35,583 nucleotides of DNA from a virus: positions 1-35,583 of IMG/VR virus record IMGVR_UViG_3300028384_000582, one strand, 5' to 3'. Each line of letters opens with the position of its first letter. The stretch's first letter is position 1. The notes beneath the pieces were generated by a model that saw only the letters and a list, made by a program, of their open reading frames with translations, was not told where the DNA came from and did not search any database. Below, one piece after another: positions 1-35,583 of this stretch. The position numbers and the translations under genes were made by a program.

Positions 1-29
1 GGTAAGATACTCTTAAATTGATTGATTTT

Positions 30-54
30 AAGCCCGCTTAATGCGGGCTTTTTT
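30..54 (+). terminator. Rho-independent terminator in left repeat
   Basis: Stem AAGCCCGC (30-37), loop TTAAT, stem GCGGGCTT (43-50), then a T run to 54. The right repeat has the same hairpin at 35209-35233 directly after a gene, which suggests that this copy also terminates a gene lying upstream of the window. Confidence 0.85.
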
Positions 55-162
55 GTTGGCTATAATTTACCATCTTGAAACAATCTAAACCCCGTTAAAA
101 GCTACTTAAAAAGCCTACAAAGATAAGCCACAACATACAGCCTAAGCCATAAAGCCCATATT

Positions 163-184
163 AGCCCTTTAGAGGGCTTTTTTT
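163..184 (+). terminator. Second terminator-like hairpin in left repeat
   Basis: Stem AGCCCT (163-168), loop TTAG, stem AGGGCT (173-178), then six T residues. The right copy has a hairpin at the same place with a different stem register (AAGCCC with GGGCTT, 35341-35358). Pairing is therefore kept although the bases differ. Confidence 0.6.
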
Positions 185-480
185 GTGTCCGGTGGTATCC
201 TAATACCAATTAAATAATATAGTTCGTTAGATGGCTTTGAAATAGGCTTAAATCGTTTATTTGATTGATTGTAAACGATTGAGATTGCCGAAGGTGTAAA
301 AAATACAAATTAAATCAGATTGAACAATACCGGCTTTTCATCTAAGGGTTAACACTACATCCGGCGCGCGCTTTCGATTGCTTTTGTATAGGTCAATATT
401 AAGCCGCTGTATAGTTCTTTTGACGTAAAATGCGCTTCATGTCTGGGAGTAACCCACTCTAATGAATTCAACCGGTTTTC

Positions 481-516
481 GAAACACCAACCCCTTTAAG
501 GGGGGTGGGTTGTTTC
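481..516. other. Long G/C-tract hairpin
   Basis: The left arm 481-494 (GAAACACCAACCCC) pairs with 500-516 (GGGGGGTGGGTTGTTTC) with small bulges, around loop TTTAA. It resembles the abundant CCCCTTTAAGGGG-type intergenic hairpins of Bacteroidetes chromosomes (from memory). There is no T run, so it is not an obvious terminator. Confidence 0.6.
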
Positions 517-559
517 TACAGAAAGTTATAAGGGGGGGTGCCTGAAAAATAAATATATT

Positions 560-634
560 AGCCCCGCCTATTAGCTTTAAAATTTTAGTTATGCTCGGTA
601 GGTTGAATATCTGTTGGGGCTGTTCGAAAGCTAA
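560..634 (+). ncRNA. Possible H-type pseudoknot in leader region
   Basis: Two perfect complementary pairs interleave: AGCCCC (560-565) with GGGGCT (616-621), and TTAGCTTT (571-578) with AAAGCTAA (627-634). The order 1-2-1'-2' is that of a pseudoknot. A purine-rich AAGGA (636-640) and an ATG (647) follow closely. It could be a regulatory RNA element or chance complementarity in an intergenic region. Confidence 0.3.
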
Positions 635-646
635 AAAGGAATACAG

Positions 647-733
647 ATGCAATTACTACGAAGTCTTGATTTAGCCGAACCAAGTGCCGGTGTAGACACA
701 AGTTTAGGACCATTTAGCTATCCTCGCTATTAG
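647..733 (+). CDS. Possible 28-residue leader peptide
   Basis: The ATG at 647 opens 28 codons ending TAG at 731-733. The peptide starts MQLLRSLDLAEPSAG and ends GPFSYPRY. It has an AAGGA six bases upstream, unusual for this genome where Shine-Dalgarno sites are nearly absent, and it follows a possible pseudoknot. No homologue is recognised. It may be a leader peptide, a decayed gene start or chance. Confidence 0.22.
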   Translation: MQLLRSLDLAEPSAGVDTSLGPFSYPRY

Positions 734-849
734 TATAACTCAAAGGTACTATTTTTGTTTTACGGTTTTAGGCTATTTACTGTAATTTGTATTTAGACTA
801 ATTCTAAATAAGCATATGTTACAAAAATCAAAAAATTAGTTATCATATT

Positions 850-1569
850 ATGAAGTTAGAATTGAGGGTAGACGTACCGCAATCTTTGTCCGGAATAAAG
901 TTACACCAATACCAAAAGTATGTGAAGCTTCTGAAGGATACTGACACAGAGAATAAGGAAAGCAACGAGTTTGTTAATCTTAAAGCATTGGAAATATTCT
1001 GCGGTTTACAGCTAAAGGATAGTTATAAACTGCCTATAAGCACGTTTGACTCTGTTTTGCAACAGGTCAACGTTTGTTTAAATGAGGATACGCCATTAGT
1101 TAAGCGGTTCTGGTTTAGAGGGTCTAATGATGTGGAAGTAGAATACGGGATGATACCTAACATTCACGAAATGAGTTTTGGTGAGTATATAGACTTAGAG
1201 TCTTATATCTCTGATTGGACTAAAATGCATAAGGCGATGGCTATATTGTTTAGACCTATAACGGCTAAGAGTAAGGATATGTACAAAATAGAGGAATACG
1301 AGTCCTCAGACAAGTATTCCGATACGATGAAGTATATGCCGGTTAATGTTACTTTAGGTGCCATTGTTTTTTTTTATCGTTTAGGGATGAAGTTGTCAAA
1401 TCATACGACGAATTATATGTACAATCAACTGACGGAGGAAGAGCGCTCAAGAGTAGAGAGCAAGTTTTTGGAGAAAAATGGGGTTGGTATCAATCAGTTT
1501 ATGCAATCGCTCAAGGAGACCTCACAAAGTTTCAAGAAATTACAAGACTTCCCTACTATTCGTGTTTGA
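850..1569 (+). CDS. Tail assembly chaperone, short (unshifted) product
   Basis: A 239-residue protein at the head of the tail operon. In siphoviruses this place, two or more genes ahead of the tape measure, is held by the tail assembly chaperone, which coats the tape measure while the tube polymerises. The middle (about 95-190, with motif GAIVFFYRLG near 174-183) resembles chaperones of Bacteroidetes phages as I remember them. The gene has a run of nine T at 1367-1375. Beyond it the -1 frame stays open to 1643, so this ORF and a longer frameshift product are likely both made, as with lambda G and GT. The start is ATG, preceded by TTAGTTATCATATT. Role is inferred from position and the frameshift; no search was run. 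Confidence 0.7.
   Translation: MKLELRVDVPQSLSGIKLHQYQKYVKLLKDTDTENKESNEFVNLKALEIFCGLQLKDSYKLPISTFDSVLQQVNVCLNEDTPLVKRFWFRGSNDVEVEYGMIPNIHEMSFGEYIDLESYISDWTKMHKAMAILFRPITAKSKDMYKIEEYESSDKYSDTMKYMPVNVTLGAIVFFYRLGMKLSNHTTNYMYNQLTEEERSRVESKFLEKNGVGINQFMQSLKETSQSFKKLQDFPTIRV
1368..1374 (+). other. Putative -1 ribosomal frameshift site T_TTT_TTT
   Basis: In the chaperone frame the codons here read GTT TTT TTT TAT, which gives the ideal slippery heptamer T TTT TTT inside T9 (1367-1375). The -1 frame has a stop at 1344-1346, opens at 1347 and stays open to a stop at 1644-1646. It thus becomes available only 21 nt before the site. I did not find a clear downstream stimulatory stem. Confidence 0.65.
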
Positions 1570-1646
1570 CGTGGCTAACGTTTGAAAAAGAAAAAATAGC
1601 ATTAGAAGAGAAAAGAATACAAGACATACAAAATAGAAATAAATGA
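1374..1646 (+). CDS. Frameshifted C-terminal extension of the tail assembly chaperone
   Basis: After a -1 slip at 1368-1374 translation would run 90 codons in the alternative frame, giving a product of about 265 residues (175 shared and 90 new). The extension looks like real protein. It has FGEKWGWYQS, then AIAQGDLTKFQEITRL, then a charged helical end (LTFEKEKIALEEKRIQD). From memory, a KWGWY segment followed by a QGD segment is typical of the long chaperone form in Bacteroidetes phages. Its TGA (1644-1646) overlaps the next gene's ATG (1643) as ATGA, the coupling used throughout this genome, while the short product's stop is 73 nt upstream. This supports the long form being genuine. Confidence 0.65.
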   Translation, partial: LSFRDEVVKSYDELYVQSTDGGRALKSREQVFGEKWGWYQSVYAIAQGDLTKFQEITRLPYYSCLTWLTFEKEKIALEEKRIQDIQNRNK

Positions 1647-2107
1647 CGGGAATATACGACATCATAGAAAAGGTAAAAACACACTTACGGGAACACCCTA
1701 TAGTAAATACTGTAACCTTTGGAGATATATCTGAGATAGACCTCAACAAGACAACAATGTTTCCGTTAGCGCACTTTCTTTTACAGGAAAGCACGCTACA
1801 AACAAATGTGATGCAAGTAAACCTCAGCTTTCTTTTCTTAGACATAACAAGCAAGCCGAACGAGTTTAATGATGATGATTTAGGAAACCGGCAAACCGGA
1901 GATAATCTGGTTGACGTGTACAACACGCAACTACAGATAGCCAATGATTTGGTATCTGAACTCAGAAGAGGGGACTTATATAAAGACAGATTCCAATTAG
2001 AAGGAGACCCTGTGTGTACGCCGTTCTCGGATAGGTTCGAACACGAACTTGCGGGTTGGTCTTTAGACCTTACCATTAACATACCTAATGAAATATCTGT
2101 ATGTTAG
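1643..2107 (+). CDS. Putative tail terminator/completion protein
   Basis: A 154-residue protein that overlaps the frameshifted chaperone stop (ATGA). It has an N-terminal amphipathic segment (YDIIEKVKTHL), a middle with MFPLAHFLLQES, and a C-terminus DRFEHELAGWSLDLTINIPN that I recognise as recurrent in Bacteroidetes phage tail operons. Size and place between the chaperone and a gp10-like basic protein fit a tail terminator that caps the tube. No catalytic motif is seen. It overlaps the next gene by 7 nt, so the two are translationally coupled. Function is inferred from synteny. Confidence 0.5.
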   Translation: MTGIYDIIEKVKTHLREHPIVNTVTFGDISEIDLNKTTMFPLAHFLLQESTLQTNVMQVNLSFLFLDITSKPNEFNDDDLGNRQTGDNLVDVYNTQLQIANDLVSELRRGDLYKDRFQLEGDPVCTPFSDRFEHELAGWSLDLTINIPNEISVC

Positions 2108-2613
2108 AAAGTCAAATCAAGACTATATTAAACAAGTACGGGGCTAGATTGGTTACAGACCTCCAGAAAAGATTAATGGCAGACGACACCGTTGCAACCA
2201 AAAAAGCGTTAAGGAGTTTAGGCTATGAAATAAAAGACTTAAAAAAGTCAACAAGCCTTCAAGTAAGAGGTAAAAAATACATTCGAGCAATAGACACCGG
2301 AACGCCTAAAGAAAGGGCGTATTCTAAAATGCCAAGAAGGCAAAAAATACTTGAATGGATTAAGAAAAAGAATGTAAAGCCATATGACGGCAAGATGAGT
2401 CAAAAAAGACTTGCTTTTATTATTGCTGAAACAATAGAAATAAAAGGAACTATAAATCGGTTTAGACATCAAGGCGGCGGGACTAATTTAATTCAATTCG
2501 TAATAGACAAAAACAGCGAGCCATTAACAAAAGAATTGTTTGATGTTATAAAAGCAGACTTTGAAAAACAAATAGATAAACACAACAAGAATGTCAACAA
2601 AAATAAGAGTTAG
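2101..2613 (+). CDS. Putative minor tail/neck protein (gp10-like)
   Basis: A 170-residue, strongly basic protein (many Lys and Arg, tail KHNKNVNKNKS). The mixed helix/strand pattern and the segments YIRAIDTG and WIKKKNVKP fit the HK97 gp10-like or neck/tail-completion class. It sits between the probable tail terminator and larger tail proteins, overlapping the following gene by 23 nt. No enzyme motif is visible. It could instead be a minor tail protein specific to Bacteroidetes phages. Confidence 0.45.
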   Translation: MLESQIKTILNKYGARLVTDLQKRLMADDTVATKKALRSLGYEIKDLKKSTSLQVRGKKYIRAIDTGTPKERAYSKMPRRQKILEWIKKKNVKPYDGKMSQKRLAFIIAETIEIKGTINRFRHQGGGTNLIQFVIDKNSEPLTKELFDVIKADFEKQIDKHNKNVNKNKS

Positions 2614-3679
2614 AAGCCCGTACTTTTTAAAGTACTCAGACACAGCACTACACTACGTAGAGTTAGATATGTTTGTGTATGTAGGAAGTAGTACACCTTC
2701 GGGGCTTCCTAGATATGAATTTAAGAAATATGAGTTAGGTACTCAGAACTACGTTGTTTTTGAGATTAGCGACCTTGTTAGAGACTTCTTAGATGAGTAT
2801 ACCGAGTTTGACGGGACATACTCTTCAAGTAGCAATCAACCGATATGGCTGTATACAAGCGCTAAGATATTTGACGTTAACGGAGTTCAACAAGGTTCTA
2901 ACCAAACCGCTACTCGTCTGTGTTTTGATGCTTATTCTGATTTTGAAGATGGGATGAACTACGAGATAAGTGATAATTCAGTAGACTATTTTTTAACTAC
3001 AGCAACTAAAATAAGAAAGCCGGAAGGTGTTAGCGTTGCTGTTGCTCTGAATGTAGAAGCTATAACATCTACCGGAACTACACATACCGCCGGATTCTAC
3101 AAAGACAATCTTCTTGTAGGTAGTTTAACTACAATTACAGATATAAACAACACTACAGGAAAAATAGCATATATAGAAAGCGGTACAGACGATGTGGACG
3201 AGGTTAGAGTTAATGTAGATTCAGGCGTAATTAGCCTTCCAATCATTACACAGCCTTGTAGCAAATACGACCCGATAAAATTAACTTACTATAACAAGTT
3301 AGGCGCATTACAAGACTTATTCTTTTTTGCTAAATCTATGTCTGAACTTTCAGTAAAAGAAGATGACTATAAAACCTCAGCATTAAACTTTGGCGCTACG
3401 CCTCCTTCTTACGATACGGCTAAGCACCAATACAAGACATTTAACAAGCAAGGGAAAGAAAAGATAACTATAAACACCGGACTTGTGGGGGAAGAATACA
3501 ATGACCCAATGACGGACCTTATGCTGAGTGAAAAAGTTTGGATGACTAAAGACGGTACATTATATCCGGTAAAAATAGCTTCTTCTTCATTCGAAGAGAG
3601 AACATCTCTTAACGACAAGATAATTAACTATACCGTTGAATTAGAATACGCATTTGACAGAATACAAAATATTAGATAG
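2591..3679 (+). CDS. Tail structural protein, probable distal tail/baseplate component
   Basis: A 362-residue, strand-rich protein. The N-terminal half (about 1-150) has immunoglobulin-like texture with many aromatic and small residues. The middle has PCSKYDPIKLTYYNKLGA (about 224-241) followed by LQDLFFFAKS, a motif I associate with tail proteins of Flavobacteriia phages. The C-terminal region (about 280-362) ends in strands. It lies between the small tail completion genes and a 729-residue hub-like protein, and its stop TAG overlaps the next gene's GTG start by one base. The place suggests a distal tail or baseplate ring, with no direct proof. Confidence 0.5.
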   Translation: MSTKIRVRSPYFLKYSDTALHYVELDMFVYVGSSTPSGLPRYEFKKYELGTQNYVVFEISDLVRDFLDEYTEFDGTYSSSSNQPIWLYTSAKIFDVNGVQQGSNQTATRLCFDAYSDFEDGMNYEISDNSVDYFLTTATKIRKPEGVSVAVALNVEAITSTGTTHTAGFYKDNLLVGSLTTITDINNTTGKIAYIESGTDDVDEVRVNVDSGVISLPIITQPCSKYDPIKLTYYNKLGALQDLFFFAKSMSELSVKEDDYKTSALNFGATPPSYDTAKHQYKTFNKQGKEKITINTGLVGEEYNDPMTDLMLSEKVWMTKDGTLYPVKIASSSFEERTSLNDKIINYTVELEYAFDRIQNIR

Positions 3680-5868
3680 TGCAAATTATACAACTATACA
3701 TAGGAACTGAAAGGGTAGACCTTTTTAAAGACGAGTCTGTAGATTTAACTCAAAGTATTAAAGACGTTAGAGATATAGGTAAGGTCTTTACGGAGTTTAC
3801 GAAAAGGTTTACAATTCCGGCTTCGCCTAATAACAATAAAATATTCAAGCATTATTACAACTATGATATAGAGATTAGCGATACAAGCGGGTTCGATGCT
3901 CGAAAAAAGCAATCCGCTCAGATATTTCTAAATCATATGCCGTTTAAGAAAGGTAAAATAAAATTAGATGCGGTTGAGTTAAAAACGAACAAACCGCATT
4001 CTTATAAAATAACTTTCTTTGGTAACACGATTCAGTTAAAGGATATATTAGGTGAAGATAAGCTTAGTGATATAACAGAGTTAAACGATGTAAGTGTTGG
4101 AGAACTATTCCTTACTTTTCCAGATTACAATTCAGCTATGATAAACAACGGGTTACAAAGAGACCCATCTTCAAACGACTTTATAGTTCCTTTAATTACG
4201 CATACACAGAGGTTGTATTACGATACAGCGGACACCAGAAAAAACAACGGAAATTTATATAATGACGGAGCAACTCAATCTGGAAGTTTAACGGGTGTAA
4301 AGTTTAATGAACTAAAACCGGCAATACGTGTTCATAGAATTATACAGAAAATACAAGCGAGATACGGCCTCACGTTTTCTGACGATTTCTTTAACACGTC
4401 GAATGGGCATTACCACGATATGTTTATGTGGCTTCATAGAAAGAAAGGAATTGTTTCTAGTGGAGATGCAAATGCTTTATACGAAACGCAGTTTACTACG
4501 TTTCAAAATCCGGGAGTTGGACCAACAGGATACACAACAAACTTATCTAACCGGATAAATATAAGCCAAGCGGGAGTTGACGACTCTGGAGGGCCTACAA
4601 ACACAAAATTCACATTAGAGAAGGCTACGGGAAATACCGCACCTTACAATATGAGGATAACAAGACAGGTAGGTACGGGTCAAGAAGAAACTATTTATAG
4701 TTTAAACGACGTAACAGCAAACACCTTAACAGTAAACGCCTCTCAATGGCAAGGTGGACTGTTAGCGGGGGATTACCGTATATATGTAACCGTTGCTGAG
4801 GACATAACAGCTGAATTTGATTTAGTAGAATTTAGATACCAAGACAATGGTGCAACTGTTGATGTTTATGATAACGGCGTTTCTAATTTTGTAGTTCAAG
4901 CGGAGTTTAAGTTTTTTGTAAGCAATCAAATACCTACAATAAAAGTATTGGACTTTCTTACAGGACTTTTTAAGATGTTTAATTTAATTGCTTATGTGGA
5001 TGATGATGATACGGTGGTTATAAAGACATTAGACGACTATTATGATGATACGTACTCCGGAACGACCCCTAACAACATAAAGATATACGACATAAGCAAG
5101 TATGTAGATACAGAAACTACAACTATAGAGCCGGCGCTTCCTTTTAAGGAAATACACTTTAGATATGCCGACACAGATACAATCTTAGCGAAGAACCACG
5201 ACCAAGTAAACAACGAGGAGTGGGGCGAAGTTCAATATGATGGCATAGAGGACAACAATCCAAACAGAATAGACAATAACGTATACGGAGACATATACAA
5301 AGTAGAGCCTCCTTTTTCACACGCCAAATACGAGAAGCTTATAAACCTAAGCGATAAAAGCGCTACGGATATACAGTACGGGTTTTTTGTAGACGACAAC
5401 CAAGATTCATACATAGGAAAACCGTTATTATTTTATCCTGTTTATGTAAATGCAACTGAAAGTTTTAGGTTGATAACGAGTATAGATTCTAGCGGAGACT
5501 CAGAGATATTTGAGACTTTTTCGTTAGTATCTGGCTCTTTTAATATACCCTCAAATACAAGGTTCATCACCAATCCTCCAACCTTAACACAAAAAGAAAG
5601 TTTACACTTTACTTCGTATCCTAATGAGTATACCGGAAGTAATGAGTTTACAGACACATTGTTTGAGAAATACTACAAACTATACATACAAGACAAGTTC
5701 GAAACAATAAACCGACTCACTAAAATAACAGCGTATTTACCTTCAAGGATTACAACAGAAATAAAAATGAATGACCGTGTGATTATAAACGGGAGACAGT
5801 ACAGGATAAATAAACTGCAAAGTAATTTGAAGAACGGTAAAAGTAAAATGGAATTACTAAATGATTAG
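3679..5868 (+). CDS. Large tail hub/baseplate protein
   Basis: A 729-residue protein starting at GTG 3679, one base inside the previous stop. The N-terminal region includes FTEFTKRFTIPASPNNNKIF (about 37-56), a motif I recognise in Bacteroidetes phage tail hub or spike-like proteins. The body is strand-rich with repeated aspartate-rich turns (for example YVDDDDTVVIKTLDDYYDD near 438-456). The C-terminus (MNDRVIINGRQYRINKLQSN) resembles hub proteins that end in an OB-like barrel. The gene precedes the tape measure, which fits a baseplate hub at the tail tip. No catalytic residues are identifiable, so a muralytic activity is not supported. Confidence 0.5.
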   Translation: MQIIQLYIGTERVDLFKDESVDLTQSIKDVRDIGKVFTEFTKRFTIPASPNNNKIFKHYYNYDIEISDTSGFDARKKQSAQIFLNHMPFKKGKIKLDAVELKTNKPHSYKITFFGNTIQLKDILGEDKLSDITELNDVSVGELFLTFPDYNSAMINNGLQRDPSSNDFIVPLITHTQRLYYDTADTRKNNGNLYNDGATQSGSLTGVKFNELKPAIRVHRIIQKIQARYGLTFSDDFFNTSNGHYHDMFMWLHRKKGIVSSGDANALYETQFTTFQNPGVGPTGYTTNLSNRINISQAGVDDSGGPTNTKFTLEKATGNTAPYNMRITRQVGTGQEETIYSLNDVTANTLTVNASQWQGGLLAGDYRIYVTVAEDITAEFDLVEFRYQDNGATVDVYDNGVSNFVVQAEFKFFVSNQIPTIKVLDFLTGLFKMFNLIAYVDDDDTVVIKTLDDYYDDTYSGTTPNNIKIYDISKYVDTETTTIEPALPFKEIHFRYADTDTILAKNHDQVNNEEWGEVQYDGIEDNNPNRIDNNVYGDIYKVEPPFSHAKYEKLINLSDKSATDIQYGFFVDDNQDSYIGKPLLFYPVYVNATESFRLITSIDSSGDSEIFETFSLVSGSFNIPSNTRFITNPPTLTQKESLHFTSYPNEYTGSNEFTDTLFEKYYKLYIQDKFETINRLTKITAYLPSRITTEIKMNDRVIINGRQYRINKLQSNLKNGKSKMELLND

Positions 5869-6010
5869 AGACATAATTGACTTATTGAATACCGATGATT
5901 GGTATGTAGGAGACCCCGATATTGATTTTGCTAAAGGCAACAACAAGTTGCCGGATAGTTGGAAAGAAACTAAAAAAATAATAAAGAGACGAAGCTATGG
6001 CGAATACTGA
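5861..6010 (+). CDS. Small protein between hub and tape measure
   Basis: A 49-residue ORF (begins MIRDIIDLLNTDDWYVGDPD, ends KRRSYGEY) whose ATG lies inside the end of the hub gene (8-nt overlap). Its stop lies 14 nt inside the tape measure gene. The acidic first half and basic last third, and coupling on both sides, suggest a real gene filling what would otherwise be a 128-nt gap. Function is unknown; perhaps a small tail factor. Confidence 0.6.
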   Translation: MIRDIIDLLNTDDWYVGDPDIDFAKGNNKLPDSWKETKKIIKRRSYGEY

Positions 6011-7721
6011 TGTAAAAACTATGCTACTTAGGGTCGATGTCGATTCTTCGGGCGCGATAGTCAATATGAAAGACTTGAACGCTCAGTTGAAAGATATGGG
6101 CGTTAACACTAAGCAAGCTATTAAAGACTTAGACAACCTAGAGGGTAAGATTAAGGATAATGGAAGCGCGGCGGGAGTTGCTGGAGCGGCTACAACAGAA
6201 TTTGGTAGATTGCTATCTGATTTGCCTTATGGTATACAGGGTGTTGCCAACAACCTTTCGCAGTTAGGTTCAATGTTTGCTCTTTTGGTTCAAAAGACAG
6301 GTAGCGCAAAAGAGGCTTTAAACTCTATGCTCGATGTTGTCTACAAAGGAGGTAAGATTACAGCTACAGGGGTTTTAATCGGGTTTCAAGCCGTTGTTGC
6401 CATAATAGAGATGGTGAGTAAGCATATGAGTAAAGCGGCTAAAGAAACAGACGAGTCTTTAGAGCGAATGAGAGAAGCGGCAACGACTGCCGCTTTAGAC
6501 TTTGAGAAGCTGAAAATATTGGCTGATATAGCCCAAGACAGTACTCAAGAATTAGAAATTCAGCAAGGTGCGTTAGAAGATTTGAAAGAGATGGGTTTTG
6601 ACCCCGCTACTCAGTCTATAAAAGACTTCTTAAAAGAACAAGAAAAACTGTTAATTGCAAGAGCCGCTTCAAAAGCTTTAGAAGAAGAGTTAGGTGATAT
6701 AATTAAACAAGAGATTGTAAACAGAGTAGCGCAAAAAAAGGCGCTGAGCGAGTTGATAACAATGCGACAGGAAAACCAAGCGTTAACAGGTTCTCAAGAA
6801 GCTGTAATTGATGAACTGAAGAAGCAAAAAGACGCTCTTGAAGAAAGGAAGAACGAACTAAAAAGAGCCTTGAAGGAAAGTATGATGGACATCATTCTGT
6901 TCGGAGATGGGGACCCTACTAAGGTTGGTAAAAACTTAACAAAAAAAATACGTAAGATAAAGCCAAGACTATTGCTTTTTTCTGAACTAGTAGACCCTTT
7001 GAAGCTTGATGCTGAAACCGGAGAAGGTCTTATAGAAAAAATTGTAGTCAACCAAGAAAAAAGAATGTTGACGTTTGAAGAGACTCTTGAATTATCGAGG
7101 GAGTTGATGATGGGATTCTCTGATTTCTTAACTAGTGAAGCGGACAGAGAGATAGCGATAGAGCAAAACAAAACCAACAGGATAAACGAACAACTAAGGG
7201 AGAGGCTGAGAAATGAAAGCTTAACAGCTAAACAAAGAGGCGCTATTAATAATCAGATTGCAAAGAATGATGCTAAGTTAGTTCAGAAAGAGAATGAAAT
7301 TGCAAAAAAACGCTTTAAACAGCAAAAAGCGGCGGCTATTGCAAATGCATTGATTAATACTTATTTGGCCGCATCTAAAGTTATGACTAACCCTACAGAC
7401 TTAAACCCTGTGGCTATAGCTATAAAGGTGGCGGCAACTATTGCTATGGGATTAATGCAAGTTGCGGCTATTGCAAGACAGCAATTTACTCCTAAAACAT
7501 CCGGAGCCGGAGGAAGAGCATCTGGAGGTCAAAGCGGAGGTGGAGGCGGCGGAAGAGGAACCTCTGTATTTAATGTAGTAGGTGCTTCTGAGTTAAATCA
7601 AGTCGCTGAAGCGGTTGCGGGTCAACGAGAGGACCCTGTTAGGGCTTATGTTGTTGCTTCTGAAGTATCTACGGTGCAAGAATTAGACAGAAACATCGTA
7701 TCCGAAGCATCTATAGGGTAA
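5997..7721 (+). CDS. Tail tape measure protein
   Basis: A 574-residue, helix-rich protein. The N-terminus (about 1-60) is coiled coil, and the motif TTEFGRLLSDLPYGIQGVAN (about 66-85) recurs in tape measures of Bacteroidetes phages. Hydrophobic segments lie at about 115-145 and 440-490, long charged coiled coils at about 150-440, and a Gly-rich linker at about 495-525. These are the usual tape measure features: a scaffold that sets tail length and is ejected with the DNA. At roughly 0.15 nm per residue it predicts a short tail of about 85 nm. No lysozyme or peptidase insert is seen. The start is ATG 5997, inside the preceding small ORF. Confidence 0.8.
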   Translation: MANTDVKTMLLRVDVDSSGAIVNMKDLNAQLKDMGVNTKQAIKDLDNLEGKIKDNGSAAGVAGAATTEFGRLLSDLPYGIQGVANNLSQLGSMFALLVQKTGSAKEALNSMLDVVYKGGKITATGVLIGFQAVVAIIEMVSKHMSKAAKETDESLERMREAATTAALDFEKLKILADIAQDSTQELEIQQGALEDLKEMGFDPATQSIKDFLKEQEKLLIARAASKALEEELGDIIKQEIVNRVAQKKALSELITMRQENQALTGSQEAVIDELKKQKDALEERKNELKRALKESMMDIILFGDGDPTKVGKNLTKKIRKIKPRLLLFSELVDPLKLDAETGEGLIEKIVVNQEKRMLTFEETLELSRELMMGFSDFLTSEADREIAIEQNKTNRINEQLRERLRNESLTAKQRGAINNQIAKNDAKLVQKENEIAKKRFKQQKAAAIANALINTYLAASKVMTNPTDLNPVAIAIKVAATIAMGLMQVAAIARQQFTPKTSGAGGRASGGQSGGGGGGRGTSVFNVVGASELNQVAEAVAGQREDPVRAYVVASEVSTVQELDRNIVSEASIG

Positions 7722-7755
7722 ATAAAACAAATCACACACAAAAAGTTATCATAAT

Positions 7756-9225
7756 ATGGAAGTATACGAACTATTTATACAAGAAGATTCTGAGTTCAGC
7801 GGTGTAGATGCCATTTCCATAGTAGAAGAACCGGCAATAGAGGAAGATTTCGTTGCTTTAGCCGCTCACAGGCAAGAATTGGCTAAAATAGACGACGAGA
7901 AGCGTATTTTAATGGGTGCGGCTCTTGTTCCTAACCGTAAAATCTACAGAAGAGATGGAGATAAAGAATATTACATATTTTTTAGTGAACCTACCGTAAG
8001 AAAAGCATCAGAATTATTTTTATCAAGAGGAAAACAAAACAATTCGACCCTAGAACACGAATATTCCCTAAAAGGGCTTTCCGTTGTAGAGTCGTGGATA
8101 GTAGAGGACGAAGAAAAAGACAAAACAAGATTATACGACCTAAAAGTCCCGAAAGGAACTTGGATGGTGAGCGTGAAAGTGAATAATGATGAAATTTGGC
8201 AAGAATTTGTCAAAACCGGTAAGGTAAAAGGTTTTTCTATTGAAGGTTATTTCCAAGACAACAAAGAAGAAGGGCCAAAGGAGTCTGTAGAAGAAAATCT
8301 ATGCGCAGATTGCTTTGAAGAGTTACAAGCTGAGTTTGAATTGCAAGAGGTATTAGCTTCTTTAGAGGAAGTGGAACTTGAGTCTTACGGAGGTTATCCG
8401 GACAGCGCAAAAAGTAACGCCAAGCTTGGAATTAAAAGAAATAAAGAGTTAAACAACAAATGTGCAACTCAAGTAGGCAAAGTAAGAGCGCAACAAATCG
8501 TAAGAGGCGAGAAATTCACTAAGCCAACGCTCAAGAGAATTTACTCTTACCTTAGTAGAGCCGAAGCGTATTATGATGCCGGCAAGCCAGAAGCTTGCGG
8601 CACTATTAGCTACCTTCTTTGGGGTGGTAAGACAATGAAGAATTGGGTAGAGTCTAAATTAAAAGGTTTAGAGGAGTTAAAAGAGGGTGTTTCTCATTAC
8701 ACAGCAGACGGTAAGCTTTGGACAGGTCCTACGCATAAACACAACGGAAGATTAATGACCGGTGAAACTCATACTGAAGATAGCGAGTATTTGTATCACA
8801 AGGATGAATTAGCTGAAGTAAGGGACGGGAAAGTAGTAAAGTCTCCTAAAGCACCTAAATCAGATACACCTAATAAGAATCCAAAAGGAAAGGGTACTGC
8901 AAAGGGCGATGCTTCTGGAAAGACAGGAGCAAAGGTTTCTGAAAGGGATGCGAAAGCATTACAAAAGAAGGCTGACGAGTTCAATGAGAAATACAAAGAG
9001 AAATTAGGATACGGGCTTACAGTTGGTATGCTAAAAAGTGTATTTCAAAGAGGATTAGGAGCCTTTAACACGTCGCACTCTCCTAATGTAAAAAGTGCTT
9101 CTCAATGGGCGCACGCAAGAGTGAACGCGTTTATGTACTTAGTCAAGAACGGAAAGCCACAGAATGCAAAGTACACTACAGATTATGATTTACTACCGAA
9201 GAAACACCCAAAGTCTAGTAAATAA
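7756..9225 (+). CDS. Multidomain prohead protease (XkdF-like) with C-terminal phage domains
   Basis: A 489-residue protein with at least three parts. Residues about 1-185 match the XkdF-type putative serine protease: GAALVPNRKIYRRDG, a segment around LEHEYS with His101, WIVEDEEKDK, PKGTWMVSVKVN, and GFSIEGYF with Ser161. His101 and Ser161 are plausible catalytic residues. Residues about 210-300 (YPDSAKSNAKLGIKRN, VGKVRAQQIVRG, LLWGGKTMKNW) resemble a domain often fused to phage head proteases. After a lysine-rich linker, about 395-489 (GAFNTSHSPNVKSASQWAHA, YTTDYDLLP) resembles the DUF5824-type phage domain. The place upstream of scaffold and capsid genes fits maturation of the procapsid. The fusion partners' roles are unknown. 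Confidence 0.7.
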   Translation: MEVYELFIQEDSEFSGVDAISIVEEPAIEEDFVALAAHRQELAKIDDEKRILMGAALVPNRKIYRRDGDKEYYIFFSEPTVRKASELFLSRGKQNNSTLEHEYSLKGLSVVESWIVEDEEKDKTRLYDLKVPKGTWMVSVKVNNDEIWQEFVKTGKVKGFSIEGYFQDNKEEGPKESVEENLCADCFEELQAEFELQEVLASLEEVELESYGGYPDSAKSNAKLGIKRNKELNNKCATQVGKVRAQQIVRGEKFTKPTLKRIYSYLSRAEAYYDAGKPEACGTISYLLWGGKTMKNWVESKLKGLEELKEGVSHYTADGKLWTGPTHKHNGRLMTGETHTEDSEYLYHKDELAEVRDGKVVKSPKAPKSDTPNKNPKGKGTAKGDASGKTGAKVSERDAKALQKKADEFNEKYKEKLGYGLTVGMLKSVFQRGLGAFNTSHSPNVKSASQWAHARVNAFMYLVKNGKPQNAKYTTDYDLLPKKHPKSSK

Positions 9226-9434
9226 TGAGAAGGAGACCTAAGTATTATAGTCAATCTAGCCCAAGAGAGGGGAGAAGAGCCTGTCTATGTAAAGACGGGA
9301 CTTACAGTAGAAAATGCTGTAAGGGTGAACTAATAAATCAAGGTATAGGAAGTATACATAAGTCGGGAGACTTTTTACTTGCTGAGAACGGAGACAGAAT
9401 AATAACAGAGAATAATAACCGTATTTTAATATAA
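9225..9434 (+). CDS. Small Cys-rich phage protein
   Basis: A 69-residue protein beginning MRRRPKYYSQ with four cysteines at RRACLCKDGTYSRKCCKG (about 17-34). From memory this CLC-x-DGTYS-x-x-CC signature recurs in head operons of Bacteroidetes phages and prophages, always as a very short protein. The C-terminus has two similar hydrophobic strands (FLLAENGDRIITE, NNNRILI). The ATG overlaps the protease stop (TAATG). The cysteines could bind a metal or cross-link a virion protein; function unknown. Confidence 0.6.
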   Translation: MRRRPKYYSQSSPREGRRACLCKDGTYSRKCCKGELINQGIGSIHKSGDFLLAENGDRIITENNNRILI

Positions 9435-9883
9435 TGGCAGATAGAAAAATAAGTCAACTAAATTCAGCGACGGCCCTAACGGGAACAGAACAGATTGCCT
9501 TAGTGCAGAGTAGCGAAACAAAGAGCGCTACGATAAACGACATTTCGAACTACATGATTTCGATTAGCGAAACAGCGGCTCCAAGTGTTGATGTAGATTT
9601 AGGTGTTTCAAATTATGCAAACGCATTCTTGATAAAACTAAGTTGGACCGGAGGAGCCGGTACAGCTATATACACTTTACCGGATGCTACTGCAAACGCA
9701 AACAGATTGATTCGATTTATTTCGGACAGCACTTTTGTTTCTAATACTCACGTTGATTTGTCTCCGGCAAGTGGACAAAACTTAGACGGGTCTACCAATG
9801 TATATAGAATAAACAAAGCTTATGAAGGTATTGCCATTTGGTCTGACGGCACAGAGTGGTTCATCGTTCAGAAGAAAGCTTAA
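9434..9883 (+). CDS. Putative virion structural protein (decoration- or fibre-like)
   Basis: A 149-residue protein starting MADRKISQLNSATALTGTEQ, a typical N-terminus of phage fibre- or decoration-like proteins. It continues into a strand-rich region with YTLPDATANANRLIRFISD and ends IAIWSDGTEWFIVQKKA, a pattern common in trimeric surface domains. It starts at the last base of the preceding stop. Position between protease and scaffold suggests a capsid decoration protein. A short head fibre is the alternative. Confidence 0.45.
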   Translation: MADRKISQLNSATALTGTEQIALVQSSETKSATINDISNYMISISETAAPSVDVDLGVSNYANAFLIKLSWTGGAGTAIYTLPDATANANRLIRFISDSTFVSNTHVDLSPASGQNLDGSTNVYRINKAYEGIAIWSDGTEWFIVQKKA

Positions 9884-9930
9884 ATTGCAACAGGATATTT
9901 TTAATTAGTTAACATTATATAAATTAGTTT

Positions 9931-10359
9931 ATGAAGGCAAGTGAAATTGTAGAAAAATTGAGAAACGTTCTTCTTGCTTCTGAGATTGAAGAAACAGAAG
10001 TAAACGAGCCTGTTGAATTACAGGAAGAAGAGGAAGAGGTTCAAGAAGAGCCTAAAAAGGATTACGTTACAAAAGACGAGTTCGAAGGTAGAATAGCTGA
10101 ATTAAAAGCTATGTATGAAAACTTGATGGAAAAGATGGCTTCTGAAGAAGAAGAGGAGAAAGAAGTTCCGGAAGAGTTATCAGAAGAGGAAGAAGTTGTA
10201 GAAGAGGTGAAAGAGGAGTTATCTGCTCAAGAGCCGGCGGCTGAACCTATTTCTCACAATCCGGAGACTGAAGTCGAAAAGAAACGTAACATCAGATTAG
10301 GCCAAACTAGACCTCAATCAACAACAGATATAGTATTTAATAAATTATTCAATAAGTAA
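9931..10359 (+). CDS. Capsid scaffold protein
   Basis: A 142-residue, very acidic protein with long Glu runs (about residues 20-45 and 70-105) and a helical middle (KDEFEGRIAELKAMYENLME, about 51-70). The C-terminal third is basic (EVEKKRNIRLGQTRPQST), which is the capsid-binding end in many scaffolds. It lies two bases upstream of the major capsid gene and downstream of the protease gene, the classical scaffold place. The sequence is low in complexity, so the assignment rests on composition and context. Confidence 0.65.
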   Translation: MKASEIVEKLRNVLLASEIEETEVNEPVELQEEEEEVQEEPKKDYVTKDEFEGRIAELKAMYENLMEKMASEEEEEKEVPEELSEEEEVVEEVKEELSAQEPAAEPISHNPETEVEKKRNIRLGQTRPQSTTDIVFNKLFNK

Positions 10360-10361
10360 AA

Positions 10362-11303
10362 ATGGCAACAACTACTACTATTAGTACTACTTATAATGGC
10401 GAAGCGGCGGCAGAATATTTATCGGCGGCTTTGTTGAGTGGTAAAACTTTAAATGATGGTGCAATCACTATCAAACCAAACGTAAAAAAGAAACAAGTCC
10501 TTAGAACATTATCATTAGCTGATGCTATTGCGGATGCTTCTTGTGATTTCACAGCTACAGGTACTGTAACTTTAGGAGAAGTTGAACTTGTTCCTAAAGA
10601 CCTACAAGTTAACTTACAATTCTGTAAGACTGACTTTGCTGATGATTGGGATGCAATCTCTATGGGATATTCGGCTCACGACGTTCTTCCAAAGAACTTC
10701 TCTGACTATATGTTAGGACACATCGCGGGTCAAATCGCTGAGTCTGTAGAAAACCACATTTGGCAAGGAGATGACTCTGCTGTTTCTGGATTCAATTTAT
10801 TTGAAGGATTCGAGCAAAGAATTGCTACTACTAACGTAGCGGGAATGGGAGGTACTTCTGTTACTTCTTCTAACGTAATTGACTTCTTAGGCGGAGTTGT
10901 AGATGGAGTTCCTTCTGCGGTTTACGGAAAAGAAGATTTAACTATCTATGTTCCTAACAACGTTTTCCAAGCGTATGTAAGAGCATTAGGAGGATTCGCA
11001 ACTAACGTAGGTGCGGCGGGTATCGATAGCAAAGGAACTACTTTCTACTCTATGGGTACAGGATTAACTTACGAGGGTATCAAAATCCAAAGATGTCCGG
11101 GTATGTCAAACAACAGAGCGATTGCCGCTCAATCTTCTAACTTATATTTCGGAACAGGTCTATTAAACGACCACAACGAAGTTAAGTTAATCGATATGGC
11201 TGACATCGACGGTTCTAAAAATGTTAGAATGGTAGCGCGTTTCACAGCGGCTACTCAAGTAGGTATTTCAGGAGATGCTAAACACTTCTTACCTGTAACA
11301 TAA
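10362..11303 (+). CDS. Major capsid protein (HK97-like fold expected)
   Basis: A 313-residue protein directly after the scaffold. Segments VENHIWQGDDSAVSGFNLFE (about 127-146), LTIYVPNNVFQAYVRALGG (about 197-215) and the end RMVARFTAATQVGISGDAKH fit the E-loop, P-domain and A-domain texture of HK97-type capsid proteins. I see no removable N-terminal delta domain, consistent with a separate scaffold. Codon use differs from the neighbours: Phe is mostly TTC and Asn mostly AAC here, whereas TTT and AAT are common in the portal gene, which suggests strong expression. A terminator-like hairpin follows at 11324-11361. Confidence 0.8.
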   Translation: MATTTTISTTYNGEAAAEYLSAALLSGKTLNDGAITIKPNVKKKQVLRTLSLADAIADASCDFTATGTVTLGEVELVPKDLQVNLQFCKTDFADDWDAISMGYSAHDVLPKNFSDYMLGHIAGQIAESVENHIWQGDDSAVSGFNLFEGFEQRIATTNVAGMGGTSVTSSNVIDFLGGVVDGVPSAVYGKEDLTIYVPNNVFQAYVRALGGFATNVGAAGIDSKGTTFYSMGTGLTYEGIKIQRCPGMSNNRAIAAQSSNLYFGTGLLNDHNEVKLIDMADIDGSKNVRMVARFTAATQVGISGDAKHFLPVT

Positions 11304-11323
11304 TAAAAACCAATTATAAACAT

Positions 11324-11361
11324 AAGGGTAGGTGAGCCTTAGTGCCTACCTACCCTTTTTT
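11324..11361 (+). terminator. Hairpin terminator after the capsid gene
   Basis: Stem AAGGGTAGG (11324-11332) pairs with CCTACCCTT (11349-11357), followed by a T run to 11361. No new promoter is seen after it, so it probably terminates only part of transcription and lowers expression of the genes below the capsid gene. Confidence 0.8.
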
Positions 11362-11377
11362 AATTCAAATAACAAAT

Positions 11378-11896
11378 ATGGCTTGTGATATTACTACGGG
11401 AAGAGCGTTACCTTGTAAGGATTCGGTTGGTGGTTTAAAAAGTGTGTATTTCATTAATTATGATGCGGCTGTGGATATTGCTGTTGTTACTTCTGGTACT
11501 GACGACGATACTGTGGTTTCCGCCGCAAGTTGGGCGGCCGGCACAGACGTACACGAATACGAACTAAAAGGGAACTCTTCTTTAACAACAAACATTACTT
11601 CCTCAAGAGAGAACGGAACAACGTTCTTTGAGCAAGTATTAGAACTTACTTTACCTAAACTTTCTTCTGACGACAACAGGGAGATTAAACTTCTTTCTTT
11701 TGGCCGTCCAAGAATTGTAGTTGAAGATTATAACGGAAACTTATTTTTAGTAGGTAGAGAACACGGCGCTGACGTAACAGGGGGAACTATTGTTACCGGA
11801 GCGGCGATGGGAGATTTAAGCGGATACACATTAACGTTTACCGCTATGGAGATTATGCCTCCAAACTCTGTAACCGGAACTTTCCCGGCATCATAG
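11378..11896 (+). CDS. Major tail tube protein (probable)
   Basis: A 172-residue protein. I choose ATG 11378 (MACDITTGRALPCKDSVGG) over the upstream GTG at 11342, because that GTG lies inside the terminator hairpin and the MAC-x-IT-x-G start is typical of this family. The segment GGLKSVYFINYD, the central LTLPKLSSDDNREIKLLSFG and the closing SGYTLTFTAMEIMPP recur in what I remember as tail tube proteins of Bacteroidetes phages. The gene has its own terminator downstream, as expected for an abundant protein. It lies apart from the other tail genes, between capsid and portal, so a head-decoration role remains possible. Confidence 0.6.
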   Translation: MACDITTGRALPCKDSVGGLKSVYFINYDAAVDIAVVTSGTDDDTVVSAASWAAGTDVHEYELKGNSSLTTNITSSRENGTTFFEQVLELTLPKLSSDDNREIKLLSFGRPRIVVEDYNGNLFLVGREHGADVTGGTIVTGAAMGDLSGYTLTFTAMEIMPPNSVTGTFPAS

Positions 11897-11915
11897 TTTA
11901 AATAGTTTTTAGATT

Positions 11916-11939
11916 AAAGGGGCTTAGGCCCCTTTTTTT
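11916..11939 (+). terminator. Rho-independent terminator after the tail tube gene
   Basis: Stem AAAGGGGC (11916-11923), loop TTAG, stem GCCCCTTT (11928-11935), then T to 11939. It is perfect over 8 bp. Confidence 0.9.
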
Positions 11940-11974
11940 ATTTAAAACAAAAACCACTTAATTTAGTTATCTTA

Positions 11975-12340
11975 ATGATGATTAAGTTAAGACCTATTAC
12001 AGACGAACAAACCTTTTCTATTATACCGTCAACATTTGATGCGGCTTCTCTTGATTCCGCAAGTTTGACTTTAAGAGAAACAGGGACTAATATTACAGAT
12101 ACTTCCGCTACCTTTACTTGGAATAATCATTATAGCGGGAACTATATAGACATTTCTTTAACGCCTTCGGTAACATTAAAAGAAGGACAGATATACAGCT
12201 TCGAGTTAAAATCAAGCACAGACGTATATTACAGAGATTTGATTTATATTACAGCAAACGTAAATAAAAACGAGGTTTTTACATTACCCGACAATTACAA
12301 TCAGTACGATGATGGTGATGACAAATATGTAGTATTATGA
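11975..12340 (+). CDS. Small head/tail structural protein
   Basis: A 121-residue, strand-rich protein starting MMIKLRPITDEQTFSIIPST. The second ATG (11978) is an equally good start. The middle (GNYIDISLTPSVTLKEGQIY) and the segment VYYRDLIYITAN are familiar from small proteins next to Bacteroidetes phage portals. The C-terminus is acidic. The leader carries TTAGTTATC, as before the chaperone and protease genes. It overlaps the portal gene by 4 nt (ATGA). Possible roles are decoration or connector; not proven. Confidence 0.5.
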   Translation: MMIKLRPITDEQTFSIIPSTFDAASLDSASLTLRETGTNITDTSATFTWNNHYSGNYIDISLTPSVTLKEGQIYSFELKSSTDVYYRDLIYITANVNKNEVFTLPDNYNQYDDGDDKYVVL

Positions 12341-14073
12341 CGGAAAAGAATTATAAAGACAACTTGAAGGTTGTTAATTTAAGCGGGTATCAATCACCCG
12401 AAGTAGTAGAGGTTCACAATAAAGAATGGGTTCTTTATTTGTGCGGAGACGATAGTCAAGACTATTTTGAGAGCCTTATAGAAAAGTATCTCGGAAGTCC
12501 AACTAATGCGAGATGTATTAACGGTATTTCTGATATGATATACGGTAGAGGTTTAGATGCGACAGACAGCGCAGACAAGCCGGAAGATTATGCAAGAATG
12601 AAGATGTTGCTCCAACCAAGAGAAATGAGAAGGTTGGTCAACGATTATAAGCTTTTAGGTCAAGGCGCTTTACAGGTCATCTACAATAAAAACAAGACAG
12701 CTATAATCAAGGTGCTTCATTTCCCTATGGAAACTTTGAGGGCTGAAAAAGCAACGGACGGTAAAATCAGAGCGTATTATTATCATCCGAAATGGTCTGA
12801 GATAAAGAGAAACGAAAAGCCAAAAAGAATACCAACTTTTGGCTGTGGAGAAAAAAACGAATACGTTGAGGTGTTTGTAATTAAGCCGTACAAATCTGGC
12901 TTCTATTACTACTCTCCTACAGATTACAACGGATGTTTGCAATATTGCTCACTAGAAGAAGAAGTAGCGAATTATCACATAAACAACATACAGCAAGGTT
13001 TACAACCTTCTTTATTGGTTAATTTCAATTCGGGTATCCCAAATGAGGAAACTCAAGAACTAATCGAAAGAAGGATTTACGATAAGTTTAGCGGTAGTGG
13101 AAACGCCGGTAAATTTATCTTGACGTTTAACGAGTCAGCTGAGGACCAAGCAACAATCGACCCTATACATTTGCCAGATGCTCACGCTCAATATCAGTTC
13201 TTAGCTGATGAGAGTAGAGAGAAGATAATGTTAGGACACGGGATTGTATCTCCAATACTTTTAGGTATTAAAGACAATACCGGTTTTGGAAACAATGCAG
13301 AGGAACTTAGGACGGCTAGTATTCTTATGGATAACATAGTGATAAGACCGTTCCAACAAGCCATTATAGATGGCTTGAACGAGATATTAATGTTTAACCA
13401 AATACAGCTGAACTTATACTTTGTAACGCTACAACCAATAGAGTTTACAGAGTTAGATAACATATCTACTAAAGTAAAAAGAGAAGAAGAGACGGGAGAA
13501 AAACTTTCATCTCAAGAACTGAGCGACGAAGAGTTTGGCGACCTATATGAACAGTTAGAGGAACTAGGGGAGGTTATTTCTGATGAATGGGAAATAGTTC
13601 ATACTGAAAAGGTAACAGATGAAAACGAAGAGTTCGACCTCAGCCAACTTGCAAGAGTTAAAGATAGTGATGCAAAACCTTCTAAGAGTAGTGTACAGGA
13701 TAATAAAGGCTACAAAGTAAGGTATGCTTATATGCCGGTAAGAAACTCTGGTGGAAGCAGAGCGTTTTGCAAAAATATGGAGTCTTTAACAGAGCGGGAT
13801 ATTGTATTCCGAAAAGAGGATATTAATATGATGTCTTTCAGAGGAATAAACAAGGAGTTGGGACACAAGAAAAGAAACTACTCTCTCTTTAAATTTAAAG
13901 GCGGCAAGAATTGCCACCACTATTTTGAGAGAAGGGTTTATAAAAAGAGAAATAGAGTAAGTGAAGATGAAGCATTGAAAGACGGGTACACAGCACCGAA
14001 CAACCCAAAGGAAGTTCCGGTTAGACCTGTAGATATGCCAAACAGAGGGGCGTTCCCTGTAAAAACTAAATAA
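12337..14073 (+). CDS. Portal protein with C-terminal extension
   Basis: A 578-residue protein. Residues about 60-420 have portal-type features: NARCINGISDMIYGRG, DYKLLGQGALQVIYNK, ESREKIMLGHGIVSPILLGI, then FGNNAEELRTASILMDNIVI, which would form the wing, stem and crown of the dodecameric DNA channel. Residues about 450-578 form an extension (YKVRYAYMPVRNSGGSRAFC, then SLFKFKGGKNCHHYFERRVY) with Cys and His residues that recurs in portals of Bacteroidetes phages as I remember them. Its function is unknown. The gene lies far from the terminase, downstream of capsid and tail tube genes, unlike the usual terminase-portal-capsid order. The next gene starts after 2 nt. Confidence 0.8.
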   Translation: MTEKNYKDNLKVVNLSGYQSPEVVEVHNKEWVLYLCGDDSQDYFESLIEKYLGSPTNARCINGISDMIYGRGLDATDSADKPEDYARMKMLLQPREMRRLVNDYKLLGQGALQVIYNKNKTAIIKVLHFPMETLRAEKATDGKIRAYYYHPKWSEIKRNEKPKRIPTFGCGEKNEYVEVFVIKPYKSGFYYYSPTDYNGCLQYCSLEEEVANYHINNIQQGLQPSLLVNFNSGIPNEETQELIERRIYDKFSGSGNAGKFILTFNESAEDQATIDPIHLPDAHAQYQFLADESREKIMLGHGIVSPILLGIKDNTGFGNNAEELRTASILMDNIVIRPFQQAIIDGLNEILMFNQIQLNLYFVTLQPIEFTELDNISTKVKREEETGEKLSSQELSDEEFGDLYEQLEELGEVISDEWEIVHTEKVTDENEEFDLSQLARVKDSDAKPSKSSVQDNKGYKVRYAYMPVRNSGGSRAFCKNMESLTERDIVFRKEDINMMSFRGINKELGHKKRNYSLFKFKGGKNCHHYFERRVYKKRNRVSEDEALKDGYTAPNNPKEVPVRPVDMPNRGAFPVKTK

Positions 14074-14075
14074 TT

Positions 14076-14594
14076 ATGCCACAGAAAGCGTTATTTGTAA
14101 CTATACAAGACATAAAGCAAAAGAGTATTATTAGTGGTAATGTAGACCCCGATAAAATAATTCAGTTTGTTGAGGTTGCACAAGACACTCACATACAAAA
14201 TTATCTAGGCGGTAGACTATATGAGCGTTTACAAGAGATGATTATAAACGACACGTTAGGAGATGCCGGTAATTCGGATTATAAATTGCTTATCGACTCT
14301 TACGTGAAACCAATGTTGATTTGGTTTACGCAAGCTACATATATGCCTTTTGCGGCTTATCAAGTAAGCAACGGAGGAGTGTATAAGCATACGAGCGAAA
14401 ACAGCGAGTCTGCGACTCAAGAAGAAATAAATGCTTTAACACGTAGGGCTACTGAAACGGCAGAGTTTTACACGAGAAGATTTATGGATTATATGGATTT
14501 CAATAGCCAACTTTATCCGGAGTATTTGCAGTCTTTCAATGAAGATATGCATCCGGACAAAGATGTGAATTTTGGAGGCATTTATTTAGGGTAA
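14076..14594 (+). CDS. Head-tail adaptor/connector protein
   Basis: A 172-residue, helix-rich protein directly after the portal. Segments NVDPDKIIQFVEVAQDTHIQ and NYLGGRLYERLQEMI match the DUF6712-like head completion class in Bacteroidetes phages (from memory), comparable to gp6-type adaptors that bind under the portal. The second half is helical with RRATETAEFYTRRFMDYM. The stop overlaps the next ATG (TAATG). Confidence 0.6.
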   Translation: MPQKALFVTIQDIKQKSIISGNVDPDKIIQFVEVAQDTHIQNYLGGRLYERLQEMIINDTLGDAGNSDYKLLIDSYVKPMLIWFTQATYMPFAAYQVSNGGVYKHTSENSESATQEEINALTRRATETAEFYTRRFMDYMDFNSQLYPEYLQSFNEDMHPDKDVNFGGIYLG

Positions 14595-14725
14595 TGAAAA
14601 AAAGAGGTAAGTACAAACCGAAAGAAGAAAACGTAAGAAAGCTATATGCCTTCTTGAAACAAATAGAAAAAGATGAGTTACGGAAAGATATACGAGACAA
14701 CGCATTGGGGAGTAACAAGCAATAA
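14594..14725 (+). CDS. Small basic phage protein
   Basis: A 43-residue ORF, strongly charged (MKKRGKYKPKEENVRKLYAF start), that begins on the last base of the adaptor stop and overlaps the next gene by 53 nt in another frame. Coupling and lack of a gap suggest a real gene. No motif or known family is recognised. Confidence 0.45.
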   Translation: MKKRGKYKPKEENVRKLYAFLKQIEKDELRKDIRDNALGSNKQ

Positions 14726-14885
14726 CATAGGCTTCGGAGGTATATACTCCGACATAACAACTTCGGGACCGGGTCAATCGGGTTTTGAAACTTCGGTGTT
14801 CAAACAAAGAGTAATAAACGATGGGGGAACGTGGGAAGCGGAACTATGCCTTAATAACGAAATAACAAGATTACAAGCGATATGA
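14673..14885 (+). CDS. Small virion-associated protein
   Basis: A 70-residue protein starting MSYGKIYETTHWGVTSNNIG. This start, followed by GFGGIYSD, is familiar from short proteins in Flavobacteriia phage fibre clusters. It begins inside the preceding small ORF and its stop overlaps the following fibre gene by 4 nt (ATGA). Function is unknown; the context suggests a tail-tip or fibre-linked part. Confidence 0.55.
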   Translation: MSYGKIYETTHWGVTSNNIGFGGIYSDITTSGPGQSGFETSVFKQRVINDGGTWEAELCLNNEITRLQAI

Positions 14886-16519
14886 GTGCATTTGACAATT
14901 TAAAACTAGCGATGATACCTACCGCTTGGAAGGACGGAAAACTTTATAGTGCGATACCCGAAGAGACTTTTGGAAATAACAGTATTACAAATGGAGGATT
15001 TGACGATGCTACTAATTGGATTTTGTCAACGGGATGGACTATTGAGAACGGAACGGCTAATTATAATGGTACAACTTCTACTACACACATAAGACAAAAC
15101 AATGCTTTGCAACCTCTTGCAAATACTACTTACAAAATAACCTTTGATATTATTGCGCAAATTGATGTAAACATAGGTTTTGCTTCTAGTGGTAGTTTTA
15201 TGAAGGACCCAGACGGTAATAATTTAAGACAAACATTTACTTCTGGCACATATACTGTATATGGAAAAACTGCAAATTCAGCAACAGATTTTAGAATTTA
15301 CGGATACACTAACGCAGGAAGTGGGTCTATAGACAATATATCAGTACAACAAGTATTAAGCGGAGACTTTAATTTTTCGAGAGGTACTTCGGGAACTCGT
15401 ATATACTCTTCGGGTTTATTGCAAACGATTACAGATGTTGATGCTCCACGTTTAGATTATACGGGCGGAGGTTGTCCTAGTGTTTTGTTAGAACCGCAGA
15501 GAGAAAACTTAATTACATATAGCGAAGATTTAACACAAACGGGGTGGACTACAAATGCCGTAAGTAGAACAAATGACAGTACAGTTACAAATCCAACGGG
15601 AGGGTTAGGAGCAACAAAAATTAGCGGAAACAATGCGGGTAGCTATCATAACGTAAAGTTTAACTTTCCCGCAACGGGTTCAACAGTTACGCACTCCGTT
15701 TTTGTAAAGGCGGATAATTTATTTCATTTTGAATTTATTGAAACTTATGGAGGTTCTCCTTACGCTATTGCGCAGTATGATTTACAAAATGTTACCGCTA
15801 CTATACCTTCGGGTACTTTATTTAGTAACGCTAGAATAGAAACTTTTTCTAATGGGTGGTATCGTTGCTCTGTAGTGGCAAGTGCTTATAATCAGCTTCA
15901 TTTTAATATTTCCGATGGTTCAACAACAACGGGAATTACGTATGTTCAGTCAGATGAAAGTATTTATATGTGGGGAGCGCAAACCGAAGCGGGAAGCTAT
16001 CCTACCTCGTATATTCCTACTAGCGGAACTACAGTAACTAGGTCGCAAGACTTTGCGGGAGACGCGGGAAATGCAGATATATTTAATCAAACAGAGGGCG
16101 TTTTATACGGAGAGATAGAAAAGAAAATACAATTTACGGGACAGTTTGCGTTAATTTCTATTAATAATGCAGCCGCAAATAACGACCAAAACTCGGTTAC
16201 TATAGGGTGGCACAACGGAAATAATTTTTACCTTAGGGTAAAGTCTCCTTCGGGTACTTTTACGTATCAAACTATGGTAGCCAACGCAAATCAATTTTAC
16301 AAAGTCGCTATAAAATATAAAAGCGGGGATATAGCTTGTTGGGTAGATGGGGTGGAGGTAGCAACCTCAACTCAAACTTTTTCTTTTGCTACAACGCTAG
16401 ATAATCTTTCATTTGATTACAACGGTAATAACACGTTACCTTTTCTCGGAGAGATAAAAGGATTATACTATTTCGACAGAGCCTTAACAGATGAAGAATT
16501 AACCTCTTTAACTACATAA
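14882..16519 (+). CDS. Receptor-binding/tail fibre protein with lectin-like domains
   Basis: A 545-residue protein with jelly-roll-like domains in series. Residues about 30-155 look like a CBM4/9-type carbohydrate-binding fold (SITNGGFDDATNWILSTGW, closing GSIDNISVQQV). Residues about 200-390 repeat that texture and include SVLLEPQRENLITYSEDLTQ and YIPTSGTTVTRSQD, typical of phage fibre lectin modules. Residues about 405-545 resemble a concanavalin/LamG domain ending GEIKGLYYFDRALTDEELT. The architecture suggests binding of host surface glycans. It is the first large gene of the fibre cluster. The exact ligand cannot be inferred. Confidence 0.6.
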   Translation: MSAFDNLKLAMIPTAWKDGKLYSAIPEETFGNNSITNGGFDDATNWILSTGWTIENGTANYNGTTSTTHIRQNNALQPLANTTYKITFDIIAQIDVNIGFASSGSFMKDPDGNNLRQTFTSGTYTVYGKTANSATDFRIYGYTNAGSGSIDNISVQQVLSGDFNFSRGTSGTRIYSSGLLQTITDVDAPRLDYTGGGCPSVLLEPQRENLITYSEDLTQTGWTTNAVSRTNDSTVTNPTGGLGATKISGNNAGSYHNVKFNFPATGSTVTHSVFVKADNLFHFEFIETYGGSPYAIAQYDLQNVTATIPSGTLFSNARIETFSNGWYRCSVVASAYNQLHFNISDGSTTTGITYVQSDESIYMWGAQTEAGSYPTSYIPTSGTTVTRSQDFAGDAGNADIFNQTEGVLYGEIEKKIQFTGQFALISINNAAANNDQNSVTIGWHNGNNFYLRVKSPSGTFTYQTMVANANQFYKVAIKYKSGDIACWVDGVEVATSTQTFSFATTLDNLSFDYNGNNTLPFLGEIKGLYYFDRALTDEELTSLTT

Positions 16520-16520
16520 T

Positions 16521-16874
16521 ATGCACAGAATATTTAAAAAATACGAGTTCGAGTCAGAGGATTTAGCAAACACTAGAATAGATGCTTTACCTACCGATAG
16601 TGAGGGTAATACTGCGCACAAACACAGCATAGTACATTTAGGGTATCTATGGATTACACCTCCCGTATATGACGAAGAAGGAAACGTAGTAACAGAAGGC
16701 GTACAGTCTACAATGTATAGCGTAGATGTATTATGGGTAGAAGCCGATATTTTAGACGAAAACGGAGAGGTAGACTACCCTTACGGGTGGAGAAGTAAAG
16801 AAGTAGACTACGACGAAACTTGGGCAAATCCAAACGGGGCGCATACTTTTTTAGGGTGGAACTTTAATCATTAA
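16521..16874 (+). CDS. Small fibre-associated protein
   Basis: A 117-residue protein between two fibre genes. Segments IVHLGYLWITPPVYDEEGNV and STMYSVDVLWVEAD recur in short proteins next to Bacteroidetes phage fibres. The C-terminal half has four tryptophans and ends GAHTFLGWNFNH. It could be a fibre chaperone or a baseplate protein. No catalytic motif is seen. Confidence 0.5.
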   Translation: MHRIFKKYEFESEDLANTRIDALPTDSEGNTAHKHSIVHLGYLWITPPVYDEEGNVVTEGVQSTMYSVDVLWVEADILDENGEVDYPYGWRSKEVDYDETWANPNGAHTFLGWNFNH

Positions 16875-16876
16875 TT

Positions 16877-17230
16877 ATGGCATCAATATATAACATACCA
16901 AACCAATATAACGGAGATACGTTCGAGCAAATCACATTCAACTTCTACAACACTTCTAGTGATGCCGGAAACGAGATAGACCTAAACGGGGCTACTCCAA
17001 AAATGGATATTAGAAGAGGTAATAGTAGAGGTAAAGTTGTAAAACAACTTACTATTGGAGACGGGCTTGAATGGGTCAACCAATCTTTAGGTCAATTTAG
17101 AACACAAGCCTTTTTAATAGATTGGGGCGGTGGAGATTATGTATATGACCTACAAATAACATATAGTAGCACAAGTGTTACTACATACATTAAAGGAAGC
17201 TTTAAAGTAACAGAAGATATAACGGACTAA
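16877..17230 (+). CDS. BppU-like baseplate/fibre attachment protein
   Basis: A 117-residue, strand-rich protein starting [20 protein letters not shown]. The pattern GDTFEQITF, then [14 protein letters not shown], then [20 protein letters not shown], ending FKVTEDITD, resembles the N-terminal domain of upper baseplate proteins that anchor fibres. Its stop overlaps the collagen-like fibre start (TAATG). It probably links that fibre to the tail. Confidence 0.5.
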
Positions 17231-19347
17231 TGGCAGAAACGGTAGGCGTAATATTACAGCAAACAACAAACGAAATAGATATAGTTGTTGCGAGTAGTCC
17301 AACAGCTGAAATTGTTTCTACTTCACAATCTCCTATTGTTGAGATTATACTTAGTGGAGGAGTAGGACCGGCGGGACCACAAGGAGATGCGGGACCAGAG
17401 GGACCACAAGGCCCTCAAGGTCCTCAAGGTTTAACAGGACCGGCCGGTACAAATGGAGTAGACGGTCAAGATGGCGCAGTTGGACCTCAAGGTCCACAAG
17501 GGTCGCAAGGTGTTGCGGGGCCTACAGGCCCACAAGGAGCAACCGGACCACAGGGTCCACAAGGTTTAGCCGGCGCTGACGGTAATGATGGTAATGATGG
17601 TGCGACAGGTCCACAAGGACCCGCCGGAGCAACCGGAGCAACCGGAGCGACAGGTCCACAGGGTCCTCAAGGACCACAGGGACCCGCCGGAAATGATGGA
17701 GCCGATGGGGTTGATGGAACAAACGGAACAAATGGTCAAGGAGTACCTATAGGGGGAAATACAGGACAATTATTAGCAAAAAATTCGGGTACAGATTATG
17801 ATACTACTTGGGTAACAGGTAGTGGAGGCGGTGCTACAGGACCTCAAGGACCGGCCGGAGCAGATGGCGCAGACGGTGTTGGTATATCTTCAACCGTTGA
17901 TAATAACGACGGGACGTTTACATTAAACTACACAGACAGCACATCTTTTACCACAAGTGATTTTACAGGACCAACAGGCGCTACGGGCGCTACGGGTCCA
18001 ACAGGTGCAACCGGACCGCAAGGACCTCAAGGTCCGGCAGGGACTAACGGAACGGATGGCTCAGATGGTGCGCAAGGTCCACAGGGTCCCACAGGTCCAA
18101 CAGGACCGGCGGGAGCAGATGGAAACGATGGGGCTACAGGCCCACAGGGTCCGGCGGGACCTACAGGGGCTACAGGAGCCACAGGACCTCAAGGGCCTGC
18201 GGGTGCAGATGGAGCAGACGGGGCGAATGGACAGGGAGTTCCAACCGGAGGCTCAACAGGTCAAGTTCTTGCTAAAGCCTCTGGAACAGATTATGATACT
18301 CAATGGGTAGCCGCCGGTAGTGGAAGCGGAACTGTAACAAGTGTAGGCACAGGAACAGGATTAACAGGAGGGCCTATTACCTCATCCGGAACAATATCTT
18401 TAGCGAACACATCTGTAACTGCGGGAACGTATGGAAGTGCTACGTTAAGTCCACAGATAACAGTTGATGCTCAAGGTAGAATTACCGGAGTAACAGAACA
18501 AACAATATCCGGAGGTGGCGGTGGAAGTGCTTCAATAGGTCAATTTAGCAGTACGAATACTACAACAGACATAAACACAACTACCCCTACAATTATCCCT
18601 TTTAATACTACAGACTCTATAACAGACACAAATAATTATAGCTTATCATTAGGTGCGGTTACAGTGTCCGATGCGGGTACTTATCTTATTTCTGCGATGA
18701 TTAGTTATAGTTCAACTGTACAAAGAGCAAACCCTACTACGCAAGTATTTATAAATGGGGTCGCAACAGATTATGTAGGATATAGTGGTTATTTAAGAAG
18801 TAATAGTGGGCATAACGAAGCCTCTAACTACGTACAAGCATATTTTGATTTATTAGCAAACGATGAAATTACTATAAGGTCAGCACAAGCGGCACAGTCT
18901 GGAGTCGTAAATCTTATAAGTGGAGACTCGGTACTAAGTATAAGTAAAGTCGTAGCTTCTGGTGGAGGTGGCGGTAGCGGTACTATAACAGGAGTAACTG
19001 CCGGCACAGGTATAAGCGGTGGAGGTACTAGCGGTACCGTAACCGTTAATATAGATAACGCAGACTTGGTAACAGATGCTACAAACGCTACGGCGTTAGA
19101 CTTATCAAATCCGCACGGCTCATATTATACAGACTCTGCAAACAGCGCACAAACATACACAACAACAAATGCAACTCAAGGTGGTTATGCATATGTAAGA
19201 GTCTTGACTGCGAGTAGCGGTACAAACTATCCAAGCGTAACAGGGTCAACAGAATTACCCGGAGCGACATTCCAAACAAGCACAGAGTTTCAAATGGTCG
19301 TATATTCAGACGGAGGCTCAATATATCATTACTTTTTAGAGATTTAA
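17230..19347 (+). CDS. Collagen-like tail fibre protein
   Basis: A 705-residue protein. After an N-terminal anchor (about 1-45) come long Gly-X-Y tracts (about 50-170 and 240-330, mostly GPQGPQ, GATGAT and GPAGAD triplets), which fold as a trimeric collagen-like rod. Two tracts end in nearly the same linker ([17 protein letters not shown] and [17 protein letters not shown], each followed by a GTDYDTxWV strand). The C-terminal region (about 375-705) is Ser/Thr/Gly-rich and strand-rich, likely the receptor-binding tip, with a C1q-like segment near 430-590. The repeated DNA is prone to length change by slippage or recombination. Confidence 0.75.
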
Positions 19348-20804
19348 TGCTATTACAACAACTACACAGAAGAAGGCAACAATTAGCAAATAATGGAGGA
19401 ACTACTCAACAAAGAGTGGGTCAGCTTTATAGATTAGGTAGACTTAATCAAGGTAACGGAGGAAGCGACCCAGAAGATTGGACAGAGTTTGCATTAAATG
19501 AGTTTGGCACCACTCCGGAAGAATTAAGTTTTTTAGCTAATAGAAGATACAGACTTGTTGTAAAGTATGAGGGGTCTCTAAGTAATAGCGACTTAGGAGA
19601 CGTACAAATGACAAACGGAGTTTGGCAAGACATAAACAACAACCAAGCGTTTAATTACAAAACGCAAATAATCGAGTTTTCACAAACTACAAATCCAAGT
19701 ACAGTTTACACAAGCGGAAGCACAGACCTTGAGGACTACATAAATCAAACGTGGCAAAGTATTCCATTTTACGAAGATGGAGAAACTCAAACGTCATCAG
19801 ACGAAGGGGTGTTTCATAGAGTGAGTTCAAATTCACTAAACTCTAATACATATAACAGAGAAATACGAGAGACAGATAGTCCAACTGCAAATACAGGAAG
19901 GTTAAATTGTCCACAACAATATGACACCATATATTATGCGGAGAGTACAGGAGCCGGAGTAGGTTCAGTTATATGGGCGAGGTCAGCAATTAGGACATAT
20001 ATACCATACGATGACGGAAGTGATGATTATGAAAGGTTTATCATATCGTTTGGTCAAGATGGTCAAGACTGCGGAGGGTTTGATTTCTTTATTTATGTAG
20101 AACCGGAAACAGGAGGTACATTATCATACCCGCAAGACAATACCGCCCCAAGTAACCCTACTCTTGTAGGCGCAACAATCACAGACAATTTTGCAGACCT
20201 TACGTGGTCGGCAGTTTCTGACTCCAACCTTTCGGGGTACATTGTAGAATACAGATACAGAACAAATAGCGGTAGTGCATATGGAAACTACAAAACCATT
20301 AGAGGCACACAAAGCACACAGACCGGAGTAGATTTAGATGATTTAGACAGCTTTGGAGACTATCAGTTTAGAGTAAAAGCGATTGACTTAAATCACAATG
20401 TGAGTAGCGGAGCAACGGCATCGGTAGTAACCTATTCGGGACAAGTAGCACCTGTTATATCGGTAGTAAGTGAAAGCTTTACAAGTACTATAGGGGTAAT
20501 TTGGGAAATAGATATACGTTTAGAAATTGGAGAGTTCTATGATTCAACACTTAGTAACAACCTTACACCAAATCAGCTTACAAGTCCGGATACATTTGCT
20601 ATATATTACGAACTGCAAGGAGGTACACCAACTATAAGCAGTGCGCAAATCCCCGATGCGTGGATACAGTATAAATCGACTCCTTTAAATTGGAGAATAC
20701 TTACGCCTTCGGGTCAATTTGCCTCAAACTCAAGTTTTAAGTATATCGTAGTTGCTACCAATAGTGCGGGAACAACAACATCACCGGTTAGAACAGTTAC
20801 ATAA
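19347..20804 (+). CDS. Fibre-associated protein with fibronectin type III-like domain
   Basis: A 485-residue protein that overlaps the collagen-like gene by one base. The N-terminus is basic and Gln-rich ([16 protein letters not shown]). Residues about 45-255 are strand-rich with acidic loops. Residues about 265-365 fit an Fn3 fold (NFADLTWSAVSDSNLSGYIV, then DSFGDYQFRVKAIDLNHNVS). A further strand-rich domain follows to the end, where AGTTTSPVRTVT is Fn3-like again. Such proteins decorate phage tails or help adhesion. Its place before the lysis genes closes the fibre module. Confidence 0.55.
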   Translation: MLLQQLHRRRQQLANNGGTTQQRVGQLYRLGRLNQGNGGSDPEDWTEFALNEFGTTPEELSFLANRRYRLVVKYEGSLSNSDLGDVQMTNGVWQDINNNQAFNYKTQIIEFSQTTNPSTVYTSGSTDLEDYINQTWQSIPFYEDGETQTSSDEGVFHRVSSNSLNSNTYNREIRETDSPTANTGRLNCPQQYDTIYYAESTGAGVGSVIWARSAIRTYIPYDDGSDDYERFIISFGQDGQDCGGFDFFIYVEPETGGTLSYPQDNTAPSNPTLVGATITDNFADLTWSAVSDSNLSGYIVEYRYRTNSGSAYGNYKTIRGTQSTQTGVDLDDLDSFGDYQFRVKAIDLNHNVSSGATASVVTYSGQVAPVISVVSESFTSTIGVIWEIDIRLEIGEFYDSTLSNNLTPNQLTSPDTFAIYYELQGGTPTISSAQIPDAWIQYKSTPLNWRILTPSGQFASNSSFKYIVVATNSAGTTTSPVRTVT

Positions 20805-21127
20805 TGATAGTAAGAACAAATATTATTAAGATTTTTGGTATAAGCGGTATAATGATATTTCCGTTTTGTATTGTAAAGAAAGATGCAAATCAGAACACTA
20901 TACGGCACGAAAGGATACATTTCAAGCAAGCTTTAAACTTGCTTGTAATACCGTTTTACATTTTATATTTCTTAGAATGGATTCGGTGCTTAATACAGTA
21001 CGGTAAGAATGCATACTATTGGAATTGCTTTGAGCAAGAGGCGTATCTTAATTCTTACAAGAAATACTACAGAGTTGGGTATAATTGGTTATACTATATA
21101 AAGAACAAGACAAATCTACGGGAATGA
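20804..21127 (+). CDS. Small putative zinc metallopeptidase-like membrane protein
   Basis: A 107-residue protein with HERIH (residues 35-39), a match to HExxH, and a later Glu-rich FEQEAY (76-81) that could give the third zinc ligand as in gluzincins. Hydrophobic segments lie at about 8-24 and 44-63 (LLVIPFYILYFLEWI). I recall chromosomal Bacteroidetes proteins with the same layout (HE-x-IH, IPFY-x-x-Y, FExEAY), uncharacterised. In this phage it is the first gene after the fibres and is coupled to a small membrane protein (ATGA). Activity on envelope proteins or a lysis role is possible but unproven. Confidence 0.5.
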   Translation: MIVRTNIIKIFGISGIMIFPFCIVKKDANQNTIRHERIHFKQALNLLVIPFYILYFLEWIRCLIQYGKNAYYWNCFEQEAYLNSYKKYYRVGYNWLYYIKNKTNLRE

Positions 21128-21294
21128 ATTTAGACGACAGAATATGTTTCTCTAGCGGATATATACTAACAGCAATAACAACTATAAATATGATGGGAGT
21201 AGTCCAAGCGGCTATAATCGGATTAGTAGGGGGTTTCTTCGGTATTTTAGGCAAGGAACTCTACCACTACTTAAAAAAAAGAATAAACAAATAA
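21124..21294 (+). CDS. Small membrane protein, holin-like
   Basis: A 56-residue protein. ATG 21124 overlaps the previous stop (ATGA) and is preferred over the upstream TTG at 21085. It has one clear hydrophobic segment (MMGVVQAAIIGLVGGFFGIL, about 23-42) and a basic C-terminus (HYLKKRINK). Size, topology and position next to holin and endolysin genes suggest a lysis accessory protein or small holin/antiholin. Confidence 0.5.
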   Translation: MNLDDRICFSSGYILTAITTINMMGVVQAAIIGLVGGFFGILGKELYHYLKKRINK

Positions 21295-21305
21295 ATAAAA
21301 ACGGG

Positions 21306-21581
21306 ATGGCTAAAAAATTAGTACAAGACAAATTTAATGAGTTTAAATTATGGTATCAATCAAAGACTATTATAGGTCTAATAATTTCTTCTATTTCGGG
21401 AGTAGTTTTCGCGCTTACGAAAGGGAGTGTCGACATTCAAGGAGCATCAACGGATGTTCTTGCGGGAGCGGAGGAACTTGCCCAGAGTGCGGACAGCACT
21501 ATTGTTGCGGTAACATTTTTTGTTGGACAAGCGATAGCACTATGGGGTAGATTAACAGCTAAATTAGGAATTAAAAAATAA
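21306..21581 (+). CDS. Putative holin
   Basis: A 91-residue protein with two hydrophobic segments (about 20-40, TIIGLIISSISGVVFALTKG; and 66-82, STIVAVTFFVGQAIALWG) separated by a polar loop, and charged ends. This fits class II holins with two membrane spans. It lies 11 nt after a small membrane protein and 816 nt before the endolysin gene. A third membrane protein of the 3-TM holin type lies at 22795, so which one forms the lethal hole is open. Confidence 0.6.
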   Translation: MAKKLVQDKFNEFKLWYQSKTIIGLIISSISGVVFALTKGSVDIQGASTDVLAGAEELAQSADSTIVAVTFFVGQAIALWGRLTAKLGIKK

Positions 21582-21587
21582 ATAAAA

Positions 21588-22397
21588 ATGGCAGTAAATA
21601 ACAACGCAACACCAAAAACATCTACAAGGGTGTCTTCTACTTCAGTAGATGGACTTCAGCACGACAACAATACTATGGCGGTATTGGAATTTACAAGTAA
21701 TAGGTCGGGTCAACAATTAACTTACGAAGACCCTTTTGCAACCTTTTACCCTTCATATTACAATTTAGCTTATGAAATAGAAGGAGACACAGATAGCAAC
21801 GAGGTTCGTTCATACCCTTCGTGGTTCGAATTAAATCAAAGTTACTATACATTTCCTGCTAACTTAACACCTTCAGACGGTTGGTATGGTGGAGATACTA
21901 TTACATTAGATAATGGTATTTATGAGTTTAATATTTTTTGCGTTACACAGAGTAGACAATATAACGCATCAAGTTATGCGACGAATTTTATGGAAGCGCC
22001 CGCTTTACAACATTGGTTTACAGGAGTAGAAGATTTTGCGGGAGATTTATCAGACCAAGAGGGGTGGTATGATAACGCATATTTAACTTTATTACACGAA
22101 CAGGATATAGACAGCGAAAAGATAAAACAATGGCACGGAAAGTTTACTTTTAGTTTTTCAGATAAAATAGGTAGTAAAGCACATTTTAGATTGAGATTAG
22201 ATGCCCTTAATGGAGGTACAACTTTTACCGACCAAGCGTTTTGTAAGGCGGAATTGTTTGCCGGTGGACTTAATTTTAGAAATTTTACAGGAAATACTAC
22301 GGGAATAATTAGTTATAATTATGCCTTTAGAACTTTAGTAGAAGTTAAAAGAATAAGTGGTAAGGCTGACTCAGCTTGGGATTACTATCACATATAA
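21588..22397 (+). CDS. Unknown strand-rich protein in the lysis region
   Basis: A 269-residue protein without signal peptide or membrane segment. It has many aromatic residues and alternating polar/hydrophobic strands (TITLDNGIYEFNIFC, near 105-119; HGKFTFSFSDKIGSKAHFRL near 183-202). The texture is that of a phage structural or carbohydrate-binding domain rather than an enzyme. The stop overlaps the endolysin ATG (TAATG), so they are coupled. It could be a virion protein, perhaps a C1q-like tail domain. No family recognised. Confidence 0.5.
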   Translation: MAVNNNATPKTSTRVSSTSVDGLQHDNNTMAVLEFTSNRSGQQLTYEDPFATFYPSYYNLAYEIEGDTDSNEVRSYPSWFELNQSYYTFPANLTPSDGWYGGDTITLDNGIYEFNIFCVTQSRQYNASSYATNFMEAPALQHWFTGVEDFAGDLSDQEGWYDNAYLTLLHEQDIDSEKIKQWHGKFTFSFSDKIGSKAHFRLRLDALNGGTTFTDQAFCKAELFAGGLNFRNFTGNTTGIISYNYAFRTLVEVKRISGKADSAWDYYHI

Positions 22398-22756
22398 TGA
22401 AGTTTAAGTATTTCTCATATGAGGAATTTGACTCTCCCGATATACAAGGGAGCGGTCAAATGATGAGTGATGTTTTTGTTACTATGTTAGATAACGTTAG
22501 AGAGGAATACGGACAACCTATAAGAATTAACAGCGGGTTCAGAACTGAGTCTTATAACCAAGAGGTAGGAGGAGTCAAAAACTCCTCTCACCTCATTGGG
22601 CTTGCGGCGGACCTAAAAATAAAAAACGGTAAAGAGCGGTTTAAATTAGTCAAGCTTTTGATGAAGCACGGCTTTAACAGAATAGGTTTGGGAAAAACCT
22701 TCATTCACGTAGACATAGACAGTTCTAAGACGCCGAATACTATTTGGACCTACTAA
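22397..22756 (+). CDS. Endolysin, M15 family peptidase
   Basis: A 119-residue protein starting at ATG 22397, at the last base of the preceding stop; an in-frame TTG at 22376 is less likely. It shows the M15 zinc peptidase signatures: INSGFRTESYN (44-54, Arg49), SSHLIGLAADL (63-73, ligands His65 and Asp72) and FIHVDID (102-108, His104 and Asp106). These enzymes cut peptide stems of peptidoglycan (L-Ala-D-Glu or D-Ala-D-Ala type). It has no wall-binding domain or signal peptide, so it needs a holin for release. A degraded paralogue lies at 23570. Two copies of a 15-bp repeat follow directly. Confidence 0.85.
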   Translation: MKFKYFSYEEFDSPDIQGSGQMMSDVFVTMLDNVREEYGQPIRINSGFRTESYNQEVGGVKNSSHLIGLAADLKIKNGKERFKLVKLLMKHGFNRIGLGKTFIHVDIDSSKTPNTIWTY

Positions 22757-22760
22757 AACT

Positions 22761-22792
22761 CTCTTTAACATAGTACCCTCTTTAACATAGTA
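22761..22792 (+). repeat. Two copies of 15-bp repeat CTCTTTAACATAGTA
   Basis: Copies at 22761-22775 and 22778-22792, a 17-bp period, lie between the endolysin stop and the GTG start of the next gene (22795). Four more identical copies in the same orientation lie at 33576-33674. Confidence 0.95.
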
Positions 22793-22794
22793 TA

Positions 22795-23244
22795 GTGGTA
22801 AAAAAACGGAAGAAATTCAAGGACACCAAAGTCGGTAGCTTTATAATCGGCAAAAAAGGAATTGCTTCTGCCTTAGCAGAAAGCATTCCAGATAAAGGCC
22901 TTTTAGGTCTTGTAAAGAACCTTGTGGTACAAGACGATAATCTTACACCTCAAGATAAAGAAACGGCTATGAAACTCCTAGATTTAGATATACAGGAATT
23001 AGAAGGAGTTACCAGACGGTGGGAAAGCGATATGGCAAGCGACTCAAAGCTTGCAAAAATCGCTAGACCGCTTATCATTTTATATCTCACTTTTGCTATG
23101 ACCGTATACATTGTATTGGAGTCAGCCGGTATTTTGTCTATAAAATCAAGTTGGGTTTCTCTTTATGAAACTATAATGGTAGCTACTTACGTAAGTTATT
23201 TCGGAGGTAGGTCTATCGAGAAGTATGCTAAAATTAGAAAATAG
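22795..23244 (+). CDS. Holin, 3-TM family-like
   Basis: A 149-residue protein starting at GTG 22795, two bases after the second copy of the 15-bp repeat. The N-terminal half is soluble and charged. VTRRWESDMASDSKLAKIAR (about 76-95) matches the motif before the membrane part in the holin_3TMs family (RW, D, M, SD, RP), with PLIILYLTFAMTVYIVL and a second hydrophobic segment after it. The end GGRSIEKYAKIRK is typical as well. It would let the M15 endolysin reach peptidoglycan, or release particles as proposed for that family. GTG and the repeats could restrain its translation. Confidence 0.7.
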   Translation: MVKKRKKFKDTKVGSFIIGKKGIASALAESIPDKGLLGLVKNLVVQDDNLTPQDKETAMKLLDLDIQELEGVTRRWESDMASDSKLAKIARPLIILYLTFAMTVYIVLESAGILSIKSSWVSLYETIMVATYVSYFGGRSIEKYAKIRK

Positions 23245-23367
23245 TACTCCCTAATTCAGAGTAAGTTTGTCAAGCTTCCCCCTCTTTGGGGAGGGGTCGC
23301 TCGACGTATAAACACGCAGTATGGGACAAAGTTACAGCATATTTTTTACAAAGTCAAGCAAACTTTA

Positions 23368-23399
23368 TTTGGACCGGAAGAAATATCGGTGTATATTTG
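23368..23399 (+). promoter_or_regulatory. Bacteroidetes-type promoter
   Basis: TTTG at 23368-23371, 20-nt spacer, TATATTTG at 23392-23399. This is a perfect match to the TTTG / TAnnTTTG sigma-ABfr consensus with ideal spacing. Transcription should start at about 23405. Confidence 0.75.
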
Positions 23400-23404
23400 A
23401 CTGA

Positions 23405-23477
23405 CTTTTTATTACTCATAATAGATAGTTTTGGTTAAAAATTGAGAAGAGACGGTTTTGCCGTCTTTTCTTTTTTA
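23405..23477 (+). ncRNA. Candidate small RNA (about 70 nt)
   Basis: It runs from the predicted start of the 23368 promoter to the T run of the 23450 terminator. There is no ATG and no ORF. The 5' part is A/T-rich and single-stranded in appearance, and the 3' part is the terminator hairpin, the usual layout of a bacterial sRNA. It could instead be a short attenuated leader. Confidence 0.4.
23450..23476 (+). terminator. Rho-independent terminator of the candidate sRNA
   Basis: Stem AGACGG (23450-23455), loop TTTTG, stem CCGTCT (23461-23466), then TTTCTTTTTT. Its loop supplies the TTTG (-33 element) of the second promoter. Confidence 0.8.
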
Positions 23478-23487
23478 TATATATTTG
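23457..23487 (+). promoter_or_regulatory. Second Bacteroidetes-type promoter, overlapping the terminator
   Basis: TTTG at 23457-23460 (in the terminator loop), 19-nt spacer, TATATTTG at 23480-23487. The spacing is at the lower edge of consensus. It would drive the gene at 23570 if transcription passes the 23537 hairpin. Confidence 0.5.
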
Positions 23488-23536
23488 AATGAGTGGAATA
23501 AGCTTTTCATTATTATTTAGATTTTAAGTTAGTTAG

Positions 23537-23565
23537 AAAGGGGAGGAGCAATTCTCCCTTTTTTT
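23537..23565 (+). terminator. Terminator/attenuator hairpin before the M15-like gene
   Basis: AAAGGGGAG (23537-23545) pairs with CTCCCTTT (23554-23561) with one bulged G, followed by T to 23565. It ends five bases before the ATG at 23570. It would therefore stop transcription, or sequester the start region, unless relieved. Confidence 0.65.
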
Positions 23566-23569
23566 CGTT

Positions 23570-23941
23570 ATGGGTGATACAGAAGGTTTACGGGTTCTTA
23601 AATGGTCAATGTTCGATAGTCCGGATTCTGAGGGTAGCGGTTATAAGTTTATGGAACGGGAACCGGTTGTTGCTCTTGACAGAGTTTGCCATAAATACAG
23701 AATTACACCTACAATACTATTAGGTTATACATCTAAGTCTGTTGCGGATAAAATGTATCTTACGACAAACGACTCCCACAGAGTCGGAATGGCGGTAAGA
23801 CTACAATGCAAACATTACCGGAAAAGAATAAAAATGATACGGGGATTAATGGAGGAAGGTGTTACCAGATTTGCTATGAGTAAGGATACTTTGTACTTCG
23901 ATACAGACCCGCTCAAACCTCCCGCTTTCTACTATTGGTGA
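23570..23941 (+). CDS. Catalytically degraded M15 paralogue of the endolysin
   Basis: A 123-residue protein colinear with the endolysin at 22397. FDSPDSEGSG (15-24) mirrors FDSPDIQGSG, SHRVGMAVRL (69-78) mirrors SHLIGLAADL, a charged helix follows in both, and LYFDTD (108-113) mirrors IHVDID. Key residues are lost: the Arg of the SGFR motif is Thr54, the zinc-binding Asp is Arg77, and the second His is Tyr109. One His (70) and the final Asp residues remain. It should fold but not bind zinc or cut peptidoglycan. It has its own upstream promoter and a hairpin just before its start. It may be a peptidoglycan-binding or lysis-regulating protein; that is inference. Confidence 0.65.
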   Translation: MGDTEGLRVLKWSMFDSPDSEGSGYKFMEREPVVALDRVCHKYRITPTILLGYTSKSVADKMYLTTNDSHRVGMAVRLQCKHYRKRIKMIRGLMEEGVTRFAMSKDTLYFDTDPLKPPAFYYW

Positions 23942-23957
23942 GAAATTGTTTATAAAA

Positions 23958-23989
23958 TTTGGTTTTTTTAACATTTGTTTATACCTTTG
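23958..23989 (+). promoter_or_regulatory. Bacteroidetes-type promoter for the recombination genes
   Basis: TTTG at 23958-23961, 20-nt spacer containing AACATTTGTT, TACCTTTG at 23982-23989. It is a consensus match and lies 23 nt upstream of the ATG at 24012. The spacer resembles that of the promoters at 27659 and 32685. Confidence 0.85.
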
Positions 23990-24011
23990 TGCACATATCA
24001 AAGTTAGAACT

Positions 24012-24161
24012 ATGAGTAAAAACCAAAAACAAGATGGTAGCATCAGCAAGGCTGAGGACATCAAACAGAGTTTAAATGATTATGAAATCTTTACTGCGGC
24101 AGACTTTATGCGGCAAAATTATTTACAACAGATTTTAAAAGACCACTTTAACATTAGGTAA
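24012..24161 (+). CDS. Small phage protein, first gene of the recombination operon
   Basis: A 49-residue protein, start ATG 24012. An in-frame TTG at 23946 would lie upstream of the promoter and is rejected. It begins MSKNQKQDGSISKAEDIKQS and has an amphipathic helix (AADFMRQNYLQQILKDHFNI). It lies 2 nt before the ERF gene and may be a small recombination accessory. No family recognised. Confidence 0.6.
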   Translation: MSKNQKQDGSISKAEDIKQSLNDYEIFTAADFMRQNYLQQILKDHFNIR

Positions 24162-24163
24162 TT

Positions 24164-24727
24164 ATGGAGAGCACATTAAGAGGAAAGCTTGCTAAATTGC
24201 AAGCCAAATTAAAAGCACCGAAAACGCAATACAATAAGTTCGGTCAGTATAACTACCGGAACTGCGAGGATATCTTAGAGGCAGTAAAACCTCTCCTTGA
24301 TGAGTTCGAGTTATGTTTGAAATTATCGGATGAACCAAGAGAGTTGAACGGGTTGATTTATATCAATTCCCGTGCAACGATTTGGGACGACGAAGGCACT
24401 ACTATTGAGTCAGAAGCGCAAGCTTTTGTTGACTTAACTAAGAAAGGAATGTCTCCGGAACAAGCAACCGGAACCGCAAGTAGCTACGCTAGAAAATACG
24501 CCCTTAACGGGTTGTTGTTGATAGACGATGCTAAGGACGTGGACAGCCAAGACAATCGGCTCAGTAATGCCTCTACAGCTAATAAGTCCAAAGGTAAGAC
24601 TAGGCTTCCCAATAGTGGTGTCGAGTTTGACAAAGTCAAAGCTTACTTATCAAAAGGAGGAGACCTATCAGCTGTTAAAGCAAAGTACACCATATCAAAA
24701 GAAGTTGAACAATTATTAAACAAGTAA
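24164..24727 (+). CDS. ERF family single-strand annealing protein
   Basis: A 187-residue protein with ERF hallmarks: KTQYNKFGQYNYRNCEDILE (20-39), AVKPLLDEFEL, and ATGTASSYARKYALNGLLLI (about 106-125) followed by DDAKDVDSQD. ERF proteins anneal complementary single strands during phage recombination and circularisation. The linker (about 135-155) and short C-terminal helix probably bind partners such as SSB. The next gene encodes an SSB-like protein and a RecE-like exonuclease lies at 29182, so the set is a recombination system. Confidence 0.85.
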   Translation: MESTLRGKLAKLQAKLKAPKTQYNKFGQYNYRNCEDILEAVKPLLDEFELCLKLSDEPRELNGLIYINSRATIWDDEGTTIESEAQAFVDLTKKGMSPEQATGTASSYARKYALNGLLLIDDAKDVDSQDNRLSNASTANKSKGKTRLPNSGVEFDKVKAYLSKGGDLSAVKAKYTISKEVEQLLNK

Positions 24728-24730
24728 ATT

Positions 24731-25030
24731 ATGGCGTTAATTAATGTTAGTCTAAATGTAGACAAAATCGATAAATCGAAAGTTATCGAAGGCAAGAAAG
24801 GTAGATATGTAAACCTTACGATTGCCACTTATGACCAGACAGATGATTACGGGAACAATGTTTCCGTTTATCATTCTCAGTCTAAAGAAGAACGTGAAAG
24901 CGGAGCATCTAAAACCTACGTAGCAAACGGGCAAGTTGTTGCGGCGGGGGAAGTGGTGAAGGCTGTAAAGCAAGAACCACAACCCATAAAGAAAAAGGTT
25001 GCGGATGATGTTGAGTGGGACTTTTTATAG
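24731..25030 (+). CDS. SSB-like ssDNA-binding protein
   Basis: A 99-residue protein directly after the ERF gene. VEGKKGRYVNL-type strands (IEGKKGRYVNLTIATYDQTD, about 19-38), YGNNVSVYHSQSKEERESG, a Gln/Pro/Lys linker and an acidic aromatic tail (DDVEWDFL) match the short SSB-like proteins of Bacteroidetes phages. The tail is like SSB C-termini that recruit partners. A strong terminator follows, closing this short operon. Confidence 0.6.
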   Translation: MALINVSLNVDKIDKSKVIEGKKGRYVNLTIATYDQTDDYGNNVSVYHSQSKEERESGASKTYVANGQVVAAGEVVKAVKQEPQPIKKKVADDVEWDFL

Positions 25031-25042
25031 TCTGTTTACTAT

Positions 25043-25070
25043 GAGAGGGCGCAAGCCCTCTCTTTTTTTT
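25043..25070 (+). terminator. Rho-independent terminator
   Basis: Stem GAGAGGGC (25043-25050), loop GCAA, stem GCCCTCTC (25055-25062), then eight T. It is perfect and strong. No consensus promoter lies between it and the next gene at 25091, so that gene depends on read-through. Confidence 0.95.
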
Positions 25071-25090
25071 AATCTTTAATTTTTAACCAA

Positions 25091-25927
25091 ATGACAGAGA
25101 AAGAAATGCAGATTGCTCACGAGAATCAACTTCTCGGACAGTATATCTTAGAAAAGTCTTATATTGACCCTAATGAGGAAATTGAATACCCGCCGGTGGC
25201 TATAAGTTGTGGAACATATGACGTAGAGACTATGGATAGTGTAGTAACCTATCCTATCCCTTTGGCTACATACGGGAACTTTAGTTTTATTCAAGCGCCT
25301 CCGAAACACAAAAAGACTTTTTTAGTTAGCTTATTATCAGCCGCTTATTTAGGCGACCAAACTCCTTACTCTAAACACATAAAAGGACATAGAGAAGGAA
25401 GGTGCGTTTTACACTTTGATACAGAGCAAGGTAAGTTTCACGCACAGCGTGTATTTAGACGGCCTTTAGATATGACCGGATTGGATAAAGAATGTTACCA
25501 TACTTTTGGACTTAGGAGTTTTTCTCACGAGGAAAGACTTTGTGCTATTGAGTATGCGCTGTATTCTTATCCGAATGTAGGCCTCGTTATTATAGACGGG
25601 ATTGCAGATTTGGTTTCAGACGTTAACAATATAGACGAGTCTAATAGAGTTGTAGGTAAAATAATGAAATGGTCAGAGGAATTGAATTGCCATATCATTA
25701 CAGTAATACATACCAACTTTAACACGAACAAGCCTACCGGACATTTGGGTAGTGCCTTAGAGAAAAAGACAGAGACTCAGATGCAAATATCAAGCATAGA
25801 AGATAGCAACTTAATGGAAGTAAGTTGTCGCTCAAGTAGAGGGCGGGGATTTGCTCCCTTCAATTTTTATATAAACAAATATAGTTTTCCGGTTATATCG
25901 GATTTCGATATTGGAATAGACCTTTAA
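25091..25927 (+). CDS. RecA-like ATPase/RepA-type helicase
   Basis: A 278-residue RecA-fold ATPase. The P-loop APPKHKKTFLVS (69-80) is degraded from GxxxxGKT but keeps Lys and Thr. VLHFDTEQGKFHAQRV (106-121), VGLVIIDGIADLVSD (Walker B, 163-177), HIITVIHTNFNTNKPTGHLG (about 197-216) and LEKKTETQMQI follow in the order of RepA- or AAA_25-type replicative helicases. It lacks a DnaB N-terminal domain. It is probably the phage helicase or a recombination ATPase; it starts after a terminator and ends coupled (TAATG) to RusA. Confidence 0.65.
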   Translation: MTEKEMQIAHENQLLGQYILEKSYIDPNEEIEYPPVAISCGTYDVETMDSVVTYPIPLATYGNFSFIQAPPKHKKTFLVSLLSAAYLGDQTPYSKHIKGHREGRCVLHFDTEQGKFHAQRVFRRPLDMTGLDKECYHTFGLRSFSHEERLCAIEYALYSYPNVGLVIIDGIADLVSDVNNIDESNRVVGKIMKWSEELNCHIITVIHTNFNTNKPTGHLGSALEKKTETQMQISSIEDSNLMEVSCRSSRGRGFAPFNFYINKYSFPVISDFDIGIDL

Positions 25928-26346
25928 TGAAGCTTGAACTCCTAATCAATATTAAGCCAATGCCTCACCAATCTGTCCGCTTCACCAAAGCGGGCATTAG
26001 GTATCAGCCTAAAAAGGTTAGGGACTACAAGTATGCTGTTTTGGCACAAGTTGTAGAGCAGTTGCCGGAGGATTTTAAAATCATTCCTAGAGGTACAGAT
26101 ATTCATATATTGGAATTAGTGTATTGTTTTGCCTTTCCTAAGTCTTTGCCTAAAAAGCGAAGAGTTGTAGGAATGCCTAAAACAACAAAGCCGGACCTTC
26201 ACGATAACCTCAACAAAGCATTGTTTGATGCTCTGGAGGGTGTTGTTTGGGAACAGGACCAAAACGTTTCTTGTATTCAGTTTATGAGAAAATGTTACGG
26301 GGAGGAGGACTATATAAGAATGGTAATTTCGTGCTTGAACTATTAG
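25927..26346 (+). CDS. rusA: RusA-like Holliday junction resolvase
   Basis: A 139-residue protein with the RusA pattern: KPMPHQSVRF near the start, the catalytic block KPDLHDNLNKALFDALEG (88-105, with Asp90, Asp93 and Asp101) and VVWEQDQNVS (106-115). RusA homodimers resolve four-way junctions left by recombination before packaging. Canonical members have a DD pair in the last block; here it is E-x-D. The length fits (about 120-140). The next gene begins inside its 3' end. Confidence 0.8.
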   Translation: MKLELLINIKPMPHQSVRFTKAGIRYQPKKVRDYKYAVLAQVVEQLPEDFKIIPRGTDIHILELVYCFAFPKSLPKKRRVVGMPKTTKPDLHDNLNKALFDALEGVVWEQDQNVSCIQFMRKCYGEEDYIRMVISCLNY

Positions 26347-26861
26347 CAAAGAATCACGACTTGTGGGTAAAGATGGTTATAGGTATGGGTGCTTATCCCG
26401 ATGTAGCTGAAGATATTGTTCAGTCTATGTATTTGAGGATACACAAATACGTTAAGGATGAAAAGAAAATAATGTATAAAGACGACGAGGTCAACCGGTT
26501 CTTTGTATATGTTACGTTAAAGAATATGTATTTATCTCATAAAAAAAGCAAGTACCTGTTCTTTGAAATTAGAGATGACGATATGGATGTGGTAGATGAA
26601 GGAAACACATTAGAAATGGAAGAAGCGTTTATACGTATTGTTAACCGGATTGATGAAGAAATAAATAGTTGGCACTCTTACGACAAAATACTTTCTCAGA
26701 AGTATCTTAAAACAGATTACAGCTTGAGAGATATATCTAAGGGAGCCGGCATTAGTTTGACTAGTCTTTTTCATAGTATGAAAACAAACAAAAGAATATT
26801 GATTGAGAAGTTTGGAGAAGACTGGCAAGACTTTAAAAATGGAGATTATGATTTAGTATGA
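26292..26861 (+). CDS. Sigma-like (region 2/4) transcription factor
   Basis: About 189 residues from ATG 26292; GTG 26331 is an equally likely start since similarity begins at LELLAKNHDLWVKMV. The segment AYPDVAEDIVQSMYLRIHKY resembles sigma-70 region 2, VNRFFVYVTLKNMYLSHKKS resembles regions 2.3-2.4, and YSLRDISKGAGISLTSLFHS forms a region 4-like helix-turn-helix. Such short sigma-like proteins are frequent in Bacteroidetes phages. It may direct host polymerase to middle or late promoters, perhaps the tail operon whose promoter does not fit the host consensus. It overlaps RusA and is coupled to the next gene (ATGA). Confidence 0.6.
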   Translation: MLRGGGLYKNGNFVLELLAKNHDLWVKMVIGMGAYPDVAEDIVQSMYLRIHKYVKDEKKIMYKDDEVNRFFVYVTLKNMYLSHKKSKYLFFEIRDDDMDVVDEGNTLEMEEAFIRIVNRIDEEINSWHSYDKILSQKYLKTDYSLRDISKGAGISLTSLFHSMKTNKRILIEKFGEDWQDFKNGDYDLV

Positions 26862-27211
26862 AGCACAATAGCGATTTTAAATTTGATTTGTTTTTAGGTC
26901 AGATAACCGAAAGCGAGATTGCCGATATATTTAAAAATAAAGCGGTTGAGGTTAAAGACGAAACCGCTCAATCTAAGAATACCGGTAACGTGTTTATAGA
27001 ATTTGAGTCAAGGGGCAAGCCTTCCGGTATAGTAAAAAGTCAATCAGACTTTTATTGCTTTAAGATTACTGAGGGTTCTTACATTTTTGTAGACACGGTT
27101 AAACTAAAGAAGGTGTTTAAGGATAATTATAACAAAAAAGGATTTGTAAAAGGCGGGGACTCAAACACCTCTAAAGGTGTTTTAGTTCCTATAATTGATT
27201 TAATTTATTAG
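26858..27211 (+). CDS. PD-(D/E)XK-type nuclease
   Basis: A 117-residue protein. Asp10 in FKFDLFLG, VEVKDE (30-35, core E31-x-K33) and FIEFESRGKPSGIVKSQSD (46-64) follow the compact PD-(D/E)XK layout seen in many phage resolvase- or VSR-like nucleases. The C-terminal part (GGDSNTSKGVLVPIIDL) is typical of the same phage proteins. It could process junctions or cut host DNA to supply nucleotides. The role cannot be settled by sequence alone. Confidence 0.6.
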   Translation: MKHNSDFKFDLFLGQITESEIADIFKNKAVEVKDETAQSKNTGNVFIEFESRGKPSGIVKSQSDFYCFKITEGSYIFVDTVKLKKVFKDNYNKKGFVKGGDSNTSKGVLVPIIDLIY

Positions 27212-27213
27212 GT

Positions 27214-27648
27214 ATGGAAAAAGATTTACAGTATTATGAAAAATTGGACAAGCGTACTAAAGAGTACAAAGAGTGGAAAGAAAAAAGGGAGGCTGACTCC
27301 AAGCCAAAAGGCTTGGGCGACAGCATTGAAAAGATTACTAAGGCTACGGGAATTGCAGATGTCGTTAAGTTCGTATCTGGTGAGGATTGTGGATGTGATG
27401 AGCGGAAAGAAAAACTAAACGAACTCTTCCCGTATAAGAATCCAGAGTGCTTAACAGAGAAGGAGTATAATTGGTTGAAAGGCCTATACGGGGTTAACAG
27501 AACAGCCCTCGACCGGAACTCTCAGAGAACATTAGTAGAGATATACAACAGGGTGTTCAACGCGAAGAGAGATGCAAGCAACTGTTCTTCTTGCGTTGTG
27601 AAGATGTACAAGGAGATGAAAGCTTATTACGATAAGTATAATGAATAA
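27214..27648 (+). CDS. Conserved phage protein with paired cysteines
   Basis: A 144-residue protein. The N-terminal coil (about 1-30) is followed by GLGDSIEKITKATGIADVVK, then SGEDCGCDERKEKLNELFPY, a helical core with CLTEKEYNWLKGLYG, and CSSCVVKMYKEMKAYYDKY near the end. The Cys pairs (CGC and CSSC) could bind a metal or form disulfides. I recall close relatives in Flavobacteriia phages without a known function. It is the last gene before a new promoter. Confidence 0.5.
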   Translation: MEKDLQYYEKLDKRTKEYKEWKEKREADSKPKGLGDSIEKITKATGIADVVKFVSGEDCGCDERKEKLNELFPYKNPECLTEKEYNWLKGLYGVNRTALDRNSQRTLVEIYNRVFNAKRDASNCSSCVVKMYKEMKAYYDKYNE

Positions 27649-27658
27649 TGTTAATAAG

Positions 27659-27690
27659 TTTGGTAGTTATAAACATTATTTGTACCTTTG
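27659..27690 (+). promoter_or_regulatory. Bacteroidetes-type promoter for the M20-like peptidase
   Basis: TTTG at 27659-27662, 20-nt spacer, TACCTTTG at 27683-27690, a perfect match. The leader contains ATGTTTAACCAAAA and ends ATTATGAACAAACA, nearly the same as at the 32685 promoter. Confidence 0.9.
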
Positions 27691-27729
27691 CGTAGAATTT
27701 AATGTTTAACCAAAAAAACTATTATCATT

Positions 27730-28758
27730 ATGAACAAACAATTATTACGAATACTACAAATTCAATCAGAGAGTTACAACTCAAAAAAGATGAGTAACTA
27801 TATTATCGGCAGACTAAGTTCTGAAGGCATCAAGGTAGAGAAAGATGTATCCGGTAACATATACGCAACTAAAGGTAATGCGGACGTTTACCCTTGTGTT
27901 GTTTCCCATATCGATACGGTACACAAAATTGTACCGGAAGAGAACTACAAAGTTGTAGAGACAGACAATAAGGCGTTTGCTATTGACCCTGTAAGTATGA
28001 AGTTCACAGGTATTGGCGGCGATGACAAGTGCGGTATTTATATCTGTATCGAACTTATGAAGAGAGTCAAAAACATCAAGGCGGTATTCTTTGTTGACGA
28101 AGAGGTGGGCTGTGTAGGTTCTAGTCAAGCAGACCTGTCGTTTTTTGACAATGTAGGTTATCTTGTTCAAGCAGACAGAAAAGGATATGCAGATGTTGTT
28201 TCTCAGCTTTGCGGTGTCAAGGTGGCTAGTGATGCATTTATGCAGGTTATCAAACCTGTAATGGACTCTTACCTCAAGGAAGAGTGTAAGACCGGAGGTT
28301 TGACAGACATACACGAACTCAAGATGAGCGGCGTTAACGTGTCCGCTATCAACCTTTCTTGTGCGTATTACAACCCGCATCAAGACAACGAGTATATTGA
28401 CCTTGACCAACTCACTTTTACTCTTGAGTTTGCTCACGAGATTATCGACTTGTTAGGTGAGGTCAAGTATCCACAGGTGGCTGAGTCTAAAGGTTACGGA
28501 TACGGATATGGTTACAGCAGTTGGGACTATGATTACCCTAAATACCGCTACGATGGTTTCGGCACGGGCAAGAAAACTCCTTACGTAAGTAAGCCAATTA
28601 CAGAAGTGGACGAGGACCCTACTGCGTGTTCTGAGTGTAACAGCAAGGACATATACGTAAATGAAGGTGAGGACGGGTTTGTGTATTGCCACAACTGTTA
28701 CAACATAGAGTATAACAAAAAATCAGAGAAATATGCCGCAGTTAAAAATAACTTGTAA
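27730..28758 (+). CDS. M20-like metallopeptidase with C-terminal zinc ribbon
   Basis: A 342-residue protein with all clan MH metal-site motifs: VSHIDTVH (58-65; His60 and Asp62), GIGGDDKCGI (94-103; Asp98/Asp99), FVDEEVGCVGS (121-131; catalytic Glu124 and ligand Glu125), ADRKG (148-152; Asp149) and YNPHQDNEYID (214-224; His217). Only about 68 residues separate Asp149 from His217, so the usual M20 lid domain is missing. A Tyr/Gly-rich linker (about 255-276) leads to a CxxC...CxxC zinc ribbon (Cys300, 303, 320, 323). It has its own promoter. It should be an active di-zinc aminopeptidase or tripeptidase. Its target is unknown: peptide signals, a host factor and nutrient scavenging are all possible. 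Confidence 0.7.
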   Translation: MNKQLLRILQIQSESYNSKKMSNYIIGRLSSEGIKVEKDVSGNIYATKGNADVYPCVVSHIDTVHKIVPEENYKVVETDNKAFAIDPVSMKFTGIGGDDKCGIYICIELMKRVKNIKAVFFVDEEVGCVGSSQADLSFFDNVGYLVQADRKGYADVVSQLCGVKVASDAFMQVIKPVMDSYLKEECKTGGLTDIHELKMSGVNVSAINLSCAYYNPHQDNEYIDLDQLTFTLEFAHEIIDLLGEVKYPQVAESKGYGYGYGYSSWDYDYPKYRYDGFGTGKKTPYVSKPITEVDEDPTACSECNSKDIYVNEGEDGFVYCHNCYNIEYNKKSEKYAAVKNNL

Positions 28759-28888
28759 GAAGGTAGAAGGAACCAAAGGAGATAAGTACGATGTAAAAAT
28801 ATCGACTTACAAATCGACCATAGAAGGGAGATTTGATAAGGAAGATATGCGGTATCTTATCGAAGTAATTGATAACGAAATCATATGA
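28733..28888 (+). CDS. Small hypothetical protein
   Basis: A 51-residue ORF starting inside the peptidase 3' end (26-nt overlap), MPQLKITCKKVEGTKGDKYD, with alternating strands and a C-terminal helix (KEDMRYLIEVIDNEII). It overlaps the next gene by 4 nt (ATGA). The compact strand-strand-helix pattern suggests a real small folded protein. Unknown function. Confidence 0.55.
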   Translation: MPQLKITCKKVEGTKGDKYDVKISTYKSTIEGRFDKEDMRYLIEVIDNEII

Positions 28889-29037
28889 TACTCAAGTGTG
28901 AAGGCATAGGCTGTCCGTTAAGGGAAAGGTGTTTTTGTTACTACGTGAAGTACGCTAGCGGAACACTACAGTCTGTGCCTTACAAGGGAGGAATGTGTGA
29001 GAAATTTATAACCAAGAAACAATACTATGGAGAATAA
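28885..29037 (+). CDS. Small Cys-rich, possible zinc-binding protein
   Basis: A 50-residue protein with five cysteines: CEGIGCPLRERCFC (5-18) and MCEKF (37-41). The spacing suggests a small zinc- or Fe-S-binding fold. I recall similar very short Cys-rich proteins in Flavobacteriia phages without a function. It is coupled to both neighbours by overlaps. Confidence 0.55.
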   Translation: MILKCEGIGCPLRERCFCYYVKYASGTLQSVPYKGGMCEKFITKKQYYGE

Positions 29038-29197
29038 CGAGCAAGACTTAATCACCGGAGTGGTGGTTAGTGAATTAGAGAATTATTATGAATCAAGGAA
29101 AGCGATAGCTTATTTTACTGCCGCAATTTCAGCGGGATGTGTTTTAGGCTTTGTGGTCGTTTACTTATTAATCCAATTATTATGTCGGATACTATAA
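29027..29197 (+). CDS. Small single-span membrane protein
   Basis: A 56-residue protein: an acidic N-terminus (MENNEQDLITG), an amphipathic stretch, then one strong membrane span (about 31-52, AAISAGCVLGFVVVYLLIQL). It overlaps the previous gene by 11 nt and the exonuclease gene by 16 nt. It may anchor a phage complex or alter the host membrane. No family recognised. Confidence 0.55.
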   Translation: MENNEQDLITGVVVSELENYYESRKAIAYFTAAISAGCVLGFVVVYLLIQLLCRIL

Positions 29198-29970
29198 CAC
29201 TATTAGACGGTAAGACTCACAGCAAGGTAGACTTGATGGCCGAGATGTATAGCGATAGTTTTTACTATGGCTACTTAGGTGAAGCCGCGTTGAGTAGTTC
29301 TGCCTGTAAACACCTACTTGAAGGAGCAAGGGCTTACGAGAGTTCTTTAAAACAAAATACAGATACAGCCGCCCTAAGAGACGGGCGGCTTTCACATATG
29401 GCTGTCTTTGAGCCGGAGAAGTTTAATCAGCTTACGGTAATAGAAGGGACAAGAGCATCTAAGGCTTACAAGCTTGCTTCTCAAGAGCAAGGCTATTACA
29501 ATGTATGCACAGCTTCGGAGTATAAAAACGCAGAAGCGATTGCAAATGCAATAGCTAAAAACCTTGAGGCTTCAATGCTTATAGAGGGGTGCAACTATGA
29601 GGTTCCAATCATTGGAGAAGTGAAGGGCTTGCCCTTTAGAGCAAAGGCGGATTGTATTGACAACGACAACAATATTATTGTTGACTTAAAAACTACAAGC
29701 GACCCTATTGCAAACTTCCCGTATGCGGCGAGAAAGTACTATTACTCTTTGCAAGCGAGACTTTATAGCGAACTCTTTCAAGTGTCTAATTTTGTTTTCC
29801 TTGTGATAAACAAAAAAAATAAAGACATTGGAGTTTTTGAATGTAGCGGAGACTTTATGATACAGGGAGACGTTCTTCTTGATGCGGCTACAGATACCTA
29901 CAAAGAATATTTTAACAAACCTAACACCCGACAATTAATAGACAATTATGTTTACAGAGGAACTTTATAA
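29182..29970 (+). CDS. RecE-like PD-(D/E)XK exonuclease
   Basis: A 262-residue protein. ATG 29182 (MSDTITLLDGKTHSKVDLM) is preferred to the upstream ATG at 29137, which lies within the membrane-protein ORF. Nuclease motifs appear in order: LRDGRLSHMAVFEPEKF (65-81), FRAKADCIDNDNNIIVDLKT (152-171; Asp157, Asp168, Lys170) and KYYYSLQARLYSELFQVSNF (185-204; the QxxxY motif). This is the RecE/YqaJ/Cas4-like nuclease core with the DUF3799-like layout. It resects DNA ends for the ERF annealing protein, although the two genes are 4.5 kb apart. Confidence 0.75.
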   Translation: MSDTITLLDGKTHSKVDLMAEMYSDSFYYGYLGEAALSSSACKHLLEGARAYESSLKQNTDTAALRDGRLSHMAVFEPEKFNQLTVIEGTRASKAYKLASQEQGYYNVCTASEYKNAEAIANAIAKNLEASMLIEGCNYEVPIIGEVKGLPFRAKADCIDNDNNIIVDLKTTSDPIANFPYAARKYYYSLQARLYSELFQVSNFVFLVINKKNKDIGVFECSGDFMIQGDVLLDAATDTYKEYFNKPNTRQLIDNYVYRGTL

Positions 29971-30292
29971 TGGAATGCGGGATGAGGACGTAACAAGAAC
30001 AGCGTACCTTCTCACTTTGTCTTATTGGTTAATCATAAAAGAGGAGATGGTCTTTGACCTACTCCTCAAAGAATATGAGGATAAGGAAATGTTTGCGGTA
30101 TGCTCTGGCATACAAAGAGCAAACACTTTCATAGACTTAAAAACCGATGCAAGACTAGAACAGATAATGGGAGATGATGCTTCATTGTACACCGACCCTA
30201 AAGTACATAAGCGAGTTCAAAGATTAATTATTAAAGATGTTATTTACGAGATTTATGAGAGAAACATTAGAGGCTTTGAAAGCCACGATTGA
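29948..30292 (+). CDS. Hypothetical helical protein
   Basis: A 114-residue, helix-rich, acidic protein starting MFTEELYNGMRDEDVTRTAY. It overlaps the exonuclease gene by 23 nt and the following gene by 38-56 nt. The C-terminal part (KVHKRVQRLIIKDVIYEIYE) is basic and amphipathic. It could be a partner of the exonuclease or of the DnaA-like protein. No family recognised. Confidence 0.55.
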   Translation: MFTEELYNGMRDEDVTRTAYLLTLSYWLIIKEEMVFDLLLKEYEDKEMFAVCSGIQRANTFIDLKTDARLEQIMGDDASLYTDPKVHKRVQRLIIKDVIYEIYERNIRGFESHD

Positions 30293-30803
30293 GAATGCCT
30301 TAAAGGTAGATATGGATGAGTTGTCTAGGAAGCGGGAGTTTACTTATGCAAGGGCAATTTTTTGTAAGATAGCAAGAGAGGTTCCTATAAACGGTAAGGT
30401 TGTAACTTACAATGAGATTGGCGGTATAATCAAAAAGAATCACGCTACCGTTTTACACTTGGAGAGAAAAACTTTTCACTATGCAATACAAGACTCGAAT
30501 TATAATTCTTTCTACAGGATTGTCAAAGAGATATATGCTAATGTTGTTAATGAAGAAGGGGTTGATTTTTCTGAATCATTAATGGAGTCCCTTTCTGAAA
30601 TTGATATTCTGAAAGCACAGAACGAACAACTAAAAAAGCAGATTATGGTACAGGGCGTTATAGAAGAAAGAGTTTCAAGCCAATTATCGACTCTTGATGA
30701 CAGGGACGTTGAGGTTGTGATACAAAAGATAGAGACAATAGTGAAGGCGGTAAAGAAAGTTAGACAGCAGTTTGACCAATCTACCGTATTTCATTATGAA
30801 TAA
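30255..30803 (+). CDS. DnaA domain IV-like DNA-binding protein with coiled coil
   Basis: A 182-residue protein from ATG 30255; ATG 30237 is possible. FTYARAIFCKIAREV (about 29-43), then NEIGGIIKKNHATVLHLERK (about 53-72), matches the helix-turn-helix of DnaA domain IV, where IG-x-x-x-x-K-x-HATVLH contacts the DnaA box. A coiled coil follows (LSEIDILKAQNEQLKKQIM), then a second helical region. It lacks the DnaA AAA+ domain. It could be a phage origin-binding initiator or a regulator. The paired inverted repeats at 33830-33898 are candidate targets, unproven. Confidence 0.55.
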   Translation: MRETLEALKATIENALKVDMDELSRKREFTYARAIFCKIAREVPINGKVVTYNEIGGIIKKNHATVLHLERKTFHYAIQDSNYNSFYRIVKEIYANVVNEEGVDFSESLMESLSEIDILKAQNEQLKKQIMVQGVIEERVSSQLSTLDDRDVEVVIQKIETIVKAVKKVRQQFDQSTVFHYE

Positions 30804-31080
30804 AAGAAGGAAGATAAAGTATGAGTACGAAGGCGAGCCACCGCATAAAGAAATGTCTTGGTGTATAGCCAATGAGATTATAGTTTGTATGGATAGATAT
30901 GCTGAGGTTGTTAAAGGTAAATACTACGAGAGGGATTTGTATAGGATTGTAGTGAAATACGGTAATGAAGATAAGAAGGGTGAGTATAAGTATACACATA
31001 AGAATATCATTAATGCTGTTTGGAATGCTTGGATTAGACTTTACAAAATAAACAATGGCAAAGAAGAAAAAATCAGATGA
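30796..31080 (+). CDS. Hypothetical protein upstream of terminase
   Basis: A 94-residue, basic protein from ATG 30796, preferred over TTG 30772. It has EYEGEPPHKEMSWCIANEII near the start, YAEVVKGKYYERDLYRIVVK in the middle, and a final basic helix containing two Trp (NAVWNAWIRLYKI). It overlaps both neighbours (8 and 26 nt). Position just before the small terminase suggests a packaging or late-regulation role. No family recognised. Confidence 0.5.
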   Translation: MNKRRKIKYEYEGEPPHKEMSWCIANEIIVCMDRYAEVVKGKYYERDLYRIVVKYGNEDKKGEYKYTHKNIINAVWNAWIRLYKINNGKEEKIR

Positions 31081-31459
31081 GATAAAAAAGACGGATGGCC
31101 GGAGGTACAACCGAAGGCTACCGTCTAAGGTTAAATTGGATGGCAACATTACAAGTGTGCCGGCAAAGATGAACGATGCAAAAAAGAATCGTATCAGTAC
31201 CTACAGCGTAAATGCAATCAAGGAAGTTTTTGGTAGCGAGCAAGAAGCCTTAGCGATGCTTGCCGAACAAGCCAAAGATAGCTTCCCTCATTTAAAACTA
31301 CTTTTAGAATACGCATACGGCAAGGCCGGAGAACAAGTAGATAATTCCAATAAAGGAAGAAAGGTTGCTCCGGTAATTAACTTTATAACAACAGAACCGT
31401 CTAAAGTCGAAGAGGAGATAATAGATGTCGAATCAGAAGATATAGAAGATGAACAATAA
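31055..31459 (+). CDS. Terminase small subunit (probable)
   Basis: A 134-residue protein. It has a Lys-rich N-terminus (MAKKKKSDEIKKTDGRR), a helical DNA-recognition-like middle (NAIKEVFGSEQEALAMLAEQ, about 52-71; HLKLLLEYAYGKAGEQ, about 79-94) and an acidic C-terminus (VEEEIIDVESEDIEDEQ). The domain order and size fit small terminases, which select phage DNA for packaging. The EYAYGK motif is frequent in those of Bacteroidetes phages. It overlaps the large subunit gene by 11 nt. Confidence 0.65.
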   Translation: MAKKKKSDEIKKTDGRRYNRRLPSKVKLDGNITSVPAKMNDAKKNRISTYSVNAIKEVFGSEQEALAMLAEQAKDSFPHLKLLLEYAYGKAGEQVDNSNKGRKVAPVINFITTEPSKVEEEIIDVESEDIEDEQ

Positions 31460-32675
31460 ATCAGCACAGATAAACATAGCGCCAAAGTATGTTCCTTTGT
31501 TTCAAGACCCTTCCCGATACTTTATTATTGTAGGGGGTCGAGGGTCCGGAAAATCTTTTGCGGTTGCTGTGTTTCTTTTAAACCTAACATTCGAAGAAGG
31601 AACTAAAGCTTTATTTACAAGATATACAATGAGTGCGGCTAACACTTCAATCATACCGGAGTTTATCGAGAAGATTGAAATGATGGGCTACAATGATTTA
31701 TTTCGAATCACCAAAGATGAGATAATAAATCTACACACAGGGAGCAGTATTTTATTCAAAGGTATCCGAACATCATCTGGCAACCAAACAGCCGCTCTGA
31801 AGTCTCTAAATAACATCTCGGTGTTTTGCGTAGACGAGGCGGAGGAACTTACCGACGAGGCTACATTTGACAAGATTGATTTCTCGGTTAGAACTCAGAA
31901 CAAGCAAAACAGATGTATTTTAATATTGAATCCTACAAGTAAAGAGCATTGGATATACAAGCGCTTTTACGAGACCAGAGGAATACCGGAGAACTACAAT
32001 GGCATTGTTGAGGATGCTACGTACATACACACAACTTACAAGGATAACGTAGATAATCTATCCGACTCTTTTGTTAAGCAGATTAATTTAATGAAGAAGG
32101 AAAGGCCGGATAAGTATATGCACCAGATGCTCGGTTCTTGGCTGTCTAAGGCAGAAGGAGTTATCATTAAGAATTGGAAGGTTGGAGATTATCAGCAACC
32201 AGAACTCACGGTGTTCGCACAGGATTTTGGATTTAGCAAGGATTTGACAACGCTTGTTCAGCTATCCGTAGATAGCGAGAAGAAGCAGTTGTGGGTTAGA
32301 GAATGTTTTGGCGAGACTCAACTCACCACTTCAGATATTGCATTTAAGAACAGACAATTCTGCGGTACAGATTTAATCATTGGAGACTCAAGTGAGAGTC
32401 GTTTGATTACAGAACTGAAGAAGATGGACATTAACATAAAGCCGGCGGTAAAGAAAAAGGGTTCTATCCTTTCCGGCATCGCTTTGATGCAAGACTATCA
32501 AATCATAGTAGACAAACAATCTCACGGGATTATGAAGGAGTTCAATAATTATGTTTGGAAAGACAGAGGCGGGGTTACTCCGGTTGATAACTACAATCAC
32601 TTTGTAGATGCCATAAGATATGGGTTAGAATATCTAGTTAGAGGAAAGTCTTTGGGCAGATATGTAGTTAGATAG
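31449..32675 (+). CDS. terL: Terminase large subunit
   Basis: A 408-residue packaging ATPase and nuclease. Walker A GGRGSGKS (29-36), Walker B VFCVDEAEE (125-133; catalytic Glu130) and the coupling motif LNPTSKEHW (160-168) form the motor. The nuclease metal residues are Asp259 (AQDFGFSKD), Asp313 (IIGDSSESR) and Asp387 (DAIRYG). It resembles the PBSX/Terminase_3 type. It binds the portal, although the portal gene is about 18 kb upstream in this map. The length is normal. It is followed by a new promoter. Confidence 0.95.
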   Translation: MNNKSAQINIAPKYVPLFQDPSRYFIIVGGRGSGKSFAVAVFLLNLTFEEGTKALFTRYTMSAANTSIIPEFIEKIEMMGYNDLFRITKDEIINLHTGSSILFKGIRTSSGNQTAALKSLNNISVFCVDEAEELTDEATFDKIDFSVRTQNKQNRCILILNPTSKEHWIYKRFYETRGIPENYNGIVEDATYIHTTYKDNVDNLSDSFVKQINLMKKERPDKYMHQMLGSWLSKAEGVIIKNWKVGDYQQPELTVFAQDFGFSKDLTTLVQLSVDSEKKQLWVRECFGETQLTTSDIAFKNRQFCGTDLIIGDSSESRLITELKKMDINIKPAVKKKGSILSGIALMQDYQIIVDKQSHGIMKEFNNYVWKDRGGVTPVDNYNHFVDAIRYGLEYLVRGKSLGRYVVR

Positions 32676-32684
32676 TTGATAAGA

Positions 32685-32716
32685 TTTGGTTATTTCAACA
32701 TTTGTTCATATCTTTG
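32685..32716 (+). promoter_or_regulatory. Bacteroidetes-type promoter for the ParB-like gene
   Basis: TTTG at 32685-32688, 20-nt spacer containing CAACATTTGTTC, TATCTTTG at 32709-32716. The leader ATGTTTAACTAAAA and the start ATTATGAACAAACA match those of the peptidase gene. Confidence 0.9.
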
Positions 32717-32750
32717 TATTGAAAATGATGTTTAACTAAAACTTTAAATT

Positions 32751-33467
32751 ATGAACAAACAGACATTTGATTACAATTTATTTAGAAAGCTTGACGGAAA
32801 CAGAAAGCTTAATTTGAGTTCATCTAAGTACAAGCAGTTGCTTTCTTCGATGGTTAGACGGAGAGGAAACTTAGAGCCAATACTTGTGAATAGAAACTAC
32901 AAGGTGATTGACGGGCAACATAGACTTTACGTTTGTAAAACTCACGATTTCCCTGTTGCTTACAACGTCTTAGATGTGGATGATGATGAGGCTAAAAGAA
33001 TAGCCGCAGAACTAAATACTACCGGAAAGAATTGGGAGCCTATTGACCACATCGAGAATAAAGTCGAGATGGGTCATAGAGAAATTACTCGACTAAAAGA
33101 GGAAATCGATTTTTGGTCCTTTAAATTTAGCCCCGCAGTAGTAGGTAGTGTGTTCTCTAAGCGTAAAGGAGGCTTTGCCTCTGGAGTTGCTTCCGGAGAC
33201 TTTGAGTATGACCCTTTCGGTAGAAAAGTTCTGGAAATTGGCTGTAAGGTTGTAGATAGCCTAAAAGACAGTTATTTCAAACAGCGCACTTTTACGACTA
33301 CTTTGAAATTGATTATGCAGAACAACCCGAACTTCGACGTATCTCTATTCTTAGAACAATGTAGGAAGAGAGAGTTCTATAAGAGAACCAGAGAGTCGGA
33401 AGTCTACAGGCAGATAGTTGAGGTTTACAATTATAACCTCAAGAAGAAATCTAACAGAATAAAGTAG
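32751..33467 (+). CDS. ParB/sulfiredoxin-fold protein
   Basis: A 238-residue protein. The N-terminal domain has EPILVNRNYKVIDGQHRLYV (about 42-61), the ParB-like nuclease/Srx motif with the GQHR box that binds nucleotide in ParB CTPases. AELNTTGKNWEPIDHIENKV follows, like phage ParB-type proteins. The C-terminal half is helical and basic (ending YNLKKKSNRIK), perhaps DNA-binding. In phages such proteins act as transcription regulators, nucleases or modifying enzymes. It is transcribed from its own promoter and closed by a terminator. A repeat-rich non-coding region lies directly downstream. Confidence 0.65.
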   Translation: MNKQTFDYNLFRKLDGNRKLNLSSSKYKQLLSSMVRRRGNLEPILVNRNYKVIDGQHRLYVCKTHDFPVAYNVLDVDDDEAKRIAAELNTTGKNWEPIDHIENKVEMGHREITRLKEEIDFWSFKFSPAVVGSVFSKRKGGFASGVASGDFEYDPFGRKVLEIGCKVVDSLKDSYFKQRTFTTTLKLIMQNNPNFDVSLFLEQCRKREFYKRTRESEVYRQIVEVYNYNLKKKSNRIK

Positions 33468-33504
33468 TTCATAGTTACTTTTATTTTTAGTTATGTTTCG
33501 AAAG

Positions 33505-33531
33505 GAGCGGCATCAAGCCGCTCTTTTTTTT
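33505..33531 (+). terminator. Rho-independent terminator after the ParB-like gene
   Basis: Stem GAGCGGC (33505-33511), loop ATCAA, stem GCCGCTC (33517-33523), then eight T. Confidence 0.95.
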
Positions 33532-33575
33532 ATTTTCTGGTGAATCAAAAAAGGCAAGTCGAAAAAATTTTTTCC

Positions 33576-33674
33576 CTCTTTAACATAGTAGGGGTCTCTC
33601 CGGATTTTATTTTCCTCTTTAACATAGTAGGGTTCTCCCTCTTTAACATAGTACCCTCCCTCTTTAACATAGTA
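33576..33674 (+). repeat. Four copies of 15-bp repeat CTCTTTAACATAGTA
   Basis: Exact copies at 33576-33590, 33615-33629, 33639-33653 and 33660-33674, all in + orientation, spaced by 24, 9 and 6 bp. Flanks are C-rich before and often CCC or GGG after. Identical to the pair at 22761-22792, about 10.8 kb away. Confidence 0.95.
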
Positions 33675-33829
33675 CCCCCCTTGAATTTGGTTTCTCTGGC
33701 CATTTTCGCGCAAAATTTGCGCGGGCTGTGTATAGGTCGGGCTGTACCGGTTGTATAGGTAAATTTACCCTAGCCGGCAAGCTAGAACACCACTACATTT
33801 TGACTATGTGGCGGTATAAAAATACGCTC

Positions 33830-33854
33830 CTATTGTAACAATATAATACAATAG
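33830..33854. promoter_or_regulatory. 25-bp inverted repeat, copy 1 (operator-like)
   Basis: Arms CTATTGTA (33830-33837) and TACAATAG (33847-33854) flank the centre ACAATATAA. The arms are identical to those of copy 2 at 33874, centre to centre 44 bp (about four helical turns), so dimers could bind on the same face. Confidence 0.75.
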
Positions 33855-33873
33855 CAAAGCTTGATTTTTAAGC

Positions 33874-33898
33874 CTATTGTAACAATATGATACAATAG
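33874..33898. promoter_or_regulatory. 25-bp inverted repeat, copy 2 (operator-like)
   Basis: Arms CTATTGTA (33874-33881) and TACAATAG (33891-33898) around ACAATATGA. One base differs from copy 1, in the centre. It lies just downstream of the possible leftward promoter's start. Confidence 0.75.
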
Positions 33899-33910
33899 CC
33901 ATATTTCACA

Positions 33911-33943
33911 CAAAGATACGATGTATTCAACCCCCTTGTCAAT
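33911..33943 (-). promoter_or_regulatory. Possible leftward Bacteroidetes promoter
   Basis: Read on the - strand: ATTG (33943-33940, one base from TTTG), 21-nt spacer, TATCTTTG (33918-33911). Transcription would start near 33904 and cross both inverted repeats, then the 15-bp repeats. There is no good gene on that strand, so it may be a non-coding or regulatory transcript, or a chance match. Confidence 0.35.
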
Positions 33944-34047
33944 AGTGCAAAATCAAAAGTTTTTTTGTATATTATAGTACGTTCATTATATTAGCAGTGG
34001 GCAATGCCCGTATTTTTAACCTTAATTTTTAACTTAATTATCTAATT

Positions 34048-35184
34048 ATGAGTAACTTAAACACTACCGCTTCAATCAAGCATTTAGCCGAAACGATTAA
34101 AAAAGCAAAATCTACCCGGTGCAGTATTTATCTATACTATGGCAATTTTGCAGATTATACCCATATTGACAATAGAAGCACTATCGAAGCCATGAGTATA
34201 GACGGTGATTTTCTTAATGTTCCAATGATGACTAATAGAGGGTATGAACTATATTCAAGGCGTTATCCCTTGAAAGGGCTTTACATTGCCATTAAGCAAC
34301 GTTCACAACGGCACTTAGTAGATTCTAAAAACGTATTATCTAGAGCCATTACAGACGTGATGAATCCGGACGATGATATATTTTACAATAGCAATAATTT
34401 AGAACACGCGCTACAATATTCTACTAATGAAATGACTTCAAATTATACTTTCAACGATGCTTGTATAGCTACTTTTAACCCCGCAAATAAACCTTTGCTA
34501 TTCTTAGAGGATGGAAGCAAGTATACAAGGGCATTCCAACAAATTAAAATAGGTAAAGCCGTTCGCAGTATCTGTAACGATGTTTTAAATATGGGTTTAA
34601 GTGATTCGAACGTTGAAGCTATCACAAACCGGATAAAATCACAATTTGCCCCTATTGAGATTTTAACAAGTGGTAACGTTGCTGAGGTTTACGCGCTCAA
34701 TCATGGCACGCGCTCCGAATGTGGCACGCTTGCAGATTCTTGCATGAGGGGTAAAAGTGAATTTTATCAAGACCTCAGCAGTTCCGAAAATTGTAAGGTA
34801 CTTTATTCGCTTAACTGCGATGGTGAACTAATTGCGCGCGCTTTGTTGTGGTCTACCGCTTGCGGTAAGATGGTGATGGATAGGATATATGGTACAGATG
34901 CTAACGTACTCAAGTTTATTGAGTTCGCTAAAGGTCAAGGCTACTACTACAAGTACGAGCAAAACTACTCCAATACGTCGGAGTTCGTGAATCCTACAAC
35001 AGGTGAAAAAGAAAATCTATACATGGATATAGAAATTAATGAATTAGATACGTACAATTCGCCATTCATGGATACCTTCCATTATTATAATGAGAATGAC
35101 GTCATGTATTACTTGAGTAATGAAAATAATTCAGATACTACACACACACTTAGAGAAACTGACGGCACCGCCTCGACGTGGTAA
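34048..35184 (+). CDS. Conserved phage protein of unknown function
   Basis: A 378-residue protein next to the right terminal repeat. The N-terminal two thirds are mixed helix/strand without a known motif. Residues about 225-300 have LNHGTRSECGTLADSCMRGK, then ENCKVLYSLNCDGELIARAL, LWSTACGKMVMDRIYGTD and FIEFAKGQGYYYKY. This Cys-rich SCMR...RALLW...MDRIY block recurs in uncharacterised proteins of many tailed phages, as I remember it. Its conservation and the cysteines suggest a folded enzyme-like or metal/redox domain, but none can be named. The first bases of the window equal the end of this gene (TGG TAA), so a paralogue may lie before the left repeat. A terminator follows. Confidence 0.6.
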   Translation: MSNLNTTASIKHLAETIKKAKSTRCSIYLYYGNFADYTHIDNRSTIEAMSIDGDFLNVPMMTNRGYELYSRRYPLKGLYIAIKQRSQRHLVDSKNVLSRAITDVMNPDDDIFYNSNNLEHALQYSTNEMTSNYTFNDACIATFNPANKPLLFLEDGSKYTRAFQQIKIGKAVRSICNDVLNMGLSDSNVEAITNRIKSQFAPIEILTSGNVAEVYALNHGTRSECGTLADSCMRGKSEFYQDLSSSENCKVLYSLNCDGELIARALLWSTACGKMVMDRIYGTDANVLKFIEFAKGQGYYYKYEQNYSNTSEFVNPTTGEKENLYMDIEINELDTYNSPFMDTFHYYNENDVMYYLSNENNSDTTHTLRETDGTASTW

Positions 35185-35208
35185 GATACTCTTAAATTGA
35201 TTGATTTT

Positions 35209-35233
35209 AAGCCCGCTTTATGCGGGCTTTTTT
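35209..35233 (+). terminator. Rho-independent terminator in right repeat
   Basis: Stem AAGCCCGC (35209-35216), loop TTTAT, stem GCGGGCTT (35222-35229), then T to 35233. It lies 24 nt after the stop of the terminal gene. Confidence 0.9.
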
Positions 35234-35340
35234 ATTGGCTATAGGTCAACACCTTTGAACCGCTTAAAAGCTGTTAGAGGCTACCCAATAAGCCCACAAA
35301 TATAGCCCGCAATACATAGCCTAAGCAATAAAGCCTATAT

Positions 35341-35360
35341 AAGCCCGTTTAAGGGCTTTT
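35341..35360 (+). terminator. Second terminator-like hairpin in right repeat
   Basis: Stem AAGCCC (35341-35346) and GGGCTT (35353-35358) around GTTTAA, then TTCTT. It is the counterpart of the left hairpin at 163-178, with shifted pairing. Confidence 0.5.
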
Positions 35361-35583
35361 CTTATGCTCGGTGGTATCCTAATATCAATTAAATAATATA
35401 GTTCATTAGATAGCTTTGAAATAGGCTTAAATGCTTTATTTGATTGATTGTAAACGATTGAGATTGCCGAAGGTGTAAAAAATACAAATCATTTCTAATT
35501 GATTGAAACCGGCTTTTCTTCTAGGGATAACCACTACAGCCGGCGCGCGCTTTCGATTGCTTTTGTATAGGTCAATATTAAGC

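Follow-up and report, generated by a model that had tools for sequence, protein, structure and literature searches.

We analyzed the complete IMG/VR virus record IMGVR_UViG_3300028384_000582 (the window; 35,583 bp, G+C content 39%), whose PHROG family matches include a terminase, a portal and a virion structural protein. The gene for the terminase large subunit (31449..32675, + strand) served as the anchor for finding relatives. By this protein, the nearest isolates are the Nonlabens phages P12024S and P12024L (35.7 kb, 49.5% identity), IMG/VR contains 37 related loci from uncultured contigs (the best at 73-74% identity), and a scan of bacterial genomes returned a single distant relative, in an uncultured Psychroflexus genome. 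The phage is placed among P12024-like phages (Inhavirus relatives) by its terminase, portal, capsid and tail genes, which are homologous to theirs and keep their order. These terminase relatives and the genome size of P12024S/L indicate that the window is close to one unit genome of the group. At the DNA level, a query with the first 8 kb of the window revealed no similarity to phage records, including P12024S/L, and no Rfam family was found anywhere in the window.

The two ends of the window carry copies of one block, at 1..404 and 35180..35583 (both + strand). They align in register at 404 of 404 positions with 59 substitutions and no indel, from the very first to the very last base of the record. 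The earlier note had put the difference at about 59 mismatches and about 85% identity over 404 bp by hand count, and a script gave exactly 59 and 85.4%. Queried with the left copy, the record yielded these two places only (E-value of the right copy, 6e-133), the next best-scoring self-match in the window being only 47 bp long. The block comprises the last five bases of a gene (ending at 35184 in the right copy), a terminator, a variable spacer, a second terminator and a conserved stretch. The copies agree fully over the first 39 and the last 44 bases; the mismatches cluster at positions 65-189 and 311-360, with just five within 190-310. Exact words of the block had no match in IMG/VR.

Two hairpins are preserved between the copies. 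An intrinsic terminator lies just past the stop codon (30..54, + strand; hairpin 30-50 and a T run) and has its counterpart at 35209-35233, the hairpins 30-50 and 35209-35229 differing by one loop change. A second terminator-like hairpin with a T run (163..185, + strand; hairpin 163-178) corresponds to 35341-35364, and here the stem is kept although its sequence has changed (35341-35358 in the right copy). The observation that hairpins persist despite base changes thus holds for both pairs, with a T run after each. A third hairpin candidate, near 193-208, was no better than shuffled sequence and was rejected. The conserved hairpins are predicted transcription terminators; their persistence despite substitutions is expected of selection on a terminator, so no function of the repeat is needed to explain it. 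The block is predicted to end the preceding transcription unit and to lead into the conserved upstream region of the structural genes.

Downstream of the left copy lies a non-coding element (405..849, + strand; ~450 bp) that is not repeated at the right end of the window and is conserved in L008, L012, L013, L020, L024, L035 and other relatives. It contains no convincing gene; a 28-codon ORF at 647 has no matching peptide in the relatives. The element may be a late control region or a packaging site. It is followed by the first gene of the structural block (850..1569, + strand; 239 aa, PHROG 32199), hereafter gene 850, which in relatives follows the terminase block. At the other end, the right copy is preceded by a 378-aa gene (34048..35184, + strand) without a Pfam or PHROG family. 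A search with its protein found nothing in IMG/VR, and none of the related contigs fetched contains a relative; the only relatives, weak and distant, are in the Cellulophaga phages Calle_1 and phi38:1 and in huge uncultured phages (records of 630-740 kb, at several places per record). The last five bases of this gene, GGTAA, are also bases 1-5 of the window.

Several other motifs and genes were observed. The non-coding stretch before the 378-aa gene contains two copies, 44 bp apart, of the near-palindrome CCTATTGTAACAATATNATACAATAGC (33829-33899). An 11-base motif, T[T/A]AACATAGTA, forms arrays of four to seven copies immediately downstream of the terminase, always on the + strand, both in the window (33580, 33619, 33643 and 33664) and in L006-L016, L018-L022 and L024. 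In several places it stands between runs of C and G, for example TACCCCCTTAAACATAGTAGGGGT in L024; further pairs occur in the window after a peptidase-like gene (22765 and 22782) and in L020 (1062 and 13836). The motif looks like a putative clade-specific recognition or processing site. The window genes 22376-22756 and 23570-23941 are neighbours and both match the same regions of G001 (~7250-7599) and G003 (~2190-2550); they seem to be two diverged copies of a single peptidase/endolysin-like gene.

Relatives that span the site possess the orthologous block (gene stop, terminator and spacer) once. In L008, L012 and L024, ~25 bases separate the end of the preceding block's last gene from a terminator-like hairpin and its T run, beyond which a spacer leads into the conserved element that corresponds to window positions 405-850. 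When the stretch before gene 850 was compared with itself in each of 21 relatives, some showed short repeats and none a repeat of block size. In the same intergenic region, another group of relatives (L058-L061, L065, L066, L071 and L072) carries a stretch of ~50 bp twice in tandem, the copies being spaced by 49 bp. Pairwise comparison of seven close relatives gives 69-92% identity for the 180-bp block upstream of the element (21 pairs, median 80%) and 88-95% for the last 900 bases of the terminase gene. Orthologous blocks therefore differ by 8-31% between strains, a range taken from these relatives, and the 15% difference between the copies in the window falls within it as an ordinary strain difference. 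That two strains of this group do share samples is illustrated by L012 and L019, which come from one metagenome (3300025543) and are 91% identical in DNA over the terminase region.

The gene order of relatives joins the two ends of the window. A homologue of gene 850 was found downstream of the terminase in more than 30 related loci, either directly adjacent or up to 5.8 kb away. In the window, gene 850 opens the sequence and the terminase block closes it, and joining the ends restores the order of the relatives, on whose gene map the two contig ends are neighbours; the ends therefore adjoin on a circular map. The resulting distance between terminase and gene 850 is ~3.35 kb with one copy of the block and 3.76 kb with two, which does not discriminate between them against the 3.1-3.7 kb of the nearest group of relatives. 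Four near-complete relatives wrap at other points, quite different from that of the window: G001 (36,784 bp) and G004 (34,069 bp) have exact end overlaps of 100 and 127 bp, G013 (34,464 bp) has an overlap of 211 bp with one mismatch, and G016 (32,876 bp) has 98 identical bp at its ends, followed by two differing end bases. Closure at arbitrary points, with ends that differ in some bases, thus has precedent in this group. Assemblies also tend to break in the neighbouring element, as five contigs end inside it (L006, L007, L011, L024 and L035) and seven cross it. We rejected the idea that the genome has a defined physical end near the element, since the five contig ends lie at spread points and the seven other contigs run through.

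We consider it quite likely that the record is a circular contig overlapping itself by 404 bp, with its two ends derived from two strains and one copy of the block per genome of ~35,179 bp. Although the alignment is real, the repeat is probably no biological feature, and an ordinary assembly effect rather than a new kind of repeat is the most likely source of the two copies. The record would then represent the whole map of a P12024-like flavobacterial phage, closed into a circle and linearized at an intergenic site with the gene ending at 35184 on one side and gene 850 on the other. The assembler would have gone round the circle once and then 404 bp further, so that the left end would carry the allele of one strain and the right end that of the other, co-occurring strain. 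With a 15% difference between the strains in this fast-changing block, the overlap would have gone unrecognized and the record would have been classed as linear. That the sample contained both alleles, and that a genome has only a single copy, is our inference; exact-word searches of IMG/VR, which may not return near-identical records, found no contig of the postulated second strain. Besides the alignment itself, comparison with relatives supports such a strain-mixed wrap-around through the adjacency of the ends, the single block and the matching strain divergence. The earlier note had offered it as one of three explanations, and by synteny, single block and divergence it is the best supported of the three. 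The GGTAA shared by both places is accounted for because a wrap-around reads the same gene end twice. A counter-point is that the identical runs at the block edges are unequal (39 versus 44 bp), whereas a simple two-path bubble would be expected to give equal k-mer overlaps; as an assembler signature, these runs fit no single k and were set aside.

Another of those explanations, in which each genome has two tandem diverged 404-bp terminator blocks and the record is an exact 35,583-bp circle cut at the junction of the copies, is unlikely in our view. In its favour, the two ends would abut precisely, the common 39- and 44-bp runs would interrupt a low-k assembly graph, and some relatives do have short tandem duplications, spaced by ~49 bp, in this intergenic region. 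However, no relative spanning the site has a block-sized repeat that would offer a parallel, the cut must fall exactly between the copies, and k above 44 would have let an assembly read through. That two such blocks, different in sequence and alike in structure, sit between the end of the middle genes and the structural genes is similarly doubtful. At the hypothetical junction of 35583 with 1, the sequence would read ...AATATTAAGC and then GGTAAGATAC...; neither this tandem junction word nor the window's own continuation was found in IMG/VR, so the search does not discriminate between them.

Tailed phages have linear DNA that is often terminally redundant, and the block is located at both ends of the record. 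The copies could on these grounds be fixed direct terminal repeats of a linear virion genome, or the heterozygous terminal redundancy of one molecule after recombination between two parents in one cell; we regard either as very improbable. Packaging regenerates fixed terminal repeats of the T7 type from a single copy, which should make them identical, and the 15% divergence therefore speaks against them, as do the unrelated points at which the relatives wrap. Heterozygous ends are indistinguishable here from a mix of strains, but they require that the contig come from a single molecule. The remaining proposal, that two paralogous gene-plus-repeat modules flank an element and that a relative of the 378-aa gene lies upstream of base 1, draws on GGTAA at the start of the left copy being a gene end, yet it is contradicted by the gene order of relatives, which closes the circle between the window ends, and by the lack of a relative of this protein in the related contigs fetched, which makes it exceedingly unlikely. 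Of the suggestion that GGTAA favours either these modules or a wrap-around, the second half survives, since a wrap-around predicts it, and the first runs against synteny.

The practical consequence is mainly one of curation: the record probably represents a complete circular genome, classed as linear because its overlap carries the alleles of two strains. Such strain-mixed overlaps escape terminal-repeat tests that require the ends to be identical, and the 404-bp strain-mixed tail should be removed before any use of the genome.

Compared with known systems, the block departs from a fixed direct terminal repeat of the T7 type, which has two identical copies, in that 59 of 404 positions differ. 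It resembles the wrap-around overlaps of G001, G004, G013 and G016 in that the start and the end of the contig cover one stretch in register. The overlaps in these relatives are 100-127 bp and exact, or 98-211 bp with one or two differences, whereas that of the window is 404 bp with 59 differences. The Nonlabens (Persicivirga) phages P12024S/L (genus Inhavirus) have a genome of similar size to the window (~35.7 kb) and the same order of capsid, portal, lysis and terminase genes, with the homologue of gene 850 after the terminase. They differ in that this homologue follows the terminase directly, while ~3.4 kb separate the two in the window.
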